From NCBI RefSeq assembly GCF_000023325.1, contig NC_012785.1:620001-684000 (forward strand): a stretch of DNA of 64,000 bases, in the 5' to 3' direction. The stretch comes from Kosmotoga olearia TBF 19.5.1. Lineage in GTDB: Bacteria > Thermotogota > Thermotogae > Petrotogales > Kosmotogaceae. Both the position numbers and the translations under genes were made by a program. Below are positions 1 through 64,000 of this stretch, one piece after another (position 1 is the first letter of the stretch; every line of letters starts with the position of its first letter). The notes under the pieces are model-generated. The model ran no database searches and had not been told where the DNA came from. It saw only the letters and a program-made list of their open reading frames with translations.

Positions 1-39
1 CGCCGCAAAAAGCTCTTTTTTTCTTTCAATTGGATTCAT
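1..39 (-). CDS. Start of next hydrogenase-operon gene (partial)
   Basis: Only the first 13 codons (MNPIERKKELFAA) are inside the window. The ATG at 39-37 lies 1 nt beyond the stop of the preceding subunit and has a GGGAGG ribosome-binding site about 8 nt upstream. By analogy with Mbh/Ech/Hyf clusters, the gene after the small subunit is expected to be the 30-kDa NuoC-like or large NuoD-like subunit, but 13 residues cannot show this. Confidence 0.5.
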   Translation of the reverse strand, partial: MNPIERKKELFAA

Positions 40-40
40 T

Positions 41-460
41 TCACAGCCTCCCAAGCAGTTCTGATAATCCGGCTATCATGGTTTCTGGCTTTGGAGGACA
101 ACCTGGTATGTACAAATCAACAGGAACAAATCTATCTAAAGGTCCACACCTCGTATAACTCTCCTTAAAGGTTGCTCCAGCCACCGGGCAGGTTCCTACT
201 GCGATCACAAATACAGGCTTAGGAGCTTGGTTATAAATCCTTATAACCCTTTCAGAAACCTTACATCCCCCCATCCCAGTTACGAGCAGAACGTCAGCAT
301 GTCTTACTGAACCGACAAGTTTTATTCCGAAACGCTCGAGGTCATATCTCGGCGTTAACATATCGAGAATCTCTATATCGCAGTTATTACATGGTGACGC
401 GCTGACATGAAACACCCAGAGTGATCTTTTCAGAATCTTCGTGTAAAATCCCATATTCAT
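41..460 (-). CDS. Group 4 [NiFe] hydrogenase small subunit (NuoB-like)
   Basis: This 139-residue NuoB/MbhJ/EchC-type protein carries the proximal [4Fe-4S] cluster that passes electrons to the NiFe subunit. Cys24 and Cys27 (CNNC), Cys91 in VGTCPVAG and Cys121 in PGCPP are the expected cluster ligands. Length is typical of the short hydrogenase version. The ATG at 460 overlaps the previous stop as ATGA; an internal ATG at 454 has better spacing to the GGGGGG ribosome-binding site, so the true N-terminus may be two residues shorter. No signal peptide; it should sit on the cytoplasmic face of the membrane complex. Confidence 0.9.
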   Translation of the reverse strand: MNMGFYTKILKRSLWVFHVSASPCNNCDIEILDMLTPRYDLERFGIKLVGSVRHADVLLVTGMGGCKVSERVIRIYNQAPKPVFVIAVGTCPVAGATFKESYTRCGPLDRFVPVDLYIPGCPPKPETMIAGLSELLGRL

Positions 461-1368
461 CCCCCCAAAAGTGCTATGAGAAGCGCTATAAAAGCCATAG
501 GTGCCAGTTTCTTCCAGAAAAAACCGAGCATTTTTTCAATTGTTACCCTTGGGTTTATGTTCTTAACCACCACAACGATCAGGAAAGTGATCAGATAGAA
601 AGCTACTATCCACAGATACCTGACTATCGATATCTCCTGAGGAACACCGAAAAAAAGAACGCTCAACAGCAACGGAACAACCAAAAACTTCATTCCTTTT
701 GAAAGCTTCCATAAACCAAGCAACACGCCCGAATACTCGATTTCTACACCACCCGCAAGTTCCGTTTCTGCTTCAGGTAAATCGAAGGGTTGGATTGCTA
801 ACTTAGCTTGAATGCAGACCAATCCCAGGATATATGCGATTACTCCAGAGATAGAAGTTATTGCCGGAGAACCGTAGATCAGTCTTAACAGATTGAAATC
901 AAACCCCGATTTCACAACAGGCACCAGAATGACCATAATAAGAACTAGTTCATCAGCAAGAAGCATCTTCAGTTCTCTGGAAGCACCTATACCGGCGTAA
1001 ACATTCCTCGAAGCAGCGGCTCCAAGAAACGTAGCCATAGAACAAAGGATAAGCAGGTAAATTATCAGTATCACATCCCCTGCGATTCTTATTCCAAGAA
1101 AGACAGCACATCCCAGAACAGTAGAAAGGGTTGTAACAGTTGAAAATGAGACAATCGGGGCAAGGACATACACTACAGAGGCTGAGAGTTCAGGGACAAT
1201 GCTCTCTTTCCCGAACAACTTGAAAACATCCAGAAAATTCTGATACCATGGTGGCCCCACCCTATGCTGGAAAAGAGCACTAAGCTTGCGTTCCAGCCAC
1301 CATATTATTAAACCTGCAAAACCGGTAAAGAGAATTCCCGGAAATACAATGGTATAAAAAACAATCAA
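457..1368 (-). CDS. Hydrogenase membrane subunit, NuoH/HyfC-like
   Basis: This 303-residue polytopic protein matches respiratory complex I subunit 1 (NuoH, MbhM, EchB). About eight hydrophobic helices are visible. The PFDLPEAETELAGGVEIEYSG stretch (around residues 195-215) is the conserved acidic cytoplasmic loop of the family, which couples redox chemistry to ion movement. It begins at a TTG whose TTGA overlaps the preceding stop, with GGAGGG about 9 nt upstream. It should anchor the soluble hydrogenase arm to the membrane. The antiporter-like subunits were not found in the window and may lie beyond position 1. Confidence 0.9.
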   Translation of the reverse strand: MIVFYTIVFPGILFTGFAGLIIWWLERKLSALFQHRVGPPWYQNFLDVFKLFGKESIVPELSASVVYVLAPIVSFSTVTTLSTVLGCAVFLGIRIAGDVILIIYLLILCSMATFLGAAASRNVYAGIGASRELKMLLADELVLIMVILVPVVKSGFDFNLLRLIYGSPAITSISGVIAYILGLVCIQAKLAIQPFDLPEAETELAGGVEIEYSGVLLGLWKLSKGMKFLVVPLLLSVLFFGVPQEISIVRYLWIVAFYLITFLIVVVVKNINPRVTIEKMLGFFWKKLAPMAFIALLIALLGG

Positions 1369-1865
1369 ATTATTCTGCCCTCCTTATAACGCCAATTCGG
1401 CGCGCGTATCGCAAGATACTTTCCGGCAAAATAAAATCCATTCTCAGGTTGTTCTCTTTCAACATCTAAAACCCTTATTGTGTTACCACTACAGGTTTCA
1501 GCACATAAGGGAACATAATTAGAATCAGCATTCATTTGAGAAAGACAGAAATCACAATGTGTGGTCACGTAACTTATCGTTTCTGGAAATAGTGTTCCAA
1601 AAGGACACGCAAGGACACAGGATTTACAACCGACACAAAGCAGGTTGTAACGTTTTACTGTTCCATCCGGTTGTCTCTCTAAAGCATCCTTTGGACATGC
1701 TTTCACACAATGAGCGTTCTTGCATTGTCGGCAATAAACCGCAAATTCCGCGACCTCTACAATCGAAAGAACGCCATTATTTTTCCCGTGATACAGGTAT
1801 TCACATTTGATTCTGCTTATATCGCTCTTAATAAGTTTCTCAATATCTATCAGTAGTTTCTTCAT
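1365..1865 (-). CDS. Hydrogenase 4Fe-4S electron-transfer subunit (HycB-like)
   Basis: A 166-residue polyferredoxin resembling HycB/HydN/CooF-type subunits. Cysteine motifs appear in order: CRQCKNAHCVKACP, CVGCKSCVLACP, CDFCLS and a C-terminal CAETC, enough for three to four [4Fe-4S] clusters. It likely relays electrons between the HydB/HydG-type module upstream and the NuoB-like subunit downstream. The ATG overlaps the previous gene by 4 nt (ATGA), so translation is probably coupled. Confidence 0.88.
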   Translation of the reverse strand: MKKLLIDIEKLIKSDISRIKCEYLYHGKNNGVLSIVEVAEFAVYCRQCKNAHCVKACPKDALERQPDGTVKRYNLLCVGCKSCVLACPFGTLFPETISYVTTHCDFCLSQMNADSNYVPLCAETCSGNTIRVLDVEREQPENGFYFAGKYLAIRAPNWRYKEGRII

Positions 1866-2683
1866 GCCCAGATTTCCCCCGGATTCTCAAATTGGTCATA
1901 AGTAAATACTGGCCCATCTTTACAAACGAAATAGTGTTCTATGGTGCAATGTCTGCAAAGTCCAACTCCGCAATACATCTTGCTTTCCATCGATAAATAA
2001 AGATTCGACGGTTTTATTTTCTTTTCGAGAAGCATTAAAGATGTGAACTTCATCATTATTGGCGGTCCACAAACAGCGGCAACTGTATTTTTCGCATCGA
2101 ATTCTAAAGGCTTAAGGAGCGTTGTTACGACGCCTATATTACCTTCCCATTTTTGATTTTCTGGAACCCTATCCACTGAAAGGGTTATTCTGACTTTTCC
2201 AGTTTCTTCCCATTCTTTCAGCTGATCTTTGTAGATTAAATCTTCCGGAGTTCTCGCACCAAAGCAAGCGGTGATACTTCTGTAATCATCTATATCGTGC
2301 ATAAGCGTCAGCAGCAGGGAACGAAGAGGGGCGAGCCCAACACCGCCACCAACAATAAGAACATCCTTTCCTTTGAACCTGTCTAGAGGATATCCATTAC
2401 CATAGGGGCCTCTCAAAGCCACCGTTGCCCCTGGCTTTATTTCATGCATTTTTTCTGTCATGTAACCAACTTTCATTATCGTTACCTCAATAGGGTTTTT
2501 CGCGTACTGAGAGGATGATGGAGTAAATGGCCCCTCACCAATACCGGGTAACCCCACCTCAACAAACTGCCCCGTTTTGAATTCAAAATCCTCACCGCAC
2601 TCTAAAACAAAGGTTTTAATAACTGAAGACTCCTCTACAATCTCTATACACTTTGTCTTTATCGCTTCAAAAACATTGGTCAT
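1862..2683 (-). CDS. FAD/NAD(P)-binding oxidoreductase, sulfhydrogenase gamma (HydG)-like
   Basis: A 273-residue ferredoxin-NADP reductase-fold protein like the gamma subunit of archaeal sulfhydrogenase and PyrK. The FAD domain comes first (LRGPYGNGYP region), then the NAD(P)-binding domain with VGGGVGLAPLRSLL and CGPPIMMKFT, and a C-terminal CGVGLCRHC motif for a [2Fe-2S] cluster. The ATG at 2683 overlaps the stop of the preceding gene (ATGA); a longer reading frame upstream merely re-reads that gene. It should exchange electrons with NAD(P)H. Confidence 0.9.
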   Translation of the reverse strand: MTNVFEAIKTKCIEIVEESSVIKTFVLECGEDFEFKTGQFVEVGLPGIGEGPFTPSSSQYAKNPIEVTIMKVGYMTEKMHEIKPGATVALRGPYGNGYPLDRFKGKDVLIVGGGVGLAPLRSLLLTLMHDIDDYRSITACFGARTPEDLIYKDQLKEWEETGKVRITLSVDRVPENQKWEGNIGVVTTLLKPLEFDAKNTVAAVCGPPIMMKFTSLMLLEKKIKPSNLYLSMESKMYCGVGLCRHCTIEHYFVCKDGPVFTYDQFENPGEIWA

Positions 2684-3687
2684 TTTTTCACCTTCATTTC
2701 TTCTCGCATAACCCTCATTGTATTTCTGATGTCTATACCCGCAGGGCAAACATCGATACATCTTCCACAACCAGTGCAACCACTCATACTAAGCTGCTTC
2801 ACCATGTAATTGAATTTGCAATTATACCTATGATTAAAACGTTTATAGAGCTCAGGTCGAGGATTCCCGCCGCCAGCAACGCGAGCATACCCCTTCAACT
2901 GGCAGCTGTCCCAGGTACGAACCTTTGAGAAGGATTTATTTTTACTCTCATCACTCATAATGAAACAGTAACAGGTAGGACAGACAAAATTACATCCCCC
3001 ACATTCTATGCAGCTGTCAACAGCACTGGTATCGAAAATATTTAACTTTTCGCCTTTGTCCTTGCTTCCCAACGACCACTGTGAATTTATTTCACATACT
3101 AGGGTTCTAATCTTTTCCCTTTGATTTTTGAGAACATCAACGACATCAGGTGTCTCTTCAAATGCCGTTAAATTCTTCGACAGTAATTTGAGAAATCTTT
3201 CTCCTTTTTCACTTCCAGAGCGAAGTAATAGACGCTTGCCGATCGATGAAAGCGAAACATCATAGTGTTCCTCCGGATACGGATTTATTCCCTGAAGAAT
3301 GCAATGACAGCTACTTTTCGCTTCTGTGCAATCTGAAGAGATTATCAAAGTTTTTTCCCGAAACTCTTTATAAACAGGATCAACATAATCCCCTTCAAGA
3401 AGTGCGATGTCTAAAAGTTGTATCGCTCGAAGATCGCAGCTTTTAACCCCCAGAAGAATTCGTTCCCCACTCTCAAGATACGTCAAAACATCATTTCTTG
3501 GTTGGAACAGCAAAATCTTCAAAGGATCAATGGGGTGATATTTATCGAGCACAGGAATCCCATCGCTATCCATGCTTTTCCAGCATTTTAAGAATATTTC
3601 TCCATTTTCCTTGACCGGAGCGAATAGTTCGGTTCTTTCGGCCAATCTCTCGAGAAATTCAACAAACTCCTCAAAAAAGACGAGCAT
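2680..3687 (-). CDS. 4Fe-4S protein, sulfhydrogenase beta (HydB)/AsrA-like
   Basis: A 335-residue iron-sulfur protein of the HydB/AsrA family. The body carries VKSCDLRAIQLLD and a CIECGGCNFVCPTCYC cluster motif around residue 230. The C-terminus has CTGCGRCIDVCPAGID. The start at 3687 (MLVFFEEF) is chosen because AAAGGGGA lies 7 nt upstream; the in-frame ATG 30 nt earlier has no ribosome-binding site. It is the first gene of the hydrogenase operon, directly behind a Rex-like palindrome. Paired with the HydG-like protein, it forms a module normally found in cytosolic sulfhydrogenases. Confidence 0.88.
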   Translation of the reverse strand: MLVFFEEFVEFLERLAERTELFAPVKENGEIFLKCWKSMDSDGIPVLDKYHPIDPLKILLFQPRNDVLTYLESGERILLGVKSCDLRAIQLLDIALLEGDYVDPVYKEFREKTLIISSDCTEAKSSCHCILQGINPYPEEHYDVSLSSIGKRLLLRSGSEKGERFLKLLSKNLTAFEETPDVVDVLKNQREKIRTLVCEINSQWSLGSKDKGEKLNIFDTSAVDSCIECGGCNFVCPTCYCFIMSDESKNKSFSKVRTWDSCQLKGYARVAGGGNPRPELYKRFNHRYNCKFNYMVKQLSMSGCTGCGRCIDVCPAGIDIRNTMRVMREEMKVKK

Positions 3688-3701
3688 TTTGGTATTCCCC
3701 T

Positions 3702-3719
3702 TTGTGATAAAATTCACAA
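3702..3719. promoter_or_regulatory. Rex-type operator before hydrogenase operon
   Basis: TTGTGATAAAATTCACAA is a palindrome with one mismatch to the TTGTGAA-N4-TTCACAA consensus of the NADH-sensing repressor Rex. It lies immediately upstream of the ribosome-binding site of the first hydrogenase gene. Control of fermentative and hydrogenase operons by Rex is established in many anaerobes; binding here is inferred. Confidence 0.65.
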
Positions 3720-3770
3720 CAATTTTTAAACGATAACCCTACTAAACAATGGTTTCGAAATCAAATAAAC

Positions 3771-4178
3771 TTACTCCTCTGAATCTATATACGGATAATG
3801 CTTGTAAGCCTCATCAATTAAAGTTTCACTCTTGTTGTATTCGATATAATGTCCCTTACAGCCCTTTCGAGGACAAAAATGAACGTATCCACCAGCTTCA
3901 AGCATTAACCGGACCATTTTTTCTCCGCACTCTGCACACTCAAGTTCACCTAACAGTTCTTCGCTACAATGTGGACAAAAAAATTTAGCAGTAACACCAT
4001 CTGGTATATTGAAAGTTATTTTGTAGTTGTAGCTTCCGTAAACAGAGCTAAGCCATATTATTCCGTGATGTTTTTCATGTACAACTTCTAATTGAATACT
4101 TGGATGTTTATCAATAACTTCAGTGGTATTCATGAGAGAACGCTGACAATAAGGACATTTAATGTCAATGGCAAACAT
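3771..4178 (-). CDS. Zinc-ribbon protein, function unknown
   Basis: A 135-residue protein with several metal-binding CxxC knuckles: CPYC near the N-terminus, then CPHC, CAEC and a CPRKGC motif. An N-terminal single knuckle is separated by a beta-rich stretch (residues 25-65) from a double zinc ribbon. GGGGG lies 7 nt before the ATG. It is 83 nt upstream of the hydrogenase operon on the same strand, but the Rex-like site between them argues for a separate promoter. I do not recognise a function; a nucleic-acid or protein-binding role is possible. Confidence 0.7.
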   Translation of the reverse strand: MFAIDIKCPYCQRSLMNTTEVIDKHPSIQLEVVHEKHHGIIWLSSVYGSYNYKITFNIPDGVTAKFFCPHCSEELLGELECAECGEKMVRLMLEAGGYVHFCPRKGCKGHYIEYNKSETLIDEAYKHYPYIDSEE

Positions 4179-4577
4179 AAAATTGCCCCCAATATTCGGA
4201 TTGGAAACATCAGCTTTGAAGAAACATCTAAAATAAACGAAAGATTAAAGGAAGGAGATTTTAGGACACAACACATTTCCTATGCTGATAAAAAATCCTA
4301 TCAACTTTTTGATCTAAATACCAAGGAAAAGATGTGTATGAAAAAATAATTTTTGTGGGCAAAATGAAGTAATGTAATGATGTGGAAACTTTTGAAGTCA
4401 ATCGAGAACCAAGATCCGAGATCCGAGAATGCGAGAATATAGAATCGTTGTTGGTTGTGCGTTGTAGGTTGTACGAAAAAAATCGATAACCGAGAGTCCG
4501 AGAACCGATGTGCACTGCTTCGCAGTGGCTATGTTGGGCAAGGTACATTCGCTTCGTTCACATTAGCGAATCACACT
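4179..4577. repeat. Intergenic repeat element: CGAGA tract and hairpin remnants
   Basis: This 399-nt gap has no convincing gene. From about 4400 to 4510 it carries CGAGAACC/CCGAGA tracts around a GTTGTAGGTTGTACG core that recurs near 10200, 38260 and (inverted) 44230-44360. At 4513-4527 a 15-nt hairpin (CACTGC-ttc-GCAGTG) matches the mini-hairpin family seen elsewhere, in inverted orientation. Another 15-nt hairpin at 4580-4594 lies inside the 3' end of the neighbouring gene. Confidence 0.6.
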
Positions 4578-5231
4578 TCAGTTGCTTTGCAACTTCTCAA
4601 CCATAAACCCTTTAAGCTGTCTTAACCCATCAAAAACCTTATCAGCCTGACTCAGGTCTAAACCTTGGTTTTCTTTGTGTCTTATAGCATAAACAATCAT
4701 TCCAGAAGTTTTCGCACTTTTTATTCCAACTGGTGAATCTTCTATGGCAATACAGTTTTCTGGCTCTACTTTGAGATGCTCAGCACATTTAAGATATATG
4801 TCGGGAGCTGGTTTGGCATTTTCTACCATATCTCCCCCGATGACGTAATCGAAATAATTAAGGACATCGATGGTTCTTAAAATATCGTAGACAACATTAC
4901 TCACAGTTGATGAAGCAACACCTAATTTAACTTTGCTGTACAAAAAGTCCAGCAATTCCAGAAGGCCATCGTTTGGTTTCAGCTTGCTTTTTGCTCTTTT
5001 CAGAAACTCCTCCATGTATTCTTTTCCGAAATCCTCAGGAGCCAATGGAAGTTTCGCAAGCTCCACAACGATCTTTTGTGCTTCTTTCATTCTCAGTCCC
5101 ATCTGACGAATAAACAGTTCTTCTGTAATGATTCCACCGTATCTCCTGACAACCTCTTTGCAGGCTTCTCTATACAATCCTTCCGTATCAACGATAACCC
5201 CATCCATGTCAAATATCACTGCATCGATCAA
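4578..5231 (-). CDS. HAD-superfamily phosphatase, beta-phosphoglucomutase-like
   Basis: A 217-residue HAD hydrolase of the beta-PGM/phosphatase group. Motif I is DMDGVIVDTE, motif II is VASSTVSN, the motif III lysine lies near PAPDIYLK, and motif IV is AIEDSPVGIKSAKTSG. A helical cap domain lies between motifs I and II. I prefer the TTG at 5231, which has GAGGTGA at good spacing; a GTG at 5240 overlapping the previous stop is the alternative. It likely hydrolyses a small sugar phosphate. Its last codons are formed by a 15-nt hairpin of the local repeat family. Confidence 0.85.
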   Translation of the reverse strand: MIDAVIFDMDGVIVDTEGLYREACKEVVRRYGGIITEELFIRQMGLRMKEAQKIVVELAKLPLAPEDFGKEYMEEFLKRAKSKLKPNDGLLELLDFLYSKVKLGVASSTVSNVVYDILRTIDVLNYFDYVIGGDMVENAKPAPDIYLKCAEHLKVEPENCIAIEDSPVGIKSAKTSGMIVYAIRHKENQGLDLSQADKVFDGLRQLKGFMVEKLQSN

Positions 5232-5236
5232 GAAAA

Positions 5237-6292
5237 TCACCTCAGATTGAGAATGGATTTGAGATTCTTCACAAGTTTTTTTATCGTTTCTCTTCTAAGC
5301 ATAACGATGTTATTGAACACATCGATGTCTACAAGAGAGGCTTTGAAAAGAAGACTGATATGATATGAAATAGTGGATTTGCTTAATCCTGTCACTTCTG
5401 CCAATTCCTTCTGTGTCGCCGGTTTGTCAAAAAGGTACTGTATTATTTTGAATCTTGTCTCATCTCCTATAACCTTCAAAACATTTCTAACACGATCCTC
5501 TAGAGGTATGCTCTCTGAAAAATCTTTTGTTATCTCTCCAAGTCCCATTATGAGCAGATGAAAACTCGGATAAGTCATAAGACCAGAGTTTGTATGGGGT
5601 ACAGAGTTCTGAAGTGCTACATAAAGCGGTTTGGATTCATCAGGATGTATATCATAGTACTCAAAATAATTCCGTATCGAGTTGTTTATCATTTCAGACT
5701 GATAGCTCTTCATAAACTTCCCGATTTCAGAAAAATTGACCGATCTGAGGCCACTTTCTTCGTATATTTTCAACATCTTCCATGTGTTCGATTCAAGAAA
5801 GTCCAGTGCCGTTCGCGGGAAAAACAGAAGCTGATTTATGAACCATTTGGAATCTCTGCTGATACCTTCGATTTCTTCTACTCTTCTTGTAAGCTCACCG
5901 GGTTTTTCTTCTATCATCTTTTTTACATCATCTGGAGGAATCTTTAAACGTCTTACAGAAAGAACCTGTATGAATCTTTCACGTATGATTTTCAACGTTT
6001 CATCATTGAAGTCAAGCGAATCTTCTATCTTCACAATCGTTTTATCAACCATTTTTACTCTGACAGGGAAAAGTATAGGAGCTATGACTCCCAGTTCGTT
6101 CATAAAAGTAGTATATATCCTTGTTGACCAATCAAGGGATTTTAGCAGTTTGTCTCTGAATGACAGCATTTCTTTTGACGGAGTATATTCAACTCCAAGT
6201 ATTTTGAGAACACGCGTAACATCCGTGTTGAAAGAAAAATATATAGCCATCGTAAGATCGTATATTTCAAAATATCCGGTAATGATTTTCAT
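5237..6292 (-). CDS. ArsR-type winged-helix regulator with long N-terminal domain (paralog 2)
   Basis: A 351-residue protein with a C-terminal ArsR-type winged helix: VLKVIGDETRFKIIQYLFDK, then the recognition helix in TQKELAEVTGLSKSTISYHISLL. The first ~255 residues form an alpha-rich domain of unknown ligand, much larger than a normal ~100-residue ArsR protein. It is paralogous to the preceding gene and overlaps it at TGATG, so the two are co-translated. No metal-binding cysteines typical of ArsR/SmtB sensors are visible. Confidence 0.82.
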   Translation of the reverse strand: MKIITGYFEIYDLTMAIYFSFNTDVTRVLKILGVEYTPSKEMLSFRDKLLKSLDWSTRIYTTFMNELGVIAPILFPVRVKMVDKTIVKIEDSLDFNDETLKIIRERFIQVLSVRRLKIPPDDVKKMIEEKPGELTRRVEEIEGISRDSKWFINQLLFFPRTALDFLESNTWKMLKIYEESGLRSVNFSEIGKFMKSYQSEMINNSIRNYFEYYDIHPDESKPLYVALQNSVPHTNSGLMTYPSFHLLIMGLGEITKDFSESIPLEDRVRNVLKVIGDETRFKIIQYLFDKPATQKELAEVTGLSKSTISYHISLLFKASLVDIDVFNNIVMLRRETIKKLVKNLKSILNLR

Positions 6293-7350
6293 CAATCCTC
6301 ACCATCCTCATGGAACATGCTTTCCAGAAGGGCTAACAGATTAGAAATGGCATCTTTTTTGAGGGAATAATACATCTTTTTACTCTCCCTCTTTTTCTCC
6401 AGCAAACCAAGAGATTGTAAATATGAAAGATGGTGGGAAATTGTGGCCTTTGATAACCCACAAAAAGCTGCCAGTTCATCTACATATTTCGGGCGTTCTG
6501 ATAGCGCCTTTATTATCATAAATCTGGTAGGGTCAGATAATCCCTTCAAAAGTTCCTTGACAGTGTTTACTGAAAACTCAGAAAATCCTTTTCTGGTAAC
6601 ACTTTCGATATCACCGTATAGCACGACGTAGCGCTTCCCAAATATCTTTATCGGCAATGTACCAAAATCAGGTAAAGCAAACTGAAGGTAAATGTAAAAC
6701 TCTTCCTCACTGTCAAAATTTAAAACATGTGAACCATAAAAGTAATTGGGAACTTTATTCAAACTATTCTCAGTTATATTTGAAACCTCTCTCCGGCACA
6801 TCTCATTAATATAGCTTCTCAAACCGGAGGATTCGAAATACCTCTTCAGCTCATTCAAGGCGCTCAATGTAATCTCTCGCAGGTGTTCTGGAAAAAGCAC
6901 AAATTGTGAAAGAAACCAGATGGAATTTTTGGAAAGTTTGTCGGTGTTCTGTAAAGCGCTTAACAGTGTCTTACCGTCCTTCAGGAGTTCTTCTGCTTTG
7001 TCCTCAGAAACAGCTAATTTATTCGTTAAAACCACAAACAACAGCATCTCAAAGCGTTTATCAAATTCTTTGTCCAGCTCATCTATGGTTTCCTCGAGTT
7101 CGACGAACTTCGAACTGAGGGGAAACCCCGAAAGCACCGGAATTTCTTCCCTAAGATCGGCAAAAACACTGGCAACCGTTTTGACATCCCAGCTTGCTTT
7201 GCTTTCAACTTGTTCAACAAAGGAGAAAAGCTCATCCAAATTGCGTGGTTCGGAGCGTAGTTGAGCCTTTTCTGCTTGTTTATCGGAATTCACAGCTGTA
7301 CACGCCAAAACCAAATCCACAAATTCAACCTGTCCTATAACCAATCTCAT
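6292..7350 (-). CDS. ArsR-type winged-helix regulator with long N-terminal domain (paralog 1)
   Basis: A 352-residue protein with the same design as its downstream neighbour: an N-terminal domain of about 260 residues and a C-terminal winged helix (LLKGLSDPTRFMIIKALSERPKYVDELAAFCGLSKATISHHLSYL). The start at 7350 has GAGGAGG 7 nt upstream. It is first of a two-gene operon that diverges from the tiny gene at 7576. The tandem suggests heterodimers or two sensors sharing a target; the CATCGAA direct repeats in the divergent promoter are the obvious candidate site. Confidence 0.82.
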   Translation of the reverse strand: MRLVIGQVEFVDLVLACTAVNSDKQAEKAQLRSEPRNLDELFSFVEQVESKASWDVKTVASVFADLREEIPVLSGFPLSSKFVELEETIDELDKEFDKRFEMLLFVVLTNKLAVSEDKAEELLKDGKTLLSALQNTDKLSKNSIWFLSQFVLFPEHLREITLSALNELKRYFESSGLRSYINEMCRREVSNITENSLNKVPNYFYGSHVLNFDSEEEFYIYLQFALPDFGTLPIKIFGKRYVVLYGDIESVTRKGFSEFSVNTVKELLKGLSDPTRFMIIKALSERPKYVDELAAFCGLSKATISHHLSYLQSLGLLEKKRESKKMYYSLKKDAISNLLALLESMFHEDGED

Positions 7351-7483
7351 TCTGAACCTCCTCGGTTCGAACTTTATCGAATTATAGCATATAACATTTA
7401 CGATTATTTTCCATAAAGTGACGCTCAATCTGTCTTCTTAAAACTCCTTAAAACACCTGTTTACCATCATCAAGTTAGACCGT

Positions 7484-7551
7484 CATCGAATAGTAACAGA
7501 CAATATTTGACAACCATCGAACTCAGTGTTAATATATTGATGGACATCGAA
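7484..7551. promoter_or_regulatory. Divergent control region: three CATCGAA repeats around a strong promoter
   Basis: CATCGAA occurs at 7484-7490, 7515-7521 and 7545-7551, spaced 31 and 30 nt (about three helical turns). The middle copy lies between a consensus -35 TTGACA (7507-7512) and -10 TAATAT (7530-7535), spaced 17 nt, reading rightward. The third copy lies about at the expected transcription start, so a bound protein would block initiation. Confidence 0.6.
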
Positions 7552-7575
7552 ATAAAATCTAAAGCGAGGAGGGGG

Positions 7576-7689
7576 ATGGATATGAAGAAAAATATGAAAA
7601 GAGAACCGGTTAATTTGAAAAGTGTCTTTGAAGAAATTGAAAAAATGAAAGTATCTGTTATGTCAAAGAACGGCGCGTTGAACATATAA
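7576..7689 (+). CDS. Small peptide of 37 residues, unknown function
   Basis: A short ORF (begins MDMKKNMKREP, ends SKNGALNI) preceded by GAGGAGGGGG directly before the ATG; a second ATG at 7582 gives better spacing and 35 residues. It has a consensus promoter upstream (7507-7535) and a classic terminator at 7777-7802, so it forms a complete short transcription unit. The peptide is charged, cysteine-free and has a predicted helix (LKSVFEEIEKMK). It could be a signalling or RiPP-type peptide, a small regulatory protein, or a leader on a small RNA. Confidence 0.5.
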   Translation: MDMKKNMKREPVNLKSVFEEIEKMKVSVMSKNGALNI

Positions 7690-7776
7690 ATTAACACCCC
7701 TTCGGCAACAAGTGAGAAACCGCAACCCCCATATGCAACACCCCCCCTTTCCCCACGGAAGAAATGGGATGACACT

Positions 7777-7802
7777 GGGCCTGAAAAGGCCCCTTTTTTT
7801 TT
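7777..7802 (+). terminator. Rho-independent terminator
   Basis: GGGCC-TGAAAA-GGCCC hairpin followed by nine or more T residues. It ends the short transcription unit containing the 37-residue ORF. Confidence 0.85.
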
Positions 7803-7861
7803 AATAATGTTATTGGTGATAATGTTATAATCTTTCTAGTATTTTTCAAGGAGGGGATTTG

Positions 7862-8302
7862 GTGAAGACTCTTAAACGGCTTGAACTTTATCTCTTGACA
7901 ATAGCTGTCCTCCTTGGGATCATAGCATCGTTATTAGCCTACGATATTGTAATAAATCCCATGATAAAGAGTTATCAGATAAATAGACAAAAAAAACAGG
8001 AAATGAAAGAGAGAACATATGACGTTCTTGAAGAAATTTCTAGAATAATATTCGCTATTAAAGGCTATTATTATCTTAACCGCTCTCTGCCAGATCCGAA
8101 CGAAATTCTTAATGATACTGAGCATACCTACAACTATTCCATCGATTTCGAAGAAATGGATGCTGCTTATCGTATAAGCATCCGGGGAAACTTCCCGCTC
8201 CTGACTAACCAAAAATATCTCGATGAATTCAGACTTGAGGGAAAGCTTTATTCTACTGAAAATAGCTTTTTGTATGTTGTTTATCTGGACAAGTTTATGT
8301 AA
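7862..8302 (+). CDS. Single-span membrane protein, unknown function
   Basis: A 146-residue protein with one N-terminal transmembrane helix (about residues 9-28) and an extracytoplasmic domain of roughly 115 residues. The architecture resembles pilin-like or type II secretion minor proteins, but the GFxxxE prepilin motif is absent. The GTG at 7862 has AAGGAGG 7 nt upstream; a TTG at 7859 is the alternative. It ends 18 nt before the PfkB kinase on the same strand, so the two may be co-transcribed. I do not recognise the family. Confidence 0.68.
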   Translation: MKTLKRLELYLLTIAVLLGIIASLLAYDIVINPMIKSYQINRQKKQEMKERTYDVLEEISRIIFAIKGYYYLNRSLPDPNEILNDTEHTYNYSIDFEEMDAAYRISIRGNFPLLTNQKYLDEFRLEGKLYSTENSFLYVVYLDKFM

Positions 8303-8320
8303 CACTTGAGAGTGAAGGAT

Positions 8321-9097
8321 ATGAATGTAGTCGTTTTTGGTGGAACATTTTGGGATGTTTTCATATATGGTAACAGACCTCATGATGTTGAGATATTAGA
8401 ACTACCCGGTGGATCCGGTTTGAATATAGCTTTCGGCCTTTATAAACTCGGTCACAGTGTCTGCTTTTTCTCCAATATAGGTAATGATTGGCGGGGTACA
8501 GAGCTTCTTAAGAAACTTTCAGAAAACGGACTCTCCACCTATGGATTAACAATAAGAGAAGGAAAAACAGGTTATCATATCGCTCTCAACGATACCCCAA
8601 TCGGAGTCGATAGGGGAGTGAACCGTTTGAATATAGAATTTGACAATGACACCTTAAAAAATGCTGATATAGTAGTAATAAACTCCGAAATTCCTGTAGA
8701 ATCTATCTATAAAATCTGCTCTAAAGCTGAAAAACTTTGTTTTATCGATCTTGGTCCCCGATTTGTCATAGATACCAGCAAACTCAGAAAGTTGTCAAAA
8801 GCGAAACTGATCCTCATAGGCAACGAAAAAGAATGCGAAAAAGAGGGTTGTGATGTTATAAAAATGGGATCAAAGGGTGCTTCATGGAAAGGGGTAACTG
8901 TTGAAGGAGACCTCCAAAACTATCCTTTTAAAGTGGGTGCCGGTGACATTTTCGATGTAGTTCTCATAGATAGTTTCCTTAAAGGCCTGGACAAAAGAAT
9001 CTGCCTTGAAAGGGCTGTAACTATATCCCAAACAGCAGCAAAAGAAATAAAGGGCGCTTTTTCGAAGATGATGATATTGGAACCGCAGAGCGGCTGA
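8321..9097 (+). CDS. PfkB-family carbohydrate kinase
   Basis: A 258-residue ribokinase-superfamily enzyme. The N-terminal substrate region contains GGSGLNIAFGLYKLG and NIGNDWRG; the C-terminal catalytic motif is VGAGDIFDVV with the anion-hole and general-base Asp. At 258 residues it is shorter than most members (about 300), with a compact lid. The ATG at 8321 gives the natural MNVVVFGG start; a TTG at 8306 is possible. Its last codons (…PQSG-stop) coincide with a CCGC-aga-GCGG hairpin belonging to the downstream repeat. Confidence 0.82.
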   Translation: MNVVVFGGTFWDVFIYGNRPHDVEILELPGGSGLNIAFGLYKLGHSVCFFSNIGNDWRGTELLKKLSENGLSTYGLTIREGKTGYHIALNDTPIGVDRGVNRLNIEFDNDTLKNADIVVINSEIPVESIYKICSKAEKLCFIDLGPRFVIDTSKLRKLSKAKLILIGNEKECEKEGCDVIKMGSKGASWKGVTVEGDLQNYPFKVGAGDIFDVVLIDSFLKGLDKRICLERAVTISQTAAKEIKGAFSKMMILEPQSG

Positions 9098-9260
9098 AGT
9101 GCTGAGCTGCGCTCCGGACACTTGCAAAGGTTGATCTGTCATCCTGAACTTGATTCAGGATCTCGTACTTAAAAAAAACAGATTCTGGATTGAACATCTC
9201 CAGAATGACAGTGGGGGGTTAAGATTCTGGATTAAACATTTCCAGAATGACGGTTTTTAC

Positions 9261-9346
9261 AGCCGCGAAGCGGTTCGGGTCAACCACGCAGTGGTTCGAG
9301 GCAACTCCGCGGAGTTCGTAACACCGGCACAGCCGGTCGAATCGAC
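9261..9346. repeat. 21-nt-period mini-hairpin array A1
   Basis: Four units start at 9261, 9282, 9303 and 9323. Stems: AGCCGC-gaa-GCGGTT (one G-T pair), AACCAC-gca-GTGGTT, AACTCC-gc-GGAGTT and ACCGGC-aca-GCCGGT. Most are followed by TCG and a short spacer. A further GTCGAATCGAC palindrome follows at 9336-9346. Stem sequences change from unit to unit but stay self-complementary. Confidence 0.8.
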
Positions 9347-9462
9347 GATTTTTTGTACACCCGTCATCCTGAACTTGATTCAGGATCTCGTACTTAAACC
9401 CAGCTTCCAGATCAAGTCCAGAATGACAATCCTTTGTCTGTGGTCTTATTTCAAGCAACGTC

Positions 9463-9560
9463 AACTGCGAAGCAGTTCGTGACAACTCCGCAGGAGTACG
9501 AGACAACTCTGAAAGAGTTCGCAACAATCCCGAAGGGATTCGTATCGCTGCGAAGCAGCG
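9463..9560. repeat. 21-nt-period mini-hairpin array A2
   Basis: Five units start at 9463, 9484, 9505, 9526 and 9546. Stems: AACTGC-gaa-GCAGTT, AACTCC-gca-GGAGTa, AACTCT-gaa-AGAGTT, AATCCC-gaa-GGGATT and CGCTGC-gaa-GCAGCG. Spacers read tcgNNaca or similar. GTGCTTACC follows at 9567. Confidence 0.85.
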
Positions 9561-9605
9561 CACAGCGTGCTTACCCGCAGTGCAGCGGTCCTCTCGAATC
9601 TCAAT

Positions 9606-10178
9606 TCAATACAAAAAAGAATACTCAACCTCCGCATCATAGCGGGTTCCTTCCGATACTTCATAATCCTTAATCAACAACATTTCTTCTAATTCGAAGG
9701 AGGGATCAATTCCAAACATATGATTCCATGTGTTTACGCATATTACTGGTCTTCCATCTCTGAATACAACTTCATTGAAAGGAATAATCGCATCACCATG
9801 CAAATCTTTCGTATCCTTGAAATGATGCTTGCCGGAAAAAGTACCGAAAAATCTTAATTCTAAAAGCTTTCCATTTTTATCAGTTATGATATGAAAAGTC
9901 TCGATATCTTCGATTCGCCCATATTTAAAGAATCTGTAAATGTCATAAATCACATTTATGAAACAATCGGGGTGATCTTCATCCTTAAAGACCACTGTTA
10001 TCTCGTAATCTATTCCCCTGACACATTCCTTTTGAGACACGAACACCTCAACAATTCCGTTGCTTTTATCGTATTCAGGGATAGCAAATATAGGAAGAAT
10101 TTCTTCAGGTATGCCCTCCGCTAAGGCAAACCTCAACAATAACACCATTAAAAACATCACGGCAATAAACTTTTTCAT
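9606..10178 (-). CDS. Exported protein, unknown function
   Basis: A 190-residue protein with a signal peptide (MKKFIAVMFLMVLLLRFALA, cleavage after ALA) and a beta-rich mature domain. The start at 10178 has GGGGTGAT upstream; a longer reading frame further upstream only reads through repeat DNA. The mature part has paired acidic and aromatic strands (YEITVVFKDEDHPDCF, FHIITDKNGKLLELRFFGTF) and two cysteines that could form a disulfide. I do not recognise a family. It lies alone between two repeat regions, with no shared operon. Confidence 0.7.
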   Translation of the reverse strand: MKKFIAVMFLMVLLLRFALAEGIPEEILPIFAIPEYDKSNGIVEVFVSQKECVRGIDYEITVVFKDEDHPDCFINVIYDIYRFFKYGRIEDIETFHIITDKNGKLLELRFFGTFSGKHHFKDTKDLHGDAIIPFNEVVFRDGRPVICVNTWNHMFGIDPSFELEEMLLIKDYEVSEGTRYDAEVEYSFLY

Positions 10179-10425
10179 ACCATTTATCACCCCTATTACA
10201 ATAATCGTTGTAGGTTGTTCGAAAAACATCGAGAATCCGAGAAGGCGAGAACCCGAGAAGATGAGAATAAAAACAACGCTTCTCTTTTGAGCCCGCATAA
10301 CCACTGCGAAGCAGTTCGGAACAACTCTGAAAGAGTTCGCACCACTGGCGCAGCCAGTCGTACCAATCCCGAAGGGATTCGTACCCACGACAAAGTCGTG
10401 CTTACCAAATCTTGGACTCTCAATT
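10179..10425. repeat. Composite repeat element between 9606 and 10426 genes
   Basis: From about 10200 it carries GTTGTAGGTTGTTCG followed by CGAGAATCCGAGAAGGCGAGAA-type tracts to about 10265, then mini-hairpin array B (10302-10400), then GTGCTTACC and a short GGACTCTCAATTC end. This is the same module order, with one half inverted, as other copies in the window. No gene seen. Confidence 0.75.
10302..10400. repeat. 21-nt-period mini-hairpin array B
   Basis: Five units start at exactly 10302, 10323, 10344, 10365 and 10386. Stems: CACTGC-gaa-GCAGTT (5 bp), AACTCT-gaa-AGAGTT, ACTGGC-gca-GCCAGT, AATCCC-gaa-GGGATT and CACGAC-aaa-GTCGTG. All are 15 nt, with 6-nt spacers. Confidence 0.88.
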
Positions 10426-10695
10426 CTAATACCGTATTTCAAAAGAATCGAAATGCACCGGTGATAGTTCTTCAAGTTCGACTTTACTAACATACGCAAA
10501 TGGTGGTCCATTCTCAATCTCATTAATAAAATCGTTGAGAACAGAATCCTCAGCCTCGGCTACAACCTCAACACGGCCATCAGCAAGATTTCTTACATAA
10601 CCAGTGACCCCCATCTTTTTCGCTTTTCTATAAGCAAAATAACGAAATCCAACACCTTGAACAATCCCTGAAAGAAGTATCCTGACTGTTTTCAT
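10426..10695 (-). CDS. acyP: Acylphosphatase
   Basis: An 89-residue acylphosphatase, which hydrolyses acyl phosphates such as acetyl phosphate or 1,3-bisphosphoglycerate. The signature GIVQGVGFRYFAYRKAKKMG supplies the catalytic Arg, and GYVRNLADGRVEV supplies the catalytic Asn. The ATG at 10695 has AGAGGTGG 8 nt upstream; a GTG 12 nt earlier overlaps that site and is less likely. It follows the LUD gene by 16 nt, probably in one operon. Confidence 0.95.
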   Translation of the reverse strand: MKTVRILLSGIVQGVGFRYFAYRKAKKMGVTGYVRNLADGRVEVVAEAEDSVLNDFINEIENGPPFAYVSKVELEELSPVHFDSFEIRY

Positions 10696-10711
10696 TGTGT
10701 GTTCCACCTCT

Positions 10712-11353
10712 TCAAAGCCCCAGGTCTTCTCCTACCAGCAAAACGGTGTATCTGCCTTTGCGAGCCGAGCTATCGGTTATCACAACATATGTTTCACATA
10801 TACGTTGAGTCGAATGACAATCCATACAAATTCCGGTAGAAGTACATGGGGTATGAAGGTTCAATCTTTTAGCGTTCATCGGAGATATATATTTTATGCG
10901 TTTTATTGCCTCATCCATATCGGAAACGATTTTGTTCATACCAGCAATGATTATTACTTTATCCGGTCCGAAAATCATCGGCGCTACCCTTGTGCCATGA
11001 CCATCTAACTGGACAATCTCTCCTTTTATGGTAATCGCATTAGCACTACACAGAAAATAGTCAACTTCGAACATCTCTTTGAATATTTTCCTTTTTTCTT
11101 CGGGCGTTTTAGCAGCATATCTGTCTCTAAAATCGTATCTTCCATTTCTGAGAAAATCAAGAACACCACATTGAGAAAGAGTTATAGATCCACCAACAGC
11201 GGCACTGGAACCAGCTGGCATCAGTTCTTCTAATTTAGGAACCACTTCTTCCGGGGTTGAGAGATACACCGCATTGATCCCTCTTTTTGCAAAGTTCTTT
11301 ACGACAATACTGGCAAGATTATCGTATTTCCATTTCAGAAGTTCTTTTCTCAT
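10712..11353 (-). CDS. LUD-domain protein (LutC/YkgG-like)
   Basis: A 213-residue lactate-utilisation (LUD) domain protein. Conserved blocks include LEELMPAGSSAAVGGSITL, CSANAITIKGEIVQLDGHGTRVAPMIFGPDKVIIIAGMNKIV and a C-terminal CTSTGICMDCHSTQRIC cysteine cluster that may bind a metal or Fe-S centre. Stand-alone members without LutA/LutB are common in anaerobes and their substrate is unknown. The start at 11353 has GGGAGGG at good spacing; longer upstream codons run into the divergent promoter of the alpha-glucosidase. Confidence 0.85.
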   Translation of the reverse strand: MRKELLKWKYDNLASIVVKNFAKRGINAVYLSTPEEVVPKLEELMPAGSSAAVGGSITLSQCGVLDFLRNGRYDFRDRYAAKTPEEKRKIFKEMFEVDYFLCSANAITIKGEIVQLDGHGTRVAPMIFGPDKVIIIAGMNKIVSDMDEAIKRIKYISPMNAKRLNLHTPCTSTGICMDCHSTQRICETYVVITDSSARKGRYTVLLVGEDLGL

Positions 11354-11487
11354 ACACACCCTCCCATAAAATGTTGTTAAACGCTGGTTGTTATAACTTC
11401 CCGGAGGAAAACCGAAATCTGATTTAAGTCTACCATCATAGGTGTTACAATGTGAAATGTAGCACACAATGTATTGGAGGGGTACTA

Positions 11488-13758
11488 ATGTTCACAACAT
11501 ATAGAAAATTTCCCAGCAGGATCCTGGAGATAACGTTCAAAAAAGATGGGGAGTCTGTTTTGCCAGAAAGCCCTGCTGTTGTCATGAAACCCATGGCTAC
11601 TGTGAATAACCTTATTTCTTTCAACTTTTTCAATTCCTGGTTGAAGAAAGATTCGGAAAATCATTATTCCTTCAGTAGTACAAACGGATTATGGGGCGAA
11701 ATGGAAATTCGAGAGAAACCGAAAGGGTTTGAAATAAAAATAAGAATTGATCCGGAAGACGGCATCTTTGGTTTCGGTGAGGAAATCGGAGCTTTGAACA
11801 AACGGGGTAAGGTGTATGAGATGTACAATACAGACGAACCAGACCATTCACCAACCAAAACTCGTCTCTACTCATCTTTTCCGGTTTTCATGATCCTGTC
11901 ACCAAAGAAATCTCTCGGATTCTTCCTCGACCACCCTGGTTACAGCAGATTTGATCTGGCTTTCACCAAAGAAAATGAAATAATCATCAACGTTGAGGGT
12001 GAAGGGTTCAAACTTTATCTCCAGGGAACAACTCCTGATGAGATTATTAAAGCTTTTACTGAACTTACAGGAAAACCTCACTTCTTCCCGGTATGGATAC
12101 TCGGATACCAACAGTCACGCTGGTCTTATCCTAACGAAGAAACTATAACTGATCTCGCGGAAAAGTTCAGGGAGAAGAAAATCCCCTGTGATGTTCTTTA
12201 TCTCGATATAGATTATATGGAGGATTTCAAGGTCTTCACATGGAATAAAAGAAGCTTCCCAAATCCAGAGAAACTGCTGGAAAAATTAGAAAATCAGGGA
12301 TTCAAGGTCATAACAATAATCGACCCCGGGGTAAAGATTCAAAAAGGTTACGAAATTTATGAACAGGGGATTAAAAGAGATTATTTCTGCAAAAAACCGG
12401 ATGGTTCACTGTTTGTCCCGTACGTATGGCCAGGACCATCTCACTTCCCTGATTTCATGAATTCTAAAGTTCGTGAATGGTGGGGAAAGCTATGCAGTGA
12501 TTTTACAAAAACGGGGATAGCGGGCATCTGGAATGACATGAATGAACCATCTATTTTTATGACAGCAGAATCTCTTCGTGAATTAAAAACGATTGTGAAT
12601 AACATCGAAGAAGATATGGGAATAGAAGCAGGATTTATTTTAAGCCAGCTTGATGGTCGAAAACGTTATAGAGACTACGGTGTCGAATTTCAACATACCG
12701 ATGACACAGGCAAAAAATTTCTGAACAGACAGGTTCATAACCTCTTTGGATTCAACATGTCACGCGCAACTTACGAAGGTTTTCAAAAAAGCGATCCCGA
12801 TAGAAGGCCAGTTGTGATAACCCGTTCCGCTTATCCTGGAATTCAACGGTATGCCATTTTGTGGACGGGTGACAATGCCAGCCTATGGGAACATCTGTTA
12901 ATGGAAATTCAAATGGCTCAGTCTCTTGCACTCACTGGGGTGAATTTTATCGGTTGTGATGTTGGAGGATTTGGCGGTAATTCCTATGGGGAGCTTTTGG
13001 TAAGATGGACCCAGTTTGGTGCGTTTCTGCCCTTCTTTAGAAATCACAGTGCCATAGGCACACGAAATCAGGAGCCATGGGTTTTCGGCGAAGATGTTGA
13101 AGAGATTGTACGTAATTATATTGAACTCAGATATTCTCTAATGCCATACATTTATTCGATACTCAGAACAGCAACAGTAACGGGAATACCGATGGTCAGG
13201 CCTCTATTGCTTGAATGGCCTGACAACCCCCAGACTTATGAAACCGATGACGAATATCTATTTGGTCCAGCGCTTCTGGTGGCTCCTGTTTATCGTCCCA
13301 ACGTCAGGGGTAGGTATGTTTACCTACCAGATGGAAAATGGATGGACTTTTTCGATGAAAAAATTTTGGATAGCGGCCATCACTACGTTGAAGCGCCTCT
13401 AGATAAAATGCCTCTATTTATACGTGAAAATTCGTTGATCCTGACAACAGAAGTCAACCAGTATCTTTCTAATGCAGTATGGAAGACAGTAAAAATAAAG
13501 GGATTTGTTACCACAGCTGCAAGTTTCGAGCTTTATGAAGATGATGGAATCAGCAGGAAATATCTTGAAGATGAATATTCGCTGAAAAAGATAGAAGTCT
13601 GGAAGTCTGAAAACAACTACCTTGCAAGGATATATCCTCAGGAGGGAAAACTTGAGATTCCAGCAAGAAAACTGAGTATAGAGATTTTTGATGGTAAGAG
13701 GTTCTGGAAAGGTGAAATCGAAGACAGTAAAGAGGGGTTGTGCATAGAATTGCATTAA
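11488..13758 (+). CDS. Alpha-glucosidase, glycoside hydrolase family 31
   Basis: A 756-residue GH31 enzyme. An N-terminal beta-sandwich (about residues 1-190) is followed by the catalytic barrel with the nucleophile motif GIWNDMNEPS (Asp near 350), ITRSAYPGIQRYAILWTGDN (acid/base region) and GFGGNSYGELLVRWTQFGAFLPFFRNHS. C-terminal beta domains follow. No signal peptide, so it probably works in the cytoplasm on imported oligosaccharides. The ATG at 11488 has GGAGGGG 8 nt upstream. The gene diverges from the LUD gene and precedes the Suf pair by 46 nt. Confidence 0.93.
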   Translation: MFTTYRKFPSRILEITFKKDGESVLPESPAVVMKPMATVNNLISFNFFNSWLKKDSENHYSFSSTNGLWGEMEIREKPKGFEIKIRIDPEDGIFGFGEEIGALNKRGKVYEMYNTDEPDHSPTKTRLYSSFPVFMILSPKKSLGFFLDHPGYSRFDLAFTKENEIIINVEGEGFKLYLQGTTPDEIIKAFTELTGKPHFFPVWILGYQQSRWSYPNEETITDLAEKFREKKIPCDVLYLDIDYMEDFKVFTWNKRSFPNPEKLLEKLENQGFKVITIIDPGVKIQKGYEIYEQGIKRDYFCKKPDGSLFVPYVWPGPSHFPDFMNSKVREWWGKLCSDFTKTGIAGIWNDMNEPSIFMTAESLRELKTIVNNIEEDMGIEAGFILSQLDGRKRYRDYGVEFQHTDDTGKKFLNRQVHNLFGFNMSRATYEGFQKSDPDRRPVVITRSAYPGIQRYAILWTGDNASLWEHLLMEIQMAQSLALTGVNFIGCDVGGFGGNSYGELLVRWTQFGAFLPFFRNHSAIGTRNQEPWVFGEDVEEIVRNYIELRYSLMPYIYSILRTATVTGIPMVRPLLLEWPDNPQTYETDDEYLFGPALLVAPVYRPNVRGRYVYLPDGKWMDFFDEKILDSGHHYVEAPLDKMPLFIRENSLILTTEVNQYLSNAVWKTVKIKGFVTTAASFELYEDDGISRKYLEDEYSLKKIEVWKSENNYLARIYPQEGKLEIPARKLSIEIFDGKRFWKGEIEDSKEGLCIELH

Positions 13759-13804
13759 AAAACTAAGAAAAACGATAAAAGATAGATGGATTGGAGGTAT
13801 CAGG

Positions 13805-14545
13805 GTGCTGGAGTTGAAAAATGTTTTTTTAGAAAGAGAGAATAGGGTTATTATCAAAAACATGTCAGTAGCTTTTGAAGATAACAAAGTGTACTCTATT
13901 CTTGGAAACAATGGTGTTGGAAAATCCACTCTGGCGTACATAATCATGGGTCTGGAGAATTATCGTGATCACAAAGGCGATATTATATTCAACTCAAAAA
14001 AAATCAATGATCTCTCCGTTTCGGAAAGATCCAAACTTGGCATCACCTTGGTCTGGCAGGAGCCTGTTCGTTTTGAAGGAATAACAACAAGAGAGTATCT
14101 AACTTTAGGTGGAAAATTAAAACTATCAAATGAGGAGCTCCTGAAGATATTGAATCTGGTAGGCTTATCCGAAGCCTATCTCGACAGGATTGTTGACTCT
14201 TCACTAAGCGGCGGAGAAAGAAAACGAATCGAACTGGCTTCTGCACTTATCCTCAAACCAAAACTTGTTATACTTGATGAACCTGACTCTGGAATAGACA
14301 TAATGTCAACAGATATGATAGAAGCCGTCCTCAACCATTTCAAGTCCAATGGTGCAACAGTGTTGGTAATAACCCACCGTGAGGAAATAGCACGGATGAC
14401 CGATGAGGCTTATCTCATGTGTGGCGGTAGAATGCTTGCTAGCGGAACCCCGGACGAAATAATAGCATTCTACAAAAGGCTGTGTGATAAATGTTCACAC
14501 ACAAATCAACCTGTTGAGGAAGAGAAAAGGGGAGTCGGAAGATGA
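13805..14545 (+). CDS. sufC: Fe-S assembly ATPase SufC
   Basis: A 246-residue ABC ATPase of the SufC type. Walker A is GNNGVGKST, the Q-loop is WQEP, the signature is LSGGERKR, and Walker B is LVILDEPDSGID, whose DSGID is typical of SufC. The GTG start at 13805 has GGAGG 7 nt upstream. The C-terminal tail is acidic with two cysteines (CDKCSH), which is unusual. It overlaps the next gene at ATGA and should form the SufC-SufB/D scaffold complex. Confidence 0.92.
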   Translation: MLELKNVFLERENRVIIKNMSVAFEDNKVYSILGNNGVGKSTLAYIIMGLENYRDHKGDIIFNSKKINDLSVSERSKLGITLVWQEPVRFEGITTREYLTLGGKLKLSNEELLKILNLVGLSEAYLDRIVDSSLSGGERKRIELASALILKPKLVILDEPDSGIDIMSTDMIEAVLNHFKSNGATVLVITHREEIARMTDEAYLMCGGRMLASGTPDEIIAFYKRLCDKCSHTNQPVEEEKRGVGR

Positions 14546-15498
14546 AAGGGAACCTATATGAAAAGGAATTTGAAACTATTGCCAAATATTATGAGCAAAG
14601 TGGTGGAGATGCGTCAAAATTCCTAAGAAAGGATATTGTCTCAATCATTGTAAGTGGTGACAAGGTGATTGGGAGAAATACAGTCTCAGGAGTTGAGCTA
14701 AAAGCAAAAGAACTCGAAAACGGTGTGGAGCTCTGGATAAACGTTGCAGACAACGTTCAACTCAACAATCCGATACATCTGTGCACTGGTTACCTCAAAC
14801 CTGAAGGAACTCAGCGGGTATTTATACACACCAAGATCGGAAAAAATGCAAAGGTAGATTTTATCTCTCATTGCGTCTTTCCAAAAGGCACAAACTTCAC
14901 ACATAAAATGATTGCGGATACTGAGATAGGAGAGAATTCAAAAGTGTCTTACAATGACACTCATTTTCATAGTCCAGACGGAGGTGTAACGGTCGAAGCT
15001 GTCTACAATACCAGAGTAGCAAAAAATGGGCTATTTGAAAATGTATTTCACTTAACAAAAACTCGTGTCGGTAAGCTATTTGTGCAGATGAAAGTGGTTC
15101 TTGAAAAAAAGGCAAGTGCCTTTTTAGAATCTAAGGTTTTCGAGAAAGAAGATGATGAAGTCGAAATAATCGAGGAACTTAACCTGGACGGAGAAAGCTC
15201 ATCAGGTATTGCAAAGACGGTAGTTTTCGCAACTGACAGAAGCAGAGCGAAAATCATCAACAGAGCTTTCGGGAACGCTCCCTTTGCTAAAGGACACATA
15301 GAATGCAAGGAAGTTGTCAAAGGAGATAACGTAAACGTCGGAACTATACCGGAATTATACGTTAAAGACGAAAAAGCTGAATTAACTCACGAAGCCTCAA
15401 TAGGAAGAGTCAACGTGAAACAATTAGAAACACTTATGTCAAAAGGCCTCACAGAGGATGAAGCCACGGAACTGATTGTTAGAGGAATGCTCAAATAG
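14542..15498 (+). CDS. sufB: Minimal SufB/SufD scaffold protein
   Basis: A 318-residue SufB/SufD core-domain protein with right-handed beta-helix repeats and the C-terminal EASIGRVNVKQLETLMSKGLTEDEATELIVRGMLK block that binds SufC. It is much shorter than classical SufB (about 470) and is the only scaffold subunit beside SufC, matching the reduced two-gene Suf/SMS type of anaerobes and archaea. It builds [4Fe-4S] clusters, which the hydrogenase and the activase here would need. No SufS or SufU lies nearby; sulfur may come from sulfide. Confidence 0.9.
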   Translation: MKGNLYEKEFETIAKYYEQSGGDASKFLRKDIVSIIVSGDKVIGRNTVSGVELKAKELENGVELWINVADNVQLNNPIHLCTGYLKPEGTQRVFIHTKIGKNAKVDFISHCVFPKGTNFTHKMIADTEIGENSKVSYNDTHFHSPDGGVTVEAVYNTRVAKNGLFENVFHLTKTRVGKLFVQMKVVLEKKASAFLESKVFEKEDDEVEIIEELNLDGESSSGIAKTVVFATDRSRAKIINRAFGNAPFAKGHIECKEVVKGDNVNVGTIPELYVKDEKAELTHEASIGRVNVKQLETLMSKGLTEDEATELIVRGMLK

Positions 15499-15515
15499 AT
15501 TTAGGGGGGACTAAA

Positions 15516-16550
15516 GTGGATTACAAAGAAAAATACGTTGTCAAGAAACTCGTGGATCTTGTCAAAATTCCCAGCCCTTCGGGTTTCACTCATAGGGCCA
15601 TTGAATATGTTCGCAAGGAACTCGAAACACTTGGTTTCGAACCTAAACTAACGAAAAAAGGCGCATGTTACGTGTGCCTCGGCGGTGAAGGTAATCCAGT
15701 CGCTTTCACAGCACATGTCGATACTCTCGGTGCCATGGTTAAATCCTTGAAGTCAAATGGGAGACTGGAAATCACTCCCATAGGCGGCTATATGATGAAC
15801 AGTGTTGAGGGTGAAAACTGTGTGGTTCATACAAAAGATGGAAGAGAGTACACGGGCACGATTCAAACTATCGCACCATCTGTTCATGTGTTTGAGAACG
15901 CAAGAACTCTAGAAAGAAAACCTATAAATATGGAAGTACGGATCGATGAAAAAGTGAAAACCAGAGATGACCTCGAAAAACTCGGTATCGAACCGGGCGA
16001 TTTCATTTCTTTTGACCCGAGGATAGTCGTTACCGAGAAAGGGTTCATAAAGAGCCGCCATCTGGATGATAAAGCAGGCGTAGCTATACTATTGACAGTA
16101 GCAAAAGACTTAAGCGAGAAAAAATTCTCGCTCAACAGAAAAGTCTACCTTTTCTTTTCAAACTATGAAGAGGTTGGACACGGCGCTTCAAGTGGTATTC
16201 CCCAAGATGTTGAAGAACTGATATCCGTTGATATGGGAGCTGTTGGTGGCACCCTTTCTACCAATGAATTCGTGGTTTCAATATGTGCTAAAGATTCCGG
16301 TGGACCCTATGACGCTCGATTGGTAAGGAATCTAGTTGAAACTGCTAAAAAATCTGATGTAAATTACAGCGTAGATATCTATCCCTTCTACGGCTCTGAT
16401 GCCGATGCTTCTCTCAGAGCAGGTTACGACATTGTTCACGGCCTCTTAGGACCAGGTGTTGAAGCTTCACATGGATATGAGAGAACTCACTACGATGGTT
16501 TAAAGAATACGATTAAATTGATTGAAAAATATCTCAAAAAAATAGTCTAA
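15516..16550 (+). CDS. M42-family metallopeptidase
   Basis: A 344-residue M42 glutamyl/leucyl aminopeptidase-type protein. Metal and catalytic residues are visible in AFTAHVDTLG (His, Asp), SRHLDDKAG (bridging Asp), FSNYEEVGHGAS (Glu-Glu) and ISVDMG, with the final His in GYERTHYDGL. It forms large cytoplasmic tetrahedral shells in characterised relatives and trims peptides. The GTG at 15516 has GGGGGGA upstream. It lies 17 nt behind the Suf pair, so probably the same transcript. Confidence 0.92.
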   Translation: MDYKEKYVVKKLVDLVKIPSPSGFTHRAIEYVRKELETLGFEPKLTKKGACYVCLGGEGNPVAFTAHVDTLGAMVKSLKSNGRLEITPIGGYMMNSVEGENCVVHTKDGREYTGTIQTIAPSVHVFENARTLERKPINMEVRIDEKVKTRDDLEKLGIEPGDFISFDPRIVVTEKGFIKSRHLDDKAGVAILLTVAKDLSEKKFSLNRKVYLFFSNYEEVGHGASSGIPQDVEELISVDMGAVGGTLSTNEFVVSICAKDSGGPYDARLVRNLVETAKKSDVNYSVDIYPFYGSDADASLRAGYDIVHGLLGPGVEASHGYERTHYDGLKNTIKLIEKYLKKIV

Positions 16551-16607
16551 AATACGTTTAACCAACAACACCGTGCTTTTTTGGTTGAAAGACCGTGATT
16601 TTTTCTT

Positions 16608-16635
16608 TTGGAAAATTGAGTTATCAGCGTATAAT
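16608..16635 (+). promoter_or_regulatory. Promoter of outer-membrane barrel gene
   Basis: TTGGAA (16608-16613) and TATAAT (16630-16635) are spaced 16 nt, 36 nt before the start codon at 16671. Confidence 0.65.
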
Positions 16636-16670
16636 TATATTGAAGCATTACAAAAACAGGAGGTGAAAGT

Positions 16671-17975
16671 ATGAGAAAAGTGATCGTTTTGAGTTTGCTC
16701 CTTCTTACCACTTCATTGTTCTTTGCGTTCGGCCCAGAACTTAGTTTTGGCACAGTAACGCTTGGAGCTACCGATAGCTATTTCGTTTACATGTTCCATT
16801 ATCCTGTCACAGACATAATACCTGGAATCGATCTGGATTTTGGCTTTGACATGTATCAAACCGAGATAGGCGGTCAGATGTATTTTGGTAAACCTTCACT
16901 GGACGCCACACCATCTACAAATGTTCTCAACGGGTTCTCAATCTACGCTGTAAGTCTCCGCACCAAATTGCTAGATTTGCGCTATGGCAAAATGGGATTC
17001 TACTCAAAAGGTATAGGCCTTCTTCTCAATTCTTACACAAAACCAAGAGCATGGGCTTTTGACGCTAACATTAAATTCTTCCAGCCCGGGTTGTCTTTAC
17101 ACGTTCCATTTGAAATTGTCTCACTAAATCCGTTTGTAGTCGACAAGACCTCTTCACTCTGGTTCGGAGGCGTTTTCTTCGATCTTCCTCTGAACCTCAA
17201 ACTGGATACAACCTTCGTATGGGAATCAAATTCGGCTATAACAGACAGTGGTGAAATACCTGCTTATGGATTGACAGCTTCACTCGATTTCCCGATAGTT
17301 AACTGGAAGCTTATACGGTTGATCCCTTCTGCTGAGACAGCGATACTCGCTACCAAAGATTTCAGTCATATTGGATTCGGTGCTGGTGTTGGAGCCAGAG
17401 CTGCTATTCTCGATCTGCTGCGCATAAGGGGAGGGCTCGTTTACTATTCAGAAAACTTCATACCCGGTTATTACAACGCAGACTATGAATACAAGAAAAT
17501 GATGGAACTGTATGAAGGTCAATCATGGCTTCCGAGAATCACCGATGCAGCAACTCCTGCTCTCGGCTGGTTCATAAGAGGTGACGTTGGAATAGGTGAT
17601 ATGCTTATTCTCAAGGTCAACGTGGATAGCTACAATACACTGCCAAATTCTCCTGTTGTTAAAGGATATTTGCGGGTAAGAATTCCTGAGGTTAACCTTG
17701 GCAAATTCGGTGGAGTTCCAGAATTCTTTGCTGAAGCTGGTTACTACCAGGATAATTTCCCGGTAGCTGAATTGTTTGGCGAGAATTGGAAAAACGCTCT
17801 TCTAAACGAAAACACCAGACTCAGCTTTGGTGCTATATATCCTCTAGCAGGAAATATGGCAGCCCACTTCATCGTGAATTACAACCCCGCAGCCAAAGAT
17901 TTCGATTACCTCATAATGTTCGAATCACTCTCAGATAGAATGCCCGGAGCATGGCTCGATCCTAGCGAAGATTAA
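16671..17975 (+). CDS. Secreted beta-barrel protein, probably outer-membrane (toga)
   Basis: A 434-residue protein with a signal peptide (MRKVIVLSLLLLTTSLFFAFG) followed by alternating-residue amphipathic strands through most of its length, for example LDFGFDMYQTEIGGQMYFG and LSFGAIYPLAGNMAAHFIVNY. The pattern fits an outer-membrane beta-barrel of the Thermotogota toga. It has its own TATAAT promoter and an AGGAGGTG ribosome-binding site, as expected of an abundant envelope protein. The C-terminus (LDPSED) does not end in an aromatic residue, unusual for a BAM substrate. Confidence 0.75.
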   Translation: MRKVIVLSLLLLTTSLFFAFGPELSFGTVTLGATDSYFVYMFHYPVTDIIPGIDLDFGFDMYQTEIGGQMYFGKPSLDATPSTNVLNGFSIYAVSLRTKLLDLRYGKMGFYSKGIGLLLNSYTKPRAWAFDANIKFFQPGLSLHVPFEIVSLNPFVVDKTSSLWFGGVFFDLPLNLKLDTTFVWESNSAITDSGEIPAYGLTASLDFPIVNWKLIRLIPSAETAILATKDFSHIGFGAGVGARAAILDLLRIRGGLVYYSENFIPGYYNADYEYKKMMELYEGQSWLPRITDAATPALGWFIRGDVGIGDMLILKVNVDSYNTLPNSPVVKGYLRVRIPEVNLGKFGGVPEFFAEAGYYQDNFPVAELFGENWKNALLNENTRLSFGAIYPLAGNMAAHFIVNYNPAAKDFDYLIMFESLSDRMPGAWLDPSED

Positions 17976-17994
17976 TCTTTAATACTATATAGAA

Positions 17995-18024
17995 GACAGG
18001 GCTCCAATGATATGGAGCCCTGTC
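17995..18024. terminator. Bidirectional terminator between convergent genes
   Basis: A perfect 12-bp stem, GACAGGGCTCCA / TGGAGCCCTGTC with a 6-nt loop, between the stops of the barrel gene and the HD-GYP gene. Confidence 0.85.
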
Positions 18025-18025
18025 T

Positions 18026-19678
18026 TCATTCTACAACTTCAAACAAATCTTCTATCGTTTCTCTCCAGATTTCTTCAAAAGCGATACGATAGTTCCTTGG
18101 TTGGATCATCTCCGCCATCTTAGCAAAATTATTCAGCAAGTGATCTTCAACCAGTTGCCCGCGAAGGCTCAATAGATACCTTACAGCCTCTTCTTTGGAT
18201 AACGCCTTCCTGTAAGGCCTATCTGTGGTCAGAGCATCAAAAATGTCGGCAATGGCCACTATCTGAGCAACTTCAGGTATCTCCCCATTCTTCAGGCCAA
18301 GTGGGTATCCTTTGCCATCTATCCGCTCATGATGCATCAAAACTACGTGGCGTATTAAATCCGGAAATTTCAACCCTTCAAGGAATTCCGCCCCATAAAC
18401 CGGGTGCTTCCGTATCGCTTTCAATTCTTCAGGGTCAAGCTTTCCTTTCTTGTTGAGTATTTCAAGAGGAACTTTAATCTTCCCATAATCGTGAAGCATT
18501 CCGCCAATTATCAGATAGAACAAATCGGTTGTAGAATAATTCATATGACGCGCTAACGAGTAAGCAAAATACGAAACTCTGAGAGTATGGCTGGCTGTAT
18601 AATCATCTCTTTGTCTCAACTCATTTACCAATTTCTTGAAAATGTCCCATAGTCTGAACAAAGCGGATTTAAGATATTTTCTAACGTGGGGAGATAATAT
18701 CTTCTCTTTCCGAAGTATTTCGAAAGCTTCTATCATTACCTCTATCGCCTTAAAGCTCTCTCCTTGAGCGTTAAGGATCTCAGCTTTTAGCGCCTGACTC
18801 TCTCCATAGAGATAAGGAGTGTATTCTCTCTCCAGTATGCGATCTATCCACCGAACATACTCTTTGGCTTTGTCAATATCTCCCCGACTAACATAGTAAT
18901 AACCGAGAAAGACCAGAGATATTCCCATATCCAAACGCTCAGGATTCTCAGAGTTCATTTTTTCGAGTTCTTTAACGACATTCTCAGCTTTTTCTATCTC
19001 AGAGAGAGCAAGAAAACATTTTAACTCCATAACAGCACATTTGGAAAGAAGATAGTCAAAGGCCTTCTTTTTAAGAGAGGTAACAAGGTTAAGCGCTTTT
19101 TCAAAGTCACCACGATAATAGTAATACTCCGTAAGGTTGTAGGGAGCAAGCAATGAACCGGCAAAATCTTCCGGGTACTTCATTGCCTTTTCAAGAAGTT
19201 CAACAGGGTCTTCTCCGATTTCAAAATAAGATGCCACCAGACCAAGATCATTATAATACGTAGCTCTGAGGTCCTCCGGTACAAACTTTTCTATGCCGAG
19301 TAATTCCTTCGCCTGTTTTATGACCTCCGTTCTTTTATTGAGCTCGTAACTGATCATCATATAAAAAAGCCTGAAAGAAATCTTCTCCCGGCTGTTTTCA
19401 GGAAACTTTTCGGCTATTTCCATAACTCTCTTCACAATATCATAGGCTCTTGTCAACTTTCCACGTTTCGCATTGAAAGCAGCAAGTTTTCTAAACCATT
19501 CTAAATCATAGCTACTGAGAGTATCCCTTCCCTCTGCAGTGGTACAAAGTTTTTTCAAAGCGTCAAGGTAATCTCGCTCTTTTTTATCTTCAATCTTTTT
19601 AAGAATCTCACATATTTTAGGAATACTTTTCTCAGAAATTTCTAAACCTAAAAGTAACTCCTCAACGTCCTTTTTCAT
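18026..19678 (-). CDS. TPR-repeat HD-GYP cyclic-di-GMP phosphodiesterase
   Basis: A 550-residue protein. About 340 N-terminal residues form helical TPR-like repeats (for example DFEKALNLVTSLKKKAF and GDIDKAKEYVRWIDRIL). The C-terminal HD-GYP domain carries HTLRVSYFAYSLARHM, the catalytic LHDYGKI, LMHHERIDGKGYPLGLKNGEI and DIFDALTTDRPYR. It should degrade cyclic di-GMP, with the TPR region acting as a protein-binding input. No transmembrane segment. It is in the same neighbourhood as a GGDEF response regulator, so this region holds both halves of c-di-GMP turnover. Confidence 0.92.
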   Translation of the reverse strand: MKKDVEELLLGLEISEKSIPKICEILKKIEDKKERDYLDALKKLCTTAEGRDTLSSYDLEWFRKLAAFNAKRGKLTRAYDIVKRVMEIAEKFPENSREKISFRLFYMMISYELNKRTEVIKQAKELLGIEKFVPEDLRATYYNDLGLVASYFEIGEDPVELLEKAMKYPEDFAGSLLAPYNLTEYYYYRGDFEKALNLVTSLKKKAFDYLLSKCAVMELKCFLALSEIEKAENVVKELEKMNSENPERLDMGISLVFLGYYYVSRGDIDKAKEYVRWIDRILEREYTPYLYGESQALKAEILNAQGESFKAIEVMIEAFEILRKEKILSPHVRKYLKSALFRLWDIFKKLVNELRQRDDYTASHTLRVSYFAYSLARHMNYSTTDLFYLIIGGMLHDYGKIKVPLEILNKKGKLDPEELKAIRKHPVYGAEFLEGLKFPDLIRHVVLMHHERIDGKGYPLGLKNGEIPEVAQIVAIADIFDALTTDRPYRKALSKEEAVRYLLSLRGQLVEDHLLNNFAKMAEMIQPRNYRIAFEEIWRETIEDLFEVVE

Positions 19679-19773
19679 AAAAACCTCCAGAATCTGCGGT
19701 TGAACAGTTAATTTCTTGCTTAATTATATCATTCAAAGCTGTTATAAAGTCTGAGAAAGACTCACAAAAAACC

Positions 19774-19802
19774 TTGTCCAATTTGGATTTTAATAATACA
19801 AT
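19774..19802 (+). promoter_or_regulatory. Promoter of coiled-coil envelope gene
   Basis: TTGTCC (19774-19779) and TACAAT (19797-19802) are spaced 17 nt, with a leader of about 60 nt before the GGAGGTG site. Confidence 0.6.
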
Positions 19803-19870
19803 ATCTCTGTAGTCAATTAAATTCCGTTCTTATTTTTTTATTGACTAAACATTTCGCGGAGGTGTTGCAA

Positions 19871-20437
19871 ATGCTGAGGAATATTTTTATCGTCATTTTT
19901 GTTATTCTTTCTTCAATTCTACTTGCCGAAGTATCAGAAACTACCAGTGCTACTGAAGTTACTGTTCCATCTGTTGAAGAGGAGGTTGCAACTGCTACAG
20001 TTGTGGGAGAAGAAAAAGCTATGACACCTGAAGAACTTTTGGCACGTAAAGCAGCATTAGAGGAAGAGTTGAACAGAATAAATCTACAGCTCATGGATCT
20101 TCTGACAGAATCGGTTAGTGCGGGAATGAACTTAAAAGAAAATCTCGAAAAACTGCAAACCGAGCTACAGCAATTGAAAACCCAATTATTAGGTCTTTCC
20201 AATAACTTATCGAGTTTTAAAGGTGATCAGGAAAGCTTTAACAAAGAGGTTTCCACGGCTCTCACCAGAATTGATGCACTCGTTTCACAGGTTGATCAAC
20301 TCAATTCATCAATTGATCAGCTCAAAGAATCCCTGCAAAAAATCGAACAGAGAGTATCAACATCTTTCTGGCTATCCATTGTAGCAATACTTGTCTCAGT
20401 GACCATTGCTGTACTAATTGCTTTTCAGATTATCTGA
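19871..20437 (+). CDS. Exported coiled-coil protein with C-terminal membrane anchor
   Basis: A 188-residue protein with a signal peptide (LRNIFIVIFVILSSILLAEV), a Thr/Glu/Val-rich linker, a long heptad-rich coiled coil (about residues 50-155: ALEEELNRINLQLMDLL, LEKLQTELQQLKTQLLGL, LVSQVDQLNSSIDQLKESL) and a C-terminal hydrophobic helix. The layout resembles the Thermotoga rod protein Omp-alpha, which spans the periplasm to tether the toga, but it lacks the N-terminal SLH domain and is about half as long. The ATG at 19871 follows GGAGGTG. Confidence 0.72.
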   Translation: MLRNIFIVIFVILSSILLAEVSETTSATEVTVPSVEEEVATATVVGEEKAMTPEELLARKAALEEELNRINLQLMDLLTESVSAGMNLKENLEKLQTELQQLKTQLLGLSNNLSSFKGDQESFNKEVSTALTRIDALVSQVDQLNSSIDQLKESLQKIEQRVSTSFWLSIVAILVSVTIAVLIAFQII

Positions 20438-20458
20438 AAATGTTTTCTCAAGATCTTC

Positions 20459-20671
20459 CTATTTCCTGATGACACCAACCTTTTTGATTATCTTCTCAAC
20501 AACGCTGTAAGATGGGAGAACAATGGGGGCACATTCGCGCTCAATAACTTTTGCTAGCATTCCATAAATGATATCTGTATCTTCAGACTCAGTAATGGTA
20601 TAACCTCCGGGGTTTTTGATTTTTACAATTGCATTCGCTCGATCGTCACCCACAAGAACCCTGATCATCAC
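20459..20671 (-). CDS. Small protein of unknown function
   Basis: A 70-residue basic/hydrophobic protein (starts GTG-ATG: MMIRVLVGDDRANAIVK). It is 14 nt downstream of the REC-GGDEF gene with an AGGAGA site about 10 nt before the GTG, so the two are probably co-transcribed. The stretch VIERECAPIVLPSYSVVEKIIKKVG suggests a small alpha/beta fold. I do not recognise a family. It could be a partner of the diguanylate cyclase. Confidence 0.6.
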   Translation of the reverse strand: MMIRVLVGDDRANAIVKIKNPGGYTITESEDTDIIYGMLAKVIERECAPIVLPSYSVVEKIIKKVGVIRK

Positions 20672-20685
20672 CGCACGTCTATCTC

Positions 20686-22095
20686 CTAATTCTCCCTGTA
20701 GACACTTATTCTATCTTTTCCAGAACGTTTAGCTTTGTAGAGCTCGTTATCAGCCTTATTTACCAGTTCCCTCAAAGTCGTATCATCGGAAAATTCGGCG
20801 ACTCCCGCGCTGACAGTTACCTTTATCGGCTTGCCCGTTACCGCTCTCCAATCGTAGTTTCTCAATTCATCAAGAACTCTTTCAAGAGCTTCAACTGCCT
20901 CTGCTGCTTTTATGCCCGGAAAAATTATCAAAAATTCTTCCCCGCCATATCTACCCACAATATCACTTTTTCTCATAGAATTTCTGAAAATCTTTCCTAT
21001 CTCCTTCAGAACCGTATCTCCAAAGAGATGCCCATAAGTATCGTTGATTTCCTTGAAGTCATCTACGTCCAGCATAGCTACAGTTAAGGAAAGCATTCTT
21101 CTCTTTGCCAGCTCTATGTACTCCTTCAAACGACTAAGTGTAGCTTTTCGATTGAAAAGGGAAGTTAGAAAGTCGATTTCCGTAGCGATTCTTTGATCAC
21201 AAAAATTGTTTACGGTTTTTGCAATTATTCCAAGCGTCTCTCCTATGCTATCCATGAAATAATAAAGGCTTTCTGCGTTCCGCGGCCTTTTGAAAGACAT
21301 AACACCCAATTCCTGATCTCCAAATGATATGACAAAATTTTTGACATTATTCGTATCAAATCCATCTTCTGAAGCATCCGAATCAAACTTCAAAAGCCAC
21401 TCAGATGGAGTAACAGGTTTTTCCATAGCCCTCAATAAATTGCTTTTAACATATTCATGAGGCGTAGTATCAGAATAAAATCCAAAGGAATATACTCTTC
21501 CTATACTTGAAGAGATTAATAAAATACACAATCCATCAGCGCGTACAAAGTCAAGGATCAAGCTTTTTAGTTTTCTCATCATGTATTCTTCATCATCCAC
21601 GTACTGAACCAGCGAAAGAAGTTCTTTATTTATGACCTCGGTTTTCAGGGTTTCTTCTATTACATCCACAAGTTCGCCAAATGGTTCAGTGCGGGTTTTA
21701 TATACCTCTTTTGACCAACCCGAAATATAATTCCCTTTCAAAAAGTTAAGAATCTCTTTTGTGATCGATTCCACATCTCCTGATTTCTTCAGGAATTTAT
21801 TTGCACCACTCTTTTTGGCCCAAAAATCATTTATCGCCTCATCCGCTCCGGTTAAAATTAGGATACCAACATTCTTAAAGCTGGTATAGCTTCTTATTAG
21901 CCGGCAAAGATGTACTCCATTCATCCTGGGCATAACGTAGTCAGTTATTACCACATCTGGAAGAAAATCAAAAAACTTATTAAGACCGTCTATTCCATCG
22001 GCTGCAGTTTCAACAGTAAACCCGTATTCTATCAGTACTTTTTCCAGCAAAGTTCTCCAAGTATCACTGTCATCAACCACTAACACTTTATCCAT
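20686..22095 (-). CDS. Response regulator with GGDEF diguanylate cyclase domain
   Basis: A 469-residue protein. Residues 1-120 form a receiver domain (VVDDSD acidic pair, phospho-acceptor Asp in VVITDYVMP, Lys in KKS). A GAF-like middle region follows, then a GGDEF domain with active-site RYGGEEF and substrate motif LFNRKATLSRLKEYIELAKRR. RKSD five residues before GGEEF is a canonical RxxD inhibitory site, so product feedback is expected. It makes cyclic di-GMP in response to a two-component signal; no sensor kinase is nearby. Confidence 0.92.
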   Translation of the reverse strand: MDKVLVVDDSDTWRTLLEKVLIEYGFTVETAADGIDGLNKFFDFLPDVVITDYVMPRMNGVHLCRLIRSYTSFKNVGILILTGADEAINDFWAKKSGANKFLKKSGDVESITKEILNFLKGNYISGWSKEVYKTRTEPFGELVDVIEETLKTEVINKELLSLVQYVDDEEYMMRKLKSLILDFVRADGLCILLISSSIGRVYSFGFYSDTTPHEYVKSNLLRAMEKPVTPSEWLLKFDSDASEDGFDTNNVKNFVISFGDQELGVMSFKRPRNAESLYYFMDSIGETLGIIAKTVNNFCDQRIATEIDFLTSLFNRKATLSRLKEYIELAKRRMLSLTVAMLDVDDFKEINDTYGHLFGDTVLKEIGKIFRNSMRKSDIVGRYGGEEFLIIFPGIKAAEAVEALERVLDELRNYDWRAVTGKPIKVTVSAGVAEFSDDTTLRELVNKADNELYKAKRSGKDRISVYREN

Positions 22096-22283
22096 AAACT
22101 TTCCTCACTTTCGTATTCTCATTACTCTAAAAGAATCCCCCTTCCCAGCAAACATCGTATATCAACTAAGCTCTGATTCCTCAATTAACCAGTATTAAAA
22201 ACATCGCCTCTATTAAGGTAAGTTTAACTCACTTTAACTCTAGCGCCGCAGTATCACAAATCTCTACTATCATTTCTTTTGGA

Positions 22284-23126
22284 TCATTTTTCACGCTCAG
22301 ACTTCCTGTAAGAGATGGGTATATACTGCACCGACGGTCTTCTTTGCTCGGTTTGTTTATAAAGGTTCATGAGGGTGTATATCTCATCCGGTACTTCCGT
22401 GCTAACATTCAACCCGAATTTTTTAACCTCTTCTACGGTAAGGGGATAATCATGTGTCCAGTATCCTGAACAAAGTTTATCAGCAAGCTCCTGAGCTTTT
22501 TCAAACCCGAATTTATCCTTCAAAAGTTCCGTAACAAATTCCTTCATCTGGGCTATCGCTTTCTTCGAAATATCTGCCAGAATCAGTGTTTGGTCGTCAA
22601 CTTTATTTATGTCCTTCTCCTTGACAACATTGAGGATTGAAGCTGCTGGATACTGTCCAATCTGAGGATCGAGCGGACCAAGAACAGCGTTTTCATCCAT
22701 TACTATCTCATCAGCTGCTATGGCTATAAGTGTTCCACCAGACATAGCATAATGAGGAACGAAAACGGTGACCTTTCCCTTGTGCTTTTTTAATGCTCTG
22801 GCTATCTGTTCAGCAGCAAGCACTAAACCTCCAGGGGTGTGAATTATAAAATCAATCGGCATATCGTCGGGGGTCATTTTAATGGCCCTAAGAACCTCTT
22901 CTGAATCTTCGATGTCTATAAATCTTCTCATACTCAAACCGAAAAAGTTAACGGCCTCCTGGCGATGAATGAGGGTTATTACCCTGCTACCTCTTTTCTT
23001 TTCAATACTTCTCAGCAATGCTTCCCGGGAACTTTTGACTGATGCTGATCTCATAAATGGAATGAACATTGAGAATATCAGTATCATCCAAAAGAGCTGA
23101 AATATAAATGTTGCTGGATCGAACAT
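22284..23126 (-). CDS. Membrane-anchored ClpP/crotonase-fold serine protease (SDH/DUF114 type)
   Basis: A 280-residue protein with an N-terminal transmembrane helix (about residues 5-25) and a ClpP-like protease domain. FIIHTPGGLVLAAEQIARAL forms the oxyanion region, HYAMSGGTLIAIAADEIVM contains the nucleophile Ser, and the following DENAVLGPLDPQIGQ block is family-typical. Archaeal and thermophile members of the SppA-related SDH proteinase group share this layout. It probably degrades membrane or signal peptides. AGGAGGATGAAAGA precedes the ATG; it starts 18 nt after the next upstream gene. Confidence 0.88.
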   Translation of the reverse strand: MFDPATFIFQLFWMILIFSMFIPFMRSASVKSSREALLRSIEKKRGSRVITLIHRQEAVNFFGLSMRRFIDIEDSEEVLRAIKMTPDDMPIDFIIHTPGGLVLAAEQIARALKKHKGKVTVFVPHYAMSGGTLIAIAADEIVMDENAVLGPLDPQIGQYPAASILNVVKEKDINKVDDQTLILADISKKAIAQMKEFVTELLKDKFGFEKAQELADKLCSGYWTHDYPLTVEEVKKFGLNVSTEVPDEIYTLMNLYKQTEQRRPSVQYIPISYRKSEREK

Positions 23127-23144
23127 TCTTTCATCCTCCTTTCG

Positions 23145-24413
23145 CTATTTGTTATACTTCTCTAAAATATCGATTATAGTATTTTCCAATTCTAACGCTG
23201 TTCTTGTACTGATCTCTCTAATATTTTCTATTGTTTCTTCGATAGTTTTACCAACAACACCCTGAGGACCAGCAACACAAGATTTATCCAGAGCGAGCAT
23301 AGCTGAATTATACGCTACTTCACCTGAAAAACCCACTTTGTAAGCACAGGCTTCTTTCGCACCGTCGCAGATCATTCCAAGGGTGCTCGAGAAAACAGTG
23401 CTCATTGCTTGAGAGATCTGCTCTGTTGAGCCGTTGAGCATATACACAATTCCCGCCGCAGCCGCCGGACCCGCCGCATTTGCCGCGCCGCAAGTCGGAG
23501 TAACCTTCCCTAGCCTGCTTTTAATATACCCTAAAACCAGATGACTCAATGCGATGGCTTTGGCGATTTCTTCTCGAGTCTTCCCATACGATTTCCCGGT
23601 AATTGCGACAGGCAATATCGTAACTATTCCTTGGTTCCCGCTTCCTCCACTGCTCATTACTGGCAATGGAACCCCAGCCATTCTTGCAAATGAAGCCGCT
23701 GCACAGAAGCGTTTTATCCTTATAGCAAGCTCTTCCTCTGAATTGTTGTTTTCTTTAACCGGCTTGCACAGTGATATTCCCTCATTCATAGCATACGTGG
23801 CTATTTCGAGGTTCATTTTTACTCCTTCGAATATAAAATCTACATCCTTGGCGTCTATGCGTTCGACAGTCTCTATTATTTCATCTATTGGAAATTTTTC
23901 CCCTTCAAAAAAAACCGGCTCTTCCCGTTCCCTTTGTGAACCTTTGAAAACAATCACACCATCTCTTGCAACCAGAGAGATAGCGGTGTGATCGCCGTCT
24001 ATAACACACCTTGCAGCATGATTCCTTGTTTTAACCGTTACGTCTATATAAACTCCGGGTTTATCCCTGAGACATGATAGCTTCACTTTACCTGAAGCTA
24101 TCATTCTTTTCGCTTTTTCTATATGACTATCATTGCATGATTTCAACGCTCGGAGCTTCAATGAAGGATCACCACAAATAGCCCCAAGTGCCGCGGCAAT
24201 CTTGTTTCCCCTTGCTCCATTAGTTCCCGGGATTACCACATACATTCCATTCTTATAAATGTTTATGCTGGTCTTAACTTCTATGCTCTCCAAAATCTCA
24301 TCTTCAGGCAAATCTTTACAAGCTCTTGAAACAGCAAAGGCTATCGCACCGGGTTCCGTACATCCTAGAGCAGGCTTTACACCAGACTGTAAATACTGTG
24401 TCAATCTGATCAC
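23145..24413 (-). CDS. L-cysteine desulfidase / UPF0597 (serine dehydratase alpha) family
   Basis: A 422-residue protein of the YhaM/CyuA family. LGCTEPGAIAFAVSRA at the N-terminus, SSGGSGNQGI in the middle and the conserved cysteines in TPTCGAANA, MICDGAKEACAYKVGFS match the iron-sulfur-dependent fold. Archaeal relatives split L-cysteine to pyruvate, ammonia and sulfide. That sulfide could feed the minimal Suf system. The GTG at 24413 follows AGGGGAGA. It is followed by the membrane protease after 18 nt, likely one operon. Confidence 0.88.
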   Translation of the reverse strand: MIRLTQYLQSGVKPALGCTEPGAIAFAVSRACKDLPEDEILESIEVKTSINIYKNGMYVVIPGTNGARGNKIAAALGAICGDPSLKLRALKSCNDSHIEKAKRMIASGKVKLSCLRDKPGVYIDVTVKTRNHAARCVIDGDHTAISLVARDGVIVFKGSQREREEPVFFEGEKFPIDEIIETVERIDAKDVDFIFEGVKMNLEIATYAMNEGISLCKPVKENNNSEEELAIRIKRFCAAASFARMAGVPLPVMSSGGSGNQGIVTILPVAITGKSYGKTREEIAKAIALSHLVLGYIKSRLGKVTPTCGAANAAGPAAAAGIVYMLNGSTEQISQAMSTVFSSTLGMICDGAKEACAYKVGFSGEVAYNSAMLALDKSCVAGPQGVVGKTIEETIENIREISTRTALELENTIIDILEKYNK

Positions 24414-24553
24414 CGTTATTCTCCCCTCTATACTTTCTGTTTTTATGGATTAGCGTCATCTATCTATAAGAAACCCGACTTTGGTATCATTCTAACACGT
24501 AGAACCAGGTTAAAATGAACTTTTCTTTCAGTGAAAGCCTATATAATAAAAAA

Positions 24554-24567
24554 GGGCCTGGAGGCCC
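24554..24567 (-). terminator. Terminator of CoA-transferase operon
   Basis: A GGGCCTGGAGGCCC hairpin with a T-run on the minus strand, about 20 nt after the stop at 24587. Confidence 0.75.
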
Positions 24568-24586
24568 CTTTTCATTCTTGACGCGT

Positions 24587-25246
24587 TTAAACTTTTATTG
24601 GCATCTCACTGACGTTATCCGGAATGATCAATTTTGCCTCTGTCTGTTCAAGCACCTGATCAACTGTAACACCGGGAGCAACTTCTTTCAATAACAGTCC
24701 ATCTTCTGTAGGTTCGATAACTGCTAGATCCGTTACCACAAGATCGACGGGTCTAACGGAAGTTAACGGCAGAGTGCATCTCTTAACCAATTTTGGCCTT
24801 CCTTTAGCTGTGTGTGTCATAGCAACGATAACACGTTTGGCCCCGGTAACGAGATCCATTGCTCCCCCCATACCGGGAACCATTTTGCCAGGAATCATCC
24901 AGTTGGCGAGCATACCCTTTTCATCTACTTGGAGAGCACCAAGGACAGTCACGTCAAGATGACCTCCCCGTATAAGCCCAAAAGACATTGCACTATCGAA
25001 AGTCATAGCCCCGGGGAGGGCTGTTACGTATTGTCCGCCCGCGTCGGTAAGATCTTGGTTTTCCATACCCGGTTCTGGAACGGGCCCCATCCCAATAATT
25101 CCGTTCTCAGATTGGAAAAAAACCTGTATTCCTTCAGGAATATAATTCGCAACCAGTGTTGGAATGCCTATACCAAGATTAGCGAGATTTCCATCTTTCA
25201 ATTCAAGTGCCACACGCCTTGCTATTAATTCCTTAGGATTCATCAT
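24587..25246 (-). CDS. atoA: 3-oxoacid CoA-transferase subunit B
   Basis: A 219-residue beta subunit of the type I CoA-transferase family. LGIGIPTLVANYIPEG and the SENGIIGMG motif bearing the catalytic glutamate are clear, as is GGAMDLVTGAKRVIVAM. It moves CoA between acetyl-CoA or succinyl-CoA and short-chain 3-oxoacids such as acetoacetate. It overlaps the alpha-subunit gene at ATGATG, and its partner enzyme thiolase lies just upstream, implying acetoacetate/acetyl-CoA interconversion. Confidence 0.93.
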   Translation of the reverse strand: MMNPKELIARRVALELKDGNLANLGIGIPTLVANYIPEGIQVFFQSENGIIGMGPVPEPGMENQDLTDAGGQYVTALPGAMTFDSAMSFGLIRGGHLDVTVLGALQVDEKGMLANWMIPGKMVPGMGGAMDLVTGAKRVIVAMTHTAKGRPKLVKRCTLPLTSVRPVDLVVTDLAVIEPTEDGLLLKEVAPGVTVDQVLEQTEAKLIIPDNVSEMPIKV

Positions 25247-25896
25247 TTACACCCCCCAACGACAATATAATCTACAAGTACCCCAGGGATGTGCACTTCA
25301 TCAGGCGGAATAGCACCTACAGGAACAACTTCCTCCACTTCCACTATGACAACATCCCCTGCCATTACCATGAGAGGATTGAAATTTTTAGCCGTGAGAG
25401 AGAAAACGAGATTGCCAAAATAATCAGCTTTTTTTGCCTTTATAAGCGCAACATCCGCCCTAAGTGGAAGCTCGATCAGATACTTTTTGCCATCGAGTTC
25501 GATGGTCTGTTTGCCTTCTTCCACAACCGTTCCGACACCGGTTGGAGTTAAAATGCCCCCCAGTCCAACTCCACCGGCGCGAACTCTTTCTGCAAGCGTC
25601 CCCTGTGGGATGAGTTCTACTTCCAATTCCTTTTCTATCATTTGCCGCTGGGTTTCAGGGTTTGTGCCGATATGCGAAGCAATAACCTTTTTCACAAGCT
25701 TGTTAACGATGAGTTTTCCGATTCCTTTGTCTGGAAACGCTGTATCGTTGGCTATAACGGTAAGACCACCCTTTTTCGCTTTGATTATTTCATCTATCAA
25801 AGTCTCCGGACTGCCGCAACCAAGAAATCCCCCTATCATCACAGTCGCACCCTCTGGAATTAAATCAACCACTTCCTTACTTTTGATGACCTTCAC
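25243..25896 (-). CDS. atoD: 3-oxoacid CoA-transferase subunit A
   Basis: A 217-residue alpha subunit with VMIGGFLGCGSPETLIDEI near the N-terminus, GTLAERVRAGGVGLGGILTPTGVGT for CoA binding and ALIKAKKADYFGNLVF. The GTG at 25896 has GGAGGAT at good spacing; an upstream ATG lies beyond that site. Together with the B subunit it forms the heteromeric transferase. The gene is 72 nt downstream of the thiolase on the same strand. Confidence 0.93.
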   Translation of the reverse strand: MKVIKSKEVVDLIPEGATVMIGGFLGCGSPETLIDEIIKAKKGGLTVIANDTAFPDKGIGKLIVNKLVKKVIASHIGTNPETQRQMIEKELEVELIPQGTLAERVRAGGVGLGGILTPTGVGTVVEEGKQTIELDGKKYLIELPLRADVALIKAKKADYFGNLVFSLTAKNFNPLMVMAGDVVIVEVEEVVPVGAIPPDEVHIPGVLVDYIVVGGCK

Positions 25897-25968
25897 CTTA
25901 GATCCTCCCTTCGGATTCCAAGTCATGGTTAGGACTACTTAGATCCTTATCAGGAACAACGGACTAAC

Positions 25969-27174
25969 TCAGATTCTCTTTATAATAATGGCTGTTCCCA
26001 TTCCACCACCAATACACAGCGTGGCAAGGCCGAGTTCAACTCCGCGTTTCATCATTTCATAAAGCAAGGTCACAACTATTCTGTTTCCACTACAACCTAT
26101 CGGGTGTCCAAGAGCTATGGCACCTCCATTGACGTTTGCTCTTTCAATTACATAATCTTTGCTGACTCCATACATTTCATTCCATTTACGGATAACCCCG
26201 AGTGTTTGCACAGCAAAAGCTTCATTTGCCTCGATAAGATCGATATCTGTGAACTTTAGACCTGCATATTTGAGGGCATTATCGGTTGCGGGAACCGGCC
26301 CAAGCCCCATAACCATCGGATCGACTCCACCCTGTCCCCAGGCAATAACTTCCGCCAGAGGTTTCAAACCGTGAGCTTTTACGTAATCCTCGCTTGCGAG
26401 AATAACTGCACTGGCTCCATCGTTAATGGTAGAGGAATTTCCAGCGGTTACTGTTCCATCTTTCTTGAAAGCAGGTCTTAACCTTGCAAGTTTTTCAATG
26501 CTGGTTTCTCTGGGACCTTCGTCGGTATCAAAAATCCTGGTCTGTTTTTTCTCAACAACCTCAACGGGTACTATCTCGTCTTTGAATTTCCCTGCAGCAA
26601 TTGCCGCACGAGCGCGATTCTGGCTTTCAAGGGCATATTCATCCTGTTCTTCACGAGATATTTCGAACCGGGAAGCGATTTCTTCGGCGGTTATACCCAT
26701 GTGAACCTGGTTAAAAATATCAGTAAGACCGTCAAACACCATGTGGTCAGTCATCTTCATATCGCCAAATTTAGCTCCAAACCTCGCCTTATAATCGACC
26801 AGATACGGTGCCTGAGACATGTTTTCCATACCGCCTGCTACCACAAGATCGGCCTCACCATAAGCGATATCTTTAGCACCAATAATGATAGACTTCATAC
26901 CGCTCCCACAAACCATATGAACTGTGTAAGCTGGAACTTCCACAGGAATTCCCGCATAAATAGAAGACTGTCTGGCCGGACCCATACCCTGACCTGCCAT
27001 AAGAACATTACCAACGATAACTTCATTAATATCTGAAGGTTCAACACCGGCCTGGTCGATAGCCGCCTTAATCGCTATAGAACCAAGTTTTGGTGCAGAA
27101 ATACTCTTAAGGCTTCCACCGAATACACCAATAGCCGTTCTTTTAGCTCCAACAATAAAAACTCTTCTTTTCAC
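25969..27174 (-). CDS. atoB: Acetyl-CoA acetyltransferase (thiolase)
   Basis: A 401-residue thiolase. The acylated Cys is in [11 protein letters not shown] (near 88), the catalytic His in [14 protein letters not shown] and the second Cys in [13 protein letters not shown] is present. It joins two acetyl-CoA to acetoacetyl-CoA or cleaves the reverse. The GTG at 27174 follows GGAGGGG. With the CoA-transferase genes it could make or use acetoacetate; no 3-hydroxybutyryl-CoA dehydrogenase or decarboxylase is nearby. Confidence 0.94.
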
Positions 27175-27284
27175 GTGTACCCCTCCATTTGTTATAGATA
27201 CTTGAAAAGTTTTATTCAATTTATTCTATCAGGGCGTTTTTGTACATGACAAAATCAGGTTTACGGAATGAGAAACCGTTAATT

Positions 27285-27327
27285 GTGTAAATCTTGAAAA
27301 AACAGGTTTTTGTTACCGAATTTACAC
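27285..27327. promoter_or_regulatory. Inverted repeat GTGTAAAT…ATTTACAC upstream of thiolase
   Basis: Perfect 8-nt arms at 27285-27292 and 27320-27327 are separated by 27 nt in the promoter region between cobO and the thiolase gene. This may be a regulator site for the thiolase operon. Confidence 0.35.
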
Positions 27328-27375
27328 GAATACAAAAACGAGAAGACTACATCAAAAATCTTTTGGTTCTAAAAA

Positions 27376-27891
27376 CTAAAATTCAATCCCTTTTCGAGCA
27401 ATAATCCCTTTCTGGTAGTAATGCTTCACTTCTTTCATTTCGGTAACCAGGTCTGCAATCTCAATAATCTCCTGAGGAGCGTATCTTCCCGTAAGAACCA
27501 CTTCTACATGTTCGGCACGGTTATTTACAGCTTCAATAACCTCAGAAGAGGTTATCAGTTTAAAATAGAGCGCTATATTAACCTCATCCATTACCACCAG
27601 ATCGAAATTCCCTTCTTCCAGCATATTCTTAAGTTTTCTTAGGCCATCTTTGGCGGCTTTTGCATCTTCGTCGCTGGGCTCACCGTGTATGAAACATCCT
27701 CTCCCAAATTGCTCTATAACAAAGTTTGGGAGAAAGTTAGCAGCCTTTAGTTCACTGTAATCCATTCCTTTAACAAATTGCCCAAAGAAAACCTTTTTCC
27801 CGGCGCATACCGCCCTTAAAGCTAATCCCAATGCCGCAGTAGTTTTACCCTTTCCATTTCCTGTATAAACATGAACATATCCTTTACCCAT
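27376..27891 (-). CDS. cobO: Cob(I)alamin adenosyltransferase, CobO/BtuR type
   Basis: A 171-residue P-loop enzyme. HVYTGNGKGKTTAALGLALRA is the family-specific reversed P-loop, FVKGMDYSELKAA and FDLVVMDEVNIAL follow. It attaches the adenosyl group to reduced corrinoids, supplying coenzyme B12 for adenosylcobalamin-dependent enzymes. No other corrinoid gene lies nearby, and no cobalamin riboswitch was recognisable in its short leader, so it probably serves salvage. Confidence 0.93.
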   Translation of the reverse strand: MGKGYVHVYTGNGKGKTTAALGLALRAVCAGKKVFFGQFVKGMDYSELKAANFLPNFVIEQFGRGCFIHGEPSDEDAKAAKDGLRKLKNMLEEGNFDLVVMDEVNIALYFKLITSSEVIEAVNNRAEHVEVVLTGRYAPQEIIEIADLVTEMKEVKHYYQKGIIARKGIEF

Positions 27892-27994
27892 CTTTAAGCC
27901 CCCTAACCAGGTAAGTATCTCTCTCTCAAATATATCATTAACGATGGTATAAAAATCATAAGCTTTAAAATGAGGATTAAAGAAAGCAAAAAGA

Positions 27995-28012
27995 AAGGTT
28001 CGTCCGAACCTT
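27995..28012 (-). terminator. Terminator of ribose operon
   Basis: AAGGTTCG-GA/TC-CGAACCTT hairpin followed on the minus strand by a T-rich run (TCTTTTTG), 42 nt after rbsD. Confidence 0.7.
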
Positions 28013-28053
28013 GGGGAAGTTGCTCAAATTTTGAAGATATGATTTATGTGTAT

Positions 28054-28452
28054 CTAAAAGTCCACGCCTGAAGACAATATAACGTTGGAATATGGAGTAG
28101 CTTCTCCCGTTCTAATATACGCTTTCGAACTCACAGCAGCGATTTTCTTAAACTCCGAATGTTCAACGTAATCAACTGCCGCGTCCGAAAAAAGCTTTAA
28201 TATAGCATTGTGCATTTCCGGGTTTTTATCCACGATTTCTTTCGCTAAAATTATTTTCTCTATAATAAGTTCCTCTCGCAACGCTTTGAGAACATCGATC
28301 AACCTGGGAAAACCTTTGATAATCGACAAATCTACGACTTTAGCGCCGTCAGGTATTGGGAAACCACAGTCACAAACTGTTATTCTGTCCATATGCCCCA
28401 TTTCCGCAGCTATTCTGGCAATCTCCCTGTTTATAATTCCGCTGCGCTTCAT
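28054..28452 (-). CDS. rbsD: D-ribose pyranase
   Basis: A 132-residue RbsD: MKRSGIINREIARIAAEMGHMDRITVCDCGFPIP contains the family's catalytic His and Asp. It converts beta-ribopyranose to ribofuranose, the form used by ribokinase. The start overlaps rbsK by 4 nt (ATGA). It is the last gene of the ribose operon. Confidence 0.95.
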   Translation of the reverse strand: MKRSGIINREIARIAAEMGHMDRITVCDCGFPIPDGAKVVDLSIIKGFPRLIDVLKALREELIIEKIILAKEIVDKNPEMHNAILKLFSDAAVDYVEHSEFKKIAAVSSKAYIRTGEATPYSNVILSSGVDF

Positions 28453-29351
28453 ATCTTCACCCCGCGTTCATCAAGAAAGAACTTGACCTCTTCAAGTGTT
28501 GGGCAAGACGGTTGCGCCCCCATACGTGTAACTGAAATTGCAGCAGCGGCACTGGCAAATTTAACCGCATCGATCATGTCAAGCCCATTTTCGATAGCTA
28601 CCGCGAGAGCCCCGTTGAATGTATCGCCAGCAGCGGTTGTATCTACTGCATCAACCTTGAAAGCACCAAGAGAGAATTCACCAAGTTCTCCAGAAAAGAT
28701 AGTTCCTTTCTCACCAAGTTTCAACAGTACATTTTTACAGCCAAGTTTCTTCAGTTCCTTAATCAACATTTCCGGCGGCAAATCACCTACCAGTGAAACT
28801 GCTTCCGATTCGTTTGGGGTGATTATGTCAACGTACTGAAAGATCTCCTTCGTTATATCTTTCGAAGGTGCTGGATCGAAAATAACGAGTTTTCCCGCTT
28901 CGTGAAATAAACGAGCAGCATGAAGAGTTGCAGAAAATGGAATCTCATTCTGCAACAAAAGCACGTCCGCTTTCAAAAGTTCATCTCTTGCGGACTCCAC
29001 AACACTTTCAGTAAGATAAGCGTTTGCGCCGGGATAGATTACTATCCGGTTGTTACCCGAAGCTTCAACTTCAATTATCGCCATGCCATTGGGAGAATCA
29101 ACTTTTTTAATCCCTTTCTCTAAGCCAGCTTTTTTCAGGCTTTCAACGGCAAACTGCGCATTTCCATCATTGCCTACACATGTCAGGAAATAAACCTCTG
29201 CTCCTAACTTTTTAGCAGCTACTGCTTGATTGGCTCCTTTTCCACCAGGAAAGTAATTTAGTGTTGTGCACTTTTGAGTTTCACCAGCGCGCGTGAAATG
29301 GTCAACCGTGAGAACTACATCAACATTGTTGCTTCCGACTACTGCTATCAT
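28449..29351 (-). CDS. rbsK: Ribokinase
   Basis: A 300-residue ribokinase. The N-terminal GSNNVDVVLTVD, the PGGKGANQAVAAKKLGAEV signature and the C-terminal DTTAAGDTFNGALAVA with the catalytic Asp are all present. It phosphorylates D-ribose to ribose-5-phosphate. The ATG at 29351 follows GGAGGGAT; earlier in-frame codons run through a hairpin and are not translated. Sits between rbsB and rbsD. Confidence 0.95.
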   Translation of the reverse strand: MIAVVGSNNVDVVLTVDHFTRAGETQKCTTLNYFPGGKGANQAVAAKKLGAEVYFLTCVGNDGNAQFAVESLKKAGLEKGIKKVDSPNGMAIIEVEASGNNRIVIYPGANAYLTESVVESARDELLKADVLLLQNEIPFSATLHAARLFHEAGKLVIFDPAPSKDITKEIFQYVDIITPNESEAVSLVGDLPPEMLIKELKKLGCKNVLLKLGEKGTIFSGELGEFSLGAFKVDAVDTTAAGDTFNGALAVAIENGLDMIDAVKFASAAAAISVTRMGAQPSCPTLEEVKFFLDERGVKI

Positions 29352-29361
29352 ACGAATCCCT

Positions 29362-29394
29362 CCACAAAAAACGGAGGGGGGACATTCCCCCTCC
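29362..29394 (-). terminator. Intercistronic hairpin between rbsB and rbsK
   Basis: GGAGGGGGAATG / TCCCCCCTCC stem on the minus strand followed by a GTTTTTTG run and then the rbsK ribosome-binding site. It probably lowers rbsK/rbsD expression relative to the abundant binding protein or protects rbsB mRNA. Confidence 0.65.
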
Positions 29395-29401
29395 TTTTCC
29401 A

Positions 29402-30280
29402 TTATTCATTCACAACAAGTTTTAGATCAACAGGGATATAAATAGAGCCCGTTGTGAGGTACTCGAACGCCTTGAGAACTGCAAGCTCTCCCATCTTGTA
29501 AGGTTGCTGGGCAATGGTCGCAGCCATTTCGCCTTTTTTGACTGCTTCAACAGCATCATCGATGGCATCAAAACCAACTACATAGATTTTTCCAAGCAGT
29601 CCGGCTGCTTTGATCGCCTCAATCGCTCCAAGTGCCATTTCATCGTTCTGGGCAAAAACGGCGTCAATATCTGGATGTGCCTGAAGAATGTTTTCCATAA
29701 CTATTAACCCTTCCGCTCTGTTGAAGTTAGCGGTCTGTTTTGCTACCAGCTTTATCCCGGGGTATTTTGCTATAGCTTCTTCAAAACCTTTTCCGCGATC
29801 TCTCGCAGCGGAAGTTCCAACTATACCTTCCAGTTCAACGACCTTACCTTTTCCACCAAGAAGTTTCGCCACAAATTCACCGGCCATCCTTCCACCGGCA
29901 ACGTTATCAGAAGCGATGTGGCAAACAACCTTTCCACCATTGGAAGCTCTGTCAACTGTTATCACAGGAATGCCGGCATCGTTTGCTTCCTCAACTGCCG
30001 TTACGATTGCATCACTGTCAGTTGGGTTGATGATTATCAGATCTAGACGTTGTTGAATGAAGTCTTCGATATCGCTGAGCTGTTTCGCCGGGTTGTCCTG
30101 AGCATCTGCAACGATAACTTCTACCCCCAATTTACCTGCCATGTCCAGCGCACCGTCTCTCAACGTAACAAAGAACGGGTTGTTGAGTGTCGAAAGAGAC
30201 AGACCTATTCTGTAAGTTGCTCCCAATGCGAAGACTGACACCAAAAGCAATAAACTGAATAACACCAGTACCTTTTTCAT
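29402..30280 (-). CDS. rbsB: Ribose ABC transporter substrate-binding protein
   Basis: A 292-residue periplasmic binding protein with signal peptide (MKKVLVLFSLLLLVSVFALG). The mature part matches RbsB: LSLSTLNNPFFVTLRDGA, DRASNGGKVVCHIASDN and VFAQNDEMALGAIEAIKAAG, VVGFDAIDDA. No lipobox. It delivers ribose to RbsC/RbsA. Confidence 0.95.
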   Translation of the reverse strand: MKKVLVLFSLLLLVSVFALGATYRIGLSLSTLNNPFFVTLRDGALDMAGKLGVEVIVADAQDNPAKQLSDIEDFIQQRLDLIIINPTDSDAIVTAVEEANDAGIPVITVDRASNGGKVVCHIASDNVAGGRMAGEFVAKLLGGKGKVVELEGIVGTSAARDRGKGFEEAIAKYPGIKLVAKQTANFNRAEGLIVMENILQAHPDIDAVFAQNDEMALGAIEAIKAAGLLGKIYVVGFDAIDDAVEAVKKGEMAATIAQQPYKMGELAVLKAFEYLTTGSIYIPVDLKLVVNE

Positions 30281-30321
30281 ACTTAACCCTCCCCTATCAG
30301 AATAGGGGCATATAGCCCCTT

Positions 30322-31251
30322 TTATTTCTGACCCGCACGTTCAGCCATAACGGCGAGCAGTATTACTGCACCTTTTACAGCTTGCTGGTAGAATGGTGAA
30401 ACATTCACCAGGTTCATTCCGTTGTTTATAATCCCCATTACCAGAGCCCCAAATAGTGTTCCAATTATCGAACCCTTACCACCTGAAAGGCTTGTTCCTC
30501 CCAAAACGACCGCCGCTATCGCATCGAGTTCGTACCCCATTCCGAATATCGGTTGAGCACTATTCAACCTTGCTGTTAAAATCAGTGCACTCAATGCTGA
30601 AAGAAGACCGCTAATCATATAAATAATTACCTTGTAACGGTCAACCTTGACGCCGCTCAGCCTTGTGGCTTCTTCATTCCCACCTATTGAATACGTATAT
30701 AACCCGAGTTTTGTATTTGTCAAAATGTAGAATCCCGCGACGAAAACCCCTGCCATTATATAAATTGGAATCGGTACTTGGAGCCATTCACCTCTACCAA
30801 ATTCTCTGAAAGCAGCGGGTAACCCGGTTATTGGTCTACCCTGCGTGTAAACCTGTGTGAAACTTCTCGCAATTGCCATTGTGGAAAGTGTTACAATGAA
30901 AGGCTGAAGCTTCATTCGTGCGATTATAAAACCGTTGAATGTTCCCATAGCGGCTCCGACACCGAGGGCGGCAAGCACACCCCAAAGTATTGATCCGCCC
31001 TTCAAAATCGAAGCTCCCACAACTGCCGAAAGGGCAAAAACAGAGCCTACCGAAAGGTCTATCCCACCAGACAATATCACGAAGGTCATACCAAAAGCCA
31101 TGATTGCATTTATGGAAATCTGCCTGAGAACATTCAGAAAGTTTGACAGCGTCAGGAATCGGTCAGACAAAATGCTGAATAAAATCACGATTCCTAGAAA
31201 ACCTACTATTATGGGGAATTTTCTGAAAAAGTCAATGATTTTCTTCAACAT
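30322..31251 (-). CDS. rbsC: Ribose ABC transporter permease
   Basis: A 309-residue permease with about eight to ten transmembrane helices. FVILSGGIDLSVGSVFALSAVVGA is the hallmark of sugar (CUT2) permeases, and AVVLGGTSLSGGKGSIIGTLFGALVMGIINNGMNLV contains the ATPase contact loop. It starts 5 nt after rbsA ends. It forms the inner-membrane channel. Confidence 0.95.
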   Translation of the reverse strand: MLKKIIDFFRKFPIIVGFLGIVILFSILSDRFLTLSNFLNVLRQISINAIMAFGMTFVILSGGIDLSVGSVFALSAVVGASILKGGSILWGVLAALGVGAAMGTFNGFIIARMKLQPFIVTLSTMAIARSFTQVYTQGRPITGLPAAFREFGRGEWLQVPIPIYIMAGVFVAGFYILTNTKLGLYTYSIGGNEEATRLSGVKVDRYKVIIYMISGLLSALSALILTARLNSAQPIFGMGYELDAIAAVVLGGTSLSGGKGSIIGTLFGALVMGIINNGMNLVNVSPFYQQAVKGAVILLAVMAERAGQK

Positions 31252-31256
31252 TCTCT

Positions 31257-32750
31257 TCAGCCTCCCATAGCAGCAGCTATAATTTTTTCCTGACTCATTT
31301 CTGAACGTTCAAAAACTTCCCTTTGCTTTCCCCGGTGCATAACAAGCACCCTATCACTCATTCCCATAACTTCTGGAAGTTCTGAGGAAATCATTATAAT
31401 ACCAACCCCCTGGTTTGCCAGTTCATTCATGAGCTTATAAACCTCGACTTTGGCTCCAACATCTATTCCTCTAGTGGGTTCAACAAAAATGGCCAATTTT
31501 GGTTTCCTTAAAAGTCCTTTTGCGAGAACAACCTTTTGCTGGTTACCACCCGAAAGATTCGATACTCTTTGCTTAATAGAAGGCGTCTTCACTTCAAGTC
31601 GATTTACCATATCATTCGTGATCCTCTTACCCTCTTTCCAATTCAAATGCCCTAACTTGGAGATAAACTTTGTATTCTGGAGGACAACATTCTCCAGTAT
31701 ATTCAGGACGAGCACCAAACCCTGACTTTTTCTATCTTCCGGTACGAGGATCACTCCTTTTTCGAGAGCGATATCCGGTCTGCTTGGAATCGGATAATCT
31801 TTTCCAAGAAGTTTACATTCTTTCGCAGTTGCCTTTAAGCCCCCATAGATCCCCATTGCGATCCCGCTTTTACCGCTCCCGACAAGCCCGGCGATCCCGA
31901 ATATTTCACCTTTCCTGACATTGAAACTCACATTATGTACATAACCCGGTACATTGAGCTCCCGAACCTCAAAAATGATTTCATCAGAAACTTTGTTTTC
32001 TTTGGGGAACATATTTTCAATCTTTCGTCCTACGACATCCGTAATGAGACGTTCTCTGGTGTAATTGGAGATTTCGTCGGAAGAGATCCTCTGACCATCT
32101 CTTAAAACAGTAACCGTATCAGCAATTTCAAACACTTCTTCCAATCTATGGGATATAAAAATTATCGAAACGCCTCTCTTTTTAAGATTCCTCACATGAT
32201 CAAAGAGCATTTTTGTTTCATGGTCAGTAAGCGTTGCCGTGGGTTCATCCATAACTATGATACGTGCGTTGGTTGCGAGGGCTTTTGCGATTTCAACTAA
32301 CTGTTTTTCCGAAACATTTAGGTCTTTAACAAATTCCGTTGCGGATATAGAAAAACCAAGCTTTTTTAGTAACTCGGAAGCCCGTCTGCAAATATTTTTC
32401 TTCCGTAAATTGAACCAGCTTCCTCCTTCATTCCCAAGATATATATTTTCCGCAACCGTAAGATCCTCAACGAGATTCAATTCCTGATAGATCACCGAAA
32501 TTCCCGCCCTGATAGCCTGAATTGGGCTGGTAAAATTGATAGGCTTTCCATCAAGAATTATTTCCCCTTCATCTGGAGTGTGCACTCCACTTAAAATCTT
32601 TATTAAGGTAGATTTCCCCGCTCCATTTTCACCAACAAGAGCGTGTATTTCCCCATGTTTTAACCGGAAATCTACCTTATTTAGAGCAAGTACACCAGGG
32701 AAACGCTTTGTAATTCCTTTCATTATCAGGATGGGCTCATTTTCTTTCAC
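31257..32750 (-). CDS. rbsA: Ribose ABC transporter ATPase
   Basis: A 497-residue duplicated ABC ATPase. The first half has Walker A GENGAGKSTLIKILSG, signature LNVSEKQLVEIAKAL and IIVMDEPTATLTDHE. The second half has the degenerate VGSGKSGIAMG, LSGGNQQKVVLAKGL and IFVEPTRGIDVG, where VEP replaces the usual DEP and removes a typical Walker B Asp. The GTG at 32750 follows GGGGGAG and overlaps rbsR by 14 nt. Confidence 0.94.
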   Translation of the reverse strand: MKENEPILIMKGITKRFPGVLALNKVDFRLKHGEIHALVGENGAGKSTLIKILSGVHTPDEGEIILDGKPINFTSPIQAIRAGISVIYQELNLVEDLTVAENIYLGNEGGSWFNLRKKNICRRASELLKKLGFSISATEFVKDLNVSEKQLVEIAKALATNARIIVMDEPTATLTDHETKMLFDHVRNLKKRGVSIIFISHRLEEVFEIADTVTVLRDGQRISSDEISNYTRERLITDVVGRKIENMFPKENKVSDEIIFEVRELNVPGYVHNVSFNVRKGEIFGIAGLVGSGKSGIAMGIYGGLKATAKECKLLGKDYPIPSRPDIALEKGVILVPEDRKSQGLVLVLNILENVVLQNTKFISKLGHLNWKEGKRITNDMVNRLEVKTPSIKQRVSNLSGGNQQKVVLAKGLLRKPKLAIFVEPTRGIDVGAKVEVYKLMNELANQGVGIIMISSELPEVMGMSDRVLVMHRGKQREVFERSEMSQEKIIAAAMGG

Positions 32751-33732
32751 GGGTACTCCCCCTAATCTCAAGGGTTGTTTCCAAAAGAACTACATCATTC
32801 TTAATCTCCTCGTTGATCGCGCTGATTAATAATTCAGCCCCGACACGCCCCATTAAATAAGCGTCCTGCCTGACTGTTGTCAAAGGCGGCCGACTCATCC
32901 TTGAAAACAGTATGTCATCAAATCCCGTAACAGAAACGTCTTGCGGTATCCGAAATCCCCGCCTTTCAAGTTCAACCATTGCCCCAAAAGCTATCATGTC
33001 ATTTCCGCAGACAACAGCATCTGGAATATGTTTTAGCTTTTTAACCATTTCAACGCCGCTTTCATAAGTGTACTCTCCAAAAACAATTTCAAAATTGAGG
33101 TCGTTTCTGCCTTCAACAGTATCTTTAAACGCTTTGAGCCTTTCTTTGGCTGAATGAATGATTGGATCACCACTTAAAAAGACGAAGGAACGATGCCCGG
33201 TCTCTATAAGGTAATTCATTAATTTCTTGATACCGCCATAGTTATCAGAAGCAACGCATGAAATAGTTGGACGATTTACAATGTTATCCATCAAAATAGT
33301 TGGGATCTTTTTGGAGATCGCAGAATCTATCAGTGGATTGTTCTCTTCAAGGGTTATTGCGATTAACCCATCTATCTTCCTTGAATAGAATGTGGCAAGA
33401 AGCTCGTTTTCTTTTTCTCTGTCCCCAGAAGAACTGCAGAGTAAAATAATATACCCGAGAGACTTCAAAAAATCTTCTGCCCCTTTCACCATAGAGGAAA
33501 AGAAAGGATTAACAATATCCGGAATCAAAAACCCTATTGTTTTTGTTTGGCCTTTTCTAAGGCTTTGAGCAACTCTATTGGGATGATATCCGAGCTCTCT
33601 GGCGGATGTTAGAACTTTTTCTACCAACTCTTCGCTAACAAAGGAAGTTTTGTTGAAAACCCTTGAAACGGTGGCTATCGATACTCCTGCATGCTTTGCA
33701 ACATCCCTGATACTCACATGTTTTGACTTCAT
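32737..33732 (-). CDS. rbsR: LacI-family ribose operon repressor
   Basis: A 331-residue LacI-type regulator. The helix-turn-helix is SIRDVAKHAGVSIATVSRVFNKTSFVSEELVEKVLTSARELGYHPNRVAQSLR; a periplasmic-binding-protein-like ligand domain follows. The ATG at 33732 has AGGAGGGG upstream. It is first in the operon and an 18-bp palindrome sits just before its ribosome-binding site, so it is likely autoregulated and releases the operator on binding ribose. Confidence 0.9.
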   Translation of the reverse strand: MKSKHVSIRDVAKHAGVSIATVSRVFNKTSFVSEELVEKVLTSARELGYHPNRVAQSLRKGQTKTIGFLIPDIVNPFFSSMVKGAEDFLKSLGYIILLCSSSGDREKENELLATFYSRKIDGLIAITLEENNPLIDSAISKKIPTILMDNIVNRPTISCVASDNYGGIKKLMNYLIETGHRSFVFLSGDPIIHSAKERLKAFKDTVEGRNDLNFEIVFGEYTYESGVEMVKKLKHIPDAVVCGNDMIAFGAMVELERRGFRIPQDVSVTGFDDILFSRMSRPPLTTVRQDAYLMGRVGAELLISAINEEIKNDVVLLETTLEIRGSTRERK

Positions 33733-34169
33733 TTTCCCCTCCTGAAAACGTTTACGTAAACGTTTACATGAAGTATTTAAGCATACCCATGGATTCAAAA
33801 CCAACTTTGTTCATCTTCATTAGTAGCTAATTTTTTCTATCCTGGGAGATTTATCCTTAATTAAATGAACCATCCTCATTATCTCAAATTAAAAGAAGAG
33901 TACCATTGTTGACTGTATTCACAAGTTGCTGTGCTATATTTATATTGATAATAACAATGTTTTAATCGTCTGCTGATATGTATCGGTTTTACACTTTCTA
34001 AAAACTATTATTTGTTAACCTGAAATACACATGTTGAATGTTGAAACTATAAGAATATCTCTCAATTCTAAGGAAGTTCTAAGCTCTTTATAAAGCTGTT
34101 CTAAGTTTTAATCTGTAATCTATAAGTGTAGCAAGGAATTACAAACTTTAACCCAGGGAGGTTGATAGT
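33733..34169. promoter_or_regulatory. Intergenic region between divergent rbsR and DUF2202 genes
   Basis: Besides the RbsR operator, this AT-rich 437-nt gap holds four boxes at exact 11-nt steps: TTCTAAG at 34066, TTCTAAG at 34077, TTATAAA at 34088 and TTCTAAG at 34099. The last lies where the -35 would be, 15 nt before a -10-like TATAAG (34121-34126). This is the layout of OmpR/PhoB-activated promoters reading rightward. The rest shows nothing I recognise. Confidence 0.6.
33747..33764. promoter_or_regulatory. RbsR operator
   Basis: AACGTTTACGTAAACGTT is a perfect 18-bp palindrome, 15 nt before rbsR, and fits LacI-family half-sites (GTAAACG). CGTTTACA extends it at 33761-33768. Confidence 0.75.
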
Positions 34170-34772
34170 ATGAAAAAAAGTATTCTAGTTTTGTCACTTG
34201 TGATAATGGTTGTAGGAGTAAGTTTTGCAGGAATTACTCTTAATGCTTCTGAAGTAGACAGTGTTTTATTCATGGTTGAAGAAGAGAAATTAGCTAGAGA
34301 CGTTTATCTAACGCTCTACGACAAATGGGGTCTTATAACCTTTTCCAACATTGCCAGAAGCGAACAACGCCACGTAGATGCTGTCAAATACATCATTGAA
34401 AAATACGGTCTCGAAGATCCAACTATTGACGAGATAGGCGTCTTCAAAAATGAAGAACTGCAGGCACTTTACACCCAACTGGTAGAAACAGGAAGCAAAT
34501 CACTCGTAGATGCAATAAAAATTGGACTTCTCATCGAGGAACTGGATATAAAAGACTTGAAGGAAAGAATCGAAGCCACAGACAATGGAGATATAATCAC
34601 TGTGTTTAACCTTCTCATGGATGGATCAGAAAATCATTTCAGAGCTTTCTACTCACTGTTGCAGAGATTCTCAACTGAAGATTACACGCCTCAGTACATA
34701 ACGATTGAAGAAATGCAGGAAATCCTCTCCGGCACAAATGAAAGAGGAGGAATGGGGCATCGCCCGTTCTGA
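34170..34772 (+). CDS. Exported DUF2202 ferritin-like protein
   Basis: A 200-residue protein with a signal peptide (ends VVGVSFAG) and a DUF2202 domain, a ferritin-like four-helix fold: LFMVEEEKLARDVYLTLYDKWG, FSNIARSEQRHVDAVKYIIEKYG and LMDGSENHFRAFYSLL supply the Glu/His metal ligands. Its role in the envelope is unknown; metal storage or oxidative-stress defence are guesses. GGGAGG precedes the ATG. The upstream direct repeats suggest two-component regulation. Confidence 0.85.
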   Translation: MKKSILVLSLVIMVVGVSFAGITLNASEVDSVLFMVEEEKLARDVYLTLYDKWGLITFSNIARSEQRHVDAVKYIIEKYGLEDPTIDEIGVFKNEELQALYTQLVETGSKSLVDAIKIGLLIEELDIKDLKERIEATDNGDIITVFNLLMDGSENHFRAFYSLLQRFSTEDYTPQYITIEEMQEILSGTNERGGMGHRPF

Positions 34773-34790
34773 GAGCAGGTAAATAAAAAA

Positions 34791-34813
34791 CGGGAACGCT
34801 AAAGGCGTTCCCG
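34791..34813. terminator. Bidirectional terminator
   Basis: CGGGAACGC / GCGTTCCCG 9-bp stem flanked by A6 and T6, between the convergent DUF2202 and membrane-protein genes. Confidence 0.9.
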
Positions 34814-34823
34814 TTTTTTCATT

Positions 34824-35453
34824 TTACTCTACCTTTAGACTTCTTAACCCTAAAATTAAAAGCGGTATTGAAAACAAAACGTACGTTACAAGAATACCCG
34901 GATTTTCCATTCTTTGAACATAAAAATACATCACGACACCAAGAAAAACGAAGAAAAAGATTCCAGGCCAACGCCACTTTCTTGATAACTCAGTAAACAG
35001 AAGAATCAACAAACCCGGAATCGATTCCATCAGGGTTTCGAACGAAAAACCATGCGAAATCAAAGCAAAGAGTACGAGTATAAGTCCCATTATCCTTCCT
35101 ACATACGTTATTACCCCTTCTCGCGAAAACGTCAGGGAAGCAAACAATGCGGCTTTGGTTACCAGCGGGACAATCACAAAAATTATTAACAAATCCCAGC
35201 TCAGATCTATTTTCATCGTAAACAACAGCATCGCAAGGAGTACCGTTATTATAAGCGTTATTGTAGAAGACAAACCATCGTTGGCAAGTTCCCGCTCATC
35301 GAGATCTTTAAGAACACCAAAGAATCTCAGAATGGGACGGATAAAAATTCCAACCCCCAGGAAAACGAACCACGGATTCACTTCCAGCGCCAACCAGAGC
35401 ATCAAAACAAGCACCCCAATATTGAAGAGAAGCATATAAACCTTTGTTCTCAT
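34824..35453 (-). CDS. Polytopic membrane protein, unknown function
   Basis: A 209-residue integral membrane protein with about six or seven hydrophobic helices and a cytoplasmic KDLDERELANDG loop. The ATG at 35453 overlaps the XRE regulator stop at ATGA, so the two genes form a unit. Pairs of a short XRE regulator and a small polytopic membrane protein are common in Firmicutes and Thermotogota but their role is mostly unknown. I do not recognise the exact family. Confidence 0.75.
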   Translation of the reverse strand: MRTKVYMLLFNIGVLVLMLWLALEVNPWFVFLGVGIFIRPILRFFGVLKDLDERELANDGLSSTITLIITVLLAMLLFTMKIDLSWDLLIIFVIVPLVTKAALFASLTFSREGVITYVGRIMGLILVLFALISHGFSFETLMESIPGLLILLFTELSRKWRWPGIFFFVFLGVVMYFYVQRMENPGILVTYVLFSIPLLILGLRSLKVE

Positions 35454-35659
35454 ATCCAATCACCTTCCTCCAATTCAAATAACTCCTCAACGGAACAGCC
35501 AAGAACCTTCGCTATCTTCAGAGCCAGTTTAACCGAAGGATTAAACTTTCCTTTTTCGATATAAATGATCGTCTGTCTGGTTACCCCTACCCTTCTGGCC
35601 AGTTCCTCTTGAGTTATTTCCCCTTTTGTAATCCTGACTTTCTTGATATAATTCACCAT
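35450..35659 (-). CDS. XRE-family helix-turn-helix regulator (YozG/Cro-like)
   Basis: A 69-residue Cro-like DNA-binding protein consisting almost only of the HTH: GEITQEELARRVGVTRQTIIYIEKGKFNPSVKLALKIAKVLGCSVEELFELEE. The ATG at 35659 follows GGGAGGG. It is co-transcribed with, and likely regulates, the membrane protein that follows; a TTGACATTATAAATGG stretch upstream (about 35710) may be its target. Confidence 0.88.
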   Translation of the reverse strand: MVNYIKKVRITKGEITQEELARRVGVTRQTIIYIEKGKFNPSVKLALKIAKVLGCSVEELFELEEGDWI

Positions 35660-35857
35660 AATATCCCTCCCGTATCATCGTACATTTTTCTTTACTTTAA
35701 GTCAAGTATTGTTGACATTATAAATGGAGTCAAAAAGCAAAAAATTGTTCAAAAAGAGGTTCAAGTTTTACAATAGGGTCAAGAGCATACCGCATAATAA
35801 CCACAAGCAAAACCACGTTGTACGCAAAGGCCATACTTAAAAAATGGGGGCGAGCTA

Positions 35858-36505
35858 ATGCTGTTTATCGATGACTTCAGCGAAGAAGCTGTAAAACTGG
35901 TAGAAAATCCTGTCTTTTCAGGTTTGACCACGAACCCAACGATTTTGAAAAGGGATAGACCGAATCTTACCATGCTGGGAGCCGTGGTTTTACTGGAAAA
36001 AATCCCGGGAACAATGCACTTCGTTCAGGGAAGCGTAAAAAACACTGAATGGATACAGTTTTTAGCAGGACTGATCGAAACCGGAAAGATTTCCGCTTCC
36101 AAGTTTGTAATTAAACTTCCATGGGAGCCGAGTATCGCAGCACCTATCTCCAAACAGTTGAAGAAGATGGGATTGAAAACCTGTGCCACTGCCGTTTACT
36201 CTCTCAGACAGTACTACACAGCTTTAGCCACTGGTGTGGATTATGTCGCGGTTTATTTTGACAGGATGAAACGCTCCGGAATAGATCCTGTAAAACGGAT
36301 TCAGGAAATGTTGAAAATAGGTGCTAACACCAATAGTTCTCCAAAGATTCTCGCAGCGAGTATCAAGGAACTTCAAAGTGCTTATGAACTCATCACTATC
36401 GGGGTCGATTCACTCACCTTACCATTGAATCTTGCTAAAGAATTCGTCAAAGGTGATTTCCCGATGAACGATCTTGAGATCTTTGAAAATGAATTCAGGA
36501 TGTGA
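35858..36505 (+). CDS. Transaldolase-like aldolase (Fsa/TalC family)
   Basis: A 215-residue small transaldolase/fructose-6-phosphate aldolase-type barrel. SGLTTNPTILKRDRPN, the Schiff-base lysine in KFVIKLPW, KTCATAVYSLRQYYTALATGVDYVAVYFDRM and ILAASIKELQSA match the family. It would either transfer a dihydroxyacetone unit or cleave fructose-6-phosphate. It is 9 nt upstream of a PfkB sugar kinase, suggesting joint processing of a keto sugar. Confidence 0.88.
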   Translation: MLFIDDFSEEAVKLVENPVFSGLTTNPTILKRDRPNLTMLGAVVLLEKIPGTMHFVQGSVKNTEWIQFLAGLIETGKISASKFVIKLPWEPSIAAPISKQLKKMGLKTCATAVYSLRQYYTALATGVDYVAVYFDRMKRSGIDPVKRIQEMLKIGANTNSSPKILAASIKELQSAYELITIGVDSLTLPLNLAKEFVKGDFPMNDLEIFENEFRM

Positions 36506-36514
36506 GGTTGGGTT

Positions 36515-37486
36515 ATGGCGAAACCTGTATTATGCGCTGGAGAAGTTTTGCTTGACTTCTTATCCAAGAACCCCGGAGCCGGTCTTGATGAAACCACACT
36601 CTTTGAAAAAAGGCCGGGAGGTTCTCCCTTCAATATCGCGGTGGGATTGCGAAGGCTCGGGGTACCCGTGGCATTTCTTGGAAAGGTGGGAACAGACGAA
36701 TTCGGAGACGCTCTTTTCTCATACCTTGCTTCTGAGGGAATCGATACCCGTTTCGTTGTCAGAAGCCCCGGTACAAAAACCTCTCTTGCCTTCGCTGCAA
36801 TAGACAAGCACGGAAAACCTGTATTCAGATTTTACCGTGACAACGCCGCGGATGTGAGCTTAAAAATAACGGAAATTCCGGATATCAACCCGCAAGATTT
36901 CTCTCTGTACCACTGCGGGTCAATATCCTTACTGGAGGAACCTTCAGCGAGTACTTACCTCGAAATCTTCAGGCGATTCGTAAAATCCGGCATAAAAACA
37001 TCTTTTGATCCAAATATAAGAAGAAGCCTTATAAAGAACGAAAAGAACTACCGAATGTTATTGAATGAAATTATTTCCAATGCCGATATTATCAAATTGA
37101 GCGATGAGGATCTGGAATACATAACAGGCGAAAAGAACCCGGAAAAAGCTGTCAATAAACTTCTTACAAAAAGCAATGCCATTATATTCGTAACCCTCGG
37201 AAGTAAGGGTTCGTTGGTTTGCAAGGACAAAGAGATTTCCCATGTTCCCGGTTATAACGTCAAGGTTTTAGAAACAACAGGATGCGGGGATTCATTCATG
37301 GCAGCTGTTTTATCCCATATATACAAACTAAACAGTGAAGAATTTGTGCGGTTATCTATCATGGAGCTTGAAAAAATAGCAAAGTTTGCCAATGCCGAAG
37401 CTGCCATAGTAGCTACCAGATATGGCGCCGCAAATTCAATGCCGTATAAACAAGAGGTCGAAACATTCTTTTTGAAAGACCTATAA
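36515..37486 (+). CDS. PfkB-family carbohydrate kinase (fructokinase-like)
   Basis: A 323-residue kinase. CAGEVLLDFLSKNPG, GGSPFNIAVGLRRLGVPVAFLGKVGTDEFG and ETTGCGDSFMAAVLSHI (catalytic Asp) resemble fructokinase or 2-keto-3-deoxygluconate kinase. Residue choice alone does not fix the substrate. GAGGTTGGGTT precedes the ATG, 9 nt after the aldolase stop; the pair would convert a free keto sugar to phosphorylated intermediates. Confidence 0.88.
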   Translation: MAKPVLCAGEVLLDFLSKNPGAGLDETTLFEKRPGGSPFNIAVGLRRLGVPVAFLGKVGTDEFGDALFSYLASEGIDTRFVVRSPGTKTSLAFAAIDKHGKPVFRFYRDNAADVSLKITEIPDINPQDFSLYHCGSISLLEEPSASTYLEIFRRFVKSGIKTSFDPNIRRSLIKNEKNYRMLLNEIISNADIIKLSDEDLEYITGEKNPEKAVNKLLTKSNAIIFVTLGSKGSLVCKDKEISHVPGYNVKVLETTGCGDSFMAAVLSHIYKLNSEEFVRLSIMELEKIAKFANAEAAIVATRYGAANSMPYKQEVETFFLKDL

Positions 37487-37497
37487 GCTTTTAAAGA

Positions 37498-38199
37498 TCA
37501 GGGACCAGGATAAGGAAGAACAAAAAACACCATTACGGCAAAGAATGTTATATTGCCCAGAAGTACCATAATATGCCAGATTTCGTGATTCCCAAAATAA
37601 GGTGGTTTTGGATTAGGCTTCCCGGCGAAAAATATCCCTGCGCCAACCGTGTAGAATAATCCCCCAAGGATCATAAGGATAATACTCAAAAGTCCCAAAC
37701 GCACATAAACACTGTAAACCAAAACTATCGATAACCAGCCCATAGCAATGTATCCGACTGTGGAAATACTTTTTGGTATCTTGTTGAAAAACACAGACTT
37801 GATAACGATGTTGAGTATCGCCAGTCCCCATATGATCCCAAAAACCGTCCAACCAAGTACACCACCAACCACGGCAAGACAGAAAGGTGTGTACGTCCCA
37901 GCTATAAGCAAATATATTGCGCTGTGATCAAGAATCCCGAAAACCCTGTGATATTTATTAAAAAGCAGGAAGAAATGCAAAAGACTGCTGGCAAGCATTG
38001 ACAAAAACACCGTAAAGCCATAAATACTGAAGCTTATCAGATGAACCCATTTGTGCTGAAGAGCTGAAAAAACAATAAGAACCACCAATCCAGCAATAGA
38101 AAGAACAGCACCAACAAGGTGCGTAATGGAATTCACGTATTCATTAGACTCTTCCGAAGAAATCATTTTATCCATCTTGCTTTTATCTTTTAAACTCAA
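37498..38199 (-). CDS. Hemolysin III family (PAQR/TrhA-like) membrane protein
   Basis: A 233-residue seven-helix membrane protein. EYVNSITHLVGAVLSIAGL, SASSLLHFF-like SLLHFFLLFNKYHRVFGILDHSAIYLLIAGTYTPF and NHEIWHIMVLLGNITFF carry the Ser, Asp and His residues of the PAQR zinc site. Bacterial members influence membrane energetics or lipid homeostasis. The TTG at 38199 follows AAAGGAG; internal ATGs lack good sites. Confidence 0.88.
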   Translation of the reverse strand: MSLKDKSKMDKMISSEESNEYVNSITHLVGAVLSIAGLVVLIVFSALQHKWVHLISFSIYGFTVFLSMLASSLLHFFLLFNKYHRVFGILDHSAIYLLIAGTYTPFCLAVVGGVLGWTVFGIIWGLAILNIVIKSVFFNKIPKSISTVGYIAMGWLSIVLVYSVYVRLGLLSIILMILGGLFYTVGAGIFFAGKPNPKPPYFGNHEIWHIMVLLGNITFFAVMVFFVLPYPGP

Positions 38200-38568
38200 A
38201 TCAGTTAACTCCTTTCATAGATTCGCACATGGCTGCGCTCATCATCGTTGTGAGTTGTCGGTTGTAGGTTATGCGCGACAATCGAGATCCGAGAGTCTTT
38301 CCTACTTAAAAGTATACCAGACACGATATTCCAAGCATTTCAAGAGTAAGGTCGTCATCTTTATTGTTCAAACGCGTTTTCGTTGGAATTTATCACCAAT
38401 TTCTTCGTTGCTCTAAAAATTTTAAAAGAAATAGAGCAAAATTCTAATTTCATTCTTGACATTTCTAATTATAAACGGTATATTGTTAATGTAAAAGATA
38501 AAGATTCTTATAAAAGGGCGACAAAAATAAAGACCTTTTGTCAGCCATCAAAAAAAGGGGGAAATGTT
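38200..38568. repeat. Intergenic region with CGAGA-type repeat and promoter
   Basis: At about 38252-38300 lies another copy of the GTTGTAGGTTATGCG…CGAGATCCGAGAGTC repeat. The remaining AT-rich sequence has no gene. A perfect promoter is annotated separately at 38456-38484. Confidence 0.6.
38456..38484 (+). promoter_or_regulatory. Promoter of DUF3795 operon
   Basis: TTGACA (38456-38461) and TATATT (38479-38484), spaced 17 nt, give a predicted leader of about 78 nt. Confidence 0.75.
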
Positions 38569-38874
38569 ATGGAAAAAGTCGTTGGGGTATGCGGGTGCAT
38601 TTGTAGTGATTGCAGGATTTACGGAAAGGACTGCAAAGGATGTCATGCTATAGCGGGGAAGCCGTGCTGGTTGCATGAAGTGGGGCTTGATGTTTGTGAT
38701 TTTTATGAATGCTGTGTAATTGACAAAGGGCTAAAACATTGCGGGGAATGTATAGAAATTCCATGTGACAGGTTCTGGAAGAATAAAAATCCTGCATGGA
38801 CAGAAGAACAACACAAAAGAATTGTAGAAGAAAGGGTCATTTTACTTAAAGGATTAGCTCAGAATGAAAATTGA
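38569..38874 (+). CDS. DUF3795 cysteine-rich protein
   Basis: A 101-residue protein with thirteen cysteines: VCGCICSDCRIYGKDCKGC, CWLHEVGLDVCDFYECC and HCGECIEIPCDRFW. This pattern is typical of DUF3795, common in Clostridia and other anaerobes; metal binding is likely, function unknown. The start at 38569 follows AAAAGGGGG. Base composition is more AT-rich than the neighbouring core genes, suggesting acquisition. Confidence 0.85.
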   Translation: MEKVVGVCGCICSDCRIYGKDCKGCHAIAGKPCWLHEVGLDVCDFYECCVIDKGLKHCGECIEIPCDRFWKNKNPAWTEEQHKRIVEERVILLKGLAQNEN

Positions 38875-39460
38875 TCAAGGAAAGGGTTCTATGAAGAAGG
38901 ATATTAGCAATTTAGGAATGAACCTATCAGCAAGACGATTGAATAGAATTTTATCAATATTGTTTTCAGAAATGAAGGATCTATCAGATGAAGATAGAGA
39001 TTTACCAATTCGTTGGAATGTAATTCACATGTATACCAGCTCACAAATCGCAAAAATATTAGCACTTAAACGAGGGATAGATCCAGAATTAGCAGGAATA
39101 GCAGCAGCTCTTCACGATATTGGTGTAGTAAAGACAAAGCGACATAAAAATCATGCCGAAGCAGCAGAGAGATATGTATATGAAATTATTGAGAGCTATA
39201 ATTCCAAACATAGAGGTGATTTGCCTCAAATTACTAAAGAAGAAGCAGAATTAATTGTAAATGCTATAGTTCAGCACAGCCAAAAAGAAATTATTTCAGA
39301 TAATCCCTTCGTTGAAATCTTAAAGGATGTTGATTCATTAGACAGATACTTACATGGCGTAAAAACAGAAGGAACGCATCGTGAAAGATGCATAAAAGTA
39401 TTGAAGGAACTTGGAATTGAAGAAAATCTCATCAATAGAACAAAAAAGGTGAGTTATTAA
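38864..39460 (+). CDS. HD-domain hydrolase
   Basis: A 198-residue HD-superfamily phosphohydrolase. His and Asp ligands lie in VIHMYTSSQIAKIL, AAALHDIGVVKTKRHKNHAE and IVQHS, then ILKDVDSLDRYLHG. Substrate unknown; such proteins often cleave nucleotides or act as phosphodiesterases. The first ATG overlaps the DUF3795 gene by 11 nt; an ATG at 38891 with GGAAAGGG upstream is also plausible. AT-rich like its partner. Confidence 0.82.
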   Translation: MKIDQGKGSMKKDISNLGMNLSARRLNRILSILFSEMKDLSDEDRDLPIRWNVIHMYTSSQIAKILALKRGIDPELAGIAAALHDIGVVKTKRHKNHAEAAERYVYEIIESYNSKHRGDLPQITKEEAELIVNAIVQHSQKEIISDNPFVEILKDVDSLDRYLHGVKTEGTHRERCIKVLKELGIEENLINRTKKVSY

Positions 39461-39603
39461 AATTGGCGTCCAACTTTACCTAATAAAACATTTCCAATAT
39501 TTTGTTATAAAAAGTCTGCGATATATTTTGCACCAAAAATCATCCGGAACGTCAGGCATCCTTATTCAAAAAGTGCGATGAAATATAATCGGAGGTAACA
39601 ACG

Positions 39604-41466
39604 ATGGCAGAAGATCCCATCAAAAGCAACATCGTACATAGCCTTGAACCTGAAGTAACCTTCCTTTCCAAACCACCACAAATTGATGGTGTTCCGGATA
39701 CAGAGCTTAAAAATCTTCCAGTTTATACATTCAATTTCGTTGAAAAAAGCAACGATCAGAACCCTCTGGCTGAGGCTAATTATTGTTTAGCCTACGGAGC
39801 CGAATTCTTCTATTTATACATTGAGGTTAAAGCCGACAGTTTCATATGCCGTGACAGGGGCTATCAGAACGGAGACGGATTTCATATGGTACTGTCAGTT
39901 CCTCGTCCTGGAAATGTACCTACCGATGAGTTTTTCGTGATGGCATTCTGTCCACAGAAAGAACCTAGCAGAGCCTGGCAAAAAAAGTTCATATGGTACC
40001 ACAATATCGACCTCTCGTTTCAACCTTTGAAAAACACCCTTTTTGAGGTAAAAAAATTAGACGGTAAGGTAGGATACGAATTACTGTTGCCATGGAGAGA
40101 AGTCTATCCTTATCATCCGTGGCTATCAGAATCGATAGGTTTTAACCTGTGTTATGTTCAAGCAGTTGAAAAAGACGAAAAAAATTACTTTTTTGTTGTA
40201 CAGGATGACCGCATTCAATCCGAGCAAAGTTGCCGCCTCTATACAAGATTAAGTTTTTCACCCCCTAGGTTAAGCAGCGGTACAAAGACTTATATGATTT
40301 TAGACCGTAATCATTGTAATGAAGGAGAAACCATCGAGGCAAGGATCGCTGGAATATCTGCCACACCTACTAAAGATACGATCATAGTCCAGATAAATAG
40401 TGATGAAGGTAATGTGGTAAGTCGCGATGTATTCAGCTTCGACATCGATGATGAGTTAACCAAGAAAAGTTTTGAGTTAAGAACGTCCCATTTAATCCCG
40501 GGAGAATATAAGGTCAAGTGGGCATCGCAGATCAGTAGCCTCTCTGGCAATATTAGTTTTACAGTATTACCGAAAGAAACTGTTACTGATATGAGCAAAC
40601 AATTGGAAAGTATCAAAGATAGGATCAGTTCTGGAAGTTTGACAACCTTGCAGTTTAAACTCCAGGAGATTAAAACAACAATGAAGAAGCTTAAACCTTA
40701 TGATACTGCTGAAAAACTGAGAACTTCCATTAGCAAATTCAAATCTGTGGTTGAGTGTGCTGCAAAAGGTGTAGATATCATCGCGACCAAAACGGGAATT
40801 CAGAGAAGAGCTTATCGCTCAAAAATTGATAACTCACTTCAACCGTACAGTATTAAAATTCCGAAAAATATGGAATCAAACAAAAAATATCCTCTTTTAG
40901 TTTTTCTCCACGGAAGCGGAATGGATGACAGACAGGTATTGACCGAAAGAGAGGTAGACCCACTAATAAATTTTATTGAACTCGCTCCCTTTGGTAGAGG
41001 AACCTCAAATGCGTTCAGTACTGATCATGCACAGGATGACATTCGTGAGGCAATAGACGACGTGATAGCACACTATCCCGTCGATACAGATAGAATCATT
41101 CTTGCAGGATTTTCGATGGGCGGCTATGGTGTTTATCGCACATTTTATGAGAACCCTAAGATATTCAGGGCACTCGCCGTTTTTTCAGGTCATCCCGATT
41201 TGGCAAATAAATGGGGGATTCCTGGTAAGCACCCAAATTTTTTAGACGAAAAATATTTGAACCCTTTCAAAGGGATCCAGATTTTTATTTTTCATGGAGA
41301 ACAGGATAAAAATTGCCCGTTTGATTTGACGAAAAAATTGGTTGAAATGCTTAAGAAAGCGGGAGCACGGGTTGAAGTTTATATCGATAAAGAAAAAGGC
41401 CATGAAATGCCAGGCGAAAAAATATACCGTTCTTATTTACAATGGCTGAAAGAAGTGACAAAGTGA
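39604..41466 (+). CDS. CBM9-like plus alpha/beta-hydrolase esterase
   Basis: A 620-residue two-part protein. Residues about 15-225 look like a CBM9/DOMON-type beta-sandwich (PQIDGVPDTELKNLP, YLYIEVKADSF, GYELLLPWREVYP). A beta domain and a helical linker follow. The C-terminal ~220 residues are an esterase: VFLHGSGMDD, nucleophile GFSMGG, HGEQDKNCP Asp and KGHEMP His. Such esterases remove acetyl or feruloyl groups from polysaccharides. No signal peptide is seen, odd for a carbohydrate-binding protein. Confidence 0.82.
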   Translation: MAEDPIKSNIVHSLEPEVTFLSKPPQIDGVPDTELKNLPVYTFNFVEKSNDQNPLAEANYCLAYGAEFFYLYIEVKADSFICRDRGYQNGDGFHMVLSVPRPGNVPTDEFFVMAFCPQKEPSRAWQKKFIWYHNIDLSFQPLKNTLFEVKKLDGKVGYELLLPWREVYPYHPWLSESIGFNLCYVQAVEKDEKNYFFVVQDDRIQSEQSCRLYTRLSFSPPRLSSGTKTYMILDRNHCNEGETIEARIAGISATPTKDTIIVQINSDEGNVVSRDVFSFDIDDELTKKSFELRTSHLIPGEYKVKWASQISSLSGNISFTVLPKETVTDMSKQLESIKDRISSGSLTTLQFKLQEIKTTMKKLKPYDTAEKLRTSISKFKSVVECAAKGVDIIATKTGIQRRAYRSKIDNSLQPYSIKIPKNMESNKKYPLLVFLHGSGMDDRQVLTEREVDPLINFIELAPFGRGTSNAFSTDHAQDDIREAIDDVIAHYPVDTDRIILAGFSMGGYGVYRTFYENPKIFRALAVFSGHPDLANKWGIPGKHPNFLDEKYLNPFKGIQIFIFHGEQDKNCPFDLTKKLVEMLKKAGARVEVYIDKEKGHEMPGEKIYRSYLQWLKEVTK

Positions 41467-41661
41467 AGAAGAAGAACCACAAAAATGCCACTGGATTTAT
41501 TTGAAAGAATGGTATATACCCTTGATAAGTACTGATAATGATTGCTAAAGAGTATAAAATGAGTTAGCATACATACAATTTACCAATAGAATTGGATACA
41601 GTTTACCTGGTCCATTTGCTGGATATTACGTGCTTAGCTCATATCAACGGAGGCATTTAAA

Positions 41662-42188
41662 ATGCCAAAAAAAAAACGAAAGTTTTTGAGGTTGTACCAT
41701 ACAATCCAGAATGGAAAACAGAGTTTGAAAAGATCAAGACCATGATAACCAGTTACATAGGTGACTTGATTTTAACCGTTGAACACGTCGGGAGCACATC
41801 CGTTGAGGGATTATCTGCAAAACCGATTATAGATCTTGATGTTGTTATTGATAATTATGATGTACTACCCAGTATTATTGAGCGTTTAGAAAAAGCAGGC
41901 TATGAACATGAAGGTAACTTAGGGATTGAGGGACGTGAAGCGTTTGAAAGAACATGTGACAATGACCTTATGAAACATCATCTGTACGTATGTCCCAAAG
42001 ATGGAAAGGGATACCTGGAACATGTTGCATTCAGGGATTACTTGCGAGAAAACGAAACCGCAAGAAAAGAGTATGAAACATTAAAGCTTAAATTAGCAGA
42101 GACTTACCGCCATGATGTCGATAGCTACTGCGAGAAAAAAACCGAGTTTATAAGAACTATATTAAACAAGACAATCTACCGTGATTAG
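41662..42188 (+). CDS. GrpB/UPF0157 nucleotidyltransferase-like protein, frameshift in A10 tract
   Basis: The body is clear GrpB/UPF0157: VEHVGSTSVEGLSAKPIIDLDVVID and KHHLYVCPKDGKGYLEHVAFRDYLREN. The expected N-terminus (FEVVPYNPEWKTEFEKIKTM) is encoded just upstream of the ATG at 41742, but in that frame it has no start codon. An ATG at 41662 with GGAGG 8 nt upstream leads through ten A residues into the wrong frame; eleven A residues would restore it (MPKKKTKVFEVV). Either slippage on the A-tract makes the protein or the gene is broken. An ATG at 41742 would give a truncated form. Confidence 0.78.
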
Positions 42189-42198
42189 TGCTATCATC

Positions 42199-42870
42199 TT
42201 ATAACTTCATCATTTCCTGTCTAATTTCTTTAGGTACCTTTTCCAATGCGTATCTAAAGGTTGTACGAGAAAGCGACTTCACATTTTTTCGCAAGTAATC
42301 AAGTATTTCATCTGGATATGTTAGATAAGAATACTTAAGTAACCATCCCACTGCCTTCTGAATGTGATGGTGCGGATCGTCTTCCAAGTTCTCAACAACA
42401 ATTAGAACCTTGTCTAAATCATATTCTACAACGAAACTGGATTTTACACCATTACGAATTAAAGAAACCGGCGCCGCTCTTCTAACATACGTTCTTTCCG
42501 ATTCTGCCCACTTCAAAACATTCGAAAATAATTCAGAATACTTGTACACAAAAGGACTGAGAACCCTGTAACATAATTGGTCGCATGTACCCCAATGATG
42601 AATATACTTGAAAAGCCAACCTTCGATAACCGGAAAATGTTTTATATCAATTATAGTTGTTCTTTTTTTGATCCACAGCGTTGCAATAGAAAACAAATCC
42701 ATATTATTAGCAGCAATCAACTGCTCACAAAATTTAAGAAGCTCCTCATCGGATTTCGGAGCTTCTTTATAATACTTGTTAGCTATTTTTGATATAACAA
42801 CAGACCTCTGGGATGTTCCGATGTTTGAAGATTCTTCTTTTAAAGATTTCATTAGTCTTATTGTATCCAC
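42199..42870 (-). CDS. DNA alkylation repair (AlkD-like) HEAT protein
   Basis: A 223-residue alpha-helical-repeat protein of the AlkD/AlkC-like family: WGTCDQLCYRVLSPF, RRAAPVSLIR and HHHIQKAVGWLLKYSY are conserved DNA-binding/base-release helices. It likely removes alkylated bases such as 3- or 7-methylpurines. The GTG at 42870 follows GGAGGG. It converges on the GrpB gene. Moderately AT-rich. Confidence 0.88.
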   Translation of the reverse strand: MDTIRLMKSLKEESSNIGTSQRSVVISKIANKYYKEAPKSDEELLKFCEQLIAANNMDLFSIATLWIKKRTTIIDIKHFPVIEGWLFKYIHHWGTCDQLCYRVLSPFVYKYSELFSNVLKWAESERTYVRRAAPVSLIRNGVKSSFVVEYDLDKVLIVVENLEDDPHHHIQKAVGWLLKYSYLTYPDEILDYLRKNVKSLSRTTFRYALEKVPKEIRQEMMKL

Positions 42871-42990
42871 AAATTACCCTCCAAATATATCTTGACTGAA
42901 ACGGAACTTCAGTATTTTCATCCCCATGTATCAAAAGGATAAGTGGGTAGTCTTTTGCTACATTATGCATCGGGCAATACTTAGGATTTA

Positions 42991-43623
42991 TTAATCGTTA
43001 TATACCTTCTCATTAGCTTGATAATGTGATATATCTCCTTGCAAAACAATTTTTCTACTATCTTCTTTAATCTCAACAATATTTAAACATGTAGGATACA
43101 TGAAAGCGCCGCTCCAAAAGTCCATAAGATCTTTATTTTCAAAGTATGCAATAAGTGCTTTTAAAACAACCGCATGAGTAACAATTAAAATATTTTTCCC
43201 TTCGTATTTAGAGATTATTTTCTCTACTTCATTACTTACTCTATCTAAAACTTGTAAAAATGTTTCTCCGCCCACAGGCTTATACAAATGAGGAAAATTC
43301 CAAAAATTCCTATATTCATCTGGCCAATATTTTTTAATCTCTGCATGCAACTGACCTTCCCATTGTCCGAAGTGAATTTCTCTAAGATTATCATTAGGTA
43401 CTATTTCTATATTTCTTTTTCCTCTAATAATTTCAGCTGTTCGAATTGCTCTTCCACTTGAACTAGAAATAATTACATCTATTTCAACATTCTTCAATCT
43501 TTCTCCAAGCCATTCTGCTTGTTTCTCACCTAATGTTGTAAGTTTTGAATCTTTTTGGCCTTGTATTCTGCCCTCCAGATTCCATTCTGTTTGACCATGC
43601 CGGGTTATATATAACTTTGTCAT
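42991..43623 (-). CDS. Histidine phosphatase (phosphoglycerate-mutase family)
   Basis: A 210-residue protein with the phospho-acceptor motif YITRHGQTEWNLEGRIQG at the N-terminus, REIHFGQWEG and the second catalytic His in ILIVTHAVVLKAL. It is of the cofactor-dependent dPGM/GpmB/CobC type; exact substrate unknown. GGGTGAT precedes the ATG. AT-rich composition. Confidence 0.92.
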   Translation of the reverse strand: MTKLYITRHGQTEWNLEGRIQGQKDSKLTTLGEKQAEWLGERLKNVEIDVIISSSSGRAIRTAEIIRGKRNIEIVPNDNLREIHFGQWEGQLHAEIKKYWPDEYRNFWNFPHLYKPVGGETFLQVLDRVSNEVEKIISKYEGKNILIVTHAVVLKALIAYFENKDLMDFWSGAFMYPTCLNIVEIKEDSRKIVLQGDISHYQANEKVYND

Positions 43624-43850
43624 ATTATCACCCTTTTTTCCTACCGCTGGCTTTTTATTCTGCCATTTTCTGTATTCTTATTTTGCCATATACACTTGTT
43701 TTCAGCCTTGACTTTTTTCTTTTCTTTGCTGCTATAAATAGCATATTAGACAACCATACTCTACAAACTACTATCCAAAAGGGGGCATTGTTCAAAAGCA
43801 AAGAAAAGGTACGAAGTACTGCAGAGTCGGGTAAAGCGGTGGCATCATTT

Positions 43851-44099
43851 TTACACCCTTATTATCCCAAAAACTCCAAGTATCGCTACGATTAAACCTA
43901 TTACCCCAATAAATCCTAAGTATTTAAACTCTTCCTTGAGATATTTGAAATATGAGAAGAATGCAAAAAAGCAAAAATAGAATAACCACCAGGGATTATG
44001 CAAGCTAAACGCTTTAAAACCAAGAAATCCTAAGAATCCCAAAAGTCCGCTTGCCCAGTGTTCGTTACTTATTCTTCTTTTGGCCATATTCGCAAACAT
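43851..44099 (-). CDS. Small membrane protein, unknown function
   Basis: An 82-residue protein with two to three hydrophobic helices (GLLGFLGFLGFKAF, WWLFYFCFFAFFSYF, FIGVIGLIVAILGVFGII) and a short basic start. An AGGAGG lies only 2 nt before the first ATG; the second ATG is 12 nt further. It resembles DUF3796-type small membrane proteins, but this is a weak match. It stands alone between repeat DNA and the phosphatase. Confidence 0.55.
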   Translation of the reverse strand: MFANMAKRRISNEHWASGLLGFLGFLGFKAFSLHNPWWLFYFCFFAFFSYFKYLKEEFKYLGFIGVIGLIVAILGVFGIIRV

Positions 44100-44381
44100 T
44101 ACCTCCTTTTTTACATATTTTTTCGCGCTACCGCATAACCCGATTTTATCAGCCTCCGCAACCCTCTGTTTTTATACCCACTCCGAAGGAGTGCTTACCC
44201 TCAGCGCAGCTGGGCTCACCCACGTGCTGCGGCCCTCTCGGACTCTCGAATCTCGATTCTCGCCCTCTCGCTTTCTCGGTTCTCGATTGTCACGTACAAC
44301 CTACAACGCACAACCAAAAACGATTCTATATTCTCGCCTTCTCGGTTCTCGAATCTCTTTTCTACACCCTATACCCGCTTT
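44100..44381. repeat. Composite repeat element (inverted orientation)
   Basis: This gap contains two mini-hairpin units (44179-44193 and 44200-44214, 21-nt step; CACTCC-gaa-GGAGTG and CTCAGC-gca-GCTGGG), GTGCTTACC at 44191, then long TCTCGG/TCTCGAA tracts (44229-44280 and 44333-44355) and ACGTACAACCTACAACGCAC (44292-44311), the reverse complement of the core at about 4455. No gene. Confidence 0.75.
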
Positions 44382-45383
44382 TTATATAATGATCTCCTCC
44401 ACAGGTCTTCGAACACTTCGCTCGGAACGTTTCCTTGAATAACCTGCACGCAAAACCAACTGAACAGGTTTTGACAAACCCAGTGAACTCTCCAGCTCTT
44501 CCTTCCAGGGAGATTCTTCCATCAGTTGTGACATGGGGTGGATGGAAACCCCTAGTTCAGTACACTTCAGTGCCAATTTCTCGAAATTTCTACCAGCTTC
44601 TAGTGTAGAATGAACACTCAAATCCTCGCTCGTTATAACAATAAATCCCGAACAATTGTCCACCTGATTTCTGACATTCTCAATTCCTTTATTTCTGAAA
44701 GACCTGGAAAACGCGTTTTTTCTGCTCATGAAAGCATACCAGAAAAACTTTACCAACCCCGTCATTCCCAGCATTTCAGGGGTAAGACCATCGCTTTTTT
44801 CGGAAACTTCAGATCGAGAAAATCTCAACCATTCCGCCAGCTCTTTTTGCTTCTCATCATCGAATGTCTGTCTTTTGTTAGCTTCCACCAGATTGCTTGC
44901 AATCCATTCTCCCTCCTTGCTTTTCCGAGGAAAATAAACCAGACGATCTGGTAAAAGTTTCTCAAGTTCTTTCAAATGCAAACCTTGCAGCTCTTTTTTC
45001 TCGTACGGCCTTCTATCGGTAGCCCTTTTCTTTATCAATTCCAGTCGATCATCCCCTCGGGAAGCACATTTCACCAACTTTATCTTGAGGATTTCTATAT
45101 CCTTTGGGCTATTCGCCAGAACCTCTGCATGGGATTCAAATCCAAACGCAAGAGCAGCTTGCTCTAAATTCTCCCAGAACGCACCTATCGAAAGTAAAAG
45201 CTCGCGATTCTCAGGATCAACTCTTGGAAGCCAGCGAGTTGGGTCAGATTGAACAATAAACTCCAAGTCCGAAAGGATCTTAATTTTCCATGGCTGGCTG
45301 TTATGCGAATTTGGTGCAAGAGAAGCATATTTAAGAATCTGAATTATGTGCTCTGCGACTTCCACTTTCCCTTCCACCTCCAT
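44382..45383 (-). CDS. Nitroreductase/Acg-family FMN protein
   Basis: A 333-residue protein of the Acg-like nitroreductase group. YASLAPNSHNSQPWKI binds FMN, GAFWENLEQAALAFG and RATDRRPYEKKEL follow, and GRNFEKLALKCTELGVSIHPMSQ is the second nitroreductase half. These are often degenerate enzymes that store flavin or act in stress. The start is ambiguous; I use ATG 45383, but GGGGGG sites suggest slightly earlier or later codons are possible. Encoded alone. Confidence 0.82.
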   Translation of the reverse strand: MEVEGKVEVAEHIIQILKYASLAPNSHNSQPWKIKILSDLEFIVQSDPTRWLPRVDPENRELLLSIGAFWENLEQAALAFGFESHAEVLANSPKDIEILKIKLVKCASRGDDRLELIKKRATDRRPYEKKELQGLHLKELEKLLPDRLVYFPRKSKEGEWIASNLVEANKRQTFDDEKQKELAEWLRFSRSEVSEKSDGLTPEMLGMTGLVKFFWYAFMSRKNAFSRSFRNKGIENVRNQVDNCSGFIVITSEDLSVHSTLEAGRNFEKLALKCTELGVSIHPMSQLMEESPWKEELESSLGLSKPVQLVLRAGYSRKRSERSVRRPVEEIII

Positions 45384-45526
45384 AGTCACCAGGCAATCGC
45401 ATATTCCCCCCTTACATAATTGAGTCAACAATTAGAAAAAACAGAACCTCGAAAAAAGCATGGAATCACTGAAGACTCCATGCTCACTAAAGATCATTTG
45501 TTATATCACCATCAACTCTACTCTGT

Positions 45527-46753
45527 CTAAAATTCAAAGTTAAAACCAATACTTATTGAATTTATTACTTTCACAGGATCTACAAAAATTACATCACTTC
45601 TGTAAGTCACAAATGGCTTAAAAGGAATATGGTTGTCGGGCTCCCACCCAAGATTTGAAGTCAATCCAACCACATTATCCGGGTCTTCACCATAATTAAA
45701 GTATCCAACAGTTCCTATCGACATGTTAAACCATCCAAATAACCTTTGCTCCAAAATAATTCCCGCTGTGAAAAACTCATCAAAACTCGTAATTTCTATT
45801 CCATACCTTTTAACACCATCATCTGCGGGGAACAAAATCCGAATTCCATAATGCGACGTGCTCTTTCCTTCTATATATCCAGATCCAAAATGGGGTCTTA
45901 CAATCATTCTGGGATCAGATTGCGGATATTTTAGTACAGCATCTGCTTTATTTAAATTGCTTAAACTATACCCATGTTTACCTCTATAAAGTTCATCTTT
46001 AAGGCTGAGTACCACTGTTTGCGAATTTTTATACGACACGTATATTTCCTGATTACTAAGATCATAAACATTTGACCATATTGTAGTGTTTTGCGATGCT
46101 GCCCTCAGTAAATTTTGAACATCCTTTATAGTACGTATATTTCCAATATTTTCTTTTACTATATAAAATCTCTCAAATAACGCTTCACTTTTTACTCCAA
46201 GTTTAGGATGTGAGATAAAATGATTCGTCATGATCTGGGATTTAACTGGATCTTTTATAATTACTATTTCATTATCGACGTATTCAACAATAGCAGCGTT
46301 TCCATCTTTATCCACTATCATATAGTGGACAACTGGAAAGCCTAAAAAAGTACCGAAGGCAATGGAGTAATCAGAGAATACCTCCAACGCTTCGTCAACC
46401 GTCTGAGCACGTTCAAGAACAATTCTGACCATTTCCAGACTCTTCCTTATAGGCTTAAAAATTGAAAAAGGCGTTCGGGTATCAGGAACAGCGGCAATAC
46501 CTATAAACAATCCTTTATCATTTATCCCCTCATAGGGCATATCTACTCCCATACGCTCCAGAATGGCTATACCATTATTCTCATCATTAGCTGGAACAAA
46601 CCAGATTCTCCCACCACTTCCTGCGTCATCAAAATTTCTACCCACAAGAACATGTCCATTATCATCTACTACGTAAAAAATCGTGCATGCAAATACCTGC
46701 TGTGAAACTAAAAGAAGCACCGAGATTAGAAAAAAACTTAAAAATTTCACCAT
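45527..46753 (-). CDS. Secreted Ntn-hydrolase (choloylglycine/C45-like) with barrel-like C-terminus
   Basis: A 408-residue protein. A signal peptide ends at …QQVFA; the next residue, Cys, begins CTIFYVVDDNGHVLVGRNFDD, exactly the catalytic N-terminal Cys motif of linear-amide hydrolases. The hydrolase covers about 300 residues (EYVDNEIVIIKDPVKSQIMTNHF region). The last ~110 residues look like amphipathic strands ending SIGFNFEF, with a terminal Phe typical of outer-membrane barrels. It would cleave an extracellular amide such as a peptide or acyl-amide. AGGAGG precedes the ATGs. Confidence 0.8.
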   Translation of the reverse strand: MVKFLSFFLISVLLLVSQQVFACTIFYVVDDNGHVLVGRNFDDAGSGGRIWFVPANDENNGIAILERMGVDMPYEGINDKGLFIGIAAVPDTRTPFSIFKPIRKSLEMVRIVLERAQTVDEALEVFSDYSIAFGTFLGFPVVHYMIVDKDGNAAIVEYVDNEIVIIKDPVKSQIMTNHFISHPKLGVKSEALFERFYIVKENIGNIRTIKDVQNLLRAASQNTTIWSNVYDLSNQEIYVSYKNSQTVVLSLKDELYRGKHGYSLSNLNKADAVLKYPQSDPRMIVRPHFGSGYIEGKSTSHYGIRILFPADDGVKRYGIEITSFDEFFTAGIILEQRLFGWFNMSIGTVGYFNYGEDPDNVVGLTSNLGWEPDNHIPFKPFVTYRSDVIFVDPVKVINSISIGFNFEF

Positions 46754-46861
46754 CATCTCCTCCTCTCTTTTTCGGTAAACAGATCATCTTTAAAAACAAA
46801 TAAAGCAATGTTAGACAAAATAAATAAGCTGAGCATGCCGGGAATACTGAACTTTTTATTA

Positions 46862-47404
46862 CTATTGACCATCACCTGTTTCCTCTCCTTTTTCTGTACC
46901 AGCGTTTATTTCTTCAAAAAGATTCTCATACCAGGTAGCGAGAAACGTAAAGAAATCTATACCAAACTTGAGTGTGTACATCTGATAGGTATCTGCGTGG
47001 TTTTTCATTTCTTTTTCAATCATTTGGAGTTTTGATAGGACTTCACGAATTTCTGAGATATGCCGGGACACCATTGCCAGAAGCCTGTCTTTAGGAAGGT
47101 GTCGGGCAAAAAAGAGTTTCGCAAGAAACTCATACTTAGTGTTTGCTGGTGCCGAAGGCTTTTCCAACCATTTTAAGAATTCTTTTCGTCCCTTATCTGT
47201 TAATGAATAAAATACCTTTACTTTTCTACCCTCTACAACTTCTTTAGATGTAACGAATCCTTTCTTCTCTAGCTTTTTCAACGTAGGGTAAATACTTCCA
47301 TAGCTGGCATCATAAAAAAATGATGTACTAACGCTCATAACCTGTTTGATATCATATCCAGTCATAGCTCCCGAACTCAAAAAACCAAGAATAACCTCTT
47401 CCAC
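46862..47404 (-). CDS. PadR-family transcriptional regulator
   Basis: A 180-residue regulator. The winged helix is ILGFLSSGAMTGYDIKQVM…YGSIYPTLKKLEKKGFVTSKEVVEGRKVKVFYSLTDKGRKEFLKWL; the C-terminal dimerisation helices follow. PadR proteins sense phenolics or other small molecules. A TGATATATATCA palindrome lies in its promoter region. The neighbours differ on either side, so its target beyond itself is unclear. Confidence 0.9.
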   Translation of the reverse strand: MEEVILGFLSSGAMTGYDIKQVMSVSTSFFYDASYGSIYPTLKKLEKKGFVTSKEVVEGRKVKVFYSLTDKGRKEFLKWLEKPSAPANTKYEFLAKLFFARHLPKDRLLAMVSRHISEIREVLSKLQMIEKEMKNHADTYQMYTLKFGIDFFTFLATWYENLFEEINAGTEKGEETGDGQ

Positions 47405-47724
47405 TATTTCACCCCTTAAATACCATTTTCTTTAGCTTTAATCTCGTTTTAGTATCACTATGATATATATCAACATGATATACATTACCACATATTCCTC
47501 TCTTGTTTCAAGTTGCGTGCACTAAATTAACAAAAAATAAAAACACTCGATTAAACAAGATGATTCATTTCAATAATCTTCGATGATCGTCATTAATAAT
47601 TCATAGTGCATTTGAAATCACCTTTCAAAGTGATCAGGTTACCATTCTTAGCTTTCTCACCCTATAAAAACTCTCAATATAGTACTCATTGTGTTAGGAT
47701 TGTGTTATATGGAGTTGATCAAAA
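47405..47724. promoter_or_regulatory. Divergent control region between padR and ligase genes
   Basis: AT-rich, no gene. The 12-bp palindrome TGATATATATCA (47461-47472) and a following ATGATATACAT half-copy fit PadR-type operators. Two direct GTGTTA copies (about 47693 and 47704) lie just before the rightward gene. Confidence 0.5.
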
Positions 47725-49008
47725 ATGAGCAGATGGCTTGTAAAGCGTATTCTCAGAGCGTCCGGGATCCATTCTAGGTACAGAATACCCTGGAATTGGA
47801 AGGTTGGAACCCGCTTGTACAGCAAAGGAAGCTTCAAGAAAACCTACAGGCAGGAGGCCTTTAAAGTTCTCATACAGGAGGTTTACCGTAATTCAAAATT
47901 CTACCGTGAACATCTTGAAAAGTATAATCTCAAAAATGTAAGAACCCCTGCAGATCTCGGTGACTTTTTCACCTATCCTGCACAGCTGGAAAATCACCCT
48001 GAAGATTTTATCTGCCAGAAACCCGACATCTATTTCGAAACCTCCGGCAGTTCTGGAAGACCGAAGAAAATCGGATTAACCCGTGAAGATTTCCTTCTAT
48101 TAGCCTTTACCACAGCCCACGGCCTGAAAAAAATGGGCGTGAAGAAGAATGACCTCTTTCTCAATGCTTACAGCTATGGAATCTGGGTTCCTGGCCTGAT
48201 CCTTCAGAATGCACTTGAAATGCTTGGCGTTCCTGTTGTCCCTGTGGGCCATCAGAAACCCGAGGTTATATTCGAAAAAATCGTGGATTATAGACCAACG
48301 ATTGTTGGAATACTGCCGTCTTCGCTGATCGTAATAACAAAACTCGCTGAAAGATATAAAAAAGAACTTCCGAAAATTCGGTGGTTTCAAACGGGAGCGC
48401 AACATATTCCTTCAAAAACAAAGGAATGGATTAAAACCGTGTGGGGTGCGAACGTTGTTAACGGCTACGGTGCGACAGAATTCGGCGGAACGTTTGCAAT
48501 AGAATGCTATGAAGGAAAAGGTTACCACTTCAACGATCTTCTGTTCTGGGTTGAAATACTCAACCCGGATCAGGACGGATACGGGGAACTTGTTGTAACA
48601 ACACTCGCCTTTCGATGTATGCCACTGATAAGATACAGAATAGGCGATATAACCAGATTCGTAAATGACCGTTGTGATTGTCCCTTTAGAACTGCAAAGA
48701 TCGATTACATACTAGGTAGAAAAGATGACATGTTCAAAGCAGCAGGGAACAACCTCTATCCTGGATACTTCTCAAAAGCGGTGGTTGAGGGAGTATTTCT
48801 CGGTGTAGAGATCGACACAAAAGAAGAAATCGACCGCATAAAAATACGGGTCACAGAAGGTTCAAAAGTGGACTTAAAAAGGCTCGATACTTTCATCCTG
48901 GATACCATCGAAAAAGATGAACTTATAGTCGAAACAAAATTTGAATCACCGAATTCGCACACCGGGAGGAAGATACCTGAGGTAATTGATTTACGGTCAT
49001 GGGATTGA
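47725..49008 (+). CDS. Adenylate-forming ligase, PaaK/CapK-like
   Basis: A 427-residue acyl-CoA/phenylacetate-CoA ligase-family protein. The P-loop is FETSGSSGRPKKIGLT, the A5 motif VNGYGATEFGG, the A7/A8 region YRIGDITRFV and DYILGRKDDMFKAAGNNLYP. A C-terminal domain closes the fold. Its substrate is unknown; PaaK relatives activate aromatic acids, CapK-like ones act in polysaccharide clusters. Encoded next to a PadR regulator (often linked to aromatic acids) and upstream of an SDR. Confidence 0.88.
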   Translation: MSRWLVKRILRASGIHSRYRIPWNWKVGTRLYSKGSFKKTYRQEAFKVLIQEVYRNSKFYREHLEKYNLKNVRTPADLGDFFTYPAQLENHPEDFICQKPDIYFETSGSSGRPKKIGLTREDFLLLAFTTAHGLKKMGVKKNDLFLNAYSYGIWVPGLILQNALEMLGVPVVPVGHQKPEVIFEKIVDYRPTIVGILPSSLIVITKLAERYKKELPKIRWFQTGAQHIPSKTKEWIKTVWGANVVNGYGATEFGGTFAIECYEGKGYHFNDLLFWVEILNPDQDGYGELVVTTLAFRCMPLIRYRIGDITRFVNDRCDCPFRTAKIDYILGRKDDMFKAAGNNLYPGYFSKAVVEGVFLGVEIDTKEEIDRIKIRVTEGSKVDLKRLDTFILDTIEKDELIVETKFESPNSHTGRKIPEVIDLRSWD

Positions 49009-49559
49009 TGTTTGGAACCTCTGACGCGGTGAAGTGCGAAGCTACGCTCCGGACGTTTGCAGACACTGTCAGTTAGTGAAGCAACACGAACCGCAAGCAG
49101 TCGACAAGCGTCTCCAGCGGATAGAACCAAAGGCGAGTCTAGGATATGGAGAAAATGCGAGAGTCCGAGAACCGAGAATCCGAGAAATCAAGAACAGTAA
49201 ATTCCGAATCAAGTTCAGGATGACGAATTAGGCTTGCAATACTGTAATAAAGCATGTTCTTTATTGTAGGGTTTGTTCTTTGTGGACACAAAAATGTACT
49301 CTTATATACTGTCAAATAAAGGGCACAGCCCTATAATAGCGACTCTCGGATCACGGTTATTGTTTTAAGTATCAATTTTTTCAACCACGAAGTGGTTCGA
49401 AACAACTCCGCAGGAGTTCGTGTCAATCCCAAAAGGATTCGTGTCCGCTGCGAAGCAGCCTTCTCGGCTCTCGGTTCTCGGATTCTCGAATCTCGATGCA
49501 TATCTGTTATGATAAAATTCCTACCCAAAACATAAATTATTAAACCAGAGGGGATTGGG
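49009..49559. repeat. Repeat-rich intergenic region
   Basis: No gene in 551 nt. It contains TGAAGTGCGAAGC…CTCCGGACGTTTGCA (about 49031-49064, partner of 9093-9126), CGAGAGTCCGAGAACCGAGA tracts (about 49158-49186), AATCAAGTTCAGGATGAC (49207-49224, inverse of the 9138 repeat), GGGCACAGCCC (49321-49331), mini-hairpin array D and TCTCGG tracts up to 49496. Confidence 0.75.
49383..49460. repeat. 21-nt-period mini-hairpin array D
   Basis: Four units start at 49383, 49404, 49425 and 49446, all 21 nt apart. Stems: AACCAC-gaa-GTGGTT, AACTCC-gca-GGAGTT, AATCCC-aaa-AGGATT (one inner mismatch) and CGCTGC-gaa-GCAGCC. Confidence 0.85.
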
Positions 49560-50834
49560 ATGCTTATCGAGAAAATGGGGTTATCCCGCACTGCCCTTGC
49601 AGGAAAAGTGGCAGTTATTACAGGTGCAGGCCAGGGAATCGGTAAAGAATTAGCAAGAGCACTGGCATGGCTTGGTGCCAAGGTCATCATTGCCGAAATC
49701 AGGGATACAGGTGCTGAAGTTGAAACCTTAATACGTTCAGAAGGAGGCACGGCCATGTTTGTCCAAACCGACGTTAGTGACGAAAAAAGTATTCAGGCAT
49801 TAGCCAAAAAGGCTTTTAATACCTTTGGCAAGGTAGATATTCTGGTGAACAACGCCATTATCTACCGCCCCGGTACCATCCTGGAGCTCCCAATAGAGGC
49901 CTGGGATCAGGTTTATGCCGTAAATCTGCGTGGCGCGGTGCTAGGCATTAAAGCGTTTTTGCCGGGAATGCTCGAGCGCAAGGAAGGCGTTATAGTAACA
50001 ATTACATCGAGCGAAGGCATGCCGTATATGGCCTCCTATTTTGCATCAAAGGCTGCGTTACAGTCTCTTGGACTATCCCTTGCAGGTGAATTGAGCGAAG
50101 AATCAGGTGTATCAGCCTTTGTTTTTGCACCCGGGATGGTGGATACACCCGGAGGAAATCAGGCATTCCAGGCGCTGGCACCAAAATACGGTATGTCTTA
50201 CCAGGAATTTATAAATATGAGTCCCAATCCCGGCTATAATGGTCTAATGCCGGCTGAAGACTGCGCCGCAGGCTTTGCATACGCCATTGTCCATGCCCGG
50301 GATTATCATGGTCAAATCGCTGATCCCTTCCAGATTCTCGCTAAAACAGGCCTTCTACAATTTTCATCGCAGCCAAAAACCGACAACACTGTCCCAGCCG
50401 AATCCTCCTTGGAAAAACCCGCAGGAAAGAAATCGGCGATTGAGCTTGCCAGAGAAGTAAAGAAAATCCTGGAAGCGGTTAATAAAGAAGCCAACGAACT
50501 CGATCTGTTCAGGAAAATGTGGGTTACCCGTGCATTCCGACAGAGAACTGGAATGAGCATCAAAGACTGGCTGGAAACAGTTACAGAATTGGTTGCTGAA
50601 CTCGAGGCTGCAGAAACCGGAGACACCACAAAAATCGAAAACATTCGCGGCAAGTTACCCTGGTTAAAAAGTAACCTTGAGAGGCTTGCCGATTATTTCA
50701 AGAAGAATATGAAAGACGCAGAAGGATATTTCAAAGATCCAAAAGCTCTAGCTAAAGCTCTGGAGGTTTTAACCTACCGGGTAAATACTGTGCGATCGTT
50801 AATTTCGGCATTAGAGCAAAAAGTTAAACCGTAG
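49560..50834 (+). CDS. Short-chain dehydrogenase with long C-terminal helical extension
   Basis: A 424-residue protein. Residues about 15-270 are a classical SDR: VITGAGQGIGKELARAL (cofactor loop), LVNNA, ITSSEG and the catalytic YFASKAAL. The final ~140 residues (IELAREVKKILEAVNKEANELDLFRKMW…LERLADYFKKNMKDAEGYFKDPKAL) form long amphipathic helices not usual in this family. Codon use is GC-richer than its neighbours, so it may be a transferred gene. Substrate unknown. GAGGGGATTGGG precedes the ATG. Confidence 0.85.
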   Translation: MLIEKMGLSRTALAGKVAVITGAGQGIGKELARALAWLGAKVIIAEIRDTGAEVETLIRSEGGTAMFVQTDVSDEKSIQALAKKAFNTFGKVDILVNNAIIYRPGTILELPIEAWDQVYAVNLRGAVLGIKAFLPGMLERKEGVIVTITSSEGMPYMASYFASKAALQSLGLSLAGELSEESGVSAFVFAPGMVDTPGGNQAFQALAPKYGMSYQEFINMSPNPGYNGLMPAEDCAAGFAYAIVHARDYHGQIADPFQILAKTGLLQFSSQPKTDNTVPAESSLEKPAGKKSAIELAREVKKILEAVNKEANELDLFRKMWVTRAFRQRTGMSIKDWLETVTELVAELEAAETGDTTKIENIRGKLPWLKSNLERLADYFKKNMKDAEGYFKDPKALAKALEVLTYRVNTVRSLISALEQKVKP

Positions 50835-51138
50835 ACAAAGACGAATCTTTAATCTTTAGGATAACTTTTTTCGCTTCACAAAGCATCTATGCTTTCCAAA
50901 CTCGCCTTTGTTCTTCGGGATCAGGCTTCTTCCACTTTTGATTTCATACATTTAATCGTTCTGACAACGGGAAGTTCCATTGCAAATTGGATTTTTAGAG
51001 AAATTTGTGATACTGCGAGGCAGCTCAACAAAAAGATTAGTTTTTATGGAACAACTATTGCCAGAGTCTCTAAGATCCTTGGTTTAGAAAGATTTTGCGA
51101 GCTTGGAAGGTAAACAAGCTCAGCTGAAGGTGTAAAAG
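50835..51138. other. Gap with possible gene remnant
   Basis: A 74-residue reading frame at 50889-51113 (+) contains LIVLTTGSSIANWIFREICDTARQLNKKISFYGTT, which looks like a Rossmann-type strand-helix-strand from the C-terminus of a larger protein. It has no ribosome-binding site, and nothing recognisable precedes it. It is either a gene fragment or a short hypothetical protein. Confidence 0.35.
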
Positions 51139-52926
51139 ATGGATTTAAAAAGTATTGGTGTATGTGTAGGATCAAGCAATATCTCATATTATGACGGAAT
51201 TAAAGGAGAAAATGTTTCTCACCATGGCAATCCCATGGAGATTTTGAAGGAACTGATACCTCGTTTCTTGATAGATGGGAATGTCATTGTCACCGGTAGA
51301 AAAGCAAAAAAGATGGTGAAACTTTCCCAGATACCAGAGGTTGAAGCAACTGAAATTGCGTACAACACACTCCGGGATAAATACGGCGCTGTGGAGGGTA
51401 TTGTTAGCGCCGGTGGAGAGAACTTCATACTCTACAAGCTCAACGAAAAGGGTTCGATAATCGGAATATATACTGGCAGTAAGTGTGCGTCTGGTACGGG
51501 TGAATTCTTTTTGCAACAGTTGAAGAGAATGGATGTATCCCTGGATTTTGCCAATTCCATCGAGATTGATGAATGCTACGAACTTTCATCCAGATGCACT
51601 GTTTTTTGCAAAAGTGATTGCACACATGCTCTCAACAAATGCGTGCCCAAAGAACTGATTTTGAACGGTCTTGGAAAGGTCATGGCAGAAAAAATAATGG
51701 AACTTGTTCATAAAAGTGGTGTGAAGAAAATCATGCTTGTTGGGGGAACTGCAAGAAACAAAGTAATGGTTAAGCATCTCCTAAAGCGAATCGATTTGGT
51801 AATCCCGGATGAAGCTCTCTTTTTCGAAGCCTTTGGTGCGCACGTGTGGGGAAAGAGAAACAGCGCATTTGCTTTCAAAGCTCAAGGCACGATATTCGTG
51901 GAAAGCCCGTCAAGCTTTTCCAGGCATGCACCTTTGAAGAAGTTCCTCAACATGGTGGAATTCAAAAAAATGAACTTTGAAAAAGCGCAAAATGGCAATG
52001 ATTGCATCCTCGGTGTAGATGTAGGTTCAACAACCACCAAAGCTGTTCTGGTCAGATTGAGAGACAACGCAATACTCACCGGTTCATATTTAAGAACCTT
52101 GGGAGACCCAATAAGGGCGGTAAAAAATTGCTACAACGAACTGATAAAGCAACTGAAGGGAATCAATCTCAGAATCATCGGTGTAGGCATCACCGGTTCT
52201 GGGCGTAAGGTAGTGGGTTTGTATTCACAAACTAACGCGGTGTATAACGAAATAACAGCTCATGCCAGAGCTGCGGCTTACTTTGATTCTGAGGTGGACA
52301 CGATATTCGAAATTGGAGGTCAGGACGCCAAATATACTTATCTTGTGAATCGTGTCCCGACAGATTACAGCATGAACAAAGCCTGCTCCGCCGGAACGGG
52401 ATCATTTCTGGAAGAGGCCACCAAAGAATCGCTGGAGGTACATTACCTGGATATAGGAGATCTGGCACTTGAAAGTGAAAACCCTCCCAACTTCAGCGAT
52501 CAATGCGCAGCTTTCATAAGTAGTGATGTTAAAACCGCCATTCACGAAGGTTTATCCAGGGAAGACATATGCGCCGGATTGGTCTATTCCATCTGTATGA
52601 ACTACCTGAACAGGGTGAAAGGTAACAGACCGGTGGGAAAGAAGATCATCATGCAAGGGGGAGTGTGCTACAACCGTGCAGTACCTGCTGCAATGGCTGC
52701 ATTGACTGGCAAAAGAATTGTGATACCACCCCATCCCGGACTGATGGGGGCATACGGCGTCGCATTGATAGTGAAAGAAAACATAAAGCAGGGATTTCTG
52801 AAACCATCGAATTTTGACCTCCGCGAACTTGCAAATAGAGAGGTGCAATACAAAGGAACCTTTATCTGTCCGGGAGGGAAAAAGAGCTATACTGCTCCCC
52901 TGAAGAATTGGACAGGTAAAAAGTAG
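51139..52926 (+). pseudogene. 2-hydroxyacyl-CoA dehydratase activase-like gene, 5' part, split by IS
   Basis: Residues 1-583 belong to a large BadF/BadG/HgdC-type ATPase; after residue 583 the frame runs into an IS element and stops at 52926. Two ASKHA domains are seen: a first with YTGSKCASGTGEFFLQQL, and a second with CILGVDVGSTTTKAVLVR, FEIGGQDAKYTYL and NKACSAGTGSFLEEA, whose cysteines hold the [4Fe-4S] cluster. It continues at 54111. Intact relatives activate 2-hydroxyacyl-CoA dehydratases by ATP-driven electron transfer, though stand-alone large versions have unknown partners. Confidence 0.88.
52884..52887. repeat. Target-site duplication GAGC, left copy
   Basis: GAGC immediately precedes the left IS end and recurs at 54111-54114 after the right end. 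Confidence 0.7.
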
Positions 52927-52958
52927 AGAGATAAAATAAAGGCAAGGGGGTGCAGTTA

Positions 52959-53249
52959 ATGGCAAAGAAACTCTCGACAGAAGAAAAGATGGCAATAATT
53001 CTGGAAGGGCTTCGTCGAGAAAAGAGCGTTTCTCAAATCTGCAGAGAACATGGGATTTCACAAGCTCAGTATTACAAATGGCGCGACAGGTTTCTCGAAG
53101 GTGCCAAAGAAGGCTTGGAAAACGGAAAGAAATCCAGGGTAAAGCAGCTCGAAGAAAAAATCGAAGAACTCCAGAAGGTAATTGGAAAACAGACCATCGT
53201 CATTGAGACCTTAAAAAAAACAGTAGTGCATCCAGGCAACGGGAAATAG
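52959..53249 (+). CDS. IS3 transposase OrfA
   Basis: A 96-residue helix-turn-helix protein (EKMAIILEGLRREKSVSQICREHGISQAQYYKWRDRFLEGA) with a C-terminal leucine-zipper-like helix (VKQLEEKIEELQKVIGKQ). It binds the IS ends. The ATG at 52959 has AAGGGGG 8 nt upstream. The stop overlaps the next start (TAGTG). Confidence 0.92.
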   Translation: MAKKLSTEEKMAIILEGLRREKSVSQICREHGISQAQYYKWRDRFLEGAKEGLENGKKSRVKQLEEKIEELQKVIGKQTIVIETLKKTVVHPGNGK

Positions 53250-54079
53250 TGACATTGCTCCTTAATGAGGGATTTAGCGTTTCAGAAGCTCTGAGGTATT
53301 TGAAAATCAGCCGGAGCACGTATTACTACAAGCCCAGGGAATACAGTCGAAGAACGAATGATGAAGAAATACTCAAAGAAATAGAAGAACTCAAACGAGA
53401 ACACCCTTACTGGGGATATCGTCGAATCTGGGCGATGTTGAGGAAAAAGGGCAACAAGCTCAACCGAAAGAGAGTATACCGGATAATGAAAGAGAATGGA
53501 TTGCTGTTCAAAGTTGAGCACAAAAAAGCTTGTAGAACCATTCAAAAAAAGATAAAGCCAACCAGGCCCAGAGAGGTGCTTGGGATCGACATGACAAAAG
53601 TATTCACAAGAGATGCTGGTTGGGCATATTACATAGCAGTGATAGATTGGTACACAAGAGAAATCCTTGGATCGGAAATAAGTCTCAGGTGTAGGACGGA
53701 AGAATGGTTGAAAGCGTTGGACAGAGCCTTAAATGAGGGGTATCCCGAAGGTGTGCGGGGCGAAGAAGTAATACTGGTGAGCGATAACGGCAGCCAACCG
53801 ACAAGCACGAAGTTTCTGAAAGAATGTGCTGTACTGGGGATAAAACAGATATTCACGAGCTACAACAACCCAAAAGGTAATGCCAACACGGAAAGATATT
53901 TCAGAACATACAAAGAAGAAGTTGCATGGGTACTGGACAATCCGAGTTACGAAGAGCTAATCGAAAAGACCAAAACTTTTGAAACGTTTTACAATGAAGA
54001 ATATCCACACAGTGCACTAGGTTACAAGAGTCCCAAAGAGGTATTCGAAGAATCCGTGAGTCTACACAAAATTGCTTGA
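53249..54079 (+). CDS. IS3 transposase OrfB (DDE integrase fold)
   Basis: A 276-residue DDE transposase. HTH_21-like ELKREHPYWGYRRIWAML comes first; catalytic residues are in LGIDMTKVF (D), LVSDNGSQPTS (D) and NPKGNANTERYFRTYKEE (E). All three appear intact, so the element may be active. The GTG start overlaps the orfA stop by 1 nt, so re-initiation rather than the usual programmed frameshift may express it. Confidence 0.92.
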   Translation: MTLLLNEGFSVSEALRYLKISRSTYYYKPREYSRRTNDEEILKEIEELKREHPYWGYRRIWAMLRKKGNKLNRKRVYRIMKENGLLFKVEHKKACRTIQKKIKPTRPREVLGIDMTKVFTRDAGWAYYIAVIDWYTREILGSEISLRCRTEEWLKALDRALNEGYPEGVRGEEVILVSDNGSQPTSTKFLKECAVLGIKQIFTSYNNPKGNANTERYFRTYKEEVAWVLDNPSYEELIEKTKTFETFYNEEYPHSALGYKSPKEVFEESVSLHKIA

Positions 54080-56532
54080 TTTTTTGTCCAGTTTTTCGGG
54101 GAGCATTACAGAGCTGTGATAGAAAATGCAAGATAAGGATTATCGAGATAAACGGCAAGAGATTTCCCTTTGGCGGAGCCTGCAATCGTTATGAGAACAT
54201 AGTCAGACATGTAGTAACAGATACTGAAGAGTACAACCACGTTAAAAAGAGAGAAGAGATGATCTTCAATATGGAAGGAAACTCCGGAGAGAAGACCATC
54301 GGAATCAGCAGGTCACTGGCTATGACTTCATTATTTCCTCTATTTTATCGTTTCTTCAGGTATCTCGGGTTCAGGATAATAATTCCGGAAGTTTCAGATA
54401 AGAGAGGTTGGGATCTAAAAAACGCGGAGTTCTGCTTCCCTGCGGAGATGGCACACGGTTACATGTATGATCTTCTCACCAGAGATCCGGATTATATATT
54501 CCTCCCAAGAATAAGGGGAGTGAAAGTGGAAAACTCCAGAAATTACAACGTTTTCTGCCCGTTTGTGCAGAGTGAACCGGATTACCTCAAGTCCGCGTTT
54601 CCAGGTCTTGAATCTCGAAATGTTCTGGAAATGAACCTCGACTTTTCAAATGGATACGAAAGCGAAACTGAAAAGTTTGAGGAGATTGCTGAAAAACTTG
54701 GAAGTAAAAGAGAAGAAGGAAAAAATGCCTATTTCAAGGCCTTGAAAGACTTCAAAGAACTGAAAAGAAAGATAAAGAAAACCGGAGAAAATTTCTTAAG
54801 AAATCTGGAAAAGGACGAATTCGGTATTGTGCTTTTTGGAAGGTCTTACAACGCTTTCTCCTCGCATGCCAACATGGGAATCCCTGAAAAGTTTGCATCC
54901 AGAGGGGTATTGATAGTAAATCTCGATGCCTTGCCATACGAAAGCGATGAAGGCTACAGCAACATGTACTGGACCTGGGGAGAAATGATAACAAAAACCG
55001 CGAGATACGTAAAAAAACATCCTAAGCTATTTGGTGTGTATATAACTAACTTCAGCTGTGGGCCCGATTCTTTCATAATCTCGTATTTTAGAGATATCAT
55101 GGGTGATAAACCCTCATTGATTCTTGAACTGGACAGCCACACGGCCGATGCAGGCATAGAAACAAGGATAGAGGCGTTCATCGACGTAGCCAAAAGCTAC
55201 CTCAAAGCTCCTGTGTCAAAAGAAAAGAGGAAGGTCTCCAGACCCATCACAAAGCTGGAAAATGGAGAGCTGAAAGTTATAACCCCAGACGGCAACAAGT
55301 TTCCCATAAGCCATGAAAAGGTCCGACTGGTTTTTCCAACAATGGGGGAATTCAGCACAAAATGCCTAGCTGCCTCGTTCAGTTATCACAACGTTAAAAC
55401 CGACGTGTGTCCCGAACCAGACATCGAAGAGTTCAGGCTGGGGAGAGGTAATTCTCTTTCCAAAGAGTGCCTGCCACTCCAGCTCACTCTCGGTAGTCTT
55501 ATAAAATACCTTAATGGAAACAGCAGTGATGACGAAATTATTCTTTATTTCATGCCGGAAACAATGGGACCATGCCGTTTTGGACAGTATAAGGTTTTCA
55601 TAGACCTCTGGCTGGACAACAACCACGTTGATAACGTCGCATTGTTCAGCCTGAATTCTGAAAACGCTTATGCGGGGTTAGGACTCCAGTTCAAATTACG
55701 TGCCTGGATTGCGGTCATCGTTTCCGATGTTCTGACAGATATTGAAAATACGGTGAAAGTCCTGGCAAAAGATAAACATGAAGCAAAAGTATTGCTGAAA
55801 AGAGTAAAAGAAAAAATACTGGACAGTTTTGCTAATGATTCCCTGTATACTTTTTTCAGAAAACTCAAAAGAGCGGCTAATCTTATCGCATCCATAGAAA
55901 AGAGCAGGAATTACACCGAAACACCAAAGGTACTGATAACAGGTGAAATATATGCTAGAAGGGATGAGTTTTCCCGAAAAAGATTGGAAGATGTATTTGC
56001 TGAAAACGGAATAATAACCCACATATCACCGGTGCATGAGTGGATATACTACACGGATTATCTGTTTCTGAAAAAGCAGACTTCGCCAAACTCAACCCAT
56101 ATTGACAGGCTGATGAAGAGAATGGAAATTCTCTTCAAAAGGGATATAGAAATGAAGGTGAAGAAAATTTTCAAAAAAACAGGATTCTATGAAGTGTGCA
56201 TGATGGATGTAGAAAAAACAATTGGAGCTGCAAGAGAACACCTTCATCCCGAATTAACAGGTGAGACGATTCTCACGGTGGGAACAGCTCTTTCCGAAAT
56301 TGGTGAAAAATACGATGGTATAGTTTCAATAGGTCCCTTTGGATGTATGCCAAGTCGAATCGCTGAAGCTATCATCAAAAAAGGGATTTTGAAAAAGACA
56401 TTCGAGGATCCCGGAAATGCTCCAATAATCTACATAGAATCTGACGGCAATCCTTTTCCCCCAATCATAGAGAGCAAAATCGAAGCTTTCATAGTTCAGG
56501 TAAAAAGGTTCAAGGGTTACAATTTATCATAA
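54076..56532 (+). pseudogene. 2-hydroxyacyl-CoA dehydratase activase-like gene, 3' part (DUF2229)
   Basis: An 818-residue frame whose first 12 residues come from the IS; from Ser13 (54112) it is the displaced continuation: SCDRKCKIRIIEINGK…GGACNRYENI, then a DUF2229 domain (SLAMTSLFPLFYRFFRYLGFRIIIPE, FCFPAEMAHGYMYDLL, YNVFCPFVQSEPDYL) and HgdB-like segments (PTMGEFSTKCLAASF, CLPLQLTLGSLIKYL, YFMPETMGPCRFGQY). The joined product would be about 1388 residues. It may be expressed from the ATG at 54076 overlapping orfB (ATGA), so the fragment might still be made. Confidence 0.88.
54111..54114. repeat. Target-site duplication GAGC, right copy
   Basis: GAGC directly follows the right IS end TTACA and matches 52884-52887. 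Confidence 0.7.
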
Positions 56533-56600
56533 AATGATTTTATTAAGAAACTCTTCGAGTGAGAGTTTCCATAAAGATGAAATTGCCACTACTAAAAAAA

Positions 56601-56633
56601 GCCCTGCATCCATTTTCCAATAGGATGCATGGC
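56601..56633 (-). terminator. Terminator, mainly for leftward exported-protein gene
   Basis: GCCCTGCATCC / GGATGCATGGC stem with an 11-nt loop. On the minus strand it ends in a run of seven T residues, 20 nt after the stop at 56654. Confidence 0.75.
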
Positions 56634-56653
56634 TTTACTGTTCGGATTTAAAG

Positions 56654-57286
56654 TTATCTCCAGCAGTATCCAGGGCCAAAGTTGTTCTGGACATCCATGT
56701 TCGTTCTGAAACCACCACGAGGGGCTTCCTTTCCAAAAGAACCTCTTGCTCTGCCAAAGCTTCTGCTCTGTACGTTCATCTGTGCTGCTCTTCCCATAGG
56801 TGCGTTGCCTGCCATTCTACCCTGTGCCCAGTTAATGAATCCATCTTCGTCTCTAAGAACTACTTTGTTCCCATCTACGTCTATGGCGTTCACTACGACA
56901 TAGCTTCCGGAATCAGTTGTTACCAGGTTTCCATCGATGCTGACTGTTGCTCCTACCTTGAGTTCGATACCGTCGTACAACCAGACGGGGCCGGTGTGAA
57001 CTTCATAAGTGCTTCCATCTTCGGTTTCAACGATGATCTTCATGGTTGAGTCGAATGTGATGTCAACGATAGTTCCTTCGATAGCAATCTCTTCACCGTC
57101 TAAACAGGTTCCGTCGCAGTACTGGTGTAGAGGCTGGAAATCATCCTGTGTAGTCCTGTACGCGTAACCTGCTCCGGGAACATTAGATGCCTGATCCGTT
57201 TGACTCCATCTGCCACCAAACGCAAAGATACTTGCACTTACGATAAGAACCGCTACCAACGTTGTGATAAGAATACCTTTTTTCAT
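56654..57286 (-). CDS. Exported OB-fold-like small protein, unknown function
   Basis: A 210-residue protein with signal peptide (MKKGILITTLVAVLIVSASIFAFG). The mature part has a beta-barrel-like section (EEIAIEGTIVDITFDSTMKIIVETEDGSTYEVHTGP…GATVSIDG) resembling DUF5666/OB-type domains, and a Gly/Arg/Asn-rich disordered tail ending GPGYCWR. The ATG at 57286 follows GGAGGTGAAAG. Four TCTAAG-type boxes at 11-nt steps lie upstream. Role unknown; envelope or metal binding are guesses. Confidence 0.75.
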   Translation of the reverse strand: MKKGILITTLVAVLIVSASIFAFGGRWSQTDQASNVPGAGYAYRTTQDDFQPLHQYCDGTCLDGEEIAIEGTIVDITFDSTMKIIVETEDGSTYEVHTGPVWLYDGIELKVGATVSIDGNLVTTDSGSYVVVNAIDVDGNKVVLRDEDGFINWAQGRMAGNAPMGRAAQMNVQSRSFGRARGSFGKEAPRGGFRTNMDVQNNFGPGYCWR

Positions 57287-57346
57287 ACCTTTCACCTCCA
57301 AATTTTTTGGGATTACCAAGCTTCGTCTCTATGATAGGAGGTGAAA

Positions 57347-57385
57347 CTTAAAGCATTCTTAGACAGTACTTAGAGTTCGCTTAGA
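57347..57385 (-). promoter_or_regulatory. Four 11-nt-spaced TCTAAG boxes
   Basis: On the minus strand TCTAAG occurs three times and TTTAAG once. The plus-strand start positions are 57380, 57369, 57358 and 57347, exactly 11 nt apart. They stand just before the exported-protein gene, matching the set at 34066-34105. Direct repeats at this spacing are typical of OmpR/PhoB-family sites. Confidence 0.65.
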
Positions 57386-57418
57386 GTTTTTTTGATCGGT
57401 GAATCCACACAAACAAAA

Positions 57419-57438
57419 ACGGGAGCACGAGCTCCCGT
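57419..57438. terminator. Terminator of HIT gene
   Basis: ACGGGAGC-ACGA-GCTCCCGT perfect 8-bp stem, flanked by A- and T-rich sequence, 57 nt beyond the HIT stop. Confidence 0.75.
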
Positions 57439-57495
57439 CTTCTTGTTGAATACTATACAAAATATAAATTCGCTTTTACCCTTTCAATTCAAACG

Positions 57496-57891
57496 CTATT
57501 CGTTCGGAGTATCATCATATATTCTTCTGGCAGAAATAACACCTCTAACTCCACCTGTTGGATCTTCAATATCACCTTTGTATCTTGGTATCACATGGAT
57601 ATGAACGTGCATTACAGTTTGGCCAGCAGGCTTTCCAACGTTTACACCAATATTATATCCATCAGGCTTAAACTTCCTGTCCAGAAATTCTTTTACTTCA
57701 TCTATTAACCTCACCATTGCAATCTTTTCTTCCATTGTTGCTTCAAAATAATTGCTGAAATGCCTGAATGGGATCACAAGAACGTGCCCAGTGCTAACAG
57801 GGTATTTGTCAAACCTCGCATAACAGAGATCGTTTTTTAAGATAATTTCACTATTATCCGGGTTACAAAAAGGACATTTTATATGCTTCAC
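57496..57891 (-). CDS. HIT-family nucleotide hydrolase
   Basis: A 131-residue HIT protein. The zinc-binding CPFC at the N-terminus (KCPFCNPDN) and the catalytic HVHIHVIPR triad are intact, with GQTVMH before it. It likely hydrolyses dinucleoside polyphosphates or nucleoside phosphoramidates. Cytoplasmic; the neighbour 31 nt upstream is a cupin, possibly in one operon. Confidence 0.92.
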   Translation of the reverse strand: MKHIKCPFCNPDNSEIILKNDLCYARFDKYPVSTGHVLVIPFRHFSNYFEATMEEKIAMVRLIDEVKEFLDRKFKPDGYNIGVNVGKPAGQTVMHVHIHVIPRYKGDIEDPTGGVRGVISARRIYDDTPNE

Positions 57892-57921
57892 ACTACCCTC
57901 CGGTTATAGTTACACTCATTT

Positions 57922-58245
57922 TCAAGATTGAGGACGCGGTGCTTTAAGAACCAGTACCATTAAAGGTTCATCGCCAGTGTTCTTAATGCCGTGAGGCACA
58001 TTCTTTGGGCCTTCAATCAGTTCATATTTTTCAAGTTCCAGACTTTCATCACCTACCGTAAAAACTCCCTTTCCTTCAAGAACCAGCATAAAAACATCCA
58101 CAGGAGTAACATGTGCCGGCAGCTCAAACCCAGGTTGGATTGTTATTACGTTAGCCAGAGCGGATTCTTTGTCATATATCTTTCTTGCTTCGATTCCCTC
58201 TTTTTTGAAAATCGAAGGCAGTTTCATTATCTGTACCTTTTTCAT
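57922..58245 (-). CDS. Cupin-domain protein
   Basis: A 107-residue single cupin. Motif 1 is PGFELPAHVTPVDVFMLVLEGKG and motif 2 GPKNVPHGIKNTGDEP; metal-ligand His and Glu positions are largely present. Single cupins in anaerobes may be sensors or epimerase-like. The ATG at 58245 follows AGGAGG; longer starts are unsupported. Confidence 0.82.
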   Translation of the reverse strand: MKKVQIMKLPSIFKKEGIEARKIYDKESALANVITIQPGFELPAHVTPVDVFMLVLEGKGVFTVGDESLELEKYELIEGPKNVPHGIKNTGDEPLMVLVLKAPRPQS

Positions 58246-58352
58246 AATTACGGACCTCCTTTTCGGAATACAGTAGTAGCATACAACTCCATCGTACCGT
58301 AGCAATCCTGTGAATTCAGTAACATATGTTACCTGATTCACTCCAGATTAAT

Positions 58353-59003
58353 TCAGAGATCCGCAACGATTATCCCAACCAGCGGGTGCAACTTTATCAG
58401 ATTCATTTTTTTCGCATGTTCTTCGAACATCTTCTTCAAACTGTAAGCATTTGCCGGAAAATCGGTATCACCTTCGTCGTAATATACTTCATCCCAGATT
58501 TCTTTGTATTTGCCGGGATCTTCAAACCACATTATGTCTGCGATTACTATTCTGGTTGGCCTTTTTGTGAATTTCATCATGGTTTCAATTGCCTTTTTCT
58601 TTAGATCATCTGTTAGATGGTGCATTGCGTACACGCTGACAACCTTGTTTATTCCAAACTCTTTCAAATCAACCTCTTCATAGGGATTCTCAAAAGAACC
58701 GCGGTAAAAAGCCACGTTGGTTATATTTCTCTTTTCTGCCTCCTCTCGGGCATCTTTGAGCAAATTCGAGCTTATGTCTATCCCTATAACCTCTTTGCAA
58801 AACGGAGCAGCATATAGAGCCCAGCGTCCTCTGCCCGTGCCAATATCCAGCAAAACATCATCTTTGCTTAATTCGAGAAGTTCAACAGCCTTTTTCCCGA
58901 TCCTGCAAATGATATCATCACACTCCGCGCTCCTTTTTGCAATTGGCGAAGCCTCACTGATAGAATCAAACGTCCTCTCAACCTTTTTGCGTTCGTACTT
59001 CAA
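58353..59003 (-). CDS. Class I SAM-dependent methyltransferase
   Basis: A 216-residue Rossmann-fold methyltransferase. Motif I is VLLDIGTGRGRWALYAAPF, motif II VIGIDISSNLL, followed by VSVYAMHHLTDDLKK. The C-terminal part has acidic and lysine-rich stretches. Substrate not predictable. It stands alone; GGAGG precedes the ATG and an operator-like region for the opposite gene lies behind it. Confidence 0.88.
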   Translation of the reverse strand: MKYERKKVERTFDSISEASPIAKRSAECDDIICRIGKKAVELLELSKDDVLLDIGTGRGRWALYAAPFCKEVIGIDISSNLLKDAREEAEKRNITNVAFYRGSFENPYEEVDLKEFGINKVVSVYAMHHLTDDLKKKAIETMMKFTKRPTRIVIADIMWFEDPGKYKEIWDEVYYDEGDTDFPANAYSLKKMFEEHAKKMNLIKLHPLVGIIVADL

Positions 59004-59119
59004 AGAAAAACCTCCCTATCTGGTTTATTACCAAAACGATTATACAGGGACAAACCGTTCAAAAGAAAAAACGAAAATAAACATTACTCGAATTTGATAG
59101 CACCATTTCCTATGATGTA

Positions 59120-59160
59120 TTAGTATATGATATACTAAGGTTTAGTATATAGTATACTAA
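59120..59160. promoter_or_regulatory. Paired palindromic operators of the NTase/HTH module
   Basis: TTAGTATATGATATACTAA (59120-59138) and TTAGTATATAGTATACTAA (59142-59160) are 19-nt palindromes with starts 22 nt apart (two helical turns), just before the ribosome-binding site of 59176. The pair recurs at 61857-61897. Confidence 0.8.
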
Positions 59161-59175
59161 CATATGAGGTGAATC

Positions 59176-59757
59176 ATGGACTATCTGGATATTGAAAAAA
59201 TTTTGAAAGCATTGAGTTCACAACTAAAAAGAATTGGCAAAAGAATAGAGATCATCGTCTGCGGTGGTTCAGCCCTTTCCATTATAGGACTGGTGAAAAG
59301 GGTTACGAAGGATATAGATGTTCTGGCAATTGTTGAAAAAACCAATGGTCATTTCAAGATAGTTAGAGCAGATTTTCCTGTCTGGCTTAAAAAAGCAATC
59401 GAAAAAGTTGCTAGAGATTTCGATCTTCCACCAAACTGGATGAATCCTGGTCCAACTTCAATGGTTGATCTTGGTTTACCTGAGGGGTTGGAGAATCGAC
59501 TTATAGAAAAGAATTACGGGAATAATCTGACAGTATATTATATTTCAAGATTCGATCAGATACACTTCAAACTCTACGCTTCGGTGGATAGAGGTGGTTA
59601 CCATATAGATGATCTCTTGAAGTTGAATCCAACAGATGAAGAAATAGAAGCCGCGGCTCGATGGAGCATGACTCATGATGTATCTGAAGGATACAGAATG
59701 GTTCTAAAAGATCTGTTGAAGAGGTTAGGTTATGATGTTGTCGCCGAAAGAATTTAA
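59176..59757 (+). CDS. DUF6036-like nucleotidyltransferase, putative toxin
   Basis: A 193-residue protein of the NTase fold: IEIIVCGGSALSIIGLVKRVTKDIDVLAIV carries the GGSAL and DxD-type metal-binding DID motif. NTases of this kind occur in toxin-antitoxin-like pairs and modify RNA or tRNA ends or transfer nucleotides to proteins. Here it overlaps the HTH gene by 26 nt and sits behind two palindromic operators. GAGGTGAATC precedes the ATG. A relic of this gene lies at 61857-62010. Confidence 0.75.
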   Translation: MDYLDIEKILKALSSQLKRIGKRIEIIVCGGSALSIIGLVKRVTKDIDVLAIVEKTNGHFKIVRADFPVWLKKAIEKVARDFDLPPNWMNPGPTSMVDLGLPEGLENRLIEKNYGNNLTVYYISRFDQIHFKLYASVDRGGYHIDDLLKLNPTDEEIEAAARWSMTHDVSEGYRMVLKDLLKRLGYDVVAERI

Positions 59758-60592
59758 AAAACATTTGATTGAAACTGCAATATCAATATTATGGGATCAG
59801 TGGGAGAAATTAGGAGCCTGGATTGGTCCGGGGGAAAGGTTCAAATTCTATTCTGATCCTGAAGCTGCCGTGGTTTTTTCAGGGTATTTCTCAAGATATG
59901 AAAAACGGCTTCAGAAAATCTCAGAAGAATGGATTTCTGCAAATAAAGAACATCTAAATACGGTGCGTCTGAAACGAATGTCAAAGGAGCTTTCCAATGA
60001 ATATGGGATCACTGTTCCAACAAAATTGAAAATAGAAGTTACGGGCAAATCTAAGTTTTCTAAGTTTATAAGAGAGCTGGACGTCCTTTTACCTGAAAAC
60101 CTGTTACCAAGATTAAGGCTTCTCTTCGGTTGCTCAACCAAAGCAGAAGTTATTTTTCACTTACTTACTGCAGGAAATTCCAATTCAAATCAGATCGCGA
60201 AAGAAAGGTTTTTGAACCAGAAGGCCGTCTTTATAGAGCTAAACAAACTTGCTAGAGCAGGATTGCTCATCGAAAAAACGGTAGGTAGAGAACGAATATT
60301 TAGTATTTCTCCGAATTTCGTTAGTGTGTTGCCCAAGCCTATATCTTCCAATTCAGTGTCCTGGGTGCTTCTTTCAGCTGCCTTCATGGTTGAAAGATGT
60401 TTGAGTGACGATTATCTGGACGACGAATACCTTATCTTTTCTACTTTCAATGATTTCAGAAAGACTCTTGCTTCTATGCTCAATAAAGCAATGGAGTGTA
60501 ACGTTTCGTTAAAGCAAGAAAGTGCTCAAGGGTTTTATTCGAGTGTTGTTGATTACTGGATCTGCCTTACGAAGAAAGCAACTGGAAGATAG
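59732..60592 (+). CDS. Winged-helix partner protein, putative antitoxin
   Basis: A 286-residue protein with a helical N-terminus and a central winged helix (AEVIFHLLTAGNSNSNQIAKERFLNQKAVFIELNKLARAGLLIEKTVGRERIFSIS), then a helical C-terminus. The ATG at 59732 overlaps the NTase gene and GAGG lies 7 nt upstream. The operon layout suggests it represses the shared promoter, as antitoxins do, and neutralises the NTase. Function is inferred from context. Confidence 0.7.
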   Translation: MMLSPKEFKKHLIETAISILWDQWEKLGAWIGPGERFKFYSDPEAAVVFSGYFSRYEKRLQKISEEWISANKEHLNTVRLKRMSKELSNEYGITVPTKLKIEVTGKSKFSKFIRELDVLLPENLLPRLRLLFGCSTKAEVIFHLLTAGNSNSNQIAKERFLNQKAVFIELNKLARAGLLIEKTVGRERIFSISPNFVSVLPKPISSNSVSWVLLSAAFMVERCLSDDYLDDEYLIFSTFNDFRKTLASMLNKAMECNVSLKQESAQGFYSSVVDYWICLTKKATGR

Positions 60593-60978
60593 GAAAATTC
60601 TATGCATGCGGGAAACAATTATAAAGGCACAGCATGCTGTGCCCTACGTAAAATAAAACGGAATTTTCAAAAGGTTGCGGTAGGTTCAATACCTGTAATT
60701 GTGCGATCTTTCAAAGCAACCGTTTCCAGATGATGCAACCGAAACAACCTCAACGATTTTAAATGGCAAAGGGGTTATAATGATTCCAAAATTTTCATGT
60801 TAGGTTTGCTGTGATAATTCAAGCATCAGAAACCTTTCAAGAGAGCTTTTAAAGAAAAGATGAAAGTTCTAAAGATTGACAGTAAACAATAACTGGAAAC
60901 CCTAATTATTATGTATGTGCTTTAAAGCTCCAACTCTGATGCTACAATATAATCCACAAAACATGCTGGAGGTGAATC
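60593..60978. other. Intergenic region with palindromic repeat
   Basis: No gene. A GGCACAGCATGCTGTGCC palindrome (60626-60643) followed by CTACG belongs to a family repeated at 62022 and 62078. A TACAAT element at 60943-60948 may be the -10 of the phosphorylase gene. Confidence 0.6.
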
Positions 60979-61749
60979 ATGAAAGACAACATTCCCCCAA
61001 TACTCGAATTTGATGGTACTACTCCCGCGGTAATCGAGCCGGGTAAAATAATAAAACCTCTTCCCCAAATGCCTGAAAAAGTCATACTGGTATTCTATCA
61101 GGAAGTAATCGATTTCTTGCGTGATGCTGGTAAACTTCGCCTCCTGAATATAAGAAGAAGCGAGGTTGGAGAGTTTCCGATTTACCTGCTGGAATATAAG
61201 GAACAGCAAATAGCGGTATTTAACCCCGGGCTAGGTGCACCCTGCGCGGCTGGTTTTTATGAAGAATTGATAGCTCTGGGAGCGAAAAAGACCATAGCCT
61301 GTGGTTCCGCAGGGGTTGTAAACCCAAAGTTGAAGAGAGGTAGTATTGTAATAGTAGATTCTGCGGTGAGAGATGAAGGCACGTCTTATCATTATCTGCC
61401 ACCTTCCAGGGAAATCAAGGCAAATGAAAAAGTGATAAAGATTATCGAGGAAACTTTAAAAGACTTGGGTGTGCCTTATGTTAAAGGCAAGACATGGACA
61501 ACCGATGCTTTTTACAGAGAAACCCAAAATCGTGTGAAGAAGAGGTTAGCTGAAGGTTGTGTAACAGTCGAAATGGAAGCATCAGCCTTGATGGCAGTTT
61601 CAGAATTCAGGGGGGTAGAGTTTGGCCAGATACTCTCATCCAGCGACGATGTCAGCGGTACTGAATGGGATCCGAGAATCCCTCCCGAGGCTTCTTCCCA
61701 TAAAGAGAAAATATTCTGGCTTGCAGCGGAATGCTTGATCAGGCTTTGA
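60979..61749 (+). CDS. Nucleoside phosphorylase (uridine phosphorylase-like)
   Basis: A 256-residue PNP/UDP family member. IAVFNPGLGAPCAAGFYEELIALGAKKTIACGSAGVV holds the phosphate site, TTDAFYRET the base pocket and VTVEMEASALMAVSEF the ribose-binding MEA motif; SSSDDVSG contains the catalytic Asp. It cleaves nucleosides with phosphate to base and ribose-1-phosphate. GGAGGTGAATC precedes the ATG. Confidence 0.9.
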   Translation: MKDNIPPILEFDGTTPAVIEPGKIIKPLPQMPEKVILVFYQEVIDFLRDAGKLRLLNIRRSEVGEFPIYLLEYKEQQIAVFNPGLGAPCAAGFYEELIALGAKKTIACGSAGVVNPKLKRGSIVIVDSAVRDEGTSYHYLPPSREIKANEKVIKIIEETLKDLGVPYVKGKTWTTDAFYRETQNRVKKRLAEGCVTVEMEASALMAVSEFRGVEFGQILSSSDDVSGTEWDPRIPPEASSHKEKIFWLAAECLIRL

Positions 61750-62221
61750 AAACAAACGGGTTTCCATTGCACGAGAAATCAGACTTTCGTTTTTCTCTCT
61801 ATTAATTCAACAACAAAAGCACAAACTTATGCTGTGGCGTTGATCTTGATTTAGACTTAGTATGTCATATACTAATGTTTAGTATATAGCATACTAATAT
61901 ATGAGATTATCGTATAGACAATTTTCTAAAACCGAACCCAACAGATGAAGAAATAGAAGCCGCAGCTCGATGAAGCATGACTCATGATGGCGGAGAATTT
62001 TTACTCGTTCTGGAAATAATAGGGCACAACATGTTGTGCCCCTACGGTACAGAAATCTATAAATGATCATAATAATAGGGCACAGCATGCTGTGCCCCTA
62101 CGACAGGAAATACTGTTTTAGAACATGTTCTACCCCTACAAAATGTTTAAATCGATATTGATCCGCATAATACTGCTATACCTTACGCGGTAAATTATCG
62201 AATATGAGGTTGCTTTTTTCC
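61750..62221. other. Intergenic region with NTase-module relic and palindromic repeats
   Basis: Contains a decayed copy of the 59120-59675 NTase module (61857-62010), and two palindromes GGGCACAACATGTTGTGCCC (62022-62041) and GGGCACAGCATGCTGTGCCC (62078-62097), each followed by CCTACG-type sequence. No intact gene. Confidence 0.75.
61857..62010 (+). pseudogene. Deleted relic of NTase toxin-antitoxin module
   Basis: The paired operators recur at 61857-61875 and 61879-61897. About 25 nt later sequence matching the NTase codons for NPTDEEIEAAARWSMTHD follows directly, so the start and most of the gene are deleted. The Trp codon has become TGA (CGATGAAGCATGAC versus CGATGGAGCATGAC). The operators are better conserved than the gene. 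Confidence 0.75.
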
Positions 62222-62683
62222 TTACCTTCTTACCTTTTCTTTAAAGAGTGTATAAACACCAAAAAGTATCAAAGCTACTCCGATGCCTATCCCTGCACCT
62301 GGTTTAGTGAAACCTCTTAATAAAAATATCAACGTAAGCGCACTAAGAACCCCTATTGGAACGAGAAGTCCTTTAATCCTTCTCCCACCTGCCAGATACA
62401 TCTGAAGCAATCCAAATGCCGGTGCAAAGACAAAGAAAGCCCAGCCTCCAGCTTCTATGAATCCCGGGAACAATGTTTCCACAGTTAAGACAGCTGAGAC
62501 AGTAAGCAATACCCCTGCGGGAACAAGCAATCCCGGTATATGTTTCCGCAAGCCTTTTTCCTCCATCAGTATTCCGGGCAACCAGACGAAGACAAGCCAG
62601 AAACTCGAACCAAATTGCGGGACAAACAAAAAAAGCGCACCAACAACTATCAGAAATATTCCCAATATCCAGCTTCTAATCAT
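62222..62683 (-). CDS. Small polytopic membrane protein, unknown function
   Basis: A 153-residue protein with four to five hydrophobic helices, including two GLLVPAGVLL/GLLVPIGVLS repeats suggesting an internal duplication. Gly and Pro are abundant. CAGGAGG precedes the ATG. I do not recognise the family; it resembles the small DUF-type integral membrane proteins of Firmicutes. Confidence 0.65.
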   Translation of the reverse strand: MIRSWILGIFLIVVGALFLFVPQFGSSFWLVFVWLPGILMEEKGLRKHIPGLLVPAGVLLTVSAVLTVETLFPGFIEAGGWAFFVFAPAFGLLQMYLAGGRRIKGLLVPIGVLSALTLIFLLRGFTKPGAGIGIGVALILFGVYTLFKEKVRR

Positions 62684-62894
62684 TCACGTTCCTCCTGTCT
62701 ATTCTCTAATAACCCAACAAAGGTCTTATTTTTCCCTTACCGGTAAATCCCACCGTCAATTTCACCGTGTTGTTCTTCTGGAAATAGACGATGCTTTCGT
62801 ATGCCTACCTCAAGATAGTTACAGGTTATTATAACAGAGGTAAGGAAGCATCACTAAATACAGGATAGGTAGGCATTGATATTAATCAGATTCT

Positions 62895-63797
62895 TCAGCC
62901 TGATTTCTTTAACTTAAGATAATTCCTGTATCTTCGCTCTTCCAGGAGGCCCGACTCAATCGCTTCTTTCACGGCACACCCGGGCTCATTTATATGGTTG
63001 CAGTCTCTAAACTTGCAGTGTTTAGCAAGTTCTATGATATCCGGAAAAGCGTCTCTGATTCCCGTTCCGTTATCAATCACTCCAAACTCCCTCATTCCGG
63101 GAACGTCTATTATCCGCCCCCCGAAAGGAAGCTCATAAACCTGTGACGATGTTGTGGTGTGCTTGCCCTTGTAATGACTGGTGCTCACTTCATTCGTCTT
63201 TGTCTTTTTTTCATTAAAGATGGCGTTCACCAACGAGGATTTCCCGACTCCGGAGCTTCCAGCAAAGACAGAAATTTTATCTTTCAAGAGAGATTTTAGC
63301 TTCTTTATCCCTTCTCCCGTTATGGTACTGGTGAGCAGTACCGTATAACCAAGCTTTCTGCATTCTTTGATATCTTCCTGCACTTCCGATAGATTTATTA
63401 GATCTATTTTGTTGAAGCAAATGACTGGTTCTATTCCGCCGTACTTTGCCGATACGATGTACCTCTCTATAAGATTTTTTCTGTATTTCGGATTTTTAAC
63501 CGCAAATACAAGTATTGCCTGATCGACATTTGCAGCCACAACCTGCTCCAGGTGAGAACCTTTTTTACCGGCCCCCTTTCTGACCAATTTACTTTTCCGT
63601 TCTTCTATTGCGGTTATCACTCCCCTGCCTCCCAGAACAGGTTGAAATTCTACGTAGTCACCTACCACGACCATCGACTTGGTTGTCTGGCTTTGTTTGA
63701 AAAGCCTGCCCCTAAGGGTACAGTTAATGTCTTCGCCATCGTTTACCGGTCTTACTTTGTACAGTCCTTTCTGAACATTTATTACAATTCCTCTCAA
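62895..63797 (-). CDS. rsgA: Ribosome small-subunit GTPase A
   Basis: A 300-residue circularly permuted GTPase. An N-terminal OB-fold is followed by the permuted G domain: NKID (G4), SSGVGKSSLVN (G1), DVPGMREF (G3), then a zinc-binding CKFRDCNHINEPGCAV. It assists 30S subunit maturation. GGAGGT precedes the ATG, and two tandem hairpins lie upstream. Confidence 0.95.
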   Translation of the reverse strand: MRGIVINVQKGLYKVRPVNDGEDINCTLRGRLFKQSQTTKSMVVVGDYVEFQPVLGGRGVITAIEERKSKLVRKGAGKKGSHLEQVVAANVDQAILVFAVKNPKYRKNLIERYIVSAKYGGIEPVICFNKIDLINLSEVQEDIKECRKLGYTVLLTSTITGEGIKKLKSLLKDKISVFAGSSGVGKSSLVNAIFNEKKTKTNEVSTSHYKGKHTTTSSQVYELPFGGRIIDVPGMREFGVIDNGTGIRDAFPDIIELAKHCKFRDCNHINEPGCAVKEAIESGLLEERRYRNYLKLKKSG

Positions 63798-63820
63798 TTT
63801 TCTCTACCTCCTAAAAAAGC

Positions 63821-63840
63821 ACCACGGTTTTAGCCGTGGT
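63821..63840 (-). promoter_or_regulatory. Hairpin with T-run in rsgA leader
   Basis: ACCACGG / CCGTGGT stem; on the minus strand it is followed by TTTTTTAG and then directly by the rsgA AGGAGGTAG site. It may be a terminator-attenuator of rsgA. Confidence 0.55.
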
Positions 63841-63862
63841 TGCTCGTTTTTTACAAACAAAA

Positions 63863-63892
63863 AAGGCCACAGCTTCGACACAGCGTGGCCTT
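63863..63892 (-). terminator. Terminator of upstream partial gene
   Basis: AAGGCCAC-A-GCT / AGC-GTGGCCTT stem with a T-run (TTTTTTG) on the minus strand, 13 nt after the stop of the partial gene. Confidence 0.7.
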
Positions 63893-63904
63893 CCATTTGT
63901 CAGA

Positions 63905-64000
63905 TTAAGAAATATTTAGCCAGTACTCACCGGGAGGACTACACTGTGTCGGATTGAAGTTATGAACTTGTTGAAAAATCTGGCTTCTATTCTCTTCATC
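63905..64000 (-). CDS. C-terminal end of an unidentified protein (partial)
   Basis: Thirty-one in-frame residues before a TAA read from the window edge: DEENRSQIFQQVHNFN, then PTQCSPPGEYWLNIS. A terminator follows at once, supporting a real gene end. Too short to identify. Confidence 0.45.
   Translation of the reverse strand, partial: DEENRSQIFQQVHNFNPTQCSPPGEYWLNIS

Follow-up and report, generated by a model that had tools for sequence, protein, structure and literature searches.

Positions 9463 to 9560 of the stretch of Kosmotoga olearia TBF 19.5.1 DNA analyzed here, which we call the window (64 kb; bases 620001-684000 of a genome that forms one contig of 2,302,126 bp), hold a row of five minihairpins at almost constant spacing, and the question is what kind of element such a row represents and how it came to lie there. 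On the + strand, the hairpins start at 9463, 9484, 9505, 9526, and 9546 (steps of 21, 21, 21, and 20 nt), with arms AACTGC, AACTCC, AACTCT, AATCCC, and CGCTGC (unit order 1-3-3b-5-6) around GAA or GCA loops. An initial annotation, made from the letters of the window, had given exactly these starts and 6-nt arms, together with one terminal mismatch, which lies in the hairpin at 9484 (AACTCC-GCA-GGAGTA). When folded with DNA parameters, the array reached z-scores of -3.6 on the + strand and -3.1 on the other, compared with -2.2 and -1.9 when RNA parameters were used, a contrast that is suggestive at most because two different parameter sets are being compared.

Pairing and abundance of the 21-nt unit

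Each unit has the form C-[5 variable nt]C-GNA-G[5 complementary nt]-C-NNNN, 21 nt in all, and an array holds 2-6 units at a spacing of 21 or occasionally 20 nt, some units combining a 2-nt loop with a 20-nt step. Units such as AACCGCTTGCGGTT recur (loci L008, L011, and L014), with a 2-nt or CTTG loop replacing GNA and a 20-nt step. To avoid circularity, pairing was assessed in middle units that were flanked by two perfect hairpins and taken blind to their own pairing. Perfect pairing was found in 101/115 of these. Among the 34 distinct middle units, 96.1% of cells were paired versus 60.3% after shuffling, covariation was 0.906 versus 0.228 (0/500 shuffles were as high), and every column slide of one to three positions failed the test. 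With no loop filter applied, the first loop base was G in 248/290 units and the third A in 281/290, the middle base being free. A column profile likewise gave a foot C in 239/242, a closing C in 225/242, and A as third loop base in 233/242, the arm and linker positions being far less constrained than the foot C, the closing C-G, and the loop G and A; the same picture was obtained for K. pacifica and a second relative (G006). Since the profile admitted units with up to two mismatches, it is not in itself proof of pairing, which the covariation test supplies. The foot C stands on both sides of the hairpin, and the apex, C(GNA)G, matches the GNA DNA minihairpin motif. Together, these results bear out two proposals of the initial annotation, namely that the triloops are of GNA type and that structure and period are kept rather than sequence.

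Two alternative origins for such units can be weighed at this point. Arm complementarity might arise from mutation alone, with template switching in quasi-palindromes perfecting the arms without selection or recognition. This would account for double arm changes and for perfect arms in dispersed copies, but not for the loop G and A, the closing C-G, and the foot C, which are kept in three species beside a variable middle loop base and linker, and we consider it improbable. Alternatively, 21 nt being seven codons, the arrays might be remnants of a coding heptapeptide repeat, and one frame does stay open through many units; yet the arms covary, 20-nt steps break the frame, the two open reading frames crossing the array gave no Pfam match, and the arrays lie on both strands between genes, so that a coding origin is scarcely credible.

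Arrays of 6-bp, 3-nt-loop hairpins with a 21-nt step number more than 100 in the genome and none in shuffled sequence. In the unselected window, 5 pairs and 2 triplets of perfect 6-3-6 hairpins occurred at +21, whereas 50 dinucleotide shuffles gave means of 0.04 and 0; the initial annotation had made its reading depend on such an excess over shuffled sequence. Dinucleotide shuffles served as the control for hairpin pairs, since reversal of the sequence leaves hairpins intact and is invalid for this purpose. Across 394 kb of stretches from the same genome, 219 hairpin pairs lay at exactly +21, 117 at +42, and hardly any at other spacings (shuffles, 0), although density is biased here, these stretches having been picked around arrays, while that of the window is unbiased. 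Genome-wide, the pattern AANNNCGVAGNNNTTCG had 219 matches versus 11 for the reversed pattern, and a two-unit covariance model had at least 121. At least 159 arrays with a minimum of two units lay in the 394 kb around matches, taken together with the window. All copy numbers are minimum values, coming from stretches around matches plus controls; eight 15-kb control stretches held no arrays, which indicates that arrays are numerous but patchy.

Within the phylum, 11/103 genomes had matches, comprising eight Kosmotogaceae (K. olearia included) and three drafts of other families, and the model had no match in seven of the ten genomes of one Kosmotogaceae genus (g4). One contig of G041, one of these three drafts (C46), is nearly the same as another (C111 of draft G004), the two drafts being assigned to different families, and this is likely due to cross-binning. 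When a generic two-unit pattern was run against 84,980 species, from which records near K. olearia itself were possibly excluded, real arrays appeared solely in Thermotogae MAG contigs: these made up three of 15 matches, and the other 12, in other phyla, were chance matches with non-complementary arms. A scan of IMG/VR gave no matches. Units of this kind, in an order compatible with that of K. olearia, are thus shared by Kosmotogaceae relatives; elsewhere there were no convincing cases, and the repeat family is lineage-specific.

Unit order and the spread of blocks

Units fall into classes that follow one order: 1, AACYGC; 2, AACCAC; 3, AACTCC; 3b, AACTCT or AACTCA; 4, ACYGGC; 5, AATCCC; and 6, CGCYGC-like. 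Among 72 de-duplicated arrays, this order was broken in 3/430 unit pairs, compared with a mean of 215 and a minimum of 173 after shuffling. The fixed arm order put forward in the initial annotation thus holds overall, except that AACTGC/AACCGC stands before AACCAC rather than after it (29 to 1 where both occur), and its suggestion that each array is an ordered subset of one ancestral set gains support from the same count. Relatives show mostly compatible subsets (for example, 1-3-5 and 3-4-d-6). Ordered subsets, in K. olearia and in relatives, are what is expected from copies of one ancestral block that have lost units. One in-register single-unit difference was seen between the related copies at 1301601 and 1316148, but the pairwise gaps between similar arrays gave no sharp 21-nt peak, so it is chiefly the order of units that speaks for their loss. 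Other unit series obey the same 21-nt grammar (CACTCC-CCTGAC-CCCAGC-CCACGC and CGGCTC-CGTGAC-CTGGGC).

The window itself offers several further arrays, all on the + strand. Next to the five-hairpin array, 9261..9337 has the order 1-2-3-4 (AGCCGC, AACCAC, AACTCC with a 2-nt loop, and ACCGGC), and one part of it is 97% identical to another site in the genome. A third array, at 10302..10400, reads CACTGC-AACTCT-ACTGGC-AATCCC-CACGAC, then CTTACC. Farther along, 49383..49460 carries 2-3-5-6 followed by a TCTCGG decamer tail, and 44179..44214 holds a pair of units (CACTCC and CTCAGC) from a second series, with a TCTCGG tail at some distance.

We then asked, by synteny, whether blocks are present at the same places in relatives, placing the flanking proteins of twelve array loci in those genomes and comparing the gaps. 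At 1585923, 929373, and 296938, two to four relatives aligned cleanly across the gap and had no block; at 965214 and 1554299, where alignment was poor, absence was judged by gene spacing. The K. olearia block at 1585923 separates a TATAAT-like box from the ribosome site, and the gap is compact in four relatives; at 965214, the upstream frame takes its stop codon from the block. The block end at 965100-965160 lengthens the reading frame of the upstream gene. Synteny gives presence or absence and no direction, so that several relatives may instead have lost a block, although this is the less economical account. Three near-identical copies of about 300 bp (917496, 929342, and 965118) diverge abruptly outside the element and have unrelated flanks, which shows that blocks have spread. 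No target-site duplication was visible at the synteny gaps or at these three copies, and element ends were ragged rather than base-defined. Copying as blocks is well supported. It counts against the reading favored below, as do the ragged ends and the g4 genomes with no match, that the arm changes may represent few old events copied many times.

Composite blocks, neighboring repeats, and genes

Mapping of modules across intergenic regions showed an outward orientation of the arrays, most of which terminate in TCTCGG-type decamer runs; this tail lies 3' of the GNA strand in 69/92 arrays and on the 5' side in 19/92. Such a run, CCGAGA-type on the + strand and TCTCGG-type on the - strand, is assigned to the - strand at 10230..10268, and it forms the end module at element ends genome-wide. 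Some composites are foldback-like and 300-800 bp long, often with CGTC REPs inside, and symmetrical blocks (decamers, inverted array, REPs, array, decamers) were found at 261717-262521, 1909404-1910051, and 748837-749887. In a 1.7-kb gap at 97438-99122, a long composite block is repeated several times in tandem, which makes this site well suited to the study of block duplication. MITEs and foldback elements have inverted ends built of repeats. Several Kosmotoga blocks resemble them in carrying opposite-facing arrays and TCTCGG runs at both ends, the runs being one-sided in other blocks, but differ in their ragged ends and in having no visible target duplication. As in BIMEs, intergenic palindromes in both orientations are mixed with other repeats, though the blocks are not built of REPs of the E. 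coli type.

A CGTC-type REP, GTCATCCTGAACTTGATTCAGGATC, lies on the + strand at 9138..9173, with an identical copy at 9363-9398, and faces two copies of a partner palindrome, TTCTGGA...TCCAGAATGAC, at 9180..9254 (+). CGTC REPs of K. olearia, here found beside arrays, have been described before, and the REPs within blocks, that at 9138..9173 among them, fit the stem and loop described in words for CGTC-3 REPs (PMC3733652). Known from K. olearia and M. prima, CGTC-3 REPs share with the arrays the genome and the intergenic blocks, and they too are palindromes with variable arms that lack a transposase of their own; they differ in having 8-9-bp stems, mostly 4-5-nt loops, a CGTC tag, and mainly head-head dimers, and no ordered 21-nt arrays are reported for them (PMC3733652). 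The 6-bp stem and 3-nt loop therefore set the arrays apart from CGTC REPs. CGTC precedes hairpins solely in a side module, and there only some of them (CTGGAC and CGGAGC), the linker being otherwise variable except for its last C; with no tag at the palindrome foot, assignment to GTAG- or CGTC-tagged REPs was rejected. The GTAG REPs, BIMEs, and REPINs associated with RAYT/TnpAREP (PMC2817692, PMC3116915, PMC8266576) share with the arrays a high copy number, intergenic palindromes, mosaic structure, and a plausible role as single-stranded hairpin substrates, whereas the Kosmotoga arrays have a fixed unit order, no GTAG tag or shared unit sequence, and no linked enzyme. Short palindromic repeats of Volvox organelles (PMC2670323) are likewise selfish-looking intergenic hairpins with a preferred 3-5-nt loop that nest into larger repeats, but they are about 50 nt long with TAAA/TTTA loops, have no reported fixed period or order, and belong to eukaryotic organelles. 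CRISPR arrays were also rejected, because a single array contains different arms, the same arms turn up in other arrays, and linkers are 5-6 nt. Consistent with the initial annotation, which knew of no described repeat of this type, we found none in the literature on tandem minihairpin repeats, the coverage of which was incomplete.

Arrays are intergenic in 85/87 scorable cases according to a crude codon-usage gene call, in agreement with their original placement between genes. A role in RNA like those proposed for REPs, with rows of hairpins behind genes stopping transcription or shielding the 3' ends of mRNA, would be in line with their relative frequency between convergent genes (30/85 arrays versus 46/261 adjacent gene pairs) and with RNA folds somewhat better than those of shuffled sequence. 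Set against this, co-directional gaps show no array strand preference (17 versus 21), which weakens both roles; 17 arrays lie between divergent genes, and the block at 1585923 sits upstream of a ribosome site. Moreover, z-scores are stronger with DNA parameters, blocks are missing in relatives, and Rfam gave solely a sub-threshold match (E 0.89). Intrinsic terminators were rejected as a class, since the array is followed by TCTCGG instead of a U-run and has no strand bias with genes. An RNA function is accordingly unlikely.

A proposed single-stranded intermediate and a possible enzyme

We favor, at a probability of roughly 60%, a dispersed, non-autonomous hairpin-mosaic repeat family of Kosmotogaceae whose blocks spread as DNA by way of single-stranded intermediates in which the hairpins would fold. 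We infer that the folded single strand is the conserved entity. The fold, closing C-G, GNA loop, and foot C would be retained while arm letters drift, through selection on the folded substrate, hairpin-templated correction of the arms, or both, and common linkers, feet, and loops would let whole units drop out in register, leaving ordered subsets. Host genes would be affected, if at all, only incidentally. GNA minihairpins such as d(GCGAAGC) are known as oligonucleotides (Hirao 1994 and Yoshizawa 1997, cited in PMC11101458); GCGAAGC occurs letter for letter at 9467-9473.

The candidate mobilizing enzyme is an HUH/Y1 single-strand transposase. TnpAREP enzymes read folded single strands, and some need loop bases (PMC8266576), which makes mobilization by a Y1 enzyme attractive, albeit unproven. 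A stronger version, in which the arrays are REPs moved by a resident RAYT-like Y1 transposase (a REPtron), could draw on this activity and on a pair of Y1_Tnp genes (PF01797), located at 1.342 and 1.356 Mb, which share a degenerate array directly at their 3' ends and sit where array orientation flips. The two genes are duplicates of each other, however, and so attest to one event; no array directly adjoins the Y1_Tnp genes of K. pacifica, G006, or the g4 genomes, and G008, a draft that is 83% complete, has arrays and no match to the Y1_Tnp family. Nor is there a GTAG tag, and PMC3733652 reports no CGTC sequences flanking the tyrosine transposase genes of K. olearia. Palindromes of the form GGGGACTG...CAGTCCCC also occur near the Y1_Tnp genes (L031 and L032 flanks; the gene in L032 spans 1177-1887 on the minus strand) and elsewhere; these GGGGAC...GTCCCC palindromes, which again count against the arrays as the substrate, seem to form a repeat family apart, one that may belong to the transposase. 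We therefore hold this version to be unlikely.

Around these genes, array strand is nearly uniform: about 15 intergenic regions left of 1.36 Mb carry arrays on the + strand (1281000-1341600) and about 12 to the right on the - strand (1380700-1430000), so that opposed arrays face a stretch with one of the Y1_Tnp genes inside it and the second at its left edge. In most of the remaining genome both orientations occur, and sampled GC skew gave no clear origin from which a replication-strand bias could be read; the flip near 1.36 Mb could reflect local spread or a replication landmark. In addition to dnaA at 412, 12 further matches to the DnaA-ATPase family were seen, in repeated ORFs of 242-267 aa that are probably IS21-type IstB helper genes.

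The single-strand reading that we favor has a more specific form, which we offer tentatively: an enzyme or DNA-binding protein would read tandem single-stranded C(GNA)G minihairpins at a spacing of two helical turns, making the element a mobile or structural DNA defined by its shape. If so, any arm letters would be tolerated that preserve pairing, and the history of the element would be written in its unit order.

The family is new, lineage-specific, and REP/BIME/MITE-like, distinguished by covarying arms, a C(GNA)G apex, and a period and unit order that are both fixed. It thus represents a bacterial repeat in which fold, apex, foot, period, and order are conserved and the arm letters are much freer, and it provides a natural test case both for whether hairpins that form in single-stranded DNA are themselves under selection in chromosomes and for how mosaic palindromic repeats spread with no obvious transposase. 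Since sequence-based repeat finders tend to split such families, similar ones may escape notice elsewhere.

Follow-up and report, generated by a model that had tools for sequence, protein, structure and literature searches.

The closest described systems to the element reported here include two groups of bacterial palindromic repeats. REP/REPIN/BIME elements are short, clustered intergenic palindromes in high copy number, often found between convergent or unidirectional genes in genomes with HUH transposases, and the hairpin arrays of Kosmotoga olearia resemble them in all of these features. CGTC-3 REPs have been named in this very species, and TIRYTs with cognate repeats of their own have been described (PMC3733652, in excerpt). 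The BOX elements of streptococci (boxA-boxBn-boxC) are modular, intergenic and stem-loop forming, with a variable number of inner modules (PMC3049150, in excerpt), and the same can be said of the arrays. Our search of the literature outside subscription journals, figures and the text of genome papers returned no description of 21-nt hairpin arrays. The array family appears to be an atypical relative of the palindrome repeats known from bacteria, present in high copy number in a phylum where such repeats have been little described, and built, unlike REP or BOX, of ordered and non-repeating hairpins.

The family comprises at least 114 intergenic arrays, and the unit palindrome measures 15 nt at a 21-nt step (20–40 bp for REPs). 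In contrast to REP, REPIN and BIME elements, the arrays have 6-bp stems and 3-nt loops, and different hairpins follow one another in a fixed order and a single orientation. The GTAG/CGTC tag at the foot of REP hairpins is absent, the spacers reading C-G-N-N-N-C. REPs flank their cognate RAYT gene; here an array lies beside one of the two Y1 genes of K. olearia, which score below the RAYT cut-off, and arrays lie near such a gene in the relative G007. In G008 no Y1 gene was found. Palindromes ATCCTGAACTTGATTCAGGAT and ATTCTGGA...TCCAGAATGAC adjoin array A2 at window positions 9143–9260 and 9365–9430, and these are probably the CGTC-3 REPs of the excerpted source (PMC3733652); we infer that the latter name belongs to the neighboring ATTCTGGA...TCCAGAATGAC element with its longer stems. 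A CRISPR array was rejected, as the units differ and the spacers are only 6 nt long.

The array under study, array B (10302–10406), lies in a window of 64,000 nt that forms part of the single 2,302,126-bp contig of the K. olearia genome (Table 1). It probably belongs to an interspersed, non-coding repeat of the REP/BOX type whose single-strand hairpins are copied from one gene gap to another, with loss of whole 21-nt units by slippage, and it does not look like a control device of neighboring genes. Direct reading and a script both gave hairpins with 6-bp stems, 3-nt loops and a step of exactly 21 nt, and arm typing resolved them as A-D-E-F followed by one second-class unit. This bears out the sequence-only reading, which had placed five equidistant hairpins between two minus-strand genes, with the arms AACTCT and AATCCC in common with array A2 and a GTGCTTACC end (10398–10406) that recurs in A2 and at 44191. 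The arms ACTGGC and CACGAC, which it took to be new, are so within the window only; ACTGGC occurs in 4 of the initial 194 units parsed, and a CACGAC unit with the CTTACC spacer is present in a relative (L049). When at least 5/6 pairs per unit were required, the window held three chains of at least three units at step 21 and none at the other steps from 16 to 30, and the longest hairpin chain in 60 first-order Markov windows had two units, none having three. Array B is far beyond chance.

Table 1. Positions of array B, its surroundings and related arrays in the window.
Feature	Position	Strand	Description
Array B, unit 1	10302–10316	+	Type A variant CACTGC-GAA-GCAGTT, 5/6 pairs
Array B, unit 2	10323–10337	+	Type D AACTCT-GAA-AGAGTT, perfect stem
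Array B, unit 3	10344–10358	+	Type E ACTGGC-GCA-GCCAGT, perfect stem
Array B, unit 4	10365–10379	+	Type F AATCCC-GAA-GGGATT, perfect stem
Array B, unit 5	10386–10400	+	Second-class CACGAC-AAA-GTCGTG, perfect stem; spacer CTTACC at 10401–10406; like a unit in L049
Acylphosphatase gene acyP	10426–10707	−	PF00708; operon neighbor of array B
Unnamed gene	9606–10178	−	No Pfam match; downstream neighbor; orthologue directly after acyP in G002, G006 and G008
Gap holding the insertion	10179–10425		247 nt; ~15–25 nt in three relatives
CGAGAAnn repeats	10230–10267	−	On the minus strand the CTCG-type repeat common beside arrays; here upstream and inverted
Sister array A2	9463–9565	+	A-C-D-F-G
Sister array	9261–9337	+	Covariance model match at 9261–9322
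Sister array	49383–49460	+	B-C-F-G
Single second-class unit	44179–44199	+	CACTCC-GAA-GGAGTG-CTTACC

The order of a gene that we take to be LUD-type, acyP and the unnamed gene is common to K. olearia and the relatives G002, G006 and G008. The distance from acyP to the next gene is 247 nt in K. olearia, filled by the array and CTCG-type repeats, versus ~15–25 nt in the three relatives, and no array was found in the 700 nt downstream of acyP in any of ten relatives, three of which have the same next gene. Since the three relatives with the same operon have this short gap and lack the array, the simplest reading is that array B would be an insertion in the K. olearia lineage. Alignment of the orthologous region, which the sequence-only reading had proposed as its check, thus speaks against a conserved local device (3/3 relatives with the same downstream gene lack the array), and a conserved regulator of acyP was ruled out by the same absence. 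MITEs carry terminal inverted repeats and target-site duplications; inspection of the acyP gap by eye revealed no clear element ends or such duplications.

Two of the window arrays, used as BLAST queries, matched the K. olearia genome at 46 and 47 sites, and a hairpin parser that requires at least 5/6 pairs per unit resolved 38 BLAST-derived loci into 45 arrays with 194 units. A covariance model of three units (94 rows) gave 152 matches at E ≤0.01, with 150 of 699 candidates scored, and among the 150 of these 152 matches listed at least 114 arrays can be distinguished (52 plus, 62 minus), which is a lower bound. By crude ORF calls the arrays are intergenic and overlap with short ORFs only, and convergent gaps account for 13/28 of the gaps with arrays versus 25/164 of those without (Fisher p 0.0005). 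A coding repeat, for which a length of 7 codons (21 nt) and open frames would speak, was rejected because each of the three free spacer positions varies and gene orientation is mixed, and a gene-cassette (attC-like) reading because the genes near arrays are mixed (AbiE, IS, riboflavin, dehydrogenase). The upstream flanks are of several kinds, 34 of 60 fitting no named kind, and at least two CTCG motifs occur within 110 nt downstream of 40 of the 60 arrays. The motif CCAGAATGA immediately precedes 8 of the 60 typed arrays.

Each unit consists of a six-base arm, a loop, the complementary six-base arm and a spacer of the form C-G-N-N-N-C, most commonly CGTATC, CGTGTC or CGTGAC among the 194 units. 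The step is unchanged in two further spacer classes, CAYRGC and CTTACC, and within arrays it is 21 in 181 of 207 cases and 20 in 22. The loops are GAA (119), GCA (34), AAA (18) or GTA (13) in most units, with A as third base in 194/194; GNA loops make up 168/194, and the closing pair is C-G in 170 units and G-C in none. Perfect hairpins outside arrays lack such a loop preference (GNA or TNC in 106/406). Near arrays of the relatives, GNA was found in 41/57 three-base loops and GNNA in 8/17 four-base loops, the latter being weaker in the own genome (8/32). DNA mini-hairpins in which a GNA or GNNA loop caps a G-C stem are very stable, and GCGAAGC melts near 78°C (PMC4686876, in excerpt). The array loops agree with those of the most stable mini-hairpins known in DNA, which suggests that the repeat works as a folded single strand of DNA.

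In the 94-row alignment two-sided changes were seen in 18/18 pairs, paired cells amounted to 97.8% versus 69.7% in shuffles and two-sided changed cells to 442 versus 106, both values being inflated by the selection of rows for pairing, while sliding the structure reduced pairing to 16–44%. Within arm types, 20 changes were two-sided and 11 one-sided. Among copies of one type, stem diversity is 0.00–0.10 per site compared with 0.23–0.71 at spacer positions 3–5, a stem value biased low because parsing required at least 5/6 pairs and the diversity sample perfect inner five pairs, with only 11 of 289 units added as decayed. The loop center has a diversity above 0.5 in four of six types, and types B, D and F show almost no stem changes. 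Either copies with damaged hairpins fail to spread or the host keeps the stems; the former agrees with work that treats such repeats as populations that replicate (PMC8049555, PMC3116915, in excerpt).

About eight arm types follow one order, (E/H)-A-B-C-D-E-F-G, in 58 of 60 typed arrays, type E being found also before A. This count covers 60 of 71 arrays, the other 11 having fewer than three typed units. There were 333 concordant and 3 discordant type pairs, compared with at most 200 concordant in 1000 shuffles, and a type is repeated in 1/60 arrays versus 36 by random draw; 16 arrays of the relatives gave 47 concordant and 2 discordant pairs. The variety of arrays (34 distinct type strings among 60, copies that are not independent as some share flanks) arises from missing units, not from repeats. 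Such ordered subsets suggest loss of units without gain. In BOX elements a single module, boxB, is repeated in tandem, whereas the array modules differ and are ordered. As to the fixed end modules of BOX, the arrays have several heads (34 of 60 unclassified) and, in 40 of 60, at least two CTCG motifs downstream. It had also been proposed that arms diversify by paired changes; such changes do occur between units, but array B is no site of arm diversification. Its arms belong to a standard genome-wide repertoire with a fixed order that is shared across species.

Because the arms are fixed and their order recurs in other species while three spacer bases vary, the string might instead be a code of single-stranded hairpins in which not only the shape but also the sequence and place of each of about eight arms would be recognized. 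We regard this as unlikely; if true, a host or element protein that reads extra-stable GNA mini-hairpins in order would represent, in a thermophile, a recognition element of a new kind. Spread without any mover, through segmental duplication, conversion or horizontal transfer of the surrounding genes, appears quite unlikely. Flanks and spacers are indeed common to some copies (1320 and 1334 kb; 917 and 929 kb), the genes beside two arrays of G006 are 97–99% identical to K. olearia genes and the allele L192 shows exchange between arrays, but flanks differ among most copies, and array B itself sits between genes that are vertically inherited in order.

That the array is transcribed as a cis-acting RNA, serving as terminator, attenuator or mRNA stabilizer of the acyP operon or of genes generally, is very unlikely, even though array B lies within an operon, convergent gaps are enriched as for REPs and positions 10302–10406 fold well as RNA on both strands (z −4.4 and −3.5 versus dinucleotide shuffles; as single-stranded DNA, −4.3 on the plus and −4.6 on the minus strand). 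Against this, upstream and downstream genes show no clear orientation preference relative to the array (+− 26, ++ 17, −+ 15, −− 13; n = 71 of the 114 arrays, crude ORF caller), no intrinsic terminator (GC-rich stem, then T run) was found in 10150–10720, the array B region has no match in Rfam, and relatives with the same operon do without the array. We likewise attach a very low probability to a duplex array in which 21 bp, or two helical turns, would set the dyads on the same side for one nucleoid or regulatory protein per unit. It would account for the strict step in three spacer classes and for stems kept by sequence and not by pairing alone; however, unit-wise loss by itself gives the exact step, and the dyad is polar, its GNA loop being confined to one of the strands, a polarity for which a dyad site in duplex DNA has no need. 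We know of no protein that binds such array units on duplex DNA.

If array B is a copied repeat of single-strand hairpins, the strings of 15-nt hairpins at a 21-nt step would descend from one ancestral ordered string, whose copies would insert into gene gaps, preferably between convergent genes, and also cross species with accessory genes. After copying, the polymerase may skip one hairpin between the direct repeats of the spacers (GTTCGNNNCAAC), so that a unit is lost, and skipping unit by unit would produce both the exact 21-nt steps and the ordered subsets. A hairpin flanked by direct repeats is deleted in vitro, together with one of the repeats, when slippage occurs across it (PMC4134008, in excerpt). 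The copying machinery may read the folded single strand with its GNA-type loops, in which case only copies with intact hairpins would spread and the stems would be kept. The family lends itself as a natural test case for deletion promoted by hairpins and for what preserves small palindromes. The likeliest mover, and the weakest step of this proposal, would be a Y1/HUH transposase of the RAYT/TIRYT kind.

PF01797 matches two genes in the genome, encoding 242 and 236 aa, both of which score 67–68 bits with REP_Tyr_transpos (cut-off 80); a sequence search with one of the proteins found no relative in the PDB. The Y1 genes occupy genome positions 1341656–1342366 and 1355255–1355983. Downstream of one of them an array stands about 95 nt past the stop codon, and the 3′ flank of each copy contains the remnant of a broken array. 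G007 has two arrays, both some 1.2 kb away from a RAYT-like gene. In G002, four model matches and one BLAST match occur no more than 45 kb from the only Y1 gene. Within 100 kb of the two K. olearia Y1 genes there are 35 arrays versus 9.9 expected, which 2.5% of random centers equal, and this clustering may reflect only a shared accessory island. G008 (83% complete) has arrays but no Y1 gene was found there, while G010 and G016 have Y1 genes but no array. GGGGAC-type inverted repeats near both Y1 genes, one array lying between such a repeat and the gene, recall TIRtrons, but the 21-nt hairpins are unlike those terminal repeats. The GGGGAC-type repeats suggest that the Y1 proteins are TIRYTs whose cognate repeat differs from the arrays. 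No sharp element ends emerged among the upstream flanks of 60 arrays, and no target duplication was seen.

Around the two Y1 genes the arrays are oriented in blocks, with 17/17 plus at 1.28–1.346 Mb and 17/19 minus at 1.376–1.462 Mb. We make no claim of a replication-strand cause, as the third-position GC skew has no clean flip there. Arrays also occur close to two AbiEii-type toxin genes (G000:C1, 1382144–1383925 and 1396478–1398259), each followed by a partner frame of 269–270 aa; the one that was tested scored below the cut-off for AbiEi_4.

Model matches were found in 8 of 41 genomes, the own included, all eight within the Kosmotogaceae, and in 12 of 103 genomes of the phylum, four of them outside the family. 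The outside-family genomes with arrays are other Thermotogota MAGs, with the arrays on short contigs; of the four, three were read, G043 being the fourth. In one, the matches sit at contig positions close to those on the contigs that resemble the 132-kb locus, the array L194 adjoins a gene 90% identical to one of K. olearia, and L195 lies at a contig end. A search with one 26-nt array pattern matched three contigs of named genomes, all Thermotogota MAGs, and gave no exact match among viral contigs.

Two MAG contigs, L191 and L192, named Thermotogaceae and Kosmotogales, respectively, are 99.5 and 96.6% identical to K. olearia over 2 kb and share its array-rich gap; misbinning or transfer could explain the differing names. 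At this 132-kb locus L191 has no substitutions in 547 aligned array-block bases (coding 8/1337) and a 3-nt insertion in a stem, while L192 has 14 changes in 545 (coding 13/1337) and a 40-nt two-unit difference. Differences among the three strain-level alleles comprise an exchange of two units (40 nt), altered spacers and loops, an insertion of 3 nt and a stem that has decayed; the only paired change most plausibly belongs to the block exchange. The relatives G002, G006 and G008 each carry, past the 3′ end of one and the same gene, an identically oriented array with the last units AATCGC, AATCCC and AATTGC, which represent between-species paired changes at apparently one orthologous place. As these arrays look orthologous, some copies appear to persist.

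The arrays share the genome with other palindromic repeats. Overlapping TATACTAA-type palindromes recur every 11 nt at window positions 59122–59160 and 61870 in the hairpin list. The genome sequence that was sampled is also rich in dispersed copies of a 74-nt repeat that contains CCTCGTGAGCG-type palindromes, and in ACAAC-type repeats.
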